A stretch of DNA of 51,126 nucleotides from Terriglobia bacterium (GTDB lineage Bacteria > Acidobacteriota > Terriglobia > Acidiferrales > UBA7541): contig JAIQGD010000046.1 of assembly GCA_020072765.1 (NCBI GenBank), forward strand, positions 1 through 51,126, given 5' to 3'. The notes below the pieces were generated by a model. That model did not search any database, was not told the DNA's origin, and was given only the letters and a program-made list of their open reading frames with translations. Below, in pieces: positions 1 through 51,126 of this stretch; the first letter of the stretch is position 1; the number at the start of each line of letters is the position of its first letter. The position numbers and the translations under genes were made by a program.

Positions 1-852
1 AAAGAAGGCGTGCACGGGCGGAGACTGCACGACGACTCCCTTCAGGCGCGCGTGCTCGATGATCGCCAGCTTGGTTCCCCAATAGCCGCCGAAGCTCTGT
101 CCGTCGACGGCGATCTTGGCCCGATCGACTTCGGGCCGCGTGGCAAGGTAATCAATCACGCGCGAAAACATGCGCTCGGCGGTCGGGCTGGCCTTGATGG
201 GAGCCTGGCCGGTGCCGGGTCCATCGACGGCGAAGAAACCGATTCCGTAGGGGAGGATGGCGCTGAAGTTCATGGCCATGTCTTCCTTGCGGCTATCGAG
301 CCCGCTGATGGCAATCACTACCGGAACCGGGACCTTGGCATTCTTGGGCAGCCGCAGATAGCCGACAATTTCCGTACCCTCAAACGGGACTTGCACCATC
401 TCGATGGGAGGATCCATCAACCGCGCGTTGGCGAGAAAGGCCTCGAGAGCCTTGGCGTAGGACTGCGTCTTGCCCGACGAAGACGGCACGGGCCAGCGGC
501 CAAAGGAATAGAGGCGCCAGGCGCGGACGTAGGCGGCGCTGGCCTGCGCCGGGTCGCTGGCTTCCAGCGCCTTGCCTTGGGCCAGGTAGCGGCCGGCCAC
601 CTTCATGAACGCCGCGGCCCATTCGTCATCGTCCATTTTGGTGATCGAAGCGAATGCCTCGCGCACGTCGGCGGGATCGAGTCCAATCAGCGGATACATC
701 CCGTCTTCGGCGCGCCGGATGGCCTCGGCCTTCACTTCGTCGAGCGTGCGTTCGCGCCGCTCCTGCGCCCGGGCAATGGGGGCAACCCAACAACAGGACA
801 GCAGCAACGAAGCGAGGGTGCACAGAAACATCAGGCGTCGAACTCGGCACAT
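1..852 (-). CDS. alpha/beta hydrolase, secreted, C-terminus beyond window edge
   Basis: The minus-strand frame is open from an ATG at 852 to the window edge, giving the first 284 residues. A hydrophobic N-terminal stretch (about residues 6-24, rich in Leu and Cys) ending Ala-Arg-Ala before Gln-Glu looks like a type I signal peptide. A helical region follows (about 30-130), then an alpha/beta-hydrolase core with the nucleophile elbow Gly-Gln-Ser-Phe-Gly-Gly (Ser253). The acid and histidine should lie past the edge. The helical cap before the core recalls FrsA/DUF1100-type hydrolases. The substrate is unknown. It is divergent from the molybdenum hydroxylase genes with a 249-base gap. The long plus-strand frame opposite is only its complement. 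Confidence 0.8.
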   Translation of the reverse strand, partial: MCRVRRLMFLCTLASLLLSCCWVAPIARAQERRERTLDEVKAEAIRRAEDGMYPLIGLDPADVREAFASITKMDDDEWAAAFMKVAGRYLAQGKALEASDPAQASAAYVRAWRLYSFGRWPVPSSSGKTQSYAKALEAFLANARLMDPPIEMVQVPFEGTEIVGYLRLPKNAKVPVPVVIAISGLDSRKEDMAMNFSAILPYGIGFFAVDGPGTGQAPIKASPTAERMFSRVIDYLATRPEVDRAKIAVDGQSFGGYWGTKLAIIEHARLKGVVVQSPPVHAFF

Positions 853-1101
853 CGAGGGCCTCCCGGCAGACAGCGAAAATGGAGTGGAACCGCCAAAAGT
901 CTACGGCAGATTCGTCGACAGTGCCAGCGGCGCGATGCTAAACTTGCTCTGCCACACGGCTCCTGCTGCTCGCCACTCGCCCGGGCCGCTGGCCATTTTT
1001 CCAGCGCGGCTGCACTGCGTATGCACGAGGCGAGCAAGAGGTTCCGCCGGGAATATCTGCCAGTCCCCTGAAGGGAATGATTTCGCGAACGAGGTTTTCG
1101 G

Positions 1102-1581
1102 ATGGCGAACGTCACAAAATTACGGATCAATGACTCGCTTTACGAGATTGACGCCGATCCGCAAGCGAGCCTGCTGAGCGTGCTGCGCGAGCAATTGGAT
1201 CTGACAGGCTCCAAATACGGCTGCGGCGAAGGACAGTGCGGCGCCTGCACGGTGCTCGTCGAGGGCCAGGCGAGGCGGTCGTGCCTCACGCCGGTGGGCG
1301 CGGTGGCCGGCAAAGCCATCACCACGATCGAGGGGCTAGCGCAGGGCGACCAACTGCACCCGCTGCAGCAGGCCTTTCTCGACGAAGGCGCGATGCAGTG
1401 CGGCTACTGCACGTCCGGGATGATTGTTTCGGCCGTCTCGCTGCTGAATGCGAAGGCGAATCCGTCCGACGCCGAGATTCTGCAATCGATGCAAGGCAAC
1501 ATCTGCCGCTGCGGCACGCATCCGCGCATTGTGGCCGCGATCCGCCGGGCCGCGCGCGTCTGGAAGGAGCCCCGCCGATGA
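1102..1581 (+). CDS. (2Fe-2S)-binding small subunit of a molybdenum hydroxylase (IorA/CoxS type)
   Basis: The 159-residue protein has both [2Fe-2S] domains of the xanthine dehydrogenase small subunit. The N-terminal plant-ferredoxin domain has the Cys-Gly-Glu-Gly-Gln-Cys-Gly-Ala-Cys motif near residues 41-49. The C-terminal helical domain has Cys-Gly-Tyr-Cys near 99 and Cys-Arg-Cys-Gly near 135. It would pass electrons from the molybdenum site of its partner. GAGG lies 7 bases before the ATG. The stop codon overlaps the next start (ATGA), so the two subunits are probably co-translated. No FAD subunit is nearby, as in two-subunit IorAB-type enzymes that feed an external acceptor. Confidence 0.93.
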   Translation: MANVTKLRINDSLYEIDADPQASLLSVLREQLDLTGSKYGCGEGQCGACTVLVEGQARRSCLTPVGAVAGKAITTIEGLAQGDQLHPLQQAFLDEGAMQCGYCTSGMIVSAVSLLNAKANPSDAEILQSMQGNICRCGTHPRIVAAIRRAARVWKEPRR

Positions 1582-3737
1582 CGCAGAAGATCGATTTTCG
1601 GTTGACGCCGGAGCCGGAACGCTACGAATTCGCCGAGGCGCCCGCATACCGCTTTGAAACCGGCCGGCGCGAGTTTTTCAAATTGTTCGGCGCGGGACTC
1701 GCGGTCCTGTGCGTGCTGGACCGGCAGGCGTTCGGCCAGGAAACCGCCGGCGCCCGGATGCCGGATCACGCGGCTCCCAAGGCGATTGGCGCATGGCTGC
1801 ACATCGGTGAGGATGGCGCCGTGACGGTGTTCACCGGCAAGGTAGAGGTGGGGCAGAATATTCGGACCTCGCTCAGCCAGGGCGTCGCCGAAGAGCTGGG
1901 AGTCGACATCGGCTCGATCAAAATGATCATGGGCGACACCGACAAAGTGCCCTTCGACATGGGCACGTTCGGCAGCCTGACGACACCAGTGATGAATCTG
2001 CAGCTCCGGCGCGTGGCAGCGTCGGCGCGCAACATCTTGATCGATCTGGCGGCCGCGCGGTGGAACCTGGACCGCCAGCAGTTGTCCGTAGCGGGCGGCA
2101 AGGTGATGGACAACCTCTCCAAGCGCTCGGCCGATTACGGAGATCTGGTCCAGGCGCACGAGATCGCACAGCTAGTGTCCGTCGACGACTCTCTGCGCCC
2201 CGCCGCGCAGTGGAAGGTGGCCGGGCAATCCGCGCCGAAAGTGGACGGCCGCGACTTTGTGACCGGAGCGCATCGCTATCCGTCGGACCTGAAACTTCCG
2301 GACATGCTGTACGGGAAGATCGTTCGCCCCACGGCCTTCAACGCCACGCTGGTCTCCGCCGACACGCAGGAAGCGGACAAGATCCCGGATGTCCGGGTGG
2401 TGCGCGACGGCAATTTCATCGGCGTGGCCGCGCCCAGTTCCGCGGTTGCTTCTCGCGCCGCCGCCGCGATCCGCGCGGAATGGAAAGCCGACGAGCAGCC
2501 GTCCTCTCACGAGCTGTTCGACTACCTGAAGAAGAATCCGGTCGCGCAGCAGGAGGTGGCCGGAGCGCCGCGGTACGAAGTGGGGGCGGTGGAGCCCGCG
2601 CTGGCTTCGGCCGGCCGCCGGCTGCAACAAACCTACAATATCGCCTACATCGCGCACGCACCGCTGGAACCGCGCGCCGCACTGGCGCAGTGGACCGGAG
2701 ATCAGTTGACCGTGTGGACCGGCACGCAGCGGCCCTTCGCTGTGCGCAGCGAGTTGGCCGCCGCGTTCCACATGCCCGAGGAGAAGATTCGCGTCCTGGT
2801 GCCGGACACCGGCTCGGGCTATGGCGGAAAACACTCGGGAGAAATGGCCGTCGAGGCGGCGCGACTGGCCCGCGCGGCCCGGCTTCCGGTGAAGCTGGTC
2901 TGGACGCGGGAAGAAGAGTTCACCTGGGCGTATTTCCGGCCCGCCGGCGTGATTGAGATCACCAGCGCCGTGGACCACGACGCCAAGATCACCGCCTGGG
3001 ATTTTCACAACTATAATTCCGGGGCGGCGGGCCTGCGCACGTACTACGACATTCCCAACCAGAGGATTCAATTTCACGCTACAAAGTCGCCGCTGCGGCA
3101 GGGGTCCTACCGCGGGCTGGCCGCCACAGCCAATCACTTTGCCCGCGAAGTCCACATGGACGAACTGGCTCGCCTGGTGAAGATGGACCCGCTGGAATTT
3201 CGGCTGAAGAATCTGAAGGACGAGCGCTTGCGCGCCGTGTTTGTGGCCGCGGCGGAAAAGTTCGGCTGGACAAAAACCAAAGCGGCGGGACACGGCTACG
3301 GAATCGGCGGCGGCTTTGAGAAGCTGGGCAACGTGGCGACGGCGGTCGAGGTGGCGGTGGATCGCGCGACCGGCCGCGTCACGATCGTGCGCGTGGTGAC
3401 GGCGTTCGAATGCGGCGCCATCGTGAATCCCGATCAGCTGCGCAATCAGGTGGAAGGCGCGAACATCATGGGGCTAGGCGGAGCGCTATTTGAGGCCATC
3501 GAATTCGAAAACGGGCACATCCTCAACGGGCGCTTCTCGAAATATCGCCTTCCCCGGTTCAGCGACGTTCCGCCGATCGAAACGGTGCTGATCGACCGCA
3601 AGGACCTGCCGTCGGCCGGCGCGGGCGAGGCCCCGATCGTCGGCCTGGCTCCCGCGATCGCCAGCGCCATCTTTGACGCCACGGGCGTGCGCCTGCGGTC
3701 CTTGCCGCTGGTGCCGCACGGTCTCAAAGTTTCCTGA
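1578..3737 (+). CDS. molybdopterin-binding large subunit, xanthine dehydrogenase/IorB family, Tat-exported
   Basis: This 719-residue protein would hold the molybdopterin cofactor and hydroxylate an N-heterocycle or aldehyde. A twin-arginine motif (Arg30-Arg31-Glu-Phe-Phe-Lys) precedes a hydrophobic stretch to about residue 47, so export by Tat is likely. Family motifs are seen: Glu-Pro-Arg-Ala-Ala near 365, the glycine-rich Gly-Ser-Gly-Tyr-Gly-Gly-Lys near 415, Arg-Gly-Leu-Ala after the Gln-Gly-Ser-Tyr loop, and Gly-Ala-Gly-Glu-Ala-Pro near the C-terminus carrying the expected catalytic Glu. The same frame is open further upstream, but the ATG at 1578 is chosen because it overlaps the upstream stop and begins just before the Tat region. 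The substrate cannot be told from sequence. Confidence 0.92.
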   Translation: MTQKIDFRLTPEPERYEFAEAPAYRFETGRREFFKLFGAGLAVLCVLDRQAFGQETAGARMPDHAAPKAIGAWLHIGEDGAVTVFTGKVEVGQNIRTSLSQGVAEELGVDIGSIKMIMGDTDKVPFDMGTFGSLTTPVMNLQLRRVAASARNILIDLAAARWNLDRQQLSVAGGKVMDNLSKRSADYGDLVQAHEIAQLVSVDDSLRPAAQWKVAGQSAPKVDGRDFVTGAHRYPSDLKLPDMLYGKIVRPTAFNATLVSADTQEADKIPDVRVVRDGNFIGVAAPSSAVASRAAAAIRAEWKADEQPSSHELFDYLKKNPVAQQEVAGAPRYEVGAVEPALASAGRRLQQTYNIAYIAHAPLEPRAALAQWTGDQLTVWTGTQRPFAVRSELAAAFHMPEEKIRVLVPDTGSGYGGKHSGEMAVEAARLARAARLPVKLVWTREEEFTWAYFRPAGVIEITSAVDHDAKITAWDFHNYNSGAAGLRTYYDIPNQRIQFHATKSPLRQGSYRGLAATANHFAREVHMDELARLVKMDPLEFRLKNLKDERLRAVFVAAAEKFGWTKTKAAGHGYGIGGGFEKLGNVATAVEVAVDRATGRVTIVRVVTAFECGAIVNPDQLRNQVEGANIMGLGGALFEAIEFENGHILNGRFSKYRLPRFSDVPPIETVLIDRKDLPSAGAGEAPIVGLAPAIASAIFDATGVRLRSLPLVPHGLKVS

Positions 3738-3867
3738 CGAACACACCCTGCTTTTCATTAAGTTAGGAGAGGGAACCTGTCGCTTCATCCCAAGTGGAAA
3801 GGTCGGGCGCGCGGCAAACCTCGCCAGCGCAGACTTGCTGTTTCCCGTGAAAACTACCCGCTATTGG

Positions 3868-4710
3868 TTATTTAACTGCGGAGGCCAGCTTGTTCTCGGT
3901 CCGCGCGGCGCGCTTGTTCTCGTAGAGCGCTTCATCGCCCCGCTTCATCAACTCCTCGGCGGTTTCCCCGGCGATAAAATTGGTCCACCCGGCGGAAAAC
4001 GAGACGGTCACGGATTCCCCATTACAATCCACGCTCAGCCCGCTCAAGCGGTTCAGCACGTGGCGCACCTCTTCCGGCTTGCATTCCGGCAGCAATACCA
4101 GGAATTCATCCCCGCCCATGCGCACGGCTAAATCCGAACCCCGGATGGCTCGAATGAGCCGCGCCGCGAACCGCCGGATCACCTCATCCCCGGCGGCATG
4201 GCCATACTTGTCGTTAATCTGTTTCAGACCGTTCAAGTCCAGCATCAGGATGGTCAGCGGGCGCTCGTGCCTCTGCGCCCGGGCCATCTCTTCCGCCAGA
4301 CGCTGTTCTCCCGAGCGCCGGTTGTTCAGTCCGGTCAGCGCGTCCAGGACAGCCAGTTTGTAGACCTCTTCGGTGCGCGCTTCCATCTTGCCCAGCGTTG
4401 CTACCTGCTGGCCCATATGGCGCTGGATGCGATGAATCTGCAGTTGCTGGTACACCGTATAGACGTTGAAGAGCAACACGAGCCCCACCAGCGCGCGCGT
4501 GGCCAAATCCAGACTATCGGAAGCTTTACTTTGCGAGAGCAGCCCGGGGAAGGCAAACGACGCTATCCCCAACGTCAACAACAGGGTCACCAGCACCATC
4601 GTCGACCACATCCCCCACTGTCGCCGCTCCACCTGAAGTATGCTGGCGCGGATCTGCTCCGCCTGCACGGGAACCGGCTCTGTCTGCGCTTGCGCCTTCC
4701 CTGCGAACAT
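3868..4710 (-). CDS. membrane-anchored GGDEF diguanylate cyclase
   Basis: The 280-residue protein should make cyclic di-GMP from two GTP. Two membrane segments lie at about 36-57 and 73-88, followed by a short helical linker and a GGDEF domain. The active-site motif Gly-Gly-Asp-Glu-Phe is intact (199-203). A product-inhibition I-site Arg-Gly-Ser-Asp lies five residues before it (190-193), so feedback control is expected. The ATG at 4710 is preferred over an in-frame GTG at 4725 because the bases between them include a GGGGGAG ribosome-binding site. It converges on the molybdenum hydroxylase genes. No sensory domain other than the membrane region is visible. Confidence 0.93.
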   Translation of the reverse strand: MFAGKAQAQTEPVPVQAEQIRASILQVERRQWGMWSTMVLVTLLLTLGIASFAFPGLLSQSKASDSLDLATRALVGLVLLFNVYTVYQQLQIHRIQRHMGQQVATLGKMEARTEEVYKLAVLDALTGLNNRRSGEQRLAEEMARAQRHERPLTILMLDLNGLKQINDKYGHAAGDEVIRRFAARLIRAIRGSDLAVRMGGDEFLVLLPECKPEEVRHVLNRLSGLSVDCNGESVTVSFSAGWTNFIAGETAEELMKRGDEALYENKRAARTENKLASAVK

Positions 4711-4973
4711 GTGCTCCCCCTGCACGACTATCCCGCCCTATACCGTATATTATCATCGGGATTACTGTTGTCCGACAATCCGCCCCTCTCCATGTTCCCA
4801 AGTTATTACTGACGAAGGTGTTCTGCTGACAGTGGAAGCTTGCAACTTCCGTGAACGAGGGGTGACGGGAGCCATAACTAACAGACGTTCCGCGCACATG
4901 GCCTGTGGCGCGGTTTCGAATCTTCCTCCCAATTCTGCCAAATCAATATAAAATCATGCCGTTACATTGCGTG

Positions 4974-5049
4974 GGGCCCGTAGCTCAGCGGTCAGAGCAG
5001 CGGACTCATAATCCGTTGGTCCTAGGTTCAAATCCTAGCGGGCCCACCA
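4974..5049 (+). tRNA. tRNA with CAT anticodon (Ile2 or elongator Met)
   Basis: The 76-base cloverleaf is complete. The acceptor GGGCCCG pairs with CGGGCCC, the D arm is GCTC/GAGC, the anticodon stem is GCGGA/TCCGT around loop CTCATAA (anticodon CAT), and the T stem is CTAGG/CCTAG with loop TTCAAAT. CCA is encoded. It lacks the initiator features. The short D loop and the G-U pair closing the anticodon stem resemble tRNA-Ile2, whose C34 is modified to lysidine, but elongator Met is not excluded. A -10-like TATAAA lies at 4947-4952. Its 3' end is the left copy of the 45-base repeat described below. Confidence 0.93.
5005..5049 (+). repeat. left 45-bp direct repeat, tRNA 3' half (attL-like)
   Basis: These 45 bases, from the anticodon loop to the encoded CCA, recur exactly at 8994-9038 in the same orientation. 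Duplication of a tRNA 3' end is the usual mark left by tyrosine-integrase insertion. The left copy belongs to the intact tRNA gene. Confidence 0.9.
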
Positions 5050-5239
5050 ACATTTCATCGAATTGATGGTCCCGTTACCTCACAGGGCAAATCCCCGCAA
5101 AGCCGCGTTAGAAAGGGGCTTCAGACATCTGGACCAAGTTCGTGGATGCGAAAGCTGCCTTACAGTTCGATCTCCCGAACGCGTCTCATTCGGATTGAAA
5201 TCCGGACCGAGACGAAGCTATTCGCGTCAGCGCCCGTCA

Positions 5240-5599
5240 CTAAGGACAATGTATTTCCGGCGCAGAGTTGCCCTCCGCAAAATCACCGATAGCTTCGCAG
5301 TATGCGCTATAGAGATAGCGCCTGTCTTTCGGCGAGGCCAAAACGGAAAGAGTACGCCCGGCAGCGGGGACATCTACCCTGATGTCACGGCTAGGGACGC
5401 CGTCGGGTGGGACAAATAACAAGCCCCCATCGGGGATCCAAAGGCTGACATTGCCCCCGGTTTGGTTTAAGAACTGAACGGATGCGTTATCCGCTATACC
5501 AAACTTCTTGATCTTAATTTTATTCGTCGCATCTTTTGCGGGGATCGTAATTGTTCCTACGGGCCCGGCTTTTCGAGCTACTGCTTGTCCATCTGGCAT
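5240..5599 (-). CDS. hypothetical protein in the tRNA island
   Basis: The 119-residue protein is not recognised. A clear ribosome-binding site (GAAAGGAG) lies upstream of the ATG, which supports it as a real gene. The sequence is rich in beta-prone residues and glycine/proline turns, with an Asn-Gln-Thr-Gly-Gly stretch and a Trp-Ile-Pro-Asp-Gly-Gly stretch near the middle, somewhat like a small beta-sandwich or cupredoxin-like fold, but no metal-ligand set is clear. There is no signal peptide or membrane segment. It lies 42 bases downstream of the kinase gene on the same strand and is probably co-transcribed, so it may be a partner or substrate of the kinase (guess). Confidence 0.7.
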   Translation of the reverse strand: MPDGQAVARKAGPVGTITIPAKDATNKIKIKKFGIADNASVQFLNQTGGNVSLWIPDGGLLFVPPDGVPSRDIRVDVPAAGRTLSVLASPKDRRYLYSAYCEAIGDFAEGNSAPEIHCP

Positions 5600-5641
5600 T
5601 TTGCGTCTCCTTTCGTGAATTTACGTTTGAAGTACAAACAC

Positions 5642-8419
5642 CTAGGGTCTGAACAAACCTTGATATCTTGGATCAAGCCGCAACGGGGCGAGCGACGGCT
5701 CTTTTTCAATCAAATCCCGCGAGAAGCCTCTTTTGATCGCCTCTGCAAGCCATTGCAAGGCGAGCTTGCGATCTCCCAGTTGCTCGTAGATCACGGACGC
5801 CTGGAACATATTGAACACGTCGTTGGGAGCCAGTGCCAGACCTCGCTCCAACAGTTGCGCGGCCCGTTGCGGCTGGTCGAGATTGGAATAGGCGTCTGCC
5901 AGCCGGATTAACACAGCGGCGTCGCTGGGGTTCACGCGCCGCTCTTGCTCCGTCAGTTTCGCAGTCGCCTCGAAGGCAGCCCGCGCCTTCTGTGGTTCAT
6001 GCGTCTGCTGGTAGGCGGCGGCCAGATTGTGCCAGTACTGCGATTCGTGGCCATTCATCTGGATCGCTTGTTCGTAATATCGGGCCGCCAGGGGATATTG
6101 ACCCAGCGTGTAGTAGATCGTGCCCAGATTGGAGAGGGCAGATTCGGTGGGCTTGATGGCCGTCGCCTTTTCAAACAACTTGGCGGCATCTTCATAGCGC
6201 TTCTGGGCGTAAGCGACGGCTCCGAGATTATCGTAGCCGCGCGCATTATCGGGAGTGAGTTCGACGATGCTTTGAAACTGTTTTTCGGCGTCTGCGTAAC
6301 GGCCCAAACGAAAGTACAAACCTCCTAAGTCATTATGAAAGCCCCAATAGCTCGGCCGCACCGCAATGGCTTTAAGGTACGTGGATTCGGCATCATTTAG
6401 CCTCCCCATTCCCTGATAAGTCTTTGCCAATCCTCGGTATACGTCCGGATTGATCGGTTCAAGCGCAAGGGCTTTCTGAAAGTCTTGGATCGCCTCGTCA
6501 TAGCGACCCGTTCCCGAAAGGATCATCCCCAACGTGATATAAACTTCAGCCAGTTTGTCGTTGAGCTTGAGGGCAGCCTCGGAACTCTTCCGGGCTTCAT
6601 CCGCCCACCGCGTTTCTTTGGTCAGCTCGTACTTTCTCCAGTAGGCCTCGCCCAAGCCAGCCTCGGCCAGGGCATATTTTGGATCCTGCTCGAGCGCGAG
6701 CCTAAAAAGTGAGGCCGCAGTATCCAAATTTTGGGCAATCTCATACCGCTGCAGATAACCTCGCCCCTGCGTGTAATACTCGTAGGCACCGGCGACAGTG
6801 CTTCCTCCGACAGCTAGAACCTGCTTTGCCTCACTCGTCAGTCTCACGTCCAGAAGCACAGCGGCTTCCAGCACAACGCCGTCCTGCAGCGTCGAAATAT
6901 CATGTGCCTCGGTGTCAATCGTTTTCGATTTAAGCTGGCGAAGCGTCTGAGGGTCCACCAGATTGATCGTCATCCTCACACGATTGTTGGTCCGCTGGAC
7001 GCTTCCGGTAATGACCAGGTTGACCCCGAAGGTCTGCCGCGCCTCCTTAACGCTAACAATGCCCTCGCGGAGTACATCGGTAGCAGGCACCACGCGGAGT
7101 GTCTTCTGAAATTGTTCCACCTGGCTGAGTTTGCTGCTCAGGATCTGCACCAGACCGTCGCAGAAAGCCTGGCTGGTGGGATCGTTTCCAACGTTTGTGA
7201 ATGGGAGGACGGCAAGCTGCTTCGCCTCCACTGTCTGAACCAAGGGCAACCACACGCGAACCCGTTCGGGGAGACGTGGCACAATTGTCCAGACACCACC
7301 TGCGGCCAGTAAGCACAGGAAGGCGAGTAGCGGTGGCAATGCCCAACGCGGAAGGGGCACGAGCCCGCTGGGGAAGAACTGGTCCCGCGCTTCCTTCAAA
7401 TCGCGCGCGAGCTCATCTGTCGAGGCGTAGCGCTCTCCCGGATCTTTTCGCAGACACCGGCGAATGACGGCGTCCAGGGCAGGGGGGACTTTGCGATTCA
7501 ATGACGTAGCTGGCTCGGGTTCGTCTTCAATGATCGCGGCGAGCGTTTGCGCTGCGGTCCCACGTTCAAAGGGCTTCTTTCCGGTAGCCATTTCATACAG
7601 AAGCGATCCGAACGAGAACTGGTCGGAATGAAAATCCACCGGGAGACCGGCGGCCTGCTGCGGCGACATATAGGCCACGGTTCCAAGGATGGTTCTCGGG
7701 GCGGTGAGTGCTGTCGTCTGGTCCAGAAGCGATTGCGGAAAAGCAGGGGCCAGTTTACTTAGTCCAAAGTCTAGGATTTTGACGAGCCCATCGCGCCGGA
7801 TCACGATGTTCTTGGGTTTCATATCGCGGTGTACGATCCGGGACTGGTGGGCAAAAGCTAATCCGGTAGCGATTTGTGTTGCGACGTCGAAGACATTCTC
7901 CATCGGCATTGGGCCGGCCGTCAAAACGTCGCTCAGGACCTTTCCGTCCACAAACTCCATGGCAATGTATAAGGTGTGACCTTCTTGACCGATCTCGTAG
8001 ATGGTGACGATGTTCGGGTGGCTTAGAGAAGCCAACACCTCGGCTTCACGTCGGAAGCGCAGCAACGCATCGGCGTCGCTCGCAAAGCTCGGGGGCAGGA
8101 GCTTGAGGGCCACCTGCCGTGGCAACTTGGTGTCTTGGGCCCGGTAAACCGCACCCATTCCCCCCGCACCCAGGAGCACAATGATTTCGTACGATCCCAG
8201 CTTGACGCCTCGCTCCAGTCTGGTGCGCTCCGCGGCAGGAACTTCCAGAAAGCTGGTGTCCCCTCGTTCGTGCGCGGCGATCAGCGACTCCACTTCTCGC
8301 CGCAGAGATACATCTGTGCAAGCCTGATCCAGGTAGGCAGGCCGCTCACTGGGTTCGCGTTCGAGCGCGGCGGAGAGGACCCTTTTGACTTCTTGCCATT
8401 GTTCCGGCGCGGTTATCAC
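5642..8419 (-). CDS. transmembrane Ser/Thr protein kinase with TolB-like and TPR regions
   Basis: The 925-residue protein has an N-terminal helical segment common in acidobacterial kinases (1-70), then a Hanks-type kinase domain (about 76-345): glycine loop Gly-Ala-Gly-Gly-Met-Gly (84-89), Val-Ala-Leu-Lys (Lys106), His-Arg-Asp (197-199) in the catalytic loop, and Asp-Phe-Gly (217-219). All catalytic residues are present, so it should be active. One membrane helix (about 360-380) leads to a TolB/FlgO-like region (about 400-480) and a long run of TPR repeats (about 540-900) on the far side. The start is GTG at 8419 with GGAAG upstream, chosen because the family N-terminus begins there. Signals sensed outside may be passed to cytoplasmic targets. 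Confidence 0.93.
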   Translation of the reverse strand: MITAPEQWQEVKRVLSAALEREPSERPAYLDQACTDVSLRREVESLIAAHERGDTSFLEVPAAERTRLERGVKLGSYEIIVLLGAGGMGAVYRAQDTKLPRQVALKLLPPSFASDADALLRFRREAEVLASLSHPNIVTIYEIGQEGHTLYIAMEFVDGKVLSDVLTAGPMPMENVFDVATQIATGLAFAHQSRIVHRDMKPKNIVIRRDGLVKILDFGLSKLAPAFPQSLLDQTTALTAPRTILGTVAYMSPQQAAGLPVDFHSDQFSFGSLLYEMATGKKPFERGTAAQTLAAIIEDEPEPATSLNRKVPPALDAVIRRCLRKDPGERYASTDELARDLKEARDQFFPSGLVPLPRWALPPLLAFLCLLAAGGVWTIVPRLPERVRVWLPLVQTVEAKQLAVLPFTNVGNDPTSQAFCDGLVQILSSKLSQVEQFQKTLRVVPATDVLREGIVSVKEARQTFGVNLVITGSVQRTNNRVRMTINLVDPQTLRQLKSKTIDTEAHDISTLQDGVVLEAAVLLDVRLTSEAKQVLAVGGSTVAGAYEYYTQGRGYLQRYEIAQNLDTAASLFRLALEQDPKYALAEAGLGEAYWRKYELTKETRWADEARKSSEAALKLNDKLAEVYITLGMILSGTGRYDEAIQDFQKALALEPINPDVYRGLAKTYQGMGRLNDAESTYLKAIAVRPSYWGFHNDLGGLYFRLGRYADAEKQFQSIVELTPDNARGYDNLGAVAYAQKRYEDAAKLFEKATAIKPTESALSNLGTIYYTLGQYPLAARYYEQAIQMNGHESQYWHNLAAAYQQTHEPQKARAAFEATAKLTEQERRVNPSDAAVLIRLADAYSNLDQPQRAAQLLERGLALAPNDVFNMFQASVIYEQLGDRKLALQWLAEAIKRGFSRDLIEKEPSLAPLRLDPRYQGLFRP

Positions 8420-8993
8420 CGTGTTCTTCCGCTTCTCCCGATGAGGTTCAGCTCGGGCCGTTGCCCATCCGCGCTTTACCGAGCATGTGCCGCCTCAGTT
8501 CTGCTGCGACGACAAAAAGTGGGCACGGCTTTGCCGGGGCTCCTCATGGAAGAGACGCGGGTAGGCTTCGCGAACCAGTGTTCTGCCATGAAGAGAGAGT
8601 ATGACCGGGGCCGCCGATGCTGGGCACATGTTTGGCACCCCTGCGGGACCGACTGTCGAAACTGAACGCAGCGTAGCACCTAGGTGAGGAAAAAGTACAG
8701 TGATTTTCCCGTTGACCCCATCCTTCGCAACAGGTCTTGCCTCCGTCACTGAGCCACGGCCCGGAAATCTCTCCGCTCGCCGTGGCTTGAAGCGTCTTTC
8801 AGCCGTCGACTCCTACTATCACCGCCTCAAAACTGAACACAGCTCCGAGAACACGCTTGTGACGCCGGAGTGACGAGAATTAGCGCAAAATCGGGGATGA
8901 AGAGGGTAATGCTGGACAATTGCAATTCGCAAAACCCGCGTCGGCAGCACTCTAGAGCGATATACAGGTAAACAGAGGAATGAGTTCCATCGG
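8420..8993. other. gene-poor stretch at the right end of the tRNA island
   Basis: These 574 bases carry no frame with both a family resemblance and a ribosome-binding site. It should contain the promoter of the kinase gene, but no clear -35/-10 pair stands out. No recognisable remnant of an integrase was found by reading the frames. Short frames here look like chance. Confidence 0.5.
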
Positions 8994-9038
8994 CTCATAA
9001 TCCGTTGGTCCTAGGTTCAAATCCTAGCGGGCCCACCA
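8994..9038 (+). repeat. right 45-bp direct repeat, tRNA 3' half copy (attR-like)
   Basis: Exact copy of 5005-5049, starting in the anticodon loop and ending with CCA. The bases before it (CGG directly before CTCATAA) match the tRNA except for one missing A, then similarity stops. With no acceptor 5' strand or D arm it cannot be a functional tRNA. Confidence 0.9.
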
Positions 9039-9298
9039 TATCCGGCCGCAGTACAAACTACGTCTACAAGCGGTACGCATGCGAAGCGCCCCATATATCT
9101 TCCGACACGACACGAATGTCTGGCCCGCACCGGTGATGAGCCTTCGCACCCTCGCGACCTGCCGCTCCAAGCAAGTGACGCATTGAAAAAAATGTGACGT
9201 GGGGCACCTCTTGGGTATATAGAGTGTGGCTGAGAAGCCCGACTCGAAGACCGGCAGGCAAGCAAAGTGATCAACGACTGCGCGGAGGGAGGATCCAC

Positions 9299-10879
9299 GT
9301 GAAGCATCATTCGTTTCGGAACTTGCTTCTGATTCTGTTGGCGGGCTTCGCGCTCGCTCCAGCGCCCGCATCAGGCCAGCGGTCGTGTGAAAGCCTTGCG
9401 TCCCTCAACATTCCGAACGTTACCGTAACGATGGCGAAATCCATCGCGCCGCCGCCGGATTTCGAGGTTCCCAGTTTGCCCGGGCGGTACGGCACACCGC
9501 CGGGGCTGAAGGTATCGGTACCGTTCTGCCGCGTGGCGGGTTTCGCCGCACCGACCAGCGACTCCCACATTTCGTTCGAGGTTTGGCTACCCATCGCCGG
9601 GAATTGGAACGGGAAGTATCTGGGAGTCGGCAATCCCGGGTTCGTCGGGGCCATCGGCTACGGTGGCATGTCGCGGGAAGTTTCGCGCGGCTATGCGACC
9701 GCATCCACGGACACAGGACATTCCGACACAGAGGCCAGCGGCGCGCTCCCGCCGTGGGCCATCGGGCATCCGGAAAAGGTGGCGGATTGGGGTTACCGCA
9801 CGGTCCACGAAATGACGATGGCCGCGAAACAGATCATCCAGGCGTATTACGGCAAGTCCCCGAGGCTATCTTTCTGGAGCAGCTGCCACGAGGGCGGCAA
9901 CCAGGCGTTGACCGAAGCACAGAAGTATCCGAAAGATTATGATGGCATCGCCGCCGGGGATCCTGCGTATTACATCACGCACCTTCAGGCCGTCTCGGTG
10001 TACCTCTCCTGGGTGTCGCTCAAGGATGGGGTGAAGGCGCCCGGCTACATTCCGCCGAGCAAGTATCCCGCGATCCACCGGGCGGTGCTCGATACATGCG
10101 ATGCTCTCGACGGCGTGCGCGACGGCATCATCGAGAACCCGACGAGCTGCCATTTCGATCCGGCAACCATCCAGTGCCCGGCCAAAGAGGATTACGCCTC
10201 GTGCCTTACGCCGGCGCAAGTGCAGACCGCCCGGCAGATTTACGCCGGAGCGAAGTTCGCCGACGGCACCCCGATCTATCCGGGACTCGAGCCGGGCAGC
10301 GAACTGGATTGGGGCATGATGCTCGGCGGTCCGGATCCGATGGCCATCAACGTCGGCTTCTTTCAAAACGTTGTATTCGAGGATCCCAACTGGGATTACC
10401 GCACGTTCGATGTGGCCCGCGATACGCGCCTTGCCGACGCCAAGGTCGGCGCCGTGGTGAACATGATTGATCCGAATCTGCGTCCCTTTAAGGAGAACGG
10501 GGGAAAGCTGCTGATGTACCAATCCTGGCAGGAGGCGGCGATTCCTCCGGGCGGCTTGGTGGATTACTATCAGCGCGTCCAAGCGGCGATGGGCGGCCCA
10601 AACGAAACGCACAATTTCGTCCGCTTATTTATGGTGCCGGGAGAGGGGATGTGCTCCGGGTTTGGGGTCCGTGGCCCGGGTGCGTGGGATGCTTTCGATG
10701 TGATCGAGAAGTGGCGCGAGACGAACGTTGCCCCAGACAAGATAGTTACCTCCCACCGTGTGGGAGGCGTCGTCGACCGCACACATCCGGTATGCCCTTA
10801 CCCCCAGGCTGCGATTTACAAAGGAACCGGCGACCCGTACGACGCCGCCAATTTCACTTGCGGAATTCCGAAGCGGTGA
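9299..10879 (+). CDS. tannase/feruloyl esterase family protein with altered catalytic triad
   Basis: The 526-residue secreted protein belongs to the tannase/feruloyl esterase family. It starts at a GTG with GGGAGGA 5-6 bases upstream and has a signal peptide ending near residue 26. The alignable blocks are clear: the Glu-Ala-Gln-x-Tyr-Pro-x-Asp-Tyr-Asp-Gly-Ile segment after the nucleophile elbow, and a calcium-site-like Asp-Ala-Leu-Asp-Gly-Val-Arg-Asp-Gly (268-276). The family's Cys-Ser / Asp / His-Cys set reads here as Cys196-His197, Glu412 and Met451-Cys452. The cysteine pair is kept, but Ser, Asp and His are replaced by His, Glu and Met. It is therefore either a pseudoenzyme or works differently. 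It lies just outside the tRNA island. Confidence 0.88.
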   Translation: MKHHSFRNLLLILLAGFALAPAPASGQRSCESLASLNIPNVTVTMAKSIAPPPDFEVPSLPGRYGTPPGLKVSVPFCRVAGFAAPTSDSHISFEVWLPIAGNWNGKYLGVGNPGFVGAIGYGGMSREVSRGYATASTDTGHSDTEASGALPPWAIGHPEKVADWGYRTVHEMTMAAKQIIQAYYGKSPRLSFWSSCHEGGNQALTEAQKYPKDYDGIAAGDPAYYITHLQAVSVYLSWVSLKDGVKAPGYIPPSKYPAIHRAVLDTCDALDGVRDGIIENPTSCHFDPATIQCPAKEDYASCLTPAQVQTARQIYAGAKFADGTPIYPGLEPGSELDWGMMLGGPDPMAINVGFFQNVVFEDPNWDYRTFDVARDTRLADAKVGAVVNMIDPNLRPFKENGGKLLMYQSWQEAAIPPGGLVDYYQRVQAAMGGPNETHNFVRLFMVPGEGMCSGFGVRGPGAWDAFDVIEKWRETNVAPDKIVTSHRVGGVVDRTHPVCPYPQAAIYKGTGDPYDAANFTCGIPKR

Positions 10880-11024
10880 GACACGCGGAGAGAAGGCCGT
10901 CACATCCAAGGATGAACGTCTAATCGCTCCGGGGCCCCGCGGCGATACCAGCAAGCGCGTTGCGGCGCGAAGCGATCGCAGGGCCCGGAAGTTCCAGGAC
11001 TTTTTCCTGGATGCGGCAGGAATT

Positions 11025-11870
11025 CTATCTCGTTTGCGCCGCCTGTTTCAGCGATTGGTCCGCATAACTCTTGCAACCGGCCTGCAGCGGCCCGGCAATC
11101 TGCGCACATTGATTGAATGCTTCCGCGGCTTCCTTGAACTTGTTCAAGTTTTGATAGCTTCCACCCAGAACAAGATAATCCGTCGGATCTGGAGTTGCAG
11201 CATTCTGCGTGGCTTCCTGAAGTTCCTTCACCGAATCGTCGAATCGTGCTTGGCGGAAATAGATCAGACCGAGACCGCTGTGCGCGGTGGCCAGCACCTG
11301 TTTCTTGTACAGGGTGAATTGATCGTCAGACATATAGGCGGGAAGCTTCGGATTTTTCATCAGCTCGATTGCATGCTTCACGTAATTCTCGGCTTTCTCC
11401 AGATTCTTCGCCGCGTCTGGCTCGGCGCGATTATAGGCGCGCGCCATGGTCGCTCCGGTGACCGCCAAAAGAGTGGGGTCCTCCGGGAAACGGGCCATGC
11501 CCTCGTCGACGCACGCATAGAAACCCGGCATATCGTGTTTGGCGTAGTAAGCCTGCGCGAGCTCTTCGTATACCTCATCGGCGTGATAGCTGATTGCGTA
11601 TCGGTTGATGAATTCCCTGCCCAGCTTGATCTTCTGGTCGAGGTCTTTCGCGCCGTGGAACTTCTCGTATGCCTGTTCCGCTTTTGGATCGCCAAGACTT
11701 TGTTCCTGGATTTGCCTGACCGCCTGATTGGCGTCCCCTTGCGTGAGCGTGTTGTTCACAGGTCCGGCGTTCGTGGTGCCTTGCGCGCGCGCAATAATCG
11801 GCAAAGACAGACTCACCACCATCACTCCGATCGCAATCCAGATCCCCGAATTCACTTTTGGCAATTTCAT
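11025..11870 (-). CDS. periplasmic TPR-repeat protein
   Basis: The 281-residue protein has a cleavable signal peptide (hydrophobic residues about 10-27, Ala-Arg-Ala before Gln) and then helical repeats. TPR-like motifs are clearest in the C-terminal third (about 190-270), where Gly-Leu-Ile-Tyr-Phe and Leu-Gly-Gly-Ser-Tyr helices alternate. It is likely a scaffold in the periplasm, and its partners are unknown. AGGAGG lies upstream of the ATG. A good promoter match is present at 11956-11984. It converges on the tannase-family gene. Confidence 0.82.
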   Translation of the reverse strand: MKLPKVNSGIWIAIGVMVVSLSLPIIARAQGTTNAGPVNNTLTQGDANQAVRQIQEQSLGDPKAEQAYEKFHGAKDLDQKIKLGREFINRYAISYHADEVYEELAQAYYAKHDMPGFYACVDEGMARFPEDPTLLAVTGATMARAYNRAEPDAAKNLEKAENYVKHAIELMKNPKLPAYMSDDQFTLYKKQVLATAHSGLGLIYFRQARFDDSVKELQEATQNAATPDPTDYLVLGGSYQNLNKFKEAAEAFNQCAQIAGPLQAGCKSYADQSLKQAAQTR

Positions 11871-11955
11871 AAGTCACAGCCTCCTGATTTCAGCCCAGCC
11901 GCTTCCGACCTCGCGGCAGGAAAACCCTGCAAGTGCCACCCTCACCCAGAACTTC

Positions 11956-11984
11956 ATCATACAAGCGCTCGCAACCTAGCTCAA
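11956..11984 (-). promoter_or_regulatory. predicted sigma-70-type promoter of the TPR gene
   Basis: TTGAGC (11984-11979), 17-base spacer, TATGAT (11961-11956) on the minus strand. Transcription would start near 11949, leaving a leader of about 80 bases. The rest of the gene-free stretch 11871-12236 shows nothing else clear. Confidence 0.6.
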
Positions 11985-12236
11985 CAGCCAGATAACTACG
12001 GCACCATGCACCGCATGCGTCGCGTCCGCCGCGCAAGCGGCTCCGTTCAAACGGGCGTGCCGGACAATCCTAATCGGCCAGGACGAACCCCTCGGTCCAA
12101 CTGCCCTGCCGCAACTCGCGTGAATGCACTTCAAAGGCTTAAAGTGCACAGCCAATGACGGTTGCGGAAGCTAGCGCCTTCACACCCGGCTTGTCCATCC
12201 TCCCCCTTCCGCCTTGCCTGGACCGTCAGCACGAAA

Positions 12237-13421
12237 TTACAAAGCCCAGCCCGCCAAGGCGCCCGAGGCCCAAGCCCATTGGAAGTTGTAGCCACCCAGG
12301 TGGCCAGTGACATCGACCACTTCACCGATGAAAAACAATCCTGGCACTTTCCGACTTTCCATCGTCTTGCTCGACAACTCATCGGTATCTACACCGCCCA
12401 CAGTCACCTCAGCCTTTTCATAGCCCTCCGTATCGGCGGGCAGGAGAACCCATTCATGCGTTTGGCGATCCAGTGCCGCCAATGCTTGATCGTTCCAAGC
12501 AGCAGGTCTATGCAAGTCAAGCCAACGCGTGGCAAATCGGTGCGGCAGGAATCCGTCGAAAGCGGACCGTGCGCGGGCCATACTCCTAACCTTGGCTTCG
12601 CGAATGACGGCCGCGACATCACGGCCAGGGGCCAGGTCGATACGGATGGACCTACCTGCATTCCAATAGGAGGAGATTTGCAGGATTGCTGGCCCGCTCA
12701 GGCCACGGTGAGTGAACAGCATCTTGTCCCGGAACCAATGATGGTCGGTGGAAACGGTTACTTCCGCCGAGATGCCCGCCAAATCGCAATACCGGCTTCG
12801 ATCTCTTGTCCCCAGCACGAACGGCACAAGCCCTGGTTTCGTTTTGCGAATCTTCAAGCCGAATTGACGGGCCAATTGGTAACCAAAGGCACTGGCCCCT
12901 ATTTTGGGGATCGAGAGACCGCCCGTCGCAACGACGAGAGCCGGCGCGTGAAACACGGCGGATTCGGCATGAACCACGAACTCGGTCGTGCGTTGGACCT
13001 CACGGATGCGGGTCCCTAGAAACATTTCCACCCCGGCAGCCTGACATTCGGCTTCGAGCATCCTGGTAATGTCGTCTGCCGACCGGTCGCAGAAAAGCTG
13101 CCCTCGCGCCTTCTCGTGATAGGGGATGTGATGCTTTTCGACCAGAGCAATGAAGTCGGCAGGCGTATACCGCGCCAGCGCTGATTTCGCGAAATGTGGA
13201 TTTGCGGACAGGAAGTGTTCCGGCTGGCAATCGAGGTTGGTGAAGTTGCAGCGGCCTCCGCCGGAAATGAGTATCTTCTTGCCGGCACGATCCGCGTGGT
13301 CAATCACGGCGACACGGCGTCCACGTTTGCCGGCCTCCGCCGCGCACATTAGGCCCGCGGCTCCGGCGCCAAGAATTAAGGCATCAAACTTGCGGCTCAA
13401 GGTACTTCCAGTCAAGTGCAA
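12237..13421 (-). CDS. HI0933/YhiN-family flavoprotein oxidoreductase
   Basis: The 394-residue protein has an N-terminal FAD-binding Rossmann motif Gly-Ala-Gly-Ala-Ala-Gly (about 18-23), the family motif Lys-Ile-Leu-Ile-Ser-Gly-Gly-Gly-Arg-Cys-Asn (about 49-59), an Ala-Thr-Gly-Gly second dinucleotide motif, and a C-terminal Gly-Glu-Val-Val-Asp-Val-Thr-Gly block that closes on the flavin. This is the HI0933/YhiN/BaiN family, in which most members have no defined substrate. Length is normal for the family. The ATG at 13421 has only a weak ribosome-binding site, and a TTG eight codons in is an alternative start. Confidence 0.9.
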   Translation of the reverse strand: MHLTGSTLSRKFDALILGAGAAGLMCAAEAGKRGRRVAVIDHADRAGKKILISGGGRCNFTNLDCQPEHFLSANPHFAKSALARYTPADFIALVEKHHIPYHEKARGQLFCDRSADDITRMLEAECQAAGVEMFLGTRIREVQRTTEFVVHAESAVFHAPALVVATGGLSIPKIGASAFGYQLARQFGLKIRKTKPGLVPFVLGTRDRSRYCDLAGISAEVTVSTDHHWFRDKMLFTHRGLSGPAILQISSYWNAGRSIRIDLAPGRDVAAVIREAKVRSMARARSAFDGFLPHRFATRWLDLHRPAAWNDQALAALDRQTHEWVLLPADTEGYEKAEVTVGGVDTDELSSKTMESRKVPGLFFIGEVVDVTGHLGGYNFQWAWASGALAGWAL

Positions 13422-13537
13422 TGGCCTGGCTTTCCGAGTTTTGTGAGCTCTGCAAAACCGAAAGATTTCCTCTTTTCACTGCCGATCTCTATTCCGACTC
13501 CCGCCTACGGAAGTACATGTAACTCTTTCAGGACTCG

Positions 13538-13798
13538 CTAGCGATATAGCCGTTCGTAGAGCCACATTACCGCTACCAATAGCGTCAAAGCGCCGGATGC
13601 GAAGGAAAACACTTTGAGAACAGATTCCAGGCGCTTAAGTCGTTGGATGGTTGTCGCATATTCGTTCTTTGTCGAACGCTCCCCTGCGGAGACGAAAATC
13701 GTGTCTTCCTCACGCATTATGAAAATGGAACGGTGAATCGATAGCGCAATCAGAATCACCGTGACCACTGCCCAGATCGCAATTATGGTTGGCAGCAT
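13538..13798 (-). CDS. small two-helix membrane protein, unknown function
   Basis: The 86-residue protein has a hydrophobic N-terminal helix (about 3-22), a charged middle (about 26-60, including a helical segment rich in Lys, Arg and Leu) and a second helix (about 62-83). GGGGG lies about nine bases before the ATG. No family is recognised. It stands alone between the flavoprotein and the secreted protein gene, all on the minus strand. Confidence 0.6.
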   Translation of the reverse strand: MLPTIIAIWAVVTVILIALSIHRSIFIMREEDTIFVSAGERSTKNEYATTIQRLKRLESVLKVFSFASGALTLLVAVMWLYERLYR

Positions 13799-13953
13799 TG
13801 ATGTGTTACCCCCTTCGGGTCACGAATACCATCGGCGAGCCGCATCTGCGGTGACGTAGTACCTATTGAATGGTGTCGTGCGTCACACAGTTCATCCATG
13901 GTTGGGGGCCTGGTGCCCGATAACCGCGGGTGCAGTAGGGACCCGATTTCAGA

Positions 13954-14823
13954 TCAATCCCGCTTGTCGGGTGCCGGATTGCTGGGCGCGGGGCTGTTCC
14001 CTGGGTTCGGAACACGAGGAACCTGCCGGCCCGGCGGCACGTGCGTCAGGGTATGCACGAAACGCAGCTTGCCCTTCTCTACGCGGAAGAGGTGGGTATC
14101 TGGGATTCCGCCGACACTGAAAGTGCAGAACGCGACAACCGTTCCCGTCGTCTGGTCGACGATGAAGCGCCGCGCTACGATGTTGACGCCGGCGGGCACG
14201 CCGACCTGGCAGCTATCTTCCGGAACGCCTTTCCCGGTGCGCAGACCGCCTTCGGTCCGGTTGCACGGGAATCCCCACGGCACCAGATCGAGCTTCTTTT
14301 CCAAGAACGCATCGAGGTAGGCATTGGCCGCCGCAACCAGGGTATCGCGGCTATCGCGCTGTCCCGGCGGAATCACTCCCCAATCCTCACCGGGCGACCA
14401 CTTGTAGTAGTTATCGGCGTTGAAGAGCCAGTCGCCTTGCTGCGTGACCAGCGATTCGATCTCGGCGATCTTGTCGTGATTGATGCGGAGGCGCGTGCCG
14501 AGGACGTACGGGTGGCTTTTGTCCGTAACGATCACTTCGGTGAATGTCTGGCACGTGGCCGGGTCAATCAAGGTGCGATGAAAATCGATCTTCAGCGGTT
14601 TCTGAATGACACCCGATTTGATGTCGACGACCTGCATGTTTTCGATATACGCAAGCCCGTTCGCCAGCGGCATGCCGGAAGGATCGCCCTTGCTTTGAGC
14701 CTCGATGTAGAGATTGGTTGCAGCTTGCAGGCCCTCGCGCGTGCAGGCCACCTGCGCGAAACTCGCCGCCGGGACCAAAAGTACGGCCGAGAGCACGATC
14801 CACTTACCAAGAATACGAATCAT
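13954..14823 (-). CDS. secreted DUF8021-like protein
   Basis: The 289-residue protein starts at an ATG with GGGAGGAG five bases before it. The same frame stays open upstream, but that part lacks a ribosome-binding site. It has a signal peptide (hydrophobic about 8-22, Phe-Ala before Gln). The mature part contains two alpha+beta repeats in which a helix (Leu-Tyr-Ile-Glu-Ala; Ala-Tyr-Leu-Asp-Ala) precedes a strand-rich stretch, with paired cysteines. This agrees with DUF8021, a SnoaL/NTF2-like secreted family, as I remember it. The C-terminal tail is Pro/Asn-rich and disordered. Function is unknown. Confidence 0.75.
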   Translation of the reverse strand: MIRILGKWIVLSAVLLVPAASFAQVACTREGLQAATNLYIEAQSKGDPSGMPLANGLAYIENMQVVDIKSGVIQKPLKIDFHRTLIDPATCQTFTEVIVTDKSHPYVLGTRLRINHDKIAEIESLVTQQGDWLFNADNYYKWSPGEDWGVIPPGQRDSRDTLVAAANAYLDAFLEKKLDLVPWGFPCNRTEGGLRTGKGVPEDSCQVGVPAGVNIVARRFIVDQTTGTVVAFCTFSVGGIPDTHLFRVEKGKLRFVHTLTHVPPGRQVPRVPNPGNSPAPSNPAPDKRD

Positions 14824-14925
14824 CGAACTCCTCCCATTCCCTTTGTGTTTCGCGAGCGAGTCTACCACCGAATCACGGGGTCTGAACCGGCAACCCACAA
14901 AGCGCGCGATCTTTTCCGCATCCTG

Positions 14926-16197
14926 CTAAACCCACTCTCCGGCGCGCATCAAGGGCTCCAGATTGCCGGTGGCGCTGACGCCGTCGACGTCGATGCGGTT
15001 CGATCCGATCATCCAGTCCACGTGAATGAGGCTATCGTTTGCGCCGCGCGCGGCGAGTTGTTCGGGCGTGAGATGGTCGCCATCTTTCACGCAGGTGCTG
15101 TAAGCCTGCCCAAGAGCGATGTGGCTGGCGGCGTTCTCGTCAAACAGGGTGTTCAGGAAGAGCAATCCGCTCGAGGCAATCGGGGACGAATGCGGCACCA
15201 GAGCGACTTCGCCCAGCCGCCGCGCTCCCTCGTCGGTCTCGATCATGCGCTGCAAGACTTCGTTGCCGCGGGCGGCCTGCGCCTCGACAATGCGCCCGTC
15301 GTGAAAGCGCACGGAAATCTCCTCGATCATCGTCCCCTGATGGGACAGCGGCTTGGTGCTGGTCACGCGTCCTTCGACGCGATCCTTGTGCGGCGTGGTG
15401 AAAACTTCCTCGGTCGGCATATTGGGAATGCAGTAGCGCCCGTTCCCTGCCGTGGTGCCTCCCCCCAGCCAGAGGTGATCATCGGCCAGGCCGACGCGGA
15501 GATCGGTGCCGGGCCCGCGGAAGTGCAGGGCCGCATAGCGCTTCTCGTTCAGGCGGCTGGCGCGAGCGTGCAAGTTGGCGTCGTGCTGTTTCCACGCGGC
15601 CACCGGATCGGTCTGGTCGGCACGCGACGCGGCAAAGATGGCTTTCCAAAGCCGGGCCTGGGCTTCGTCCTGCGGGAGATCGGGGAACATGGCCTTGGCC
15701 CACGCGGGAGTGGCGCAGGCGACGATGGTCCAGTTGATCGCGTGGCGCGTAATCAGTTCCATGGCTGGACGGTACGCTTTCGAGATGGCGCGATTCGCGC
15801 GGCTCACCTTTTCCGGATCTTCCTTGGACAGGAGCGAGGGATCATTGCCGGCGATGGCCAGTCGCGCCGCGCCACTCCGGAAAGCCTCGGCCAGGCCATC
15901 ATAGAGCCAGGAGGGAGCGGCGTCGAAGCTGGCGTTGGGAGCATAGCGATAGCGCAGCAGCGCCGACTGCTCGTCGGTAAACAACGTGGTGACGAGCGAG
16001 GCGCCCGCTTTGTAGGCATGCTCGGTGATGCGCCGCGCCAGGGGAAGCGCGTCGAGCGTGGCGGTCATCACCAGCTGTTGTCCCGGCGCAAGTCCCAGTC
16101 CGGCATGGACAGCAACTTCAGCCAGGCGGTCGAGGTTTTTTCCGAATTCGGGTGTCTCGGCAAAGGAACCCGTGGCAAATTCTGTAGTCGAGGTCAT
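14926..16197 (-). CDS. M29-family metal aminopeptidase (AmpS/AmpT-like)
   Basis: The protein of about 423 residues is a cytosolic aminopeptidase of peptidase family M29, which removes N-terminal residues using two metal ions. The expected ligands are visible: Glu in Pro-Thr-Glu-Glu-Val-Phe, Glu in Leu-Gly-Glu-Val-Ala, His in Ser-His-Ile-Ala-Leu-Gly, and His/Asp in Ile-His-Val-Asp-Trp-Met-Ile-Gly. Length is normal. The ATG at 16197 is taken, and an in-frame GTG five codons earlier is possible. Neither has a clear ribosome-binding site. Confidence 0.9.
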   Translation of the reverse strand: MTSTTEFATGSFAETPEFGKNLDRLAEVAVHAGLGLAPGQQLVMTATLDALPLARRITEHAYKAGASLVTTLFTDEQSALLRYRYAPNASFDAAPSWLYDGLAEAFRSGAARLAIAGNDPSLLSKEDPEKVSRANRAISKAYRPAMELITRHAINWTIVACATPAWAKAMFPDLPQDEAQARLWKAIFAASRADQTDPVAAWKQHDANLHARASRLNEKRYAALHFRGPGTDLRVGLADDHLWLGGGTTAGNGRYCIPNMPTEEVFTTPHKDRVEGRVTSTKPLSHQGTMIEEISVRFHDGRIVEAQAARGNEVLQRMIETDEGARRLGEVALVPHSSPIASSGLLFLNTLFDENAASHIALGQAYSTCVKDGDHLTPEQLAARGANDSLIHVDWMIGSNRIDVDGVSATGNLEPLMRAGEWV

Positions 16198-16590
16198 GGC
16201 TATCAGTATCACGCAAACCGATCTATTTGCAATTGGGGGATGGCCTATCTCGAGGGCCTTGGAGAACGGGGACAGGGAGGCAGCGGCCTTTGTTCACGGG
16301 AGTCACAGGTAGACACGCACCTAGTGTTGCATCTCTCAAATACGCTTCAAAAGTGATGTGGCTTCAGGGGCTTCCCGACTCATAGCGTCGGGGCGCAAAG
16401 AGCGCGCAAGCCATTGATTCCAGGCGTGTTACGCCGGTGCTGAAGCCCCGGCCTCCTAAAGAGATATGCCACGAACTTCCGGGACGGCACACTAGCGACG
16501 TCCGGACAAACGGGCGGTTGCGTTCGCTGTTACTGTGTGGTTACATACCACGGATTCCAGCGCGCGTCGCGCGGCCGACGGGAGGCAGAA
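16198..16590. other. intergenic region upstream of the MoxR/DUF58 cluster
   Basis: There is no gene in these 393 bases, which separate two divergent genes. A weak -35/-10 pair (TTGCGT 16518-16523, TTACAT 16541-16546, spacer 17) may drive the plus-strand cluster. It overlaps an inverted repeat GTGGT-TACAT-ACCAC (16537-16551) that could be an operator. Confidence 0.4.
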
Positions 16591-17436
16591 ATGGAACCGA
16601 TTGAACTCCGGCCCCTGAGTCTGGGGGAGCTACTGGACCGCGCGTTCACGCTCTACCGCACGCATTTCTGGCTGTTCGTGGGCATCATGGCGATTCCCTC
16701 CTCTCTGGCAATCCCCATGAACTTCCTTCTTCTGATGAAGCAGGGCTCTCCGCTGGCTTCTCTGACCCGACAGACGCCGCAGGCGCAAGCGGCTGTTTTT
16801 AGCCTGGGTTTTCTGGCGTTGCTGGCGATTTTCTGGATCGCCCAAGCGATCGCGCTCGGAGCGGCCACCCATGCGGTGGCGGAGGCGTATCTGGGCCGGC
16901 CGACGACGGTCAGCCGATCGTATGGCAGCCTGCGAGGAAAATTCTGGCGGCTGCTGGGCGTGATCTTCAATGTATTGCTGCGCGTGTCGGGTATTTTTAT
17001 GCTGGTGGTGTTTGTGGCAGCCATGGGAACAGGGGTGCTCGTAGCGGCTACCGCGCGGGCGGGAGGGCAAACCGCCGCGGGAGTCATCGCAGCCCTGTTT
17101 ATGCTGGTGGCCTTCGGCGCGGGGGTTGCGCTGGTCATCTACCTGGCGCTGCGCTATGCGGTGGTTATCCCCGCCATGCTGCTGGAGGTGTTCCAGGGGC
17201 CGTTCTGGATTGCGTCCGTGTTTGCGGCGCGCTACGGCAACTGGCCGGCGTGGCTGAACTTCGCGACGGCCGCGTCGGGAGCCATCGGCGGAGCGATCAC
17301 CGGGCCGCTGCTGATGATTGTTCTGGTGCTGAGCTACTACGACGCGCGCATTCGCAAGGAAGCGTTCGACCTCCAATTCCTGATGTCCTCGCTGGACCGG
17401 CCGGCGCCCGCGCCCGGCTCGGTGTCTCCCGCGTGA
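16591..17436 (+). CDS. polytopic membrane protein, glycerophosphodiesterase-membrane-domain-like
   Basis: The 281-residue protein has about six hydrophobic segments after an N-terminal Leu-Ser-Leu-Gly-Glu-Leu-Leu-Asp-Arg motif typical of this membrane family, which is often annotated as the membrane domain of glycerophosphoryl diester phosphodiesterase although no catalytic domain is present. The ATG at 16591 follows GGGAGG at a good distance, and an in-frame GTG at 16537 is less likely. It is first in a cluster with DUF4129, DUF4350, MoxR and DUF58 genes, which points to a role in the cell envelope or protein-complex maturation. Confidence 0.8.
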   Translation: MEPIELRPLSLGELLDRAFTLYRTHFWLFVGIMAIPSSLAIPMNFLLLMKQGSPLASLTRQTPQAQAAVFSLGFLALLAIFWIAQAIALGAATHAVAEAYLGRPTTVSRSYGSLRGKFWRLLGVIFNVLLRVSGIFMLVVFVAAMGTGVLVAATARAGGQTAAGVIAALFMLVAFGAGVALVIYLALRYAVVIPAMLLEVFQGPFWIASVFAARYGNWPAWLNFATAASGAIGGAITGPLLMIVLVLSYYDARIRKEAFDLQFLMSSLDRPAPAPGSVSPA

Positions 17437-17455
17437 GGGCCAATCTCCCCGGCGA

Positions 17456-18499
17456 ATGAGTACGGCGCGCACACTCCGGCTGTTGCTGCTCCTGGCTATC
17501 TTCGGGGCGCTTCCTGCGCGCCTGGGGAGCCAGCCCGCTGACTTGGCGGCGCCCGAGCAGGATCTCAGCCTGCAGGAATACATCTCCACGCTCGATCGTT
17601 ACTCGGCAGTCCTTTCCGATTCCGGGCCTGATGCCGGCGCGCACACGGAGATGAGTCCCGCCGCTGTGCACGACCTTCGTGTGGCGCTTCCCAAGGCGTG
17701 GATCGTCCATGCCGGAGAACAACGCTACCGGGTGGAGACCGAATGGCTCGCGGCGGCTCTGAGTTCCCGGGAAGATCATCGGTTCGCAGGGGGCGACCTG
17801 GTCCACCGGGCCAAGCAGCGCCTGGCGGACCTGCGGGAGGCCGCGGAAGCAACGGCGGCTGTCGCGCCCGGACGAGACTTGCAGCAGTCGCGGGCGCGAC
17901 TCGACCGGATCCTGAGCGCCCGTGAATTTCAAGGCGCGCACGGCCCTTCGTGGCTGGACATCCTCAAAGCACGCATCTACGCGTGGATTTTTCGCCAGCT
18001 CCTGAAGATTTGGGGCCGAGTGGGCCGCTCGCCGGCCATCGGGACTACGATCGCCTGGACCGTAGTGGTGCTGGCGGCGCTGCTGCTGGCGTTTTGGGCC
18101 GTGCGCGCGACGATTCGCGCGGGCTCACGATCCGAGATGGACTTGCACGGCGCATCGGCCTCGGGCTGGGGCTGGCGCGACTGGCTGGAGGCGGCGCGCG
18201 GTGCGGCGAACCGCGGCGATTACCGCGCGGCCATCCACGCCGCCTATTGGGCCGCCATTGCGCGCCTCGAAGAGACACACTTCCTCCCGGAGGACCGCTC
18301 ACGAACGCCCCGGGAATCGCTGCGGCTGCTCAAGCCGGACAGCGCGGCGTACACGCCTCTGGCGCAAATGACGAAACGCTTCGAACTGGTCTGGTACGGC
18401 CATCGTGCCGCGACGCCGGCGGACTGGAACGACGCGATACAACAATTGGAGACACTGGGATGCCTGCGTTCCTCGACCCCCGCGACCGCCGGCTCCTGA
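17456..18499 (+). CDS. DUF4129 domain membrane protein
   Basis: The 347-residue protein has a signal-like N-terminal helix (about 7-24), an extracytoplasmic helical part, one membrane helix (about 197-220), and a cytoplasmic DUF4129 domain near the C-terminus. That domain is marked by Tyr-Arg-Ala-Ala-Ile-His-Ala-Ala-Tyr-Trp and the Arg-Thr-Pro-Arg-Glu segment, and ends with Phe-Glu-Leu-Val-Trp-Tyr-Gly. DUF4129 proteins go with MoxR/DUF58 systems. Its end overlaps the next gene by 40 bases, so the two are probably co-translated. Confidence 0.88.
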   Translation: MSTARTLRLLLLLAIFGALPARLGSQPADLAAPEQDLSLQEYISTLDRYSAVLSDSGPDAGAHTEMSPAAVHDLRVALPKAWIVHAGEQRYRVETEWLAAALSSREDHRFAGGDLVHRAKQRLADLREAAEATAAVAPGRDLQQSRARLDRILSAREFQGAHGPSWLDILKARIYAWIFRQLLKIWGRVGRSPAIGTTIAWTVVVLAALLLAFWAVRATIRAGSRSEMDLHGASASGWGWRDWLEAARGAANRGDYRAAIHAAYWAAIARLEETHFLPEDRSRTPRESLRLLKPDSAAYTPLAQMTKRFELVWYGHRAATPADWNDAIQQLETLGCLRSSTPATAGS

Positions 18500-19629
18500 T
18501 CGTCACCGGGGCCGTGATGCTGTTGCTGTTCGGCCTGACGTATCTGTTGCAACCCGTGCCGCCACAGGAGTCGATCGGCTATCCCTCGAGCTACTCGGCA
18601 CAGTGGGCGGGTGCGAAGGGTGCGTTCCTGCTGCTCCAACGCCTGGGTTACCGCGCGGAACGATGGGAAGAGCCGCCCGAGAAACTTCCGTCAAACCCTG
18701 CCGGCACAACCCTGATTCTCGCCGAACCCTTCAACGGCGGGACGGGCGCGGATCGCACGGCGATTGCCCGCTTCGTCTCCCAGGGAGGGCGCCTGCTCGC
18801 CATCGGCGCCAGCGGAGCGGACCTTGCCCCGGAAGCGACGGCCGTCGAAACGGTGGACTGGGATCCAGACCCCAAGACGTACTCCGCGCGGATTCCTTCC
18901 CCGCTGACCCGCGACGCCGCGGAGATCACCATGATCGCCCCGGACACGTGGAACTCCACGAACCGGCCAGCGCTGGCGCTCTACGGCGAACCGGACAAGC
19001 CCGTGGTCGTTTCCTACCGGGTCGGCAAGGGCCAGGTGATCTGGTGGGCTTCGCCCTCACCGTTGTCCAACGGATCGATCACTCAAAAAGGGAATCTCGC
19101 GCTGTTCCTCAATTCGGCCGGCGCGCCGGGCTCGCGCGTGCTTTGGGACGAATACTTTCACGGGGTGCGCGGCTCGCTCGGTTCGTATTTCGCGAAAACG
19201 CCGTTGCCGTGGGCCGGCCTGCAGATCGCCATTGTGTTCCTGGCGGCGATCTTCACGTTTTCGCGGCGGTCGGGACCGCTCTATGTTCCGGCGAATGAAT
19301 CGCGGCTTTCCCCGCTCGAGTTCGTGGAAACGCTGGGAGACCTGTATCACTCCGCCCATGCCGCGCCGGCGGCCGTGGGAGTGGCGTATCAGCGGTTCCG
19401 GCTGTTTCTGCTGAGAAGGCTGGGCGTGCCGGCCCGAGCCAAGCTGCCGGAAGTGTGTCACGCCGCGGCTGCTCGATTCGGCTGGCCCGAGACGGCGCTT
19501 CTCGATACACTGGCCCGCTCGGAACGCGCCATGCGCAACATTAATTTGGACGAACGCGAGGCGCTGGAACTGGTCCGCGAGCTTCACGACTATACGCATC
19601 GTCTGGGAACCGGGCGGGAGTACGCATAG
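18460..19629 (+). CDS. DUF4350 domain membrane protein
   Basis: The 389-residue protein has an N-terminal membrane helix (about 10-30), a GATase-like DUF4350 domain outside it (about 45-230) and a second membrane helix (about 248-267), then a cytoplasmic helical tail. The ATG at 18460 follows GGAG eight bases upstream. The same frame is open for 510 bases before it, inside the DUF4129 gene, and is ignored. DUF4350 proteins are standard members of the MoxR/DUF58 cluster, and their biochemical role is not established. Confidence 0.88.
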   Translation: MPAFLDPRDRRLLIVTGAVMLLLFGLTYLLQPVPPQESIGYPSSYSAQWAGAKGAFLLLQRLGYRAERWEEPPEKLPSNPAGTTLILAEPFNGGTGADRTAIARFVSQGGRLLAIGASGADLAPEATAVETVDWDPDPKTYSARIPSPLTRDAAEITMIAPDTWNSTNRPALALYGEPDKPVVVSYRVGKGQVIWWASPSPLSNGSITQKGNLALFLNSAGAPGSRVLWDEYFHGVRGSLGSYFAKTPLPWAGLQIAIVFLAAIFTFSRRSGPLYVPANESRLSPLEFVETLGDLYHSAHAAPAAVGVAYQRFRLFLLRRLGVPARAKLPEVCHAAAARFGWPETALLDTLARSERAMRNINLDEREALELVRELHDYTHRLGTGREYA

Positions 19630-19640
19630 GAGAGACTTGC

Positions 19641-20591
19641 ATGGAAATGAGCGCGGCGGCTTTGGCATCGCACGTCCGCAAGGAATTCGCGAAGATCATC
19701 GTGGGGCAGGAAGACGCGCTGAACCAGCTTCTCCTGGTGGTCCTCACGCGGGGGCATGCGCTGATCGAAGGCGTGCCGGGCCTGGCGAAAACCCTGGCGG
19801 TCAAATCGCTCGCGCACATTTTCCGCCTGCAATTTCAGCGCGTGCAATGCACGCCCGATCTGATTCCGGCGGACATCCTGGGAGGCAACATCTTCGATTC
19901 GGCGGCCAGCTCGTTTCGGCTGCACCGCGGGCCGATTTTCACCGACCTGCTGCTGGTGGACGAGATCAACCGCATGCCGCCACGCACGCAATCAGCGCTG
20001 CTGGAATCCATGGAAGAACTGCAGGTGACGATCGACGGCACCAGTTATCCGCTTTCCCGGTCGTTCGCCGTCTTCGCCACGCAAAATCCGGTCGAATTCG
20101 AGGGGACGTATCCCTTGCCCGAGGCGCAGCTGGACCGGTTTCTCATGAAGATACGCCTCGGATATCCCGAGGCGGGGCAGGAATCGGAAATCCTGGCGCG
20201 CTATCAGAACGGGTTCGAGGCGCGCGATCTCGGCCGCGTGGGAACTGAAACTGTCCCGAGCGAGGCGCTCGACGCGGCGCGGGAAGAAACGGCGCGTGTC
20301 CGCGTGGAGCCGAAGCTGTTCGATTACATTGTCTCGATCATCCGGGCGACGCGCAATTCGCCGGCCGTGAGCCTGGGAGCCAGCCCGCGGGCGGCCATCG
20401 CGATGATGCTGGTCGCCAAGGCCATCGCCGCCACCGAAGGCCGCGACTTCCTCATTCCCGACGACGTGAAGAGCGCGGCCCCTCCCATCCTGCGCCACCG
20501 CATCCTGCTGAAGCCCGAGGCGGACCTCGAAGGCATCGCGCCCGATCAGGTGGTCGCGGAAGTTCTGGCGGGCATCGAGGTCCCGAAATAG
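19641..20591 (+). CDS. MoxR-family AAA+ ATPase
   Basis: The 316-residue protein is a AAA+ ATPase of the MoxR branch. Walker A is Gly-Val-Pro-Gly-Leu-Ala-Lys-Thr (about 44-51) and Walker B is Leu-Leu-Leu-Val-Asp-Glu-Ile-Asn-Arg (about 105-113). The sensor region Ala-Thr-Gln-Asn-Pro and the family Pro-Leu-Pro-Glu-Ala-Gln-Leu-Asp-Arg-Phe are intact. MoxR ATPases act as chaperones for metal insertion or complex assembly with DUF58/VWA partners. AGGAG precedes the ATG. The DUF58 gene follows after five bases. Confidence 0.95.
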   Translation: MEMSAAALASHVRKEFAKIIVGQEDALNQLLLVVLTRGHALIEGVPGLAKTLAVKSLAHIFRLQFQRVQCTPDLIPADILGGNIFDSAASSFRLHRGPIFTDLLLVDEINRMPPRTQSALLESMEELQVTIDGTSYPLSRSFAVFATQNPVEFEGTYPLPEAQLDRFLMKIRLGYPEAGQESEILARYQNGFEARDLGRVGTETVPSEALDAAREETARVRVEPKLFDYIVSIIRATRNSPAVSLGASPRAAIAMMLVAKAIAATEGRDFLIPDDVKSAAPPILRHRILLKPEADLEGIAPDQVVAEVLAGIEVPK

Positions 20592-20596
20592 CGCCT

Positions 20597-21967
20597 GTGA
20601 AACGACTGGTCCCTTCGAATATCGCCGCACCCGCCCAGAGCGCGGGCCGCCTGCCCTTCGCATTCGGGCGGCGGTTCTTTCTCCTTCTGTTTGCAGGCTT
20701 GGTCTGGATTGTGCCGGCGTGGCGCGAGCCGCGCTTCCTGTATGCCATGGCTTTCTGGGACGTTTTGGCGCTCGCGCTGTGGGCCTGGGACCTGAGCCGC
20801 ATGCCCAGGCCGCAACAACTCGACGTGCGCCGCCTGTGGAGCGGGCCGCTCGGCCTCGCGCAACGGTCGAAGGTCACCATCGAGGTGCACAATGCGTCGC
20901 GCACATCCATCTTCGCGAACATCCAGGACGCCGCGCCGGAAACTTTCTCCCACGAACTGCCGAGCGGGGCAATCGCCGTAGCCGCCGGAGGTTCGGCCAG
21001 CGCCGAATACTCCATCGAGCCCCGGCCGCGCGGGGACGCAAGATTCGGCGATGTTTGGCTGCGGTATCGCAGCCCGCTGTGCCTGGCCGAGCGCTGGGCG
21101 CGAGCGCCGCTGACCCAGAGCGTCCGCGTCTATCCGAATCTGGAAGAAGCGCAGCGGATGCGCATCTACCTGATCCGCAGCCGACAGATCGAACTCGAAA
21201 AGCGGCTCAAGCGCCAGCGCGGGCAAGGAAGAGAGTTCGAAAGCTTGCGGGAGTATCGCGCCGGCGACGAACTCCGTGACATCTCATGGAGCGTCACCGC
21301 GCGACGCGGCAAGCTGATCACCAAGGTCTATCAAACGGAGCGGAGCCAGACGGTGTGGGTCGTGCTGGATGCCGGCCGGCTCCTGCGGGCCCGCGTCGAC
21401 GGGTTGACCAAGCTCGATTACACCGTGAATGCCGCGCTGAGCCTCGCGCAGGTGGCGTTTTATTCCGGCGACCGTGTGGGCCTGATCGCCTACGGCCGCA
21501 AGCCGCAGCAGCGCGTCGGACCGGGGCGCGGCGTACCGCATCTGCGCGTGCTCCTGGAGAGCCTCGCGCAAGTCCGCGCCGAACCTTTCGAGGCGGACCA
21601 TTTACTCGCGGCGGAACTCCTGCTGTCGCTGCAAAGCCGGCGCGGCTTAATCATCTGGCTCACGGATCTGGCCGAAACGGCGGCCACGCCCGAGGTGATC
21701 GAATGCGCCGCGACGATGGCCACTCGCCACCTCGTCGTCCTGGGAATCATCGGCCAGCCGGAACTACGCCGTCTGGTAGCGGCAACCCCGGAAGATGCCG
21801 GCGCCATGTACCACTACACCGCCGCGCTGGAAATCGTGCAGCGGCGCGACCTGCTGTTGCGGAGGCTGCGGCAGCAAGGGGCATTGACCCTGGAAGTGGA
21901 TCCGGCAGGACTTTCCACCGCCTTGGTGAATCAGTATCTCGAGGTGAAAGAACGAAGCTTGCTGTAG
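20597..21967 (+). CDS. DUF58 domain protein (MoxR partner)
   Basis: The 456-residue protein has two membrane helices near the N-terminus (about 26-43 and 48-65) and a DUF58 core. The signature is Phe-Glu-Ser-Leu-Arg-Glu-Tyr-x-x-Gly-Asp-Glu-Leu-Arg-Asp-Ile-Ser-Trp (about 215-232), followed by a von Willebrand-like fold. The start is GTG at 20597, five bases after the MoxR stop. The stop codon touches the stop codon of the convergent SpoIIM gene, with no intergenic base. Confidence 0.93.
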   Translation: MKRLVPSNIAAPAQSAGRLPFAFGRRFFLLLFAGLVWIVPAWREPRFLYAMAFWDVLALALWAWDLSRMPRPQQLDVRRLWSGPLGLAQRSKVTIEVHNASRTSIFANIQDAAPETFSHELPSGAIAVAAGGSASAEYSIEPRPRGDARFGDVWLRYRSPLCLAERWARAPLTQSVRVYPNLEEAQRMRIYLIRSRQIELEKRLKRQRGQGREFESLREYRAGDELRDISWSVTARRGKLITKVYQTERSQTVWVVLDAGRLLRARVDGLTKLDYTVNAALSLAQVAFYSGDRVGLIAYGRKPQQRVGPGRGVPHLRVLLESLAQVRAEPFEADHLLAAELLLSLQSRRGLIIWLTDLAETAATPEVIECAATMATRHLVVLGIIGQPELRRLVAATPEDAGAMYHYTAALEIVQRRDLLLRRLRQQGALTLEVDPAGLSTALVNQYLEVKERSLL

Positions 21968-22975
21968 CTACGCGGCCGATGCGCCCGGCTTGGGCGTCTC
22001 GCCGGACGCGTGTGTGGCCGCTGGCCTCGGCTGGAAATTCTTTCTCATCACAAACAGCAAGAGCACGGTAAACAGTCCGGCGGCCAGCGTGTATTTCCAC
22101 TTGGAGGGCAGGTCCGTGGGGGACACAAATCCCTCGACGGTCCCGGCAACGATGAGCAGCGGAATGATTCCCAGCGCGAGGCGCACCGCGCGGCCTCCTT
22201 CCAGCACCAGCGAAGCGCGCCGCGGTAGCGAGCCGGGAAAGAGCAAGCCCTTGGCCAACAACAGCCCGCCGCCGCCGGCGATAAAGATGGCCGGCAATTC
22301 CAGGACGCCGTGCGGCGCCACGAAACTCAGCAGCTGATCGGCCATTCCCGCCTGCCAGCACGCCCCGAGCACGACGCCCATCAGCAGGCCGTTGAACGCC
22401 AGCATCCACACGGTGCCGATCCCGGCCGTAATGCCCAGGGCAAACGTGGTAAAAGAAACGGTCAGGTTGTTGGTCATGATGGCGCTGGACGCCAAGGGTT
22501 TGACCGAGACGACCGAGTGCGTCCACATCTGGCGTTTTTCGATGGTGTCCATCATGGCGCTCCCGAGAAAGTAGCGCTGAAATCCCGGGTCGAAAATCGC
22601 CATCATGAGACCCGCTGCGGTCATGGCGAAGAAGATGGCGCACGCGGTGAGCGTGTACGGCAGGGTCTCGTGGAAGATTTGCGGGAACGTGTCGCGGTAG
22701 AAGGGGATGATGCCGCCCGCGCGCACGCGCCGCCCCATGTAGATGCGGTTGTGCGCGCGGCCCAGAAGCTGGTTCAAGTAGTGCGCCAGATTGCGGCTGG
22801 ACGGATCTTCGCGGATCGTGGCTAGATCCGAGGCGGTCTGGCGGTACAATAGCGCGAGTTCTTGCAGCTCGAGATGACTCAGGGCGCGAATGCCGCCGTT
22901 GCCGGAGCGCACGAGAAGCTCATCGATGCGCGCCCAATACGGCCGTCGCTTCCGCAGCCAGCTCGTGGAGATCAT
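21968..22975 (-). CDS. stage II sporulation protein M family membrane protein
   Basis: The 335-residue integral membrane protein of the SpoIIM family has a cytoplasmic helical N-terminus (1-100) and then about five to six membrane helices, including the conserved glycine-rich stretch near Ala-Pro-His-Gly-Val-Leu-Glu-Leu-Pro-Ala. In bacteria without sporulation these proteins go with RDD and MoxR/DUF58 genes, so a sporulation role is not implied. Its ATG is only two bases from the ATG of the divergent RDD gene. Confidence 0.93.
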   Translation of the reverse strand: MISTSWLRKRRPYWARIDELLVRSGNGGIRALSHLELQELALLYRQTASDLATIREDPSSRNLAHYLNQLLGRAHNRIYMGRRVRAGGIIPFYRDTFPQIFHETLPYTLTACAIFFAMTAAGLMMAIFDPGFQRYFLGSAMMDTIEKRQMWTHSVVSVKPLASSAIMTNNLTVSFTTFALGITAGIGTVWMLAFNGLLMGVVLGACWQAGMADQLLSFVAPHGVLELPAIFIAGGGGLLLAKGLLFPGSLPRRASLVLEGGRAVRLALGIIPLLIVAGTVEGFVSPTDLPSKWKYTLAAGLFTVLLLFVMRKNFQPRPAATHASGETPKPGASAA

Positions 22976-22977
22976 CG

Positions 22978-23736
22978 ATGCCCTCGGCCGACAAGCTTAC
23001 CATCGAAACCCCCGAGCAGACCTCCCTGGAGTTCCCTCTGGCCGGAATCGGCAGCCGCTTCCTGGCGGTCGCCATCGACCTCCTGTTGCAAACGGCGGCC
23101 TTGATCGTTCTAGGCATCGTGGCCGGGCTGATCGCCTACGAGGGCCTGCTCAAGGACATGGGGAAACAATGGGTGATCGCCATTCTGCTGTTTGTGTTCT
23201 TCCTGGTGCAACTGGGCTATTTCGCGTTTTTTGAAGCCGCATGGAATGGGCAAACACCCGGAAAGCGCTGGACCGATCTGCGCGTGATGAGGGATTCGGG
23301 CCAGCCCATCAGCGTTCAGGACGCCATTCTGCGGAACCTGCTGCGCATCGTGGACTCGCTGCCCAGTCTGTACGCCGCGGGCATTGTCACCATCCTGATC
23401 AGCCGGCAGAACAAGCGCATCGGCGACTATGTGGCGGGCACGGTCGTCGTCCATGAAAAGCCTCTGCAAGGGGCCGCGTCGGTGTGGGCGACGTCCGCGG
23501 CGCAACCCCTGGCTGCCGGCCATCTGCCGATCCTCACCGTCGAGGAACTTCATCTCGTCGAAACATTCCTCGAGCGCCGCGGGAGTTTCGAGCCGGGCGT
23601 TCGCTGGTCGATGGCGCACCAGATTGCACAACGCTTGGGCGAGCGATGGTCGGTACCGCCCGAGGCCCGCCCCGATGCCGAAAAGTTTCTCGAGGCGCTC
23701 GCCGAACAGCGCCGCAACACCGCACGCTTCCGATAA
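22978..23736 (+). CDS. RDD family membrane protein
   Basis: The 252-residue protein has the RDD domain: Arg and Asp in Gly-Ser-Arg-Phe-Leu-Ala-Val-Ala-Ile-Asp (about 25-34), and Thr-Pro-Gly-Lys-Arg before the third helix. Three membrane helices are clear (about 32-54, 64-84 and 125-142). The C-terminal part is soluble and charged. Function is unknown, and transport or stress roles are suggested for some members. Its start shares the palindrome CATCGATG with the divergent SpoIIM start. Confidence 0.92.
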   Translation: MPSADKLTIETPEQTSLEFPLAGIGSRFLAVAIDLLLQTAALIVLGIVAGLIAYEGLLKDMGKQWVIAILLFVFFLVQLGYFAFFEAAWNGQTPGKRWTDLRVMRDSGQPISVQDAILRNLLRIVDSLPSLYAAGIVTILISRQNKRIGDYVAGTVVVHEKPLQGAASVWATSAAQPLAAGHLPILTVEELHLVETFLERRGSFEPGVRWSMAHQIAQRLGERWSVPPEARPDAEKFLEALAEQRRNTARFR

Positions 23737-23858
23737 CGCGTCGGAGTCCCCCATCACCTAATGCCAGGAACCATCGTCCTTCCACGTCCGATTCGGGTAC
23801 AGATTCCGCGATTCCTGCCGATAACTCAAATGGGCCCATCTGGCCCGGCAGGAGAGCT

Positions 23859-24812
23859 ATGGGCGGCGTGCGGCGCAGCGGGCGGATTGCCAAGGAGGTC
23901 CCTATTCTCCTGCTCGCCACCGACCCCAACGGAAGAGTCATCTCCGAGGAAACGAAAACGGTCGTTTTGAGCCTCCATGGCGCCGGAATTCTTTCGCACC
24001 ACCGTTTCGCTCCTGAAGAAGTTCTGACCATCCGCAGGCTCGACTCGTGCCGGGAAGCAGAAATCCGGGTGGTCGGCCAACTCGGCCATGGGCCGGACGG
24101 CTATGTCTACGGAGTGACCTTCACCGACCCCGATCTCGACTTTTGGCAGATTGAGTTCCCTCCTGCGCCGGCGGCACCGGAATCCACGGAAGTCGTGCTG
24201 GAATGCCATCTTTGCCACGATCGTCACATTGTGGAGCCCAGCGAAATCGAAAGCGACGTCTACACTATCAACGGGAGCATCCTACGCCCTTGCGAAGTTT
24301 GCGGTGTCACGACCAGTTGGAAACGCGCCGATCCGAAGGCCAACCCTGCACCGAGCCCGCGGCGGATGGCCGTGCCCGCTCCCTCCCGGGACCGCCGGCC
24401 AGCGTATGGCACTTCCCGTGCGGCCGACGCCACTCCGCAGCCTGTCGCCTCAATCCCCGAAATGGCCACGGCCTTAACAGCGCTGGCGGACGAACCCCTG
24501 GCACAGGCTCCGTCCCGATGCTCGTCTCCCGAATCGAATCGCCGGCGCAACCGAAGGGTGTGTGTCAACTTCACGGCCTGCGTGCGCCACGCCGATTTCG
24601 GCGACGACATTGTGGAATGCAATGAGGTTTCCAAAGGCGGTCTGAGCTTCCGCAGTCCCAAACGCTACAGCGTCAACTCCCTGGTCGAAATCGCCGTCCC
24701 CTATTCGCCCGGCCAGACGCCCATCTTCGTCCCCGCCTCGATCAAGCACGCGGAAAAACTTCCGGGCAGCAACCTCTATTGCTACGGTGCGGCGTACTCC
24801 CATCGCCGCTGA
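23859..24812 (+). CDS. PilZ-domain protein with central CxxC/CxxC segment
   Basis: The 317-residue protein starts at an ATG with AGGAGAG upstream. The N-terminal part (about 1-95) resembles a PilZ barrel with a degenerate binding motif. The middle has Cys-His-Leu-Cys (about 114-117) and Cys-Glu-Val-Cys (about 142-145), a zinc-ribbon-like pair. The C-terminal part (about 225-317) is a PilZ domain with Arg-Arg-Asn-Arg-Arg and Asn-Glu-Val-Ser-Lys-Gly-Gly, the motifs that bind cyclic di-GMP. A linker rich in Pro and Ala joins them. It may be an effector of the diguanylate cyclase encoded earlier in the window (inference). Confidence 0.85.
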   Translation: MGGVRRSGRIAKEVPILLLATDPNGRVISEETKTVVLSLHGAGILSHHRFAPEEVLTIRRLDSCREAEIRVVGQLGHGPDGYVYGVTFTDPDLDFWQIEFPPAPAAPESTEVVLECHLCHDRHIVEPSEIESDVYTINGSILRPCEVCGVTTSWKRADPKANPAPSPRRMAVPAPSRDRRPAYGTSRAADATPQPVASIPEMATALTALADEPLAQAPSRCSSPESNRRRNRRVCVNFTACVRHADFGDDIVECNEVSKGGLSFRSPKRYSVNSLVEIAVPYSPGQTPIFVPASIKHAEKLPGSNLYCYGAAYSHRR

Positions 24813-24908
24813 CCTCGCCCACCGGGCCGCGAGCCCCCTGCCCAATTGGTCCGCCGGCGACTTACGCCGTTACTTTGGGCCTGGGGCGCACTTCCGGTGC
24901 TGCCATTC

Positions 24909-26252
24909 CTATCGGTACACGCCGTATTCCTTGCCCGCGGCGATCAACGCGTGCAGATTCTCCGCGCGGCCATCATCCACCGGCGCACCGGTCGAAAGAA
25001 TGTAGCCGCCATCCTGGCCGACGTCGTGGATGAGGGTCTTGACATGCGTCTTGACCTCATCCGGCGTGGCGGCCATCATCATGGACACCGGCACGTTGCC
25101 GCCAAAGCACGCCCATCCGGTGAAGTGCTTCTTCACTTCCCGCAGGTCCGTCCGGTCGAACACCCACATCGTCTTGCCGGCCGGGATATCGGGGTCGTGA
25201 ATGATATCGAGCCGCTGGTTGTAGCTGCCCTCCACAAACAGGTAGGGAACCACGCCCTCCTGAATCAGTCCGAGGATGACGGCCTTCAGCGTGGGCCAAT
25301 AGAACGTCTGAAAATTCTTGCGGGACATGAAGGCGTCCGCGCCCTTGTGGAGCGGCATCATGACGACGGGGCAGCCGGAGACGCCGGCCGACCGTACTCC
25401 GGTCTCAATCGCGATGGGCACAAACTTCTCCGCGGCCGCCAGCACTTTCTTGGGCTGGCGGAAAATATCCAGCATGATCGCGCGCGTGCCACGCAGCGTG
25501 TCGCCGACGCAGTCAAACGGGGCCTTGGTGAAGCCGCCGACCATTCCCGGCAGACCCAGGGTACCTATCATTCTCCGGTTGATGGCGGCGCCCGACTGCA
25601 CCCATTCGACGGCGGCCTGGCCGGCCTCCAGCAGGCGCTTGCAGGTTTCCTGCATCTCCGCCAAGCCAAAGGGAATGGCGAACATGCCGGCCGAGGGTAT
25701 TTCGAGAATGTCGGTCAGAGGAGCCATCATGCGCCACGGGTTCAGCGCGCCGAAGACGCGTGGCAGATAACTGCGCATGAAGTAGTCGGAGGGATCGTTG
25801 AGAAAATGATCGTACTCATTCCCCTTCATGTACTCGTCTTCGACGAATTGATAGGGCCGGTTGGCCGGCACTCCATGACCCGCCCAGTGGTAGAGCTTGT
25901 AGTCGAGGATTTCGAGGACCTTGCCCAAGCCAAACAGCAGCGTGCCGCCCATGATGTCGGGCTGAAAATCTTCATGGTACTTTTGGAGGGCCGCGCCGAG
26001 CTTTCCGTGATCGTACATGGCCTCCTGGAGCGTCATTCCGGCATACACAAAGGGGTACGAGCCGGCCATGGGACAGACGGGCACGCGCTCGGGCTTGCGC
26101 AGCTGGATGGCATCCACCAGCATCTGCACCCGCCTCTGATACCCCTGCGCGGCTTCCGGACTGGCAAACTGGATCGCTTCCGGAGACTTCCATCGTTGCA
26201 ACCGTTCCTGCAATTTCTGTTCGGGGGTCAACACTTCCTGCTGGCTCTGCAT
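24909..26252 (-). CDS. uroporphyrinogen decarboxylase (URO-D) family protein
   Basis: The 447-residue protein belongs to the URO-D superfamily, which includes haem-pathway decarboxylases and cobalamin-linked methyltransferases. It is longer than HemE (about 350). The C-terminal Phe-Gly-Gly-Asn-Val and Gly-Gly-Tyr-Ile-Leu-Ser-Thr-Gly blocks fit the methyltransferase-like branch rather than HemE. Substrate and corrinoid partner are unknown. The ATG at 26252 has AGGAG upstream, and an in-frame GTG six codons earlier overlaps that site. It lies downstream of the TonB receptor on the same strand with a gap of about 250 bases. Confidence 0.85.
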   Translation of the reverse strand: MQSQQEVLTPEQKLQERLQRWKSPEAIQFASPEAAQGYQRRVQMLVDAIQLRKPERVPVCPMAGSYPFVYAGMTLQEAMYDHGKLGAALQKYHEDFQPDIMGGTLLFGLGKVLEILDYKLYHWAGHGVPANRPYQFVEDEYMKGNEYDHFLNDPSDYFMRSYLPRVFGALNPWRMMAPLTDILEIPSAGMFAIPFGLAEMQETCKRLLEAGQAAVEWVQSGAAINRRMIGTLGLPGMVGGFTKAPFDCVGDTLRGTRAIMLDIFRQPKKVLAAAEKFVPIAIETGVRSAGVSGCPVVMMPLHKGADAFMSRKNFQTFYWPTLKAVILGLIQEGVVPYLFVEGSYNQRLDIIHDPDIPAGKTMWVFDRTDLREVKKHFTGWACFGGNVPVSMMMAATPDEVKTHVKTLIHDVGQDGGYILSTGAPVDDGRAENLHALIAAGKEYGVYR

Positions 26253-26499
26253 GATTCCGCTCCTACCCACAACTTGGCCGGGGCAAATGTCGATTCGTGC
26301 CGCGTGCCCAACGTTTGCCGAGGGTTTTCGATTATGTATTTACTGGATCGCTCGAACCACAAGGCGGGAGTTTACCACCGGCGCAAGCCGAGGCAATCAA
26401 CAAAGGCGAAGAACGTGGACTTCGTGCCGTGCGGGCGAAGGCCAAGCCAGAGTCTCGCGGGCGCCCGCCTGGCGCGCCCGCAAGACACGAATTGCCTGG

Positions 26500-29400
26500 C
26501 TAAAAGGTGAACTTCCCCGAGATCTGCAACTGCCTCGCGTTAAACATGGTCCTGGGCGTCCCAAACAGAGGATTCGGGAAGGGAGCGCCGCCGTTCCCTC
26601 CGGGACAGGCTACCCCGAACTTTTGGATGGCGAGGGATGCAGCATCCTTGTAGTGCTTGGGAACCACTCCGCAGAAGTCGATCGTGCCGCCTCCGTAGAC
26701 CGACGTGACTTCGTCCACGTTGGGCCGGTTGAACACGTTGAACGCATCGAACGCCAGCAGAAGACCGAGGTTTTCTTTGATGTGAATCATGCGGGACACG
26801 CGCAGGTCGGTGTTGTAGAGCTTGTCGCCTCGGTAGGAATTCCGCGGTGACAATCCGACGCGATCCGTGACGGGGTTGGTGTCGCCATTGACATCGTTCC
26901 CGACAAAGATCGTGAAGGGCCGCCCCGATTGCAACGTGACGATCCCGCTCAATTCAAAGTTCCGCAGAACGCTCTTCTGCGGAGTGTCGGCCGTGAAGTT
27001 GGCGATGAAGCGATGGCGAACATCCTGCACCGAGTCGGCCCGCTCCAAGGCACGGTTGTATTGGTCCTGCGGCGTGCTCACGAACGTCGTGAATGTTCCG
27101 TCGTCCCGCACATGGGAGAGCGTGTAATTCGCACCGAACCGGAGATACGACCCGATGCGGTCGGTCACCGACAACGAACCGCCGTGGTACACCGACACGC
27201 CTGTGTTGTCCAGGTAGTACATCAACCCGGCATTCGAGAAGAGCGGGCCGCTGAACGCGTCCTTCCCATCGGGGAGTTTATTGTTCGGAAGGCCGGACGC
27301 GGGACAAAACGTGCCGCCCGGCGGGACCCAGTTCGGATAAGCAGGGCTCGCCGGGAATCCTGCTGGCGGGCACACGTTCAGGTTCATCGGTCGAACCTGT
27401 TTATGCGAGCCGACGAACAGATAGCCGGCGCTGACCACGAGACTCTTCCCAATCTGCTCGTCAATCTGCAGGCTGGCTTGCTCCGAATAGGAAATACGCG
27501 CGTTCCGGTCCCACCCGCCGCCACTGTTCGTCACCGCCGAGCCCGCCGGACCGGTGTTGAAGTTGGGTGGGTTCTGGCCCGTCAGAACTAGCTCCTTCGC
27601 GGCGCACCATGGCGCTGGCACCGCCGTTCCCGTTTCATTCGGACAGTCTGGCGTGGAGTATGTGGTCGCGCTGGGATACTGGAGTCCGCCAAGATACAAG
27701 CCTACGGGTAGCTGGTTGAGAGCATATCCCGCCGTAGTGGCATTGTTCAGCCGCACGAAGGGCTGCGGTGCTCCCGGAATGACCACCTCGCGCTGCGGAT
27801 AGGTCACGAAAAAGAACGTCATGTTGTAGTGGTCGTCGAATATTCCGTATCCGGCGCGAATGACCGTGCGCTTGTTGGGCGAATAGGCCAAGCCAATCCT
27901 GGGCTGCCAGCCGCGGAAATCGTGATTGATGATTTCTGTCAAGCCGGCCTCGAAGTCCCAGCGCAAGCCGTAATTCAACGTCAGCTTGGGAGTGAGCCGC
28001 CACTGATCCTGCGCGAAAAACCCCACATAACTGTGGTTAATCGGGGCGTAATAGGCCGGCGGATTCATGTATCCATTCGGCCACTGGTTGACGCCTCCTA
28101 CGGGCGTCGGCGGAACCACCGGGGGCAGACTACCCGGCACGACCGGCCCCGTTCCCAGGGGAGCGCCCCAGAACGCGATGGGTACACCGTTGAAGAAAGG
28201 TGGGAGCGGACATGGCCCGTCCTGCGGGACCTCAGCAATACCCGCGCTAGGATCCACAAAATTCGCAAACTGTACCATGCAGTTGAAACCGGGCAGGATA
28301 ATCCGCATTGGCGTAAACCCGGGCCAAATCACAAAATCCCAGACGTGGTTGAAGTCTCCGCCGAATTTCAAGTAGTGATTCCCTTTGACCCACGACAGGC
28401 TGTCCGAGATCTGCACGCGGCTTTCGTTGGTGGCATCGAACGTCCCGAAGTTGTGCCCAAATAGCAGCGTGTTGGGAATATCCAGGTTGGGCTGGCCGGT
28501 GACGGCCGGGAAGTTGTAGTGGCGCCGCGCGTACTGCACCAGTGCGGTGTTCACCAAGCTCGGCTTCAACACCGAACTCAACGAGCCCGAGAGGGATTGA
28601 TCGCGCAAGAAGGTGTTGTGTCCGCTGCTCGGGGCCCCGATGCCGCCTCCGTCCAGCGTATCGCCCACCAGCACGTTCAAATCCCGCTCGTCCACGATCA
28701 CATAGCGAAGCCCCAGCCGGTTATTGCTGTTGATCTGGTGATCGAGTTTGACGAACCCGTTGTCATGATCGAGCGTTTTCAGGCCGCCCAGAGTTTCCGG
28801 GGGCAAATTCATGGCCGCCTTGGCCTGATTGACGAGTGTCAGATTATTGATGAGCGTGGTGGGATAGGTGGGCGACTGCGCAAACCGCTGCCCCTCATAG
28901 TTGGCAAAGAAGAACGTCTTATCCTTCTGGATGGGTCCGCCAAGCGTCGCTCCATATTGGGTTCGGCGATAGGCATCGAATTGGGGCAGCGTCAGAAGGG
29001 TCCGCGCGTTGGCCCAGGCGTTGTTGTGATACACGTAGACCGAGCCGTGATAATCATTGCTGCCGGACTTGGTCACCACATTGACGATTCCGCCCAACGC
29101 CCGCCCGTATTCGGCGCCGTAGCCGTTGTTCACCACGCGAAACTCGCTGACGGCCTCCTGCGAAGGTGTGGCGCGCTGCGATCCCGTGGCCATATTGATG
29201 AAGTCCGCGCCATCCACGGTCAGCGCATTGCTGAGATCGCGCATGCCGCCGAAGGAGATCCGCGTTGTCTCCGTCTCCGTGAAGGTGGATTGAATACTTG
29301 TCCGGCCCGTCGCCACACCCGGGGTCAGCAGAGCGAAGTCCACGAAATTGCGGCGGCTGGTGGGTAATTGCTGAATCTGCGCCGTTTCGATCACCTGGCT

Positions 29401-29814
29401 GACCTCCGTGCGCGTGGGTTCGACAGTGGGCACCTGGCCGGTTACTTCGATCTTCTCCTCCTTGGCCGCCACCCGGAGCGTTACGTCGGTCGTCGCCGTT
29501 TGGCCGACCCTTAGGGCAATCCCTGTCTCCACGTACTTTCCCAGCCCGGTGTACTCGACGGTCAGCTCATACTGCCCGGGGGGCAGGTTCGGCACCAGGT
29601 AAAAACCCGCCTCGTTGGAGGTGGCCGTGTAGCGCAGGTTGGTACTCAATTCGCGCAGGGTAATCGAGGCTTTGACAATGGCGCGCCCGCTTTCGTCCTG
29701 CACGGTCCCGTTCAGCTGGGCGAAGCTAACCGTCGCCTGCGCCAAAGCACGCGGTGCGGCACACAACACCAGTACGACAACCAGGCAAAGTGCCAACCCC
29801 GAACGCAATCTCAT
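26500..29814 (-). CDS. TonB-dependent receptor with carboxypeptidase-regulatory-like N-domain
   Basis: The protein of about 1,104 residues is an outer-membrane receptor of the Oar-like group abundant in acidobacteria. A signal peptide (about 1-26) is followed by a carboxypeptidase-regulatory-like beta-sandwich (about 33-120), a plug domain with the Leu-Thr-Val-Asp-Gly-Ala-Asp segment, and a long beta-barrel ending in Phe-Thr-Phe, the usual outer-membrane C-terminal aromatic. The ATG at 29814 follows AAGGGGGG; an in-frame start 13 codons earlier lacks a site. It probably imports a polymer fragment or metal complex of unknown identity. A LysR gene is divergent from it. Confidence 0.93.
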   Translation of the reverse strand: MRLRSGLALCLVVVLVLCAAPRALAQATVSFAQLNGTVQDESGRAIVKASITLRELSTNLRYTATSNEAGFYLVPNLPPGQYELTVEYTGLGKYVETGIALRVGQTATTDVTLRVAAKEEKIEVTGQVPTVEPTRTEVSQVIETAQIQQLPTSRRNFVDFALLTPGVATGRTSIQSTFTETETTRISFGGMRDLSNALTVDGADFINMATGSQRATPSQEAVSEFRVVNNGYGAEYGRALGGIVNVVTKSGSNDYHGSVYVYHNNAWANARTLLTLPQFDAYRRTQYGATLGGPIQKDKTFFFANYEGQRFAQSPTYPTTLINNLTLVNQAKAAMNLPPETLGGLKTLDHDNGFVKLDHQINSNNRLGLRYVIVDERDLNVLVGDTLDGGGIGAPSSGHNTFLRDQSLSGSLSSVLKPSLVNTALVQYARRHYNFPAVTGQPNLDIPNTLLFGHNFGTFDATNESRVQISDSLSWVKGNHYLKFGGDFNHVWDFVIWPGFTPMRIILPGFNCMVQFANFVDPSAGIAEVPQDGPCPLPPFFNGVPIAFWGAPLGTGPVVPGSLPPVVPPTPVGGVNQWPNGYMNPPAYYAPINHSYVGFFAQDQWRLTPKLTLNYGLRWDFEAGLTEIINHDFRGWQPRIGLAYSPNKRTVIRAGYGIFDDHYNMTFFFVTYPQREVVIPGAPQPFVRLNNATTAGYALNQLPVGLYLGGLQYPSATTYSTPDCPNETGTAVPAPWCAAKELVLTGQNPPNFNTGPAGSAVTNSGGGWDRNARISYSEQASLQIDEQIGKSLVVSAGYLFVGSHKQVRPMNLNVCPPAGFPASPAYPNWVPPGGTFCPASGLPNNKLPDGKDAFSGPLFSNAGLMYYLDNTGVSVYHGGSLSVTDRIGSYLRFGANYTLSHVRDDGTFTTFVSTPQDQYNRALERADSVQDVRHRFIANFTADTPQKSVLRNFELSGIVTLQSGRPFTIFVGNDVNGDTNPVTDRVGLSPRNSYRGDKLYNTDLRVSRMIHIKENLGLLLAFDAFNVFNRPNVDEVTSVYGGGTIDFCGVVPKHYKDAASLAIQKFGVACPGGNGGAPFPNPLFGTPRTMFNARQLQISGKFTF

Positions 29815-29899
29815 GGTTCCCCCCTTTTTCTCGGTCCCAATCCAGGTGCGCATGCTTATGCACTGGCGAAATCCTCAGGCCTTGTGCTCTTCCCAAGAC

Positions 29900-29914
29900 T
29901 AGTGCCTGGCACTA
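29900..29914. promoter_or_regulatory. palindrome upstream of the TonB receptor
   Basis: TAGTGCC-T-GGCACTA is a perfect 7-base inverted repeat, 86 bases upstream of the receptor start. It differs from the two LysR-type sites and could bind another regulator. Confidence 0.4.
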
Positions 29915-29982
29915 TTAGAGTAATGGCCGAGAGAATGGTTGCGGTTCCCAAAACTGTCCAATACATGTTCGGTTAAATCGTC

Positions 29983-29997
29983 ATACCTTTTGGGTAT
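29983..29997. promoter_or_regulatory. LysR-type operator, copy 1
   Basis: ATACC-N5-GGTAT, extended by outer pairs to a 19-base perfect palindrome (29981-29999). It matches the T-N11-A form of LysR boxes and has the same arms as the site at 30075-30089. The two centres are 92 bases apart. Confidence 0.6.
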
Positions 29998-30074
29998 GAA
30001 TGAAATCGAATTTCGGATTCCTTCGAATGCTTGGTCAATAGCCGCTAGGTGAATGAAGAACTTCTTGGAAGGTG

Positions 30075-30089
30075 ATACCTGGCAGGTAT
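30075..30089. promoter_or_regulatory. LysR-type operator, copy 2
   Basis: ATACC-TGGCA-GGTAT ends 13 bases before the LysR start codon. Arms and spacing match copy 1. Its place at the regulator's own start suggests autoregulation. Confidence 0.65.
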
Positions 30090-30102
30090 AGGATACGCAA
30101 TC

Positions 30103-31029
30103 ATGGAACTGCGTCATATCCGCTATTTCATTGCCGTCGCGGACTTGCTCAATTTCACCAAGGCCGCGCAGCAACTCCACATCGCCCAACCGCCCCTGAG
30201 CCGCCAGATCCGTCAGTTGGAGGACGAATTGGGTGTGGAGCTTTTCGCGCGCAACAAGAGGCGCATCCAGCTGACCCGCGCCGGGCGTATCTTCCTCGAG
30301 GAAGCCAGGAAGCTGGCCGTGCAGGCGGAACATGCTCGAGAGGCGGCGCAACGCGCTCAGCAAGGAGCGATGAAACTCCTCCGCATCGGCATTGGCGCGG
30401 GGCTCGCGCGGGCAATCGGCAACGTGGTTGTGGAACACCATCGGCACTCCCCGGATATCGACATCGAGTGCAAGGATATCTTTTCCAGCCCGCAGAACGA
30501 GGCACTGCGCACCGGCGAGATTGATGTGGGCTTCCTGCGCCCGCCCGTGGATCAGGTGAACCTGAATTGCGAACTGCTGTTCGAGGAACAATTCGTCGTC
30601 ATCATGCCGAAGTCGCACCGCTTGGCCAAACGCGGGTTTTTGAAGCTGGCGGATATCGCCGATGAACCCTTGGTCATCTTTGATCGCAAGCGCTCCATCG
30701 GCCTGTACGACAAAGTGCTGGGGCTATACAGCAGCCGGGGGCTCACGGGGCCGGTCGCCATAACCCATGTCGAGGCCCATGAAGAAGCCGGGGCGATCAC
30801 CGTGGCTTCCGGCAAGGGACTTTTTATCGGCGCGGCCGCCATCGTCAAGCTCAATCGCTCCCTGGCCGGCACGGAATTGGCGCTGGCGGAACTCGATGAG
30901 CCGGACGCTAAAATCGAGGTCTACATCGCCTGGCGCAAGGACGAAACCTGCCCGGCCGTGTTCGCCTTCCTGGATTCGGTCCGCCGCGTTTTCCGCGCCG
31001 CCGAGCACCCGCACAAGCATATCGCCTGA
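30103..31029 (+). CDS. LysR-family transcriptional regulator
   Basis: The 308-residue protein has an N-terminal winged helix-turn-helix (about 1-60, with Phe-Thr-Lys-Ala-Ala-Gln-Gln-Leu-His-Ile-Ala-Gln-Pro-Pro-Leu-Ser-Arg) and a two-lobed effector domain (about 90-295). It resembles the branch that includes BenM, CatM and HcaR, which often sense aromatic acids, but the ligand cannot be read from sequence. It is divergent from the TonB receptor, and two ATACC-N5-GGTAT palindromes lie between them, so control of the receptor and of itself is likely. Confidence 0.94.
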   Translation: MELRHIRYFIAVADLLNFTKAAQQLHIAQPPLSRQIRQLEDELGVELFARNKRRIQLTRAGRIFLEEARKLAVQAEHAREAAQRAQQGAMKLLRIGIGAGLARAIGNVVVEHHRHSPDIDIECKDIFSSPQNEALRTGEIDVGFLRPPVDQVNLNCELLFEEQFVVIMPKSHRLAKRGFLKLADIADEPLVIFDRKRSIGLYDKVLGLYSSRGLTGPVAITHVEAHEEAGAITVASGKGLFIGAAAIVKLNRSLAGTELALAELDEPDAKIEVYIAWRKDETCPAVFAFLDSVRRVFRAAEHPHKHIA

Positions 31030-31101
31030 CGGTAGGCCGGCCCTCGCGCCGGGAGCACAGACCCAGATTCCCGCCCCGGATCGCACCCGCCACGTCCCCA
31101 C

Positions 31102-31135
31102 TTGACAGAAAGATGAGCCGGGCATAGCATGCCCG
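31102..31135 (+). promoter_or_regulatory. predicted promoter with overlapping palindrome, upstream of mddA
   Basis: TTGACA (31102-31107), 17-base spacer, TAGCAT (31125-31130). The -10 lies inside the palindrome CGGGCAT-AGC-ATGCCCG (31119-31135), which would place a bound repressor on the promoter. The palindrome followed by a short T run could instead be a weak terminator for the LysR gene. Confidence 0.6.
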
Positions 31136-31236
31136 CATATTTTTAAGTTGGACGGGCTGCACGCTGAATTCATCGCGCAGTCTGCGGCTAGCTACTCATC
31201 CCAGGGCGCGGCATATCCTACTACTCGGACTCAAAA

Positions 31237-31268
31237 CCGCCTTCCGGCAAAGGCTGCCGGTCAGGCGG
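31237..31268 (+). other. leader hairpin upstream of mddA
   Basis: An 11-pair hairpin with one internal loop (CCGCC/GGCGG and CCGGCA/TGCCGG, loop AAGGC) lies in the predicted leader, about 40 bases before the start codon, followed by ATTTT. It may be a regulatory or stabilising structure. No known riboswitch class was recognised. Confidence 0.4.
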
Positions 31269-31311
31269 ATTTTCAGATCACAGCGCCAACTTGCACAGGA
31301 GGTAGTGCGCC

Positions 31312-32046
31312 ATGGGTAGGATCGCAGCGTTTCTTTACGGTGTGGTGGTGTACCTCATTTTCTTCGTGACGTTCCTCTATGCCATCGGTTTTGTCGGCAA
31401 CGTGTTCGTGCCCAAATCCATCGACTCGGGTACGGGCCGCTTCTCCTTCGCCGCACTGGGCATCAACGCGCTCCTGCTCGGGCTGTTTGCCATTCAGCAC
31501 AGCGTGATGGCCCGCCAATGGTTCAAGCGCGCCTGGACCAAGGTTGTACCCCACCCCGTCGAACGCAGCACCTACGTGCTGCTGGCCAGCCTTTGCCTCC
31601 TTATCCTCTACTCGCAGTGGCGGGCCATGACCGGCATCGTGTGGAATGTGCAGAATCCGTACGGCCACGGGATCCTCCTGGGGCTCTTCGCACTGGGATG
31701 GCTGCTGGTGCTGTCCAGCACCTTCTTGATCGACCACTTCGACCTGTTCGGCTTGCGCCAAGTCTTCCTGTATCTGCGCGGCCGGCCCTATACGCCCGTC
31801 ACTATGAAGGACCCCTTGCTATACAAATTTGTGCGCCATCCCATCTATCTGGGCTTCCTGCTGGCCTTCTGGGCCACCCCGCGGATGACCCAGGGCCACC
31901 TGCTGTTCGCCCTGGGGACGACCGGCTACATCCTGCTGGCTATTCAACTGGAAGAGCACGATTTGGTCACCTTCTTCGGCGATGCCTACCGAGAGTACCG
32001 CCGGACCACGCCGATGCTGATCCCCTTCCTGAAGAAGCCAAGTTAA
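31312..32046 (+). CDS. mddA: methanethiol S-methyltransferase (MddA-type membrane methyltransferase)
   Basis: The 244-residue membrane protein has about five to six helices and belongs to the isoprenylcysteine methyltransferase/NnrU fold. The N-terminal [10 protein letters not shown], Gln-His-Ser-Val-Met-Ala-Arg and C-terminal Arg-His-Pro-Ile-Tyr-Leu-Gly-Phe blocks match what I recall of MddA, which methylates methanethiol to dimethyl sulfide with S-adenosylmethionine. AGGAGG lies nine bases before the ATG. Its place beside Fe-S and sulfate-assimilation genes agrees with a sulfur role. A general family assignment is safer than the exact substrate. Confidence 0.75.
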
Positions 32047-32131
32047 CTGGGCCTTGCCAGGCGCCCCCGCCCCTGTTACACTTGATACTGTACTGGATTG
32101 GTGCTGTATCTTCTGAGGGGGGAATTCGTCA

Positions 32132-32604
32132 GTGGTAAGACTCGGCAAGCTCACCGACTACGGCCTGGTGCTGATGACGTGCCTGGCGCGCGGCAGAGGG
32201 GAGTCTCTGCGCACCGCGCGGGACTTGGCGCGCGAGTCCCGCCTGCCCATTTCCACCGTCAGCAAGCTGCTGAAACAGCTCCTGCAGAGCGGACTGCTCA
32301 CGTCCCATCGCGGCACCAAGGGCGGCTACGTCCTCGCTCGGGCGCCCCGGCAGATCTCCGTCGTCGAAATCATTGCCGCCATCGAAGGCCCCATGGCGCT
32401 CACCGAGTGCAGCACGGACGTAACGGGAATGTGCAGCATCGAGCGCCGCTGCCCCATCAAGAGCAACCAGCAGATCATCAACCAGGCCGTGCGCGGGGTG
32501 CTCGACAAGATCACCCTCTCCGATTTGATCGAACCCCTGCAGCTGACTTCGCTCACCGACGCGCGCGGCAGAATCGTGCCCCTGACGGCCTCCGGGAGAA
32601 TTCA

Positions 32605-32608
<4 letters not shown>
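32132..32608 (+). CDS. Rrf2-family regulator of the SUF operon
   Basis: The 158-residue protein has the Rrf2 winged helix-turn-helix (about 10-70) and three cysteines (Cys-x7-Cys-x5-Cys, about 92-107) in the position where IscR-type proteins bind a [2Fe-2S] cluster. It is first in the suf operon and should sense Fe-S status and control sufBCDSUT. The start is GTG at 32132 with a G-rich ribosome-binding site. Its stop overlaps the sufB start (ATGA). Confidence 0.92.
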
Positions 32609-34062
<1,454 letters not shown>

Positions 34063-34146
34063 AGATTGATTGAACCATGAAGGAATGCCGCCGGTTCGGC
34101 CCGGCACATCGGCGATCGCGGCCCAGGCGCTAGAAGGAAAATAGAA

Positions 34147-34917
34147 ATGAGCTTGCTAGACATCAAAGACCTACGGGTAACGGTGGATGACCACGAAATC
34201 CTCAAGGGCCTCAACCTCCAGCTGAAACCGGGGGAGGTCCACTCGATCATGGGGCCCAACGGCTCCGGAAAGAGCACCTTGGCGCAAGTGCTGGCCCGCC
34301 GCGAAACCTTCACGGTCACGGGCGGCCAGGTCCAGTTCAACGGCAAGGATTTGCTGGCCATGAAGCCGGAGGAAGCCGCCTGCGAGGGCGTTTTCCTCGC
34401 GTTTCAATACCCGGTCGAGATTCCGGGGATCGGCAACGCCTACTTTCTCCGCTCGGCGCTCAATGCCATCCGCAAATACCGCGGGCAGGATGAAATGGAC
34501 GCCATGGATTTTCTCCCCATGCTTCGCGAAAAGATGAAGCTGCTCGAGATGGATGAAAAATATCTGAACCGCTCGGTGAATGAAGGCTTTTCGGGCGGCG
34601 AAAAGAAGCGCAACGAGATTTTGCAGATGGCCATGCTGGAGCCGAAACTCGCCATTCTCGACGAGACCGATTCGGGCCTCGATATTGACGCGCTGCGCAT
34701 TGTAGCCGCGGGCGTCAACGCCATGCGCAGTCCGGACCGCGCCATCCTCGTCGTCACGCACTATCAGCGGCTGCTGCACTATATCGTCCCAGATCGCGTC
34801 CACGTGCTGGTGGACGGACGCATCGAGCGCTCGGGCGGGCCCGAACTCGCGCTCCAGCTCGAAGAGACCGGCTACGCCGCCATCGAAGCCGCCGCACGCG
34901 GCGCGAGCCGGGGCTGA
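34147..34917 (+). CDS. sufC: Fe-S cluster assembly ATPase SufC
   Basis: The 256-residue ABC-type ATPase powers the SufBCD scaffold. Walker A is Gly-Pro-Asn-Gly-Ser-Gly-Lys-Ser-Thr (about 37-45), the ABC signature is Phe-Ser-Gly-Gly-Glu-Lys-Lys-Arg (about 149-156), and Walker B is Leu-Ala-Ile-Leu-Asp-Glu-Thr-Asp-Ser-Gly-Leu-Asp, with the Suf-specific Glu-Thr-Asp-Ser. It is soluble rather than part of a transporter. AGGAAAA lies before the ATG. Confidence 0.97.
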   Translation: MSLLDIKDLRVTVDDHEILKGLNLQLKPGEVHSIMGPNGSGKSTLAQVLARRETFTVTGGQVQFNGKDLLAMKPEEAACEGVFLAFQYPVEIPGIGNAYFLRSALNAIRKYRGQDEMDAMDFLPMLREKMKLLEMDEKYLNRSVNEGFSGGEKKRNEILQMAMLEPKLAILDETDSGLDIDALRIVAAGVNAMRSPDRAILVVTHYQRLLHYIVPDRVHVLVDGRIERSGGPELALQLEETGYAAIEAAARGASRG

Positions 34918-34955
34918 TCGACCGGCAAGACTTTTTCGATAAAGGAACCATTCAC

Positions 34956-36335
34956 GTGGCAACGGCAACCCAGGCCATTGAAAATTACGCCGAAAGCTTC
35001 CGCGGATTCGAGCAGTCCGCGGCCAGCCACGACTTGCTGTGGCTGCGCCAGCTGCGCCAGAGCGGCTTTGCGCGTTTCGGCGAGACCGGGTTCCCCACCA
35101 CGCGCGACGAGGACTGGCGCTTCACCAGCCTCGCGGCCATCGCCCAGATCCCTTTCCGGCTGGCGCGGAACGGCCATGGGCCGCTCTCGCGCAACCAGAT
35201 CGACTGCTTCCGGATTCCCGGCGTGGCCTGCCAGCTTGTCTTTGTCGACGGGCGCTTTTCGCCGGAACTTTCCTCTTCGGGCCAGTTGCCCGAGGGCGTC
35301 GAAGTGGCGAGCCTCGCGGCGCAGATCGCGCGCGATCCCGGAGCCATTGAGCCCCACCTGGGACGCCACCTCGATCTGCAGCGCGATCCCTTCTGCGCGT
35401 TGAACACCGCATTTCTGGAAGATGGGGCGTACGTACGCATCCGCAAGGGGGTGGTGCTGGGCGAGCCCATCCACCTGCTATTTGTCTCCGCGGCGCACGA
35501 CGCGCCGACCGTGTGCCATCCGCGCAATCTGATCGTCGCCGAGGAAAACAGCCAGGCCACGATTCTCGAGGAATACGTATCGACGGGCAGCGGCGCAACG
35601 CTGTGTAACACGGCGACCGAACTCGTCGCCGGCGACCACGCCGTGGTTTCGCACTACATGATCGAGCGGGAGCACAACCAGGCGTGCAACATCTCGACGC
35701 TCCGCATCCAGCAAGGCCGAAGCGCCGACGTCAGCTCGCACTCGGTGCTGGCCGGAGGCGCGCTGGTCCGCAACAATGTCCACCCGGTCCTGGCGGGGGA
35801 AGGCGGCGAGTGCCTGATCAACGGCCTGTTCATCGGCGGCGGCCGGCAGCACCTGGATAATTACATGCTGGTCGAACACGCCCGCCCGCACTGCGCCAGC
35901 CGCCAGTTCTACAACGGAATTCTCGGCGGTCACGCGCACGGCGTCTTCCACGGCCGCATCATCGTGCACAAGGACGCGCAGAAGACCGACGCGCGGCAGA
36001 CCAACCGCAACCTGCTGCTCTCCGACACCGCGCAGATCGACACCAAACCGCAGCTCGAGATTTATGCCGATGACGTGAAGTGCACGCACGGCGCCACCAT
36101 CGGGCAGATCGACGAGGAGGCGCTGTTCTACCTCCGCTCCCGCGGCGTCGACCTGGCCTCCGCGCGCCGCCTGCTGCTGCTGGCTTTCGCCGGCGAATGC
36201 CTCGACCGCATGAAGCCGGGCCCGGTGCGCGTGCACATCGAGAAACTGATTCACGACTCCCTGGCGCAGATCGCCCACGTCTCGCACGACGTCCCGCTGG
36301 CTCCGCAAGAGGCCGCTCTGGGAGAGCCGCGATGA
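34956..36335 (+). CDS. sufD: Fe-S cluster assembly protein SufD
   Basis: The 459-residue SufB paralogue completes the SufBCD complex. The C-terminal Gly-Arg-Ile-Ile-Val-His-Lys-Asp-Ala-Gln-Lys-Thr-Asp-Ala-Arg-Gln and Thr-His-Gly-Ala-Thr-Ile-Gly blocks are diagnostic. The start is GTG at 34956 with AAAGGAA upstream. Its TGA overlaps the sufS start by four bases, which suggests translational coupling. Confidence 0.95.
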   Translation: MATATQAIENYAESFRGFEQSAASHDLLWLRQLRQSGFARFGETGFPTTRDEDWRFTSLAAIAQIPFRLARNGHGPLSRNQIDCFRIPGVACQLVFVDGRFSPELSSSGQLPEGVEVASLAAQIARDPGAIEPHLGRHLDLQRDPFCALNTAFLEDGAYVRIRKGVVLGEPIHLLFVSAAHDAPTVCHPRNLIVAEENSQATILEEYVSTGSGATLCNTATELVAGDHAVVSHYMIEREHNQACNISTLRIQQGRSADVSSHSVLAGGALVRNNVHPVLAGEGGECLINGLFIGGGRQHLDNYMLVEHARPHCASRQFYNGILGGHAHGVFHGRIIVHKDAQKTDARQTNRNLLLSDTAQIDTKPQLEIYADDVKCTHGATIGQIDEEALFYLRSRGVDLASARRLLLLAFAGECLDRMKPGPVRVHIEKLIHDSLAQIAHVSHDVPLAPQEAALGEPR

Positions 36336-37597
36336 CCGCTCCCGCCAACCAACTGAGGGCGACGCCACCGGCAGGACACGCGCTGAACGTCGAAAAGATT
36401 CGCGCCGAATTCCCGATTCTCCACCAACAGGTTCACGGCAAGCCGCTGGTCTATCTGGACAACGCCGCAACCTCCCAGAAGCCGCGCGACGTGATCGACG
36501 CCATCTCCCGCTATTACGAGCGCGACAACGCCAATATCCATCGCGGCGTTCACGCCCTCTCCGAACGCGCCACGGAAGCCTACGAGGCGGCGCGCTGCGC
36601 CGCGCAAAACTTTCTCGGCGCGGCCCTGCCCAGCGAAATTATTTTCGTCCGCGGCACCACCGAGGCCATCAATCTGGTGGCCCAGACGTTCGGGCGCACC
36701 CGCGTGGGAGCCGGCGATGAAGTGATCGTCACCACGATGGAGCATCATTCGAATATCGTGCCGTGGCAGATGTTGTGCGGCGAAAAGGGCGCGAAACTCC
36801 GGGTCGCCCCAATCAGCGATCGCGGCGAACTCGATCTCGAGGAATTCCAGAAGTTGCTCGGACCCAAGACCCGCCTCGTGGCCCTCACGCACGTTTCCAA
36901 TGCACTCGGCACGATCAATCCGATCCGGGAGATCGTCCGCATGGCGCATGACCGCAACGTGCCGGTCCTGGTGGATGGCGCGCAGGCCGTGCCCCATCTC
37001 AAAGTGGACGTCCGGGATCTCGGCTGCGACTTCTACGCCTTCTCGGGTCACAAGGTCTATGGGCCCACGGGAATCGGCGTGCTCTACGGCAAATCCGATC
37101 TGCTCGCAGCCATGCCTCCCTATCAGGGAGGCGGCGACATGATCAGCTCCGTCACGTTCGAGAAGACCACCTACAACAAGGTGCCGTTCAAGTTCGAGGC
37201 GGGCACGCCGGACGTTGCCGGCGCCATCGGACTGGGGGCGGCCTTCGCGTACGTCAACGGTCTCGGCATTGAAAAGATCGGGGCGCACGAGCACGCCCTG
37301 CTGGCCCACGCCACCGAAGCAGTGTCGGCGATTCCCGGCGTGCGGCTGATCGGCACGGCCCCGCAGAAGGCCGGCGTGCTCTCCTTCCTGATTGACGACA
37401 TCCATCCGCACGACATCGGGACGATTCTCGACCAGGAAGGGATCGCCATCCGCACCGGCCATCACTGCTCCGAACCGGTGATGCACCGCTTCGGCATTCC
37501 CGCCACGGCGCGAGCGTCGTTCGCCCTCTACAACACGTTCCAGGAAGTGGATGCGCTGGTTCGCGGAATCGCGAAGGTGCGGGAGGTATTTGCCTGA
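36332..37597 (+). CDS. sufS: cysteine desulfurase SufS
   Basis: The 421-residue PLP enzyme releases sulfur from cysteine for cluster assembly. The PLP lysine lies in Phe-Ser-Gly-His-Lys-Val-Tyr-Gly-Pro and the persulfide cysteine in Arg-Thr-Gly-His-His-Cys-Ser-Glu-Pro. The short loop around that cysteine is typical of group II desulfurases, which need a partner such as SufU. The chosen ATG overlaps the sufD stop; the frame is open upstream without a site. Its stop overlaps the sufU start. Confidence 0.96.
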   Translation: MTAPANQLRATPPAGHALNVEKIRAEFPILHQQVHGKPLVYLDNAATSQKPRDVIDAISRYYERDNANIHRGVHALSERATEAYEAARCAAQNFLGAALPSEIIFVRGTTEAINLVAQTFGRTRVGAGDEVIVTTMEHHSNIVPWQMLCGEKGAKLRVAPISDRGELDLEEFQKLLGPKTRLVALTHVSNALGTINPIREIVRMAHDRNVPVLVDGAQAVPHLKVDVRDLGCDFYAFSGHKVYGPTGIGVLYGKSDLLAAMPPYQGGGDMISSVTFEKTTYNKVPFKFEAGTPDVAGAIGLGAAFAYVNGLGIEKIGAHEHALLAHATEAVSAIPGVRLIGTAPQKAGVLSFLIDDIHPHDIGTILDQEGIAIRTGHHCSEPVMHRFGIPATARASFALYNTFQEVDALVRGIAKVREVFA

Positions 37598-38049
37598 TGG
37601 CCGACCTCCGCGAACTGTATCAGGAAGTGATTTTGGAGCACAGCAAGGCGCCGCGAAACTTTCGCGCGCTGCCGGCCGCCAATCACAAGGCCGAGGGTTA
37701 CAACCCGCTGTGCGGCGACCGCTTCACCGTTTACGTCGCCACGGAAGGCGACGCGATTCGCGACGTGAGTTTCGAGGGCGCGGGTTGCGCCATCTCGAAG
37801 GCGTCCGCGTCCATGATGACGCAGGTCGTAAAGGGCAAGACGCGCGCGGAAGCCGAACAGCTGTTCGAGCGCTTCCACAATCTCGTCACCGGACAGCCCG
37901 CCCCCGGCGGAGACGCGCCCGCACTGGGGAAGCTGGAAGTGTTTTCTGGCGTTTCGGAATTTCCCTTGCGCGTCAAATGCGCCACGCTGGCGTGGCACAC
38001 GCTGCGCGCGGCGCTCGAGGGAAAACAGGAGGCCGTCTCGACCGAGTGA
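37597..38049 (+). CDS. sufU: sulfur-transfer protein SufU
   Basis: The 150-residue NifU-like protein takes sulfur from SufS. Its three cysteines lie in Asn-Pro-Leu-Cys-Gly-Asp, Gly-Cys-Ala-Ile-Ser and Val-Lys-Cys-Ala-Thr-Leu. Together with the Asp next to the first, they form the zinc site known from SufU. The SufU-specific insert of about 18 residues before the last cysteine is present (Gly-Gly-Asp-Ala-Pro-Ala region). The ATG overlaps the sufS stop by one base. Confidence 0.94.
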   Translation: MADLRELYQEVILEHSKAPRNFRALPAANHKAEGYNPLCGDRFTVYVATEGDAIRDVSFEGAGCAISKASASMMTQVVKGKTRAEAEQLFERFHNLVTGQPAPGGDAPALGKLEVFSGVSEFPLRVKCATLAWHTLRAALEGKQEAVSTE

Positions 38050-38096
38050 CGCGCGGCGCGCCAAACCGCCAGCACACGAGAACGGAGACATGACCC

Positions 38097-38639
38097 ATGC
38101 TCGCCAATGAAGCCATTACGTTGACCCGGGATTGCAGCGTGATCGAGGTTCCCGGTGGCGTCCGCCGCATTGTTCCCGCGGGCACGGGCGTGAGAATCAT
38201 CCAATCCCTCGGCGGCAGCTACACCGTGTGGTGCCAGGGCGCCATGGTGCGCATTGACGCCAAGGATGCCGATGTCCTGGGCCTGAAGCCTCCGCCGGAG
38301 CCGGAACTGCCGGCCAACGGCGACTTCAGTGAGAAAATGGTGTGGGACCAGTTGAAGCAGGTCTACGACCCAGAAATTCCCGTCAACGTCGCCGACCTCG
38401 GCCTGATTTACTCCTGCGTGGCCGAACCGCTCGCCGGAGGCGGCCGCCGCATTGACGTCAAGATGGCGATGACCGCACCGGGCTGTGGCATGGCCGACGT
38501 GCTGAAGGCGGACGTCGAGGGCAAGCTCGCGCGCCTGCCCACCGTGAAGGAAGTGCACGTTGAAGTAGTGTTCGAACCGCCGTGGGATCCGAGCCGCATG
38601 TCGCAAGCGGCCCGGCTCCAACTCGGGTTCGATTTGTAA
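38097..38639 (+). CDS. sufT: Fe-S assembly factor SufT
   Basis: The 180-residue protein carries an N-terminal beta-rich part specific to SufT and a C-terminal MIP18/DUF59 domain (about 80-180) with Asp-Pro-Glu-Ile-Pro-Val-Asn and Thr-Ala-Pro-Gly-Cys-Gly-Met (conserved Cys). SufT helps deliver clusters to target proteins. It ends the suf operon and converges on a methyltransferase gene after 39 bases. Confidence 0.92.
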   Translation: MLANEAITLTRDCSVIEVPGGVRRIVPAGTGVRIIQSLGGSYTVWCQGAMVRIDAKDADVLGLKPPPEPELPANGDFSEKMVWDQLKQVYDPEIPVNVADLGLIYSCVAEPLAGGGRRIDVKMAMTAPGCGMADVLKADVEGKLARLPTVKEVHVEVVFEPPWDPSRMSQAARLQLGFDL

Positions 38640-38678
38640 ATCGCAGCCAGTACACTACGCGGCAACGGAGCGGCGGCA

Positions 38679-39461
38679 TCACTCGCGCTCTGCGATGATT
38701 TGCCTCGCTGCGTTGAGGACCGTTCCTCCGTCTTCCACGCCCTTCGCGATTCGCTCTAGCGACGCATCGAGAGAATCCAGTTCGCCGCGATCCAGGACAC
38801 GCCGGGCGTACTCGTCGTCGCGCCACGTGCGCAGATTCACCAGGTGCAGCTCGGCCATCCGGCGCGCCGGCTTCTCCAGAACCCGCCGTTCGCTCTCCAC
38901 CAGCCGCCACCCGCTGCCCGCAAAACACGCTTCCAGCACCCTTCCGACGTATAACATCTGGCCGTAATGGCTCTGTAGCTGGCGGACGAGTTCGTAGTAG
39001 CGGCGCAGGGCAGGATGCTCGGACTGGAGCGATTCGGTCTCGTGCACGAACAGCCGCGCGCCCTGTTCCGCCGCGCTCGCCCACACCCCCAACACGCGGC
39101 CCGGCGAACTCACGTGCGTCAGCAGGAACCGGCACAGCATCGCATCCGCCGCCGGCACGGGAAACGGCGCGCGGACGATATCGTGAAGCTGAAATTCCAA
39201 GCCTGCGCCGTGGTTCTGCCGCGCTTCGGCAATGTAGCGTTCCGACGCGTCCAGCCCGACCGTGCGGTCCGGCTTCAGCGTCTGTTGCAACAGCCGCGTG
39301 GACCAGCCGGGACCGCAGCCGAGGTCCAGGGCCAATCGTGACGCGCGCGCGCCGCCACGCAGGAGCAAATCGCGCGTCTCGGGCTCGTACAATTCGGCGA
39401 GCCACCGCAACCGCGCGCTGGCGCAGTCGCTGTCTCCAAATGTGTAGTTCTCTTTCGTCAT
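38679..39461 (-). CDS. class I SAM-dependent methyltransferase
   Basis: The protein of about 260 residues has motif I Ala-Leu-Asp-Leu-Gly-Cys-Gly-Pro-Gly-Trp (about 45-54), the acidic residue in Val-Gly-Leu-Asp-Ala-Ser at the end of strand 2, and motif IV near Asp-Ala-Met-Leu-Cys-Arg. It looks like a small-molecule methyltransferase of the UbiE/Methyltransf_25 group. The substrate is unknown. The ATG at 39461 is preferred from the domain start; ATG 39485 is possible and neither has a clear ribosome-binding site. Confidence 0.85.
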   Translation of the reverse strand: MTKENYTFGDSDCASARLRWLAELYEPETRDLLLRGGARASRLALDLGCGPGWSTRLLQQTLKPDRTVGLDASERYIAEARQNHGAGLEFQLHDIVRAPFPVPAADAMLCRFLLTHVSSPGRVLGVWASAAEQGARLFVHETESLQSEHPALRRYYELVRQLQSHYGQMLYVGRVLEACFAGSGWRLVESERRVLEKPARRMAELHLVNLRTWRDDEYARRVLDRGELDSLDASLERIAKGVEDGGTVLNAARQIIAERE

Positions 39462-39576
39462 TTCACGCAATGGCCCGCGAGGCATCGCGAAATCTGTGGA
39501 TGGTGCGTTCCGCAAGGAGGATGGTTCGAAGCGAATGCCGGTCCCGACGGGGCTTATGCGGCGAAATCACGCGCGG

Positions 39577-39835
39577 TCAGTTGACTCCGCTCCGGACGGG
39601 TCCCGGACTCGCCACACGGATGCTCTCGGCCGGCGTACCATTGCCCGAACGGCGCGCCACGATTGTCCGCGATCCGCTCCAGACCAGCTGCAGGCCGGCA
39701 AAGATCGCGATGGCGGCAATGACGAACTTCAGTTTCCGCGCCGGTACGCGGCGGGCTAGCAGACAACCCGCGATCACACCGGGCACGCCGCCTTCGAGCA
39801 GCCGGACCCACACTGCGCTGTAGCATACAGGTCTG
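39577..39835 (-). pseudogene. C-terminal remnant of a TauE/SafE permease
   Basis: The frame gives about 80 residues matching only the C-terminal end of TauE/SafE permeases, with Leu-Leu-Glu-Gly-Gly-Val-Pro-Gly-Val-Ile-Ala-Gly and the last membrane helix. It begins right after the stop of the complete TauE/SafE gene at 39836. Together with the N-terminal remnant at 40706-40815 it is read as the two ends of one gene disrupted by the complete gene between them. Confidence 0.75.
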
Positions 39836-40699
39836 CTAACCCCGTTCAGCATCCTGTGCAACCGTTTCCGAAAGGGGAATAGCGGCGGTTTTCACAGCAG
39901 GCTTGGTGAAAAAACCGTAGAGCAGCCAAGCATCAATGAGCACAACGGCCGCGAGAAAGAGAAACGCCTTAGGACCTTCGACAATCTTGACGTCGCGAAG
40001 CGCCGCCGAAATGCCAAAAGCTACGACCCATGCATCGAAACTCATGCACAACCGCCGAAAGGTTTCTGCCGGCATGCGCCGAATGAGTTGAGCTCCGATT
40101 GGAACGCCGATCAGTACACTCGGCAGGATGTGCGGGATCAATTTCACGGAAGTCATCGTGAAAAGGCCTGCATTCAGGTAAGCGATGGCCGTGAAGGTCG
40201 ACTCGGCGAGGCGGATAACCCCCAGCGCCGCGCGGAACTCGCGTTTGGCTAATCCCTGATTGTTGAGCAGCACGGCCAGAGGTGGACCAGAGACCGTGGT
40301 CACCGAGTACAACACGCCAAGGCCCGCTCCGAATGGAAGCCCGATGGAACGCTCTGAGCGGATCGGACGGCGATAGCCGGCGGCCTGAGTCAGAATTACC
40401 GGCAGCAAGACGAAATATGTCCACAGTTTTAGCCAGGGCTGACTCACTCGGGAAACGATCAAGGTTCCAACAATCACGCCAGGAATCAAACCCACAACTA
40501 TAAGCGACACCCTCCGCCAGACGGACGCCACAGCGTCGCGATTGACGAACAATGCGTACGCATTGAGCACGACTTCGATCGGGACTAATGCCGGATTAAG
40601 AACGCGATTGGACAAAAAGAGCAAGGCAAGCGGAACGGTGATCGAAGAAAAGCCATAGCCGAGACCGCCGTTCACGACAGCCGCAAACAGCGTGATCAC
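39836..40699 (-). CDS. TauE/SafE-family membrane permease
   Basis: The 287-residue protein has about eight hydrophobic helices in two repeats and the TauE/SafE family look (Gly-Tyr-Gly-Phe-Ser-Ser-Ile-Thr-Val-Pro near the start, and Ser-Gly-Pro-Pro-Leu at the start of the second half). Members export sulfite or sulfonates or carry sulfur compounds. The start is GTG at 40699; a stop codon lies three codons upstream, so the start region is tightly bounded. It is nested between two pieces of another gene of the same family and is divergent in sequence from them. Being next to cysH, it may export sulfite or import sulfate. Confidence 0.85.
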   Translation of the reverse strand: MITLFAAVVNGGLGYGFSSITVPLALLFLSNRVLNPALVPIEVVLNAYALFVNRDAVASVWRRVSLIVVGLIPGVIVGTLIVSRVSQPWLKLWTYFVLLPVILTQAAGYRRPIRSERSIGLPFGAGLGVLYSVTTVSGPPLAVLLNNQGLAKREFRAALGVIRLAESTFTAIAYLNAGLFTMTSVKLIPHILPSVLIGVPIGAQLIRRMPAETFRRLCMSFDAWVVAFGISAALRDVKIVEGPKAFLFLAAVVLIDAWLLYGFFTKPAVKTAAIPLSETVAQDAERG

Positions 40700-40705
40700 A
40701 ATCAG

Positions 40706-40815
40706 CTACCGGTGAACCCACGATCAGGACGAGCGCCGGCACCGTTAAGCTGCCCCCCGCCGATGCCGGTCAGCCCCGCCGCCAGGGCGATCAAGAATCC
40801 GATGAGAACATTCAT
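40706..40815 (-). pseudogene. N-terminal remnant of a TauE/SafE permease, frameshifted
   Basis: An ATG at 40815, overlapping the cysH stop by four bases, starts a helix Leu-Ile-Gly-Phe-Leu-Ile-Ala-Leu-Ala and Thr-Gly-Ile-Gly-Gly-Gly. A run of six G (40753-40758, C on the plus strand) then shifts the frame. With one G fewer it reads Gly-Gly-Gly-Ser-Leu-Thr-Val-Pro-Ala-Leu, the family motif. It ends where the complete permease gene begins. The coupling to cysH shows that the original gene was the last gene of cysDNH. Confidence 0.75.
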
Positions 40816-41510
40816 TGCTCTGCCCGTTTCGAAAAGGTGTGAATCCCGCACTCCAGTTTGTTCCCGCCCCACCGTCCCGATCGGGGGTCCGCACCCGCGG
40901 CGGGGATGGCCGTGCAAGGCTCGCAGCCGATGCTGCGGTAGCCGGCATCATAGAGCGGCAGGGAATCGATTTTGTGGCTGGCGGTGTACTCCCAAAGCTG
41001 TCCCCATGTCCACGCGGCCAGAGGACTCACCTTCAGCAGCACTTTCCCGCTGGGCAGCACGTGGTGCTCGACCACCTTCAGATTTTTTCGCGTGGGCGAT
41101 TGTTCGCGGCGCAGCCCCGTGAACCACACCTCGAATTTTTCCAGCGCGCCGAAGAGTGGTTCCACCTTCCGCAACTGGCAGCAGCGTCCGGGATCGGTGC
41201 GGTGGAGAACGCCGAATTGCACCTCCTGCTCGGCCACGGTCTGCTTTGCCGCGAGGTTCTGCACATTCAAATTCCAGGCCTGGGCCATGCGGTCGCGGTA
41301 GGCGTACGTCTCGGCGAAGTGATATCCGGTGTCGAGGAAGAGCACGGGAATCTTCGGCTGGCGCTGCCGCAACAGGTCCAGCACGATCATGTCCTCCGCC
41401 TGGAAGCTGCACGTGATGCACGCAGCGCCCTGGCTTTCCGCGAGCACGCGGTCGACCACGCCCTCTGCGGCAAGCGATTCAAATTCTTCGGCAAGCGCCG
41501 GCTGGCTCAT
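40812..41510 (-). CDS. cysH: assimilatory APS reductase ([4Fe-4S] CysH)
   Basis: The 232-residue protein reduces adenylyl sulfate to sulfite. Two cysteine pairs that ligate a [4Fe-4S] cluster are present: Cys-Cys-Gln-Leu-Arg-Lys (about 120-125) and Cys-Glu-Pro-Cys (about 204-207). The C-terminal Glu-Cys-Gly-Ile-His gives the catalytic cysteine. PAPS-specific enzymes lack the cluster cysteines, so APS is the expected substrate. The ATG at 41510 has AAGGGA upstream and overlaps the cysN stop by four bases. The frame is open upstream without a site. Confidence 0.93.
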   Translation of the reverse strand: MSQPALAEEFESLAAEGVVDRVLAESQGAACITCSFQAEDMIVLDLLRQRQPKIPVLFLDTGYHFAETYAYRDRMAQAWNLNVQNLAAKQTVAEQEVQFGVLHRTDPGRCCQLRKVEPLFGALEKFEVWFTGLRREQSPTRKNLKVVEHHVLPSGKVLLKVSPLAAWTWGQLWEYTASHKIDSLPLYDAGYRSIGCEPCTAIPAAGADPRSGRWGGNKLECGIHTFSKRAEQ

Positions 41511-43240
41511 GGTGTTCCCTTCTGCGCGTCCGTATGCTTGTCGCGCCATTTGCGCAAGACGCCGACGATGCGGTTCACGGCTTCTTCATCGGTGTCGTCC
41601 TGGATGCGCACGGCAAAAAATGATTCCGGACCCAAGATCGCGCGCACCACCTGCTTTTGGTTGGTGCCGTCGTCGGCCGGGCAAAAAACCGTGACCAGCC
41701 CGGACAGACAGAAGGCCTTGGCGACCGTGACCAGCTCGTGCGCCAGAAAATCGTTGGGCCCGGCCAGTTGCACGTGCCAGCCTTCGTCAAACAGCCTCCG
41801 CTCGACCAGTTCGGCCACGTGCGGCCGGCCCATCACCCAAATGGCCGCCGAGGGATGCCCGAACCGCAGCAGCCGTTCCTCCTTGGCAATGCGCGGCTGG
41901 CCGGCCTGCCCGGAGGACGTCCGCGCCATGTGGCTGTGCACAATCGCGCGCTCGATGATCCCGGCGCCGACCGTGGCATTGGTGTGCGGGTCGATGACGA
42001 TGAAGCTTCCCGTCGTGCGGTTCGCGCGGTACGGATCGAAGAACAGCGGGAGCGTTGTCTTCACGTCCACCGCGGCGATGTCGTTCATCTCCAGCCGCGT
42101 CGCCAGGGCGTGCTCCAGCGTGTTGATGTCCACCCGATAGCGAATCTGGCTCACGCGGCCGCGCACGGTCCGCGTGGTGTGTTTCAGCAGATAAATTTTG
42201 TGCGGGTCCAGCGGCTCCGGATGCATCCACACCAGCGTGGCTTGAAATTCCGTGCCGGTGGATGGCGGCTGTTCCTCGCCCGCCAGCATGTCGCCACGGC
42301 TGAGGTCGATTTCGTCTTCGAGCGTGACGGTAATCGAGTTCCCCGGGCCGGCCCTCTCCAGTTCGTCTTCGAACGTGACGATCGACTGCACCTTCGTCTT
42401 GACGCCCGAAGGCAGCGCCACCACGCTCATCCCCGGACGGAGTTCGCCCGAGGCCACCCGGCCCGCAAATCCGCGGAAGCTCGCGTCGGGCCGCACCACG
42501 TACTGCACCGGAAAGCGCAGCGGGCTGGATATTGCGCCATCGCCCACCGGCACGCTCTCGAGAAACTCCAGCAGCGCCGGACCCTCGAACCATGGCATGC
42601 GCTTGCTGCGCCGCACCACGTTGTCGCCTTCCAGCGCGCTCACCGGCACGGCGTAGACCTCGCCGATGCCCAGATGATTCGCGAAGGCGCGAAATTCCGC
42701 CGTGATGCGCTCGAACACTTCCTGCGAGAAGCCCACTAGGTCCATCTTGTTGACCGCGGCCACGATGTGCTCGACCCCCAGCAGATGGGCGATGTAGGCA
42801 TGCCGGCGCGATTGCCGCAGCACTCCCTTGGTGGCATCGATCAGCACCACGGCGGCATCCGCCGTCGAAGCGCCCGTCGCCATGTTCCGGGTGTACTGCT
42901 CGTGCCCCGGCGTGTCGGCGATGATGAACTTCCGGCGGGGGCTCGAAAAATAGCGGTAGGCCACGTCAATCGTAATGCCCTGCTCGCGCTCGGCGCGCAG
43001 CCCGTCCGTCAGCAGGGAGAAATCGATGGGGCCGCTCGACCGGTTGACCTTGCTCTTGCGCACCGAGGCGAGTTGGTCCTCAAAGATTGCCTGACTGTCG
43101 TAGAGAAGCCGGCCGATCAGCGTCGACTTGCCGTCATCGACGCTTCCGGCGGTGCTGAATCGCAACAGGCCCGCCGCGGGCGTGAGCAATCCCGCGCTGT
43201 CCAACGATGCGCCGGCCGTTTTGGGTTCTGCGCTCGGCAT
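41507..43240 (-). CDS. cysN: sulfate adenylyltransferase GTPase subunit with degenerate APS-kinase tail
   Basis: The 577-residue protein has a CysN GTPase part (about 25-430): Gly-Ser-Val-Asp-Asp-Gly-Lys-Ser-Thr, Asp-Thr-Pro-Gly-His-Glu and Asn-Lys-Met-Asp. It drives sulfate adenylation with CysD. The last part (about 450-570) aligns with APS kinase (CysC) as found in CysNC/NodQ fusions, but where CysC has its P-loop it reads Gly-Arg-Pro-His-Val-Ala-Glu-Leu. The Lys and Ser/Thr needed for ATP are lost and the C-terminal kinase segment is shortened. The kinase is therefore probably dead. The start overlaps the cysD stop by one base. Confidence 0.93.
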   Translation of the reverse strand: MPSAEPKTAGASLDSAGLLTPAAGLLRFSTAGSVDDGKSTLIGRLLYDSQAIFEDQLASVRKSKVNRSSGPIDFSLLTDGLRAEREQGITIDVAYRYFSSPRRKFIIADTPGHEQYTRNMATGASTADAAVVLIDATKGVLRQSRRHAYIAHLLGVEHIVAAVNKMDLVGFSQEVFERITAEFRAFANHLGIGEVYAVPVSALEGDNVVRRSKRMPWFEGPALLEFLESVPVGDGAISSPLRFPVQYVVRPDASFRGFAGRVASGELRPGMSVVALPSGVKTKVQSIVTFEDELERAGPGNSITVTLEDEIDLSRGDMLAGEEQPPSTGTEFQATLVWMHPEPLDPHKIYLLKHTTRTVRGRVSQIRYRVDINTLEHALATRLEMNDIAAVDVKTTLPLFFDPYRANRTTGSFIVIDPHTNATVGAGIIERAIVHSHMARTSSGQAGQPRIAKEERLLRFGHPSAAIWVMGRPHVAELVERRLFDEGWHVQLAGPNDFLAHELVTVAKAFCLSGLVTVFCPADDGTNQKQVVRAILGPESFFAVRIQDDTDEEAVNRIVGVLRKWRDKHTDAQKGTP

Positions 43241-44184
43241 TAGAAGTACCCCTCGCGTTTTTTCATTTCCATCGAGCCTTCTTCGTCATGATCGATGGCA
43301 CGATTCTCCCGCTCCGAGCGCCGGAACGACACCATCTCCTCGATAATCTTCGGTACCGTGTCCGCTTCCGAACGGATCGCGCCCGTGCACGGAACGCAGC
43401 CCAGCGACCTCATCCGGCACTTCACGCTCTGCGCCTTCTCCCCGGGAAGAAGCTGCACGCCCGTTTGCAGCAGCAGCAGTGAATTGCCCCGGACCACGGC
43501 TTCGCGCTCTTTCGCGAAATAGAGTGGCACAATCGGAATCTTCTCCGCGTGGATGTACAGCCACACATCCATCTCCGTCCAGTTCGAGAGCGGAAACACG
43601 CGGATGCTTTCCCCCTTGTGGTGCCGCCCGTTGTACAGGCCCCAGAGCTCCGGACGCTGGTTCTTCGGATCCCATTGCCCGAGTGAATCGCGGAAGGAAT
43701 AGACGCGCTCCTTGGCGCGGGATTTTTCCTCGTCGCGGCGCGCGCCCCCAAACGCCGCGTCAAACCCGCCATGCGCCAGCGCGTCCAGCAGCGCCCGCGT
43801 CTTCAGCAGCCCGCAGCATTTCTGCGTGCCCAGCGCATAGGGGTTCGCGCCCTCGTCGAGGGCCTTCTGGTTCTTATGCACGATCAGTTCGGCGCCCACG
43901 TGCTGCGCGTACCAATCGCGAAACTCGATCATTTCCGGAAACTTGTAGCTGGTATCCACATGCAGCAGGGGGAATGGAATCTTCCCGGGGAAAAACGCCT
44001 TCTGCGCCAGGCGCAGCATGACGGAGGAATCCTTGCCGATCGAGTAGAGCATCACCGGGTGGGCAAATTCCGCGGCCGCCTCGCGCAGAATGAACAGGCT
44101 CTCGGCTTCCAGCATCTTCAGGTGATCGAATCGGTCGCTTATTTCCATCGCATGGCCATCCATCTTCAGGTCGCTCACGACCAT
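43240..44184 (-). CDS. cysD: sulfate adenylyltransferase subunit 2
   Basis: The protein of about 314 residues is the ATP sulfurylase catalytic subunit. The PP-loop motif Ser-Ile-Gly-Lys-Asp-Ser-Ser-Val lies near residue 49, and Arg-Arg-Asp-Glu-Glu and the C-terminal [11 protein letters not shown] block fit. It is first in cysD-cysN-cysH. The ATG at 44184 follows the terminator T run directly, and its GGAGG (44200-44196) sits in the 3' arm of the terminator hairpin, 11 bases away. An ATG at 44148 would match the usual family N-terminus and is an alternative. Confidence 0.93.
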
Positions 44185-44223
44185 AAAAAAACCCGCCTCC
44201 CGGATTCACTCCGAGGGCGGGTT
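44185..44223 (-). terminator. attenuator terminator before cysD
   Basis: The arms AACCCGCC (44223-44216) and GGCGGGTT (44197-44190) pair perfectly. An inner extension closes a small loop around AGTGAAT, and seven T (44191-44185) follow. Its T run touches the cysD start codon. Confidence 0.9.
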
Positions 44224-44265
44224 GAACTCAAGTCCAGTTTAATTGCGAACTTAGCTTAAGAACCC
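44219..44265 (-). promoter_or_regulatory. antiterminator hairpin in the cysD leader
   Basis: GGGUU-CUUAAG (44265-44255) pairs with CUUGAG (44232-44227) and AACCC (44223-44219), with UUC bulged. An inner AGUU/AACU hairpin lies between. AACCC is also the 5' end of the terminator, so only one structure can form. The 5' strand is the last four codons of the leader peptide. Confidence 0.75.
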
Positions 44266-44334
44266 AGGCGCCCCGGAGGCACACATGTGTGTCTTCCTAC
44301 AACAAAGACAACATGCGTTAGGGAGCCAGAGCAT
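44251..44334 (-). CDS. cysteine-rich leader peptide of cysDNH
   Basis: The frame encodes 27 residues: Met-Leu-Trp-Leu-Pro-Asn-Ala, then Cys8-Cys9-Leu10-Cys11-Cys12, and Cys18, ending at TAA 44253-44251. All five cysteine codons are TGT. The ATG lies about five to seven bases after the predicted transcription start, so it is near-leaderless and has no ribosome-binding site. Codons 24-27 form the antiterminator 5' strand. A ribosome that reaches the stop would cover it and let the terminator form; a ribosome stalled for Cys-tRNA would leave it free. This is read as a sensing peptide, not a functional protein. Confidence 0.8.
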   Translation of the reverse strand: MLWLPNACCLCCRKTHMCASGAPGFLS

Positions 44335-44345
44335 AGCGAATACCA

Positions 44346-44374
44346 AACTTACCCTCATTGCCACGCCCTGTCAA
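44346..44374 (-). promoter_or_regulatory. predicted promoter of the cysDNH leader
   Basis: TTGACA (44374-44369), 17-base spacer, TAAGTT (44351-44346). The -35 is a perfect match. Transcription should begin near 44339-44341, just before the leader peptide ATG. Confidence 0.7.
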
Positions 44375-44471
44375 CGCCAAAGTAGCGCAGCGCCAGAACA
44401 TTCCGCTAAGTACGTTCTTTCAGCACTACATACACGCGTCCCACTCCCCGATTCGAGGCCTTGGGGGAGCT

Positions 44472-45527
44472 TCAGATCGCGCGCGCCGTGCCCACTTGGG
44501 GCCCGCCCACCGTACGTCCCACGGCCGGGGCGATGGCCCGAATCTCCTTCATGAGCTGTTCGAATTGGTCGGGATAGAGCGACTGTGCGCCGTCGGAGAG
44601 CGCCCGCTCCGGGTCAGGATGCACCTCGATGATCAACCCGTCGGCCCCGGCCGCCACCGCCGCGCGCGCCATCGGCGCAACTTTGTCGCGCCGCCCCGTA
44701 CCGTGCGAGGGGTCGGCCACCACCGGCAGGTGCGACAGACTCTTGATCACGGGGATAGCCGCGATGTCCAGCGTGTTGCGCAGATAGGTATCGAACGTGC
44801 GGATGCCGCGCTCGCACAGGATTACCTTGTAGTTGCCGCCGGCCATGATGTATTCGGCGCACAGCAGCAGTTCTTCGATCGTGGCGGACATCCCGCGCTT
44901 CAGGAGCACGGGCTTGTCGATCTCCCCGAGTCCCCGGAGCAGGTGGTAGTTCTGCATGTTGCGCGCGCCCACCTGCAACACATCCACGTAGGGCAGCATG
45001 ATTTCGATCTGCGACGGATCCATCACCTCAGTGACCACGAGCAGGCCGTTCTTGTCGGCCGCGTCTCGCATCAGCTTCAGCCCCGTCTCGCCCATCCCTT
45101 GAAAGCTGTAGGGCGAGGTGCGCGGCTTGAACGCGCCGCCGCGCAGCAGCTTTGCTCCGGCCTTGGCCACGCGCGCGGCGATATCCGCGATCTGTTCGGC
45201 CGATTCCACGGCGCACGGCCCGGCCGCCACGACGATCTCCGTTCCTCCGATCGTGACTCCCTTGCCCAGGTCCAGCACGGTGCCTTCGGGCCGGCAGCTT
45301 CGCGCCGCCAGCTTGAAGGGATGCGAAATGGGCACGATTTCCTCGACGCCCGGCGCCGAGCGCAGCGCCTCGAGTTCGCTCCGATGCCGCTCACTTTTCC
45401 CCACGACTCCGATCACGGTTCTCTCCTCCCCGCGGATCACGTGCGCCTGATAGCCGCATTCCTTGATGCGCTCCACGACGTGATTGATTTGTTCTTCGGT
45501 TGCGGTGCTCAGCATATTGATGATCAT
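44472..45527 (-). CDS. aroF: DAHP synthase, type I-beta
   Basis: The 351-residue enzyme makes DAHP from PEP and erythrose 4-phosphate, the first step of aromatic synthesis. A ferredoxin-like N-terminal regulatory domain (about 1-70) precedes the barrel. Family motifs Ala-Gly-Pro-Cys-Ala-Val-Glu, Gly-Gly-Ala-Phe-Lys-Pro-Arg-Thr, Gln-Val-Gly-Ala-Arg-Asn-Met-Gln and Asp-Pro-Ser-His-Gly-Thr-Gly-Arg are intact. It is third in the chorismate mutase operon, 20 bases after the pheA remnant, and so falls under the aromatic attenuator. Confidence 0.95.
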   Translation of the reverse strand: MIINMLSTATEEQINHVVERIKECGYQAHVIRGEERTVIGVVGKSERHRSELEALRSAPGVEEIVPISHPFKLAARSCRPEGTVLDLGKGVTIGGTEIVVAAGPCAVESAEQIADIAARVAKAGAKLLRGGAFKPRTSPYSFQGMGETGLKLMRDAADKNGLLVVTEVMDPSQIEIMLPYVDVLQVGARNMQNYHLLRGLGEIDKPVLLKRGMSATIEELLLCAEYIMAGGNYKVILCERGIRTFDTYLRNTLDIAAIPVIKSLSHLPVVADPSHGTGRRDKVAPMARAAVAAGADGLIIEVHPDPERALSDGAQSLYPDQFEQLMKEIRAIAPAVGRTVGGPQVGTARAI

Positions 45528-45547
45528 TGTTCAGCCCTCGCAAATCT

Positions 45548-46340
45548 CTATGGTTTTGTACCGCCTGATATCGCCGCGGATGGGTACGATCCCAGAATCC
45601 GCAAATCCACCACCAGCTTCTCCAGCTCCGCCAGCGCCGCCGCGACCTCGGGATCGCGCCGCGATGCCTGCAGGTCCAGATAAAAACGCCACTGCCACGG
45701 CCGCCCGTGCACCGGACGGCTTTCGATCTTCAGCAGGTTCAAGTTCCGCCGCGCGAACGGCTCGAGCGCGTGATAGAGCGCCCCCGGCCGGTTATCGAGC
45801 TGAAAGACCAGCGAAAGCTTGTCCGCATTTTCCGGCACGGCCGGCGACGCCGAAAGCAGCAGAATCCGCGGCGCGCCGCCCCGCAATCGCCGCCCGCGTC
45901 CGGTCTCCTGCGCGCACCACGTCGCGCACGCTGCCCGCCGTATCTTCGGTCGCGATCCTCTTCAGCTGCGGATGCGCGCTGAAGAACCGCTCGCACTGCG
46001 CCAGTGCCACCGGATGCGATTCCACCACGGCGATGTCGTCGAACGCCGCTCCCGGCACGCCGATCAAATTGTGCACGATCGGAATAATGACCTCCCCAAT
46101 GATGTTCAGGCGGCTCTCGACCAGCAAATCGAACGACCGGTGGATCGACCCCGCCAAGCTGTTCTCGATCGGCGCCAGAATGTAATCCGCCACGCCGTCC
46201 CGAATCGCGCTGAACGCCGCCTCGAACGTCGGGCGCGGCACCAGCGTGATCTCCTCGCCCAGGAGTTTCACGGCCGCCTCTTCGCTGAAGGCGCCGCGCT
46301 CCCCCTGAAAGGCCACCCGCGCGTGTTTCTCAACGATCAT
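45548..46340 (-). pseudogene. pheA: prephenate dehydratase (pheA) with internal deletion and frameshift
   Basis: The ATG at 46340 overlaps the chorismate mutase stop by four bases. The first frame gives a prephenate dehydratase domain from Val-Ala-Phe-Gln-Gly-Glu-Arg-Gly-Ala to Arg-Ala-Ala-Ile-Ala-Gly-Arg-Arg (near 45870). A second frame, from near 45886, resumes with Ile-Leu-Leu-Leu-Ser and a normal ACT regulatory domain. Comparing with the family, about 25 residues are missing between them, including the Thr-Arg-Phe catalytic motif, and the frame is shifted. The break is in a very GC-rich patch, so an assembly or sequencing error is possible. Confidence 0.85.
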
Positions 46341-46684
46341 GCACGTCCCGCTTTTCCTTGCTCCGGGCGCGATGCGCCCTGCTTCCCTTCCGCCGGCCCG
46401 GGCGCCCCACATCCGTGGAGTTCCTGCAAGCGGATCGATTCGTTTAAAATCAGCTGGTAAACCCTGTCCACGGCCTCGCTATCGAGCGGCCCGGGATTCA
46501 ATTCCTTCATGCGCGACAGGATCTCCTGCTCGCGCACCGGAGCCCGCAGCTTGACCCCTTCCTCCTGCTTCATTCTTCCCACTTCCAGCGCCAGCTCGGC
46601 CCGCAGGTTCAACAGGTGGAGCAGCGCCGTATCAATCGCATCGATTTTCCTACGCCAATCGCTGATCTTCATAGGGTCCGCCAT
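46337..46684 (-). CDS. chorismate mutase, AroQ type
   Basis: The 115-residue all-helical AroQ protein converts chorismate to prephenate. The expected Arg and Lys sites are seen in Trp-Arg-Arg-Lys-Ile-Asp, Leu-Arg-Ala-Glu-Leu-Ala and Val-Gly-Arg-Met-Lys. The C-terminal tail past about residue 92 is low-complexity. GAGGAGG sits right before the ATG at 46684, so the ATG at 46672 is an alternative start. The stop overlaps the pheA start (ATGA). An aromatic leader peptide and terminator lie upstream. Confidence 0.92.
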   Translation of the reverse strand: MADPMKISDWRRKIDAIDTALLHLLNLRAELALEVGRMKQEEGVKLRAPVREQEILSRMKELNPGPLDSEAVDRVYQLILNESIRLQELHGCGAPGPAEGKQGASRPEQGKAGRA

Positions 46685-46732
46685 GCCTCCTCGGCATCCC
46701 GCATTCCATCCGGTCCACAGGGCCCAAACAAC

Positions 46733-46766
46733 AAAAAAGCCGCGTCCTCGTCTGGAGGTTCGCGGC
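46733..46766 (-). terminator. attenuator terminator before chorismate mutase
   Basis: GCCGCG (46766-46761) pairs with CGCGGC (46744-46739), with an inner CCTC/GAGG stem around CAGAC, followed by six T (46738-46733). It lies between the leader peptide stop and the chorismate mutase gene. Confidence 0.88.
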
Positions 46767-46852
46767 CGGTGTTCGAAACTTTGTGCGGCTTCTAGTTGCT
46801 GATTGCTTCCGCGCGCGTCTCGCCGGCCCGCTTCCCCCAGTAGAGGAAGCGG
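46762..46852 (-). promoter_or_regulatory. 1:2 and 2:3 alternative hairpins of the aromatic leader
   Basis: Region 1 CCGCUUCC (46852-46845) pairs with region 2 GGAAGCGG (46835-46828). Region 2, as GCGG-G-CCGG (46831-46823), can instead pair with region 3 CCGGCCGC (46769-46762), with one bulged G. Region 3 is also the 5' arm of the terminator. Confidence 0.75.
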
Positions 46853-46887
46853 TACGTAAAGGCGAAACTCAGTGCGTACGTCGTCAT
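46792..46887 (-). CDS. aromatic leader peptide of the chorismate mutase operon
   Basis: The frame encodes 31 residues. Seven of the first 17 are aromatic: Tyr4, Phe8, Phe10, Tyr12, Phe14, Tyr16 and Trp17. It ends at TAG 46794-46792, 25 bases before region 3. Codons 12-15 lie over hairpin region 1 and codons 19-22 over region 2. A ribosome waiting for aromatic tRNAs would cover region 1 and free region 2 to form the antiterminator. No strong ribosome-binding site is visible. It is read as a sensing peptide. Confidence 0.8.
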   Translation of the reverse strand: MTTYALSFAFTYRFLYWGKRAGETRAEAISN

Positions 46888-46940
46888 GGCGCGGTCTCGA
46901 AGTTCCTTGCGATTCCCTCGGTCTGCGTGACCGAAAGGTG

Positions 46941-46969
46941 AATATACAGGGTGCACTGCGCTGCGTCAA
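46941..46969 (-). promoter_or_regulatory. predicted promoter of the aromatic leader
   Basis: TTGACG (46969-46964), 17-base spacer, TATATT (46946-46941). Both boxes match five of six positions. Transcription should start near 46934, about 47 bases before the leader peptide. Confidence 0.75.
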
Positions 46970-47117
46970 GCAGTTCCTGCCGCGCCCCAGCCGGGAGCAA
47001 CGGCCCGATGCAGGCCCATTCGATCCGCCCAAGGCCCTGCCTTTACCATCCAGCGGCAGTGCCCCGGCAGGCCCGCGCTCATATCCTTCGTTTATACCGT
47101 TCGCAAGAATTACAAAT

Positions 47118-47146
47118 TTGACTTATCCGGCAGGGTGGGGCTTAAT
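47118..47146 (+). promoter_or_regulatory. predicted promoter of the ilvDC leader
   Basis: TTGACT (47118-47123), 17-base spacer, CTTAAT (47141-47146). Transcription should start near 47153. A second -10-like TATGAT lies at 47246-47251, without a clear -35. Confidence 0.55.
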
Positions 47147-47231
47147 GGCGGTTACGGCGTTTGCTGCCGGATGGAACCGGGGCCGGCCCGTCGCTCTGCG
47201 CGGGCCCGCAAAACCGATTGTCGATTCGGAA

Positions 47232-47306
47232 ATGAGACGTTACTCTATGATGCGACCGATTCGCCACCGGGTATACGTAACCATCGGGTGGGGACCGCCC
47301 TCCTGA
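47232..47306 (+). CDS. possible Val/Ile leader peptide of ilvDC
   Basis: A 24-residue frame (ATG 47232, TGA 47304-47306) has Ile10, Val14, Val16 and Ile18, close together near its end, with both Val as GTA, an uncommon codon in GC-rich DNA. The last codons contain the antiterminator strand. Branched-chain enrichment is modest and there is no clear ribosome-binding site, so this is weaker than the other two leader peptides. Confidence 0.45.
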   Translation: MRRYSMMRPIRHRVYVTIGWGPPS

Positions 47307-47334
47307 GCGACACTCAGGAGATTGCGCCCCGCCC
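47286..47334 (+). promoter_or_regulatory. antiterminator pairing and hairpin in the ilvD leader
   Basis: GGGUGGGG (47286-47293) can pair over eight bases, with one G-U, with CCCCGCCC (47327-47334), the 5' arm of the terminator. Between them a perfect hairpin CTCCTGAG-CGACA-CTCAGGAG (47300-47320) covers the leader peptide stop. An earlier CCACC (47264-47268) can hold GGTGG (47287-47291). Confidence 0.65.
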
Positions 47335-47363
47335 TGGCAACAGGCAGCGGGGCTTTTTGTTTT
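47326..47363 (+). terminator. attenuator terminator before ilvD
   Basis: GCCCCGC (47326-47332) pairs with GCGGGGC (47347-47353), an inner CCTG/CAGG stem closes a GCAA tetraloop, and TTTTTGTTTT follows. It lies 38 bases before the ilvD start. Confidence 0.9.
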
Positions 47364-47401
47364 AGGGCTCCTTTATTTCATACAAGCTTCGAAAGGCCAT
47401 C

Positions 47402-49048
47402 ATGCTAAGCGACGCGATCAAGAAGAGCATTTCCCGTGCGCCCGCGCGGGCCATGCTGAAAGCTACGGGTCTCACCGACGCGGATTTGGAGCGTCCCCTG
47501 GTGGCGGTCGCCAACACCTGGACCGAAGTGATGCCCTGCAACCTTCACTTCCGGACCCTCGCCGAGAAAGTGAAGGAAGGCATCCGGGCTGCCGGCGGAA
47601 CCCCCATCGAGTGCAACACCATCGCCATTTCCGACGGGATTTCCATGGGTACGGAAGGCATGAAGGCCTCCCTCGTTTCGCGCGAAGTGATCGCCGACTC
47701 CATCGAGCTTTTCGTCCGCGGCCACCTGTTCGATGCGGTCATCGCCATCTGCGGCTGCGACAAGACCATCCCCGGCACGGTGATGGCGCTGGCGCGGCTG
47801 AATCTCCCGGGCCTGGCTCTCTACGGCGGCTCGATCATGCCCGGCCAATTCCACGGACACGAAGTCACGATTCAGGATGTGTTCGAAGCCGTGGGGGCAT
47901 ATTCCGCCGGCAAAATGACCGAAAAAGAAGTGTGCGAGCTCGAAAACAAGGCGTGTCCAGGCGCCGGAGCCTGCGGCGGGCAATTCACGGCCAACACCAT
48001 GGCTTTGGCCATTTCTTTCCTGGGCATTTCTCCCCTGGGACTGAGCGAAGTCCCCGCCACCGACCCGCGCAAGGGTCAGGCCGCCTTCGACAGTGGCGTG
48101 GCCGTGATGCAGCTTCTGAAAAAGGACCTGCGTCCGCGGCAATTCATCACCCACGACTCGATCGAGAACGCCATCGCCTCCGTCGCCGCTTCCGGCGGCT
48201 CGACCAACGCCGTGATGCATCTGCTGGCCATCGCTCGCGATGCCGGCGTGCCCTTGACCATCGATGAGTTTGACACAATCGCCGCGAAGACTCCCCTGCT
48301 GGCCGATCTGAAGCCCGGCGGCCGTTTTGCCGCGCCGGATATGTATGCAGCAGGCGGCATGAGGCTGCTGGGGCACCGCCTGCGGGAAGCGGGGCTGCTG
48401 CACGACGGCCCCACGGTCTCGGGCAAAACGCTGTTCGAGGAAATTTCGCAGGTCCGCGAGACGCCCGGTCAGGAAGTGATCCGCCCCCTCTCGAACCCCC
48501 TCAAGAAGGAAGGCGGCCTCGCCATCCTGCGCGGCTCTCTGGCGCCCGATGGCTGCGTGGTGAAGCTTGCCGGCCACGACCGGCTTCTGCACAGCGGGCC
48601 CGCTCGCGTGTTCGATTCCGAAGAGGCCGCGTTCGAAGCCGTGCAGCAGCGCCGGATCAAGGCCGGCGACGTCGTGGTCATCCGCTACGAAGGCCCGAAG
48701 GGCGGTCCGGGGATGCGGGAAATGCTGGGCGTCACCGGCGCCATCGTGGGTCAGGGCTTGAGCGAATCCACGGCGCTGATCACCGACGGACGTTTCAGCG
48801 GCGCCACGCACGGCTTTATGGTCGGCCACGTGGCCCCGGAAGCGGCAGTCGGCGGCCCCATCGCGCTGGTTCGCGATGGCGATGTCATCACGCTCGACGT
48901 GCGCGCGCGCCGCCTCGACGTCGCGGCCAATCTCGAAGAACGCCGCGCGCAATGGAAGCCTCCTGCTCCGCGCTACACCACCGGGGTCATGGCGAAATAC
49001 GCGAAGCTGGTTTCCTCGGCTTCCGAGGGCGCTGTCACCGGCGCCTGA
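47402..49048 (+). CDS. ilvD: dihydroxy-acid dehydratase
   Basis: The 548-residue enzyme dehydrates dihydroxy acids in valine and isoleucine synthesis. Cluster-ligand segments Cys-Gly-Cys-Asp-Lys (about 117-121) and [12 protein letters not shown] (about 189-200) are present, as is Gly-Ser-Leu-Ala-Pro in the second half. Length is normal. GAAAGG precedes the ATG by five bases. It follows the predicted attenuator, and ilvC lies 33 bases downstream. Its Fe-S cluster would come from the SUF system. Confidence 0.96.
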
Positions 49049-49081
49049 TTACAATTCACCGCACTTCTAAGGAGAGACACA

Positions 49082-50104
49082 ATGGCGAAGATGTTTTGGG
49101 AGAAAGATGCAAAACCGCAGGCGCTCAAGGGCAAGCGCATTGCCGTGCTCGGCTACGGTAGCCAGGGCCGCGCGCACGCGTTGAATCTGCGCGATAGCAA
49201 GCTCAATGTCGTGGTCGGGCTGCGCAAGGGCGGTCCTTCCTGGACGCAAGGGGAAAAAGACGGCTGGAAGCTGGTCTCACCGGCCGAAGCCTCGCGCGGC
49301 GCGGACGTCATTGTGATGCTCGCTCCGGATATGGCCCAGCCGGCGATGTACCGCAGCGACGTGGCGCCCAACCTCAAGCCGGGCTCCATGCTGCTGTTCT
49401 CCCACGGCTTCAACGTCCACTACGGCCAGATCGCTCCGCCGGCCAATGTCGACGTGACCATGGTCGCTCCCAAGGGACCCGGCAATCTCGTCCGGCGGCA
49501 ATACGAAGAAGGACGCGGCGTGCCCTGCCTTCTCGCAGTCCACCAGGATGCTTCGGGCCACGCCTTCGAGCGCACGCTGGCCTACGCCGACGCCATCGGC
49601 GGCACCAAGCCCGGCGTCATCGAAACCACCTTTGGCGAGGAAACCGAGACGGACCTCTTCGGCGAGCAGGCCGTTCTGTGCGGCGGCGCCCGCGAACTCA
49701 TCCAGGCCGGCTGGGAGACGCTGGTCGCGGCCGGTTATCAGCCCGAAGCCGCCTATTTCGAGTGCCTTCACGAGCTGAAGCTGATCGTCGACCTGATTTA
49801 CGAAGGCGGCATCGCCAAGATGCACCAGTTCGTCAGCGAGACCGCGAAATTCGGCGACATCACCCGCGGCCCCCGCGTGATCGATCAGCATGTCCGCGAC
49901 AACATGAAGAAAGTCCTCGAGGAAATTCAGTCCGGCGTGTTCGCGAAGGAATGGATCCTCGAAAATCAGGCGGGGCGTCCCCAGTACAACAAGCTCCTCG
50001 ATCAGGAGAAGAACCATCCCATCGAAAAAGTCGGCGAGAAGCTGCGCCAGCAGATGGCGTGGCTCAAGTCCGAATCCAAGACAGCGGCACGAGGCAAAAA
50101 GTGA
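49082..50104 (+). CDS. ilvC: ketol-acid reductoisomerase, class I
   Basis: The 340-residue enzyme makes dihydroxy acids for IlvD, using NADPH. The N-terminal Rossmann motif Gly-Tyr-Gly-Ser-Gln-Gly (about 24-29) is followed by the C-terminal knotted domain with Asp-Leu-Phe-Gly-Glu-Gln and Glu-Cys-Leu-His-Glu-Leu metal ligands. The length is that of the short class I form. AGGAGAGACACA precedes the ATG. It shares the ilvD transcript. Confidence 0.96.
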
Positions 50105-50189
50105 CGCAGACCCTGCGGCCGGCTCGGTCCGTATGCCCGGCGCCGGCCTCCGCCGCCTGGCTATCATGACCGTCAGCGCCGGGTGAGCG

Positions 50190-51056
50190 ATGGCCAACAC
50201 TGTCAGCTTTCGGCGTGCGGCGATTATCGGGACGGGCCTGATCGGTGGATCGTTCGCCCTGGCCCTGCGGAAACACTTCCGTGGCATTTCGCTGGCCGGT
50301 TACAGCCGCGGCGGCTCGGCCAAGCGGGCCGTGGCCCTGGGCGCGGTGGACGAAGCCGCTCCGGATATCGCCAGCGCCGTGCGCGGCGCCGATCTCGTCT
50401 ATCTGGCGCTGCCGATTGTCGCCACCATCGACGTGCTGCCCGCGATCGCCGCATCCGCGGAACCCCGCGCGCTGGTCACCGATGCGTGCAGCACGAAAAC
50501 CGTCGTCTGCCGCGCGGCGCAGGAACATTTTCGCGGCGGCGCGCGGTTTCTCGGCGGCCATCCCATGGCCGGCAAGGAGCATTCGGGCATCGAGCACGCC
50601 GACGCCGAACTGTTTCGCGGCGCTCCCTACCCACTGATGGGATCGGAGACTGATTCGGATCCGCGCGTGAAGGAGTTTGCCGCGGTGGTTCGCGCCATCG
50701 GCGCGCAGCCCGTCTGGGGCGATCCGGAAACGCACGATTGGGCGGTGGGAATCGTGTCGCACCTCCCGCAACTGGTCTGCGTGGCGCTGGCGCGAGTGGT
50801 GCAGGACGAAACCGACGAAACCGGCCTCCCGCTGGCGCTCGCCGGGCCCGGCCTTCAGGACACGCTGCGCCTCGCCGGCAGCCCCTACGACATCTGGCGC
50901 GACATCCTGCTCACCAACCAGCAGAACCTTTCGCGCGCGCTCGATCGCCTCGCGCAGGCCATCGACTACCTCCGCACGCACCTCGCCAGCAAAGACCTCG
51001 AGCAGGAATTCCGAGGCGCCAACGATCTCTACAAGCTCCTGCACAAACCTCGCTGA
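50190..51056 (+). CDS. tyrA: prephenate dehydrogenase
   Basis: The 288-residue NAD(P)-dependent enzyme makes 4-hydroxyphenylpyruvate (or arogenate to tyrosine). The Rossmann motif Gly-Thr-Gly-Leu-Ile-Gly-Gly-Ser (about 14-21) is intact, with Thr-Asp-Ala-Cys-Ser-Thr-Lys and Gly-Gly-His-Pro-Met-Ala-Gly-Lys-Glu-His-Ser-Gly carrying the catalytic histidine. It lies 85 bases after ilvC on the same strand and completes the Tyr branch for the chorismate mutase operon nearby. The last 70 bases of the window hold no gene. Confidence 0.94.
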   Translation: MANTVSFRRAAIIGTGLIGGSFALALRKHFRGISLAGYSRGGSAKRAVALGAVDEAAPDIASAVRGADLVYLALPIVATIDVLPAIAASAEPRALVTDACSTKTVVCRAAQEHFRGGARFLGGHPMAGKEHSGIEHADAELFRGAPYPLMGSETDSDPRVKEFAAVVRAIGAQPVWGDPETHDWAVGIVSHLPQLVCVALARVVQDETDETGLPLALAGPGLQDTLRLAGSPYDIWRDILLTNQQNLSRALDRLAQAIDYLRTHLASKDLEQEFRGANDLYKLLHKPR

Positions 51057-51126
51057 GCATTCTGCCCCGGTACGCCGGCCCGCTAAAACAGAAAATAGCG
51101 CTGTGCCAGCGGCAGAACGCTCGCGG

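Follow-up and report, generated by a model that had tools for sequence, protein, structure and literature searches.

In the classical attenuators of enterobacteria (trp, his, leu, ilv and phe), the leader peptide abounds in the amino acid that the operon makes, antiterminator and terminator exclude each other, and the translation of these leader peptides is led by a Shine-Dalgarno sequence. To our knowledge, cysteine is not among the amino acids of the enterobacterial attenuators, the cys genes being controlled there by CysB. Leaderless poly-Cys ORFs of mycobacteria, instead, have reportedly been tested by Canestrari et al. in 2020. Short ORFs of this kind were predicted before mycobacterial cys operons (PMC1262725, PMC4633059); the cysteine leader peptides predicted in actinobacteria were devoid of conserved terminator hairpins (PMC1262725), and the mycobacterial ones have been cited as translation attenuation (PMC13236596). 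In Rhodobacterales, uORFC-8-2, located before cysS, combines tandem Cys codons with an intrinsic terminator and is predicted to act by ribosome-mediated attenuation (PMC8632094). Hardly any attenuator of Acidobacteriota had been given a function (PMC2965389).

The leader described here, located before the cysDNH operon of a soil acidobacterium, is similar to the mycobacterial ones in its short poly-Cys ORF, in the leaderless start, predicted here from the promoter spacing, in the position before sulfur-assimilation genes and in the presence of several loci per genome. It differs from them in the intrinsic terminator, conserved in the family, in the covarying antiterminator, in the phylum and in the gene set; therefore, it shares with the mycobacterial leaders the leaderless layout, but not the lack of a terminator and the translational control. 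With the classical attenuators it has in common the product-rich leader and the mutually exclusive antiterminator and terminator. uORFC-8-2 serves the single gene cysS and has two Cys codons, mostly UGC, inside the first stem, whereas here 3–6 mostly UGU codons are found in a leaderless ORF before sulfur-assimilation genes of Acidobacteriota; as our leader precedes cysDNH, we did not assign it to uORFC-8-2, the two models being compared by their descriptions. In a partial search of the literature we found no report of a cysteine attenuator in Acidobacteriota or of a terminator-based cysteine regulon; since related leaders are known, we placed the element as a variant of ribosome-mediated transcription attenuation, in which the new aspects would be the regulon, the phylum and the joining of a leaderless start with poly-Cys and an intrinsic terminator.

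The window, namely the whole stretch of 51,126 nt that was analysed, comes from a genome of 3.78 Mb in 152 contigs, whose closest cysD among named relatives belongs to MAGs of Acidobacteriota, including Candidatus Acidiferrales and Terriglobia. The gene order on the minus strand is aroF, leader, cysD, cysN, cysH and a TauE-type gene; aroF, encoded on the strand of cysD, has its end at 44472, and promoter, leader and terminator lie between these two genes. The features are as follows:

44346–44374, minus strand: candidate promoter read from the sequence (−35 TTGACA at 44374–44369, 17-nt spacer, −10 TAAGTT at 44351–44346)
44251–44334, minus strand: leader ORF of 27 codons, MLWLPNACCLCCRKTHMCASGAPGFLS followed by a stop codon, conserved in genus and family
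44299–44313, minus strand: putative sensor codons Cys-Cys-Leu-Cys-Cys, with all Cys as TGT (Cys at 44313–44308 and 44304–44299)
44281–44283, minus strand: fifth Cys codon (TGT), conserved in the genus only and not in the family
44252–44278, minus strand: predicted antiterminator 5′ strand, CTCCGGGG/GC (outer stem) and GGGTTCTTAAGCTA (inner stem), directly following the Cys codons and still within the leader ORF
44209–44239, minus strand: predicted antiterminator 3′ strand, of which 44223–44209 is shared with the 5′ arm and loop of the terminator
44185–44223, minus strand: predicted intrinsic terminator (hairpin 44223–44190 and a run of seven T, 44191–44185), with hairpin and T-run conserved in the family
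43240–44184, minus strand: cysD, sulfate adenylyltransferase subunit, PAPS_reduct domain
41507–43240, minus strand: cysN, sulfate adenylyltransferase GTPase subunit
40812–41549, minus strand: cysH, APS/PAPS reductase

The TauE-type gene located 3′ of cysH (40590–40930, minus strand) is split across three frames (MNVLIGFLIALAAGLTGIGGG, GGSLTVPALVLIVG and ITLFAAVVNGGLGYG), as a result of either frameshifts or assembly errors.

The perfect −35 promoter element and the 27-codon frame with CCLCC and a fifth Cys, on which the original prediction was based, were found as described; the fifth Cys is present in the window, but its conservation is restricted to the genus. The −10 is weak, with 3 of 6 positions matching TATAAT, which explains why a simple consensus promoter scanner called no promoter at the window leader; relatives retain TTGACA-17-TANNNT at the matching place, with TAGACT or TATACT as the −10. 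By inspection of the sequence, no Shine-Dalgarno was observed upstream of the ORF start in the window leader, whose start codon is 11 nt past the −10, so that the 5′ UTR would be just a few nt long; the spacing is in line with the claim that the start codon is near the transcript start. On a wider scale, a TANNNT near an in-frame start codon was present in 94 of 102 leaders, with a gap of 6–9 nt in 61 of them, while letter shuffles yielded such a site in 8% of cases; the start codon of each leader was the best of several candidates, which somewhat favours this result. With a gap of 6–9 nt, transcription would begin at the start codon or right next to it, and most leaders of the class are thus predicted to be leaderless. 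The cysteine codons of the leaders are TGT and TGC in a ratio of 294:57, vs. 2:25 in five genes of the window, and, as in ribosome-mediated transcription attenuators, the codons of the operon end product are clustered in the leader ORF. TGTTGTNNNTGTTGT had a single match in the 3.78 Mb of its own genome, where whole-genome scans were pattern searches only; the CCxCC pattern TGYTGYNNNTGYTGY, if taken alone as a marker, was uninformative, with 46 matches.

In 36 of the 41 cysD loci of the family, a stretch of 6 codons with 3 or more Cys is located 113–129 nt before the T-run of a strong terminator. The other five are L002, cut by the contig end, L113 and L133, with two Cys in the scored window, L117, with Cys codons but a weaker terminator, and L111, with no leader; many genomes of the genus show no cysD, partly because of incomplete assemblies. 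The Cys codons are retained in the family together with the hairpins, so that the loss of the codons from relatives keeping the hairpins, which would have spoken against the attenuator, was not what we observed. A separate group is represented by the cysD leaders of Acidobacteriaceae (L018, L044, L045, L047, L048, L049, L050, L053 and L055), which encode a highly conserved Cys peptide, CCC[LRS]LSNIFDGC and similar, and have a GGGTGT...ACACCC-type hairpin without a U-run terminator. These are probably a second type of cysteine leader, perhaps translational or Rho-dependent.

The predicted intrinsic terminator, which separates the leader ORF from cysD, was found in the sequence as described, with a hairpin of −27.6 kcal/mol (with flanks) and a T-run directly abutting the cysD ATG at 44184, and the whole leader folds better than 200 of 200 shuffles (z −4.5). 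As for the antiterminator, the pairs originally proposed, GGGTT:AACCC and CTTAAG:CTTGAG, stand as its inner stem, while a conserved outer stem had been missed, in which 44278–44271 pair with 44216–44209 and 44269–44268 with 44218–44217. GGGTT:AACCC as the entire antiterminator was rejected, as it is the inner part only and is not conserved (L003 and L008 have no GGGTT).

The covariation check suggested for the aligned leaders of relatives gave a positive answer, in that the outer stem tracks the 5′ arm and loop of the terminator, namely CTCCGGGGC for the window leader, CCGGAGGCGG for L009, either CTTCTGGC or CCTCTGGC for genus g5 and TGTCTTCC for genus g4. In the family, cognate arms reached −20.7 kcal/mol vs. 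−17.6 for swapped arms, and none of 5000 permutations was as good; the same test gave 4/5000 for genus g5 and 0/5000 when applied to 18 sulfite-reductase leaders. For the genus of the window, taken alone, the result was not significant (891/5000), because the arms are nearly identical. Moreover, in the 21 leaders of TGGC type, the true register gives pairing in 87.5% of cells, vs. at most 43% when the strands are slid, and one column has UA in 8 and CG in 7 leaders. This column pairs a base of the terminator loop, where the compensatory T-A/C-G changes fall and which the terminator helix does not constrain; by formal count, just two pairs have changed in both strands. When RNAalifold was applied to the alignment of the genus, it gave the terminator and a hairpin of the Cys codons, with little covariation, and no conserved protector (1:2) hairpin. 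What these comparisons show is the presence of the Cys codons, of both alternative helices, of the terminator and of the leaderless-type promoter spacing.

Folding of the window leader in different ribosome positions completed the picture. With a ribosome stalled at the Cys codons, the antiterminator (−30.4 kcal/mol, pair probability of about 1) forms before the 3′ arm of the terminator exists; a ribosome placed on the stop codon leaves the terminator as the only structure able to form. A 5′ strand that is masked and a mutually exclusive antiterminator are thus supported by computation, namely folding and covariation. In the full-length leader the terminator is thermodynamically favoured in every modelled state, so antitermination must be kinetic. 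When no ribosome was modelled the antiterminator likewise formed first, and therefore no protector hairpin is established.

The leader before cysDNH is very probably a classical, ribosome-mediated transcription attenuator sensing the supply of Cys-tRNA, a reading that the comparison with relatives supports. The transcript would begin at, or a few nt 5′ of, the leader start codon, and the ribosome, to judge from the sequence, would load without a Shine-Dalgarno site. When Cys-tRNA is ample, the ribosome would pass CCLCC and reach the stop codon, masking the antiterminator 5′ strand (44278–44252), since this strand is inside the ORF; the terminator (44223–44185) would then form and transcription would stop before cysD. 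When Cys-tRNA is scarce, the ribosome would stall at the TGT codons and the freed 44278–44252 would pair with 44239–44209 once this is transcribed, so that the terminator would come too late and cysDNH would be transcribed. We infer stalling, read-through and the response to cysteine from this arrangement, in which the short Cys-rich frame would almost certainly let the ribosome sense cysteine shortage, keeping transcription on.

A different role of the same hairpin is suggested by the cysD start, which abuts the T-run and has as its only apparent ribosome-binding site the GGAGG carried by the 3′ arm of the terminator, an arrangement shared by L006, L009, L010 and L011. The hairpin could hide this site until a stalled ribosome frees it, as in mycobacteria, with termination playing a minor part. 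We consider such translational attenuation improbable as the main mechanism, because in most relatives the downstream gene begins tens of nt past the T-run and hairpin and T-run are still kept, and because a T-run serves termination and not the masking of a site; at the cysD locus the two effects may add up.

Four to five clustered cysteines could also make the short frame a functional metal- or redox-binding peptide, regulating by itself, and metal binding by CCLCC-like peptides is, in general, possible. This is even less probable, as the number and spacing of the cysteines vary widely (CCxCC, CCCCC, CCC, CSCCCCC), conservation of the remaining residues does not extend from one clade to another, TGT is preferred although it is a rare codon, the antiterminator covaries and no NCBIfam or Pfam family was matched by the leader peptide. 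An ordinary aroF terminator followed by a chance Cys-rich frame would fit the position of the terminator between aroF and cysD, on the same strand, but the promoter present 3′ of aroF, the uniqueness of TGTTGTNNNTGTTGT in the genome and the finding of the frame-plus-terminator unit before unrelated sulfur genes with other neighbours speak against it, and the conservation of the layout in the whole family already refutes it, leaving it a negligible probability. Just as improbable is a riboswitch or T-box that responds to uncharged tRNA or to a metabolite, the frame being incidental: a terminator with an alternative fold before a biosynthetic operon would be expected of it, but in the window leader and seven related loci no T-box, SAM or other Rfam family reached the gathering score (matches at E up to 5 were at chance level only), there is no space for an aptamer outside the ORF, and the Cys codons are conserved in frame.

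The attenuator reading extends beyond cysD. An open pattern (TGYTGY, 80–110 nt, GYGGGTTTTTT) had exactly two matches in the genome of the window, the leader described above and a second one, MEFHTQFAACTPCCCSATAGAGVRSE with its stop codon, located before sulfite reductase on contig C77 and preceded by TTGACC-18-TAGAAT-7-ATG; the antiterminator of the latter is weak (−14.1 kcal/mol, z −0.5). With a covariance model built on the genus, additional leaders were detected in the family, located before genes for sulfite/nitrite reductase, rhodanese, an NMT1-type ABC binding protein, TonB-type receptors, a YeiH-like protein and a porin. The open pattern gave many matches in several families over 250 genomes of Terriglobia, and in the window's family 64 placements vs. 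10 in the reversed control, overlapping placements being counted. The original prediction was not aware of a comparable case among bacteria of this type, and this proved to be an understatement, as the layout is class-wide and precedes many sulfur genes.

Across the class, 40 leaders were picked by eye on their appearance, blind to the next gene, and all 40 precede sulfur or thiol genes, or receptors and transporters: sulfite reductase (18), rhodanese (9), peroxiredoxin-like (5), TauE-like (3), siroheme-synthase-like (2), TonB-type receptor (2) and ABC binding protein (1); most of these names were assigned by reading the sequence, and only representatives were checked against Pfam. In a phylum sample of 119 genomes, of which 108 outside the class, the TGTTGT version of the pattern had 3 matches outside the class and 3 in the reversed control, namely background. 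Ten genomes of family f11 in this sample are without the stricter TGTTGT pattern, and the layout is therefore not universal in the class.

In family f11, poly-Cys leaders with a terminator were observed before a 1-Cys-peroxiredoxin-like gene (L277–L281), with no clear TANNNT −10 near their starts; these leaders would connect cysteine supply to oxidative-stress defence. Poly-Cys leaders were also observed before outer-membrane proteins similar to TonB-dependent receptors (L205, L208, L219 and L302), which suggests that these proteins import sulfur compounds.

Leaders rich in other amino acids served as controls. Three ilvB leaders of relatives (L198, L211 and L213) have IVVV...LV codons and a similar style of terminator, and in the window a Phe/Tyr leader (MTTYALSFAFTYRFLYW..., 46887–46792, minus strand, with the terminator T-run at 46738) precedes a chorismate mutase-pheA-aroF operon. 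In both cases the codons match the operon products, as attenuation predicts, and the element at 46887–46738 (minus strand), with its Phe/Tyr-rich leader peptide MTTYALSFAFTYRFLYWGKRAG..., looks like a Phe/Tyr attenuator. Upstream of ilvD, a short frame, MRRYSMMRPIRHRVYVTIGWGPPS with its stop codon, and a terminator at 47354 were observed (47232–47354, plus strand); this is a possible branched-chain attenuator, and the weaker case.

We lean slightly towards the view that the sulfur metabolism of Terriglobia is run largely by a distributed regulon of leaderless poly-Cys attenuators, in which charged tRNA-Cys, as the common signal, would take the role of a regulator such as CysB or CymR, and which would span sulfate activation, sulfite reduction, siroheme, sulfurtransferases, transporters and peroxiredoxin. 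The origin of these attenuators is apparently independent of that of the mycobacterial poly-Cys ORFs, and the system can be tested in those culturable Acidobacteriaceae that have related leaders. The analysis offers a functional reading for attenuators of Acidobacteriota, mostly without an assigned function until now. With the leader before cysDNH, sulfur assimilation would be under the control of a cysteine attenuator based on a terminator, of a type that unites leaderless initiation with classical attenuation and that a whole class of abundant soil bacteria would use as a regulon.
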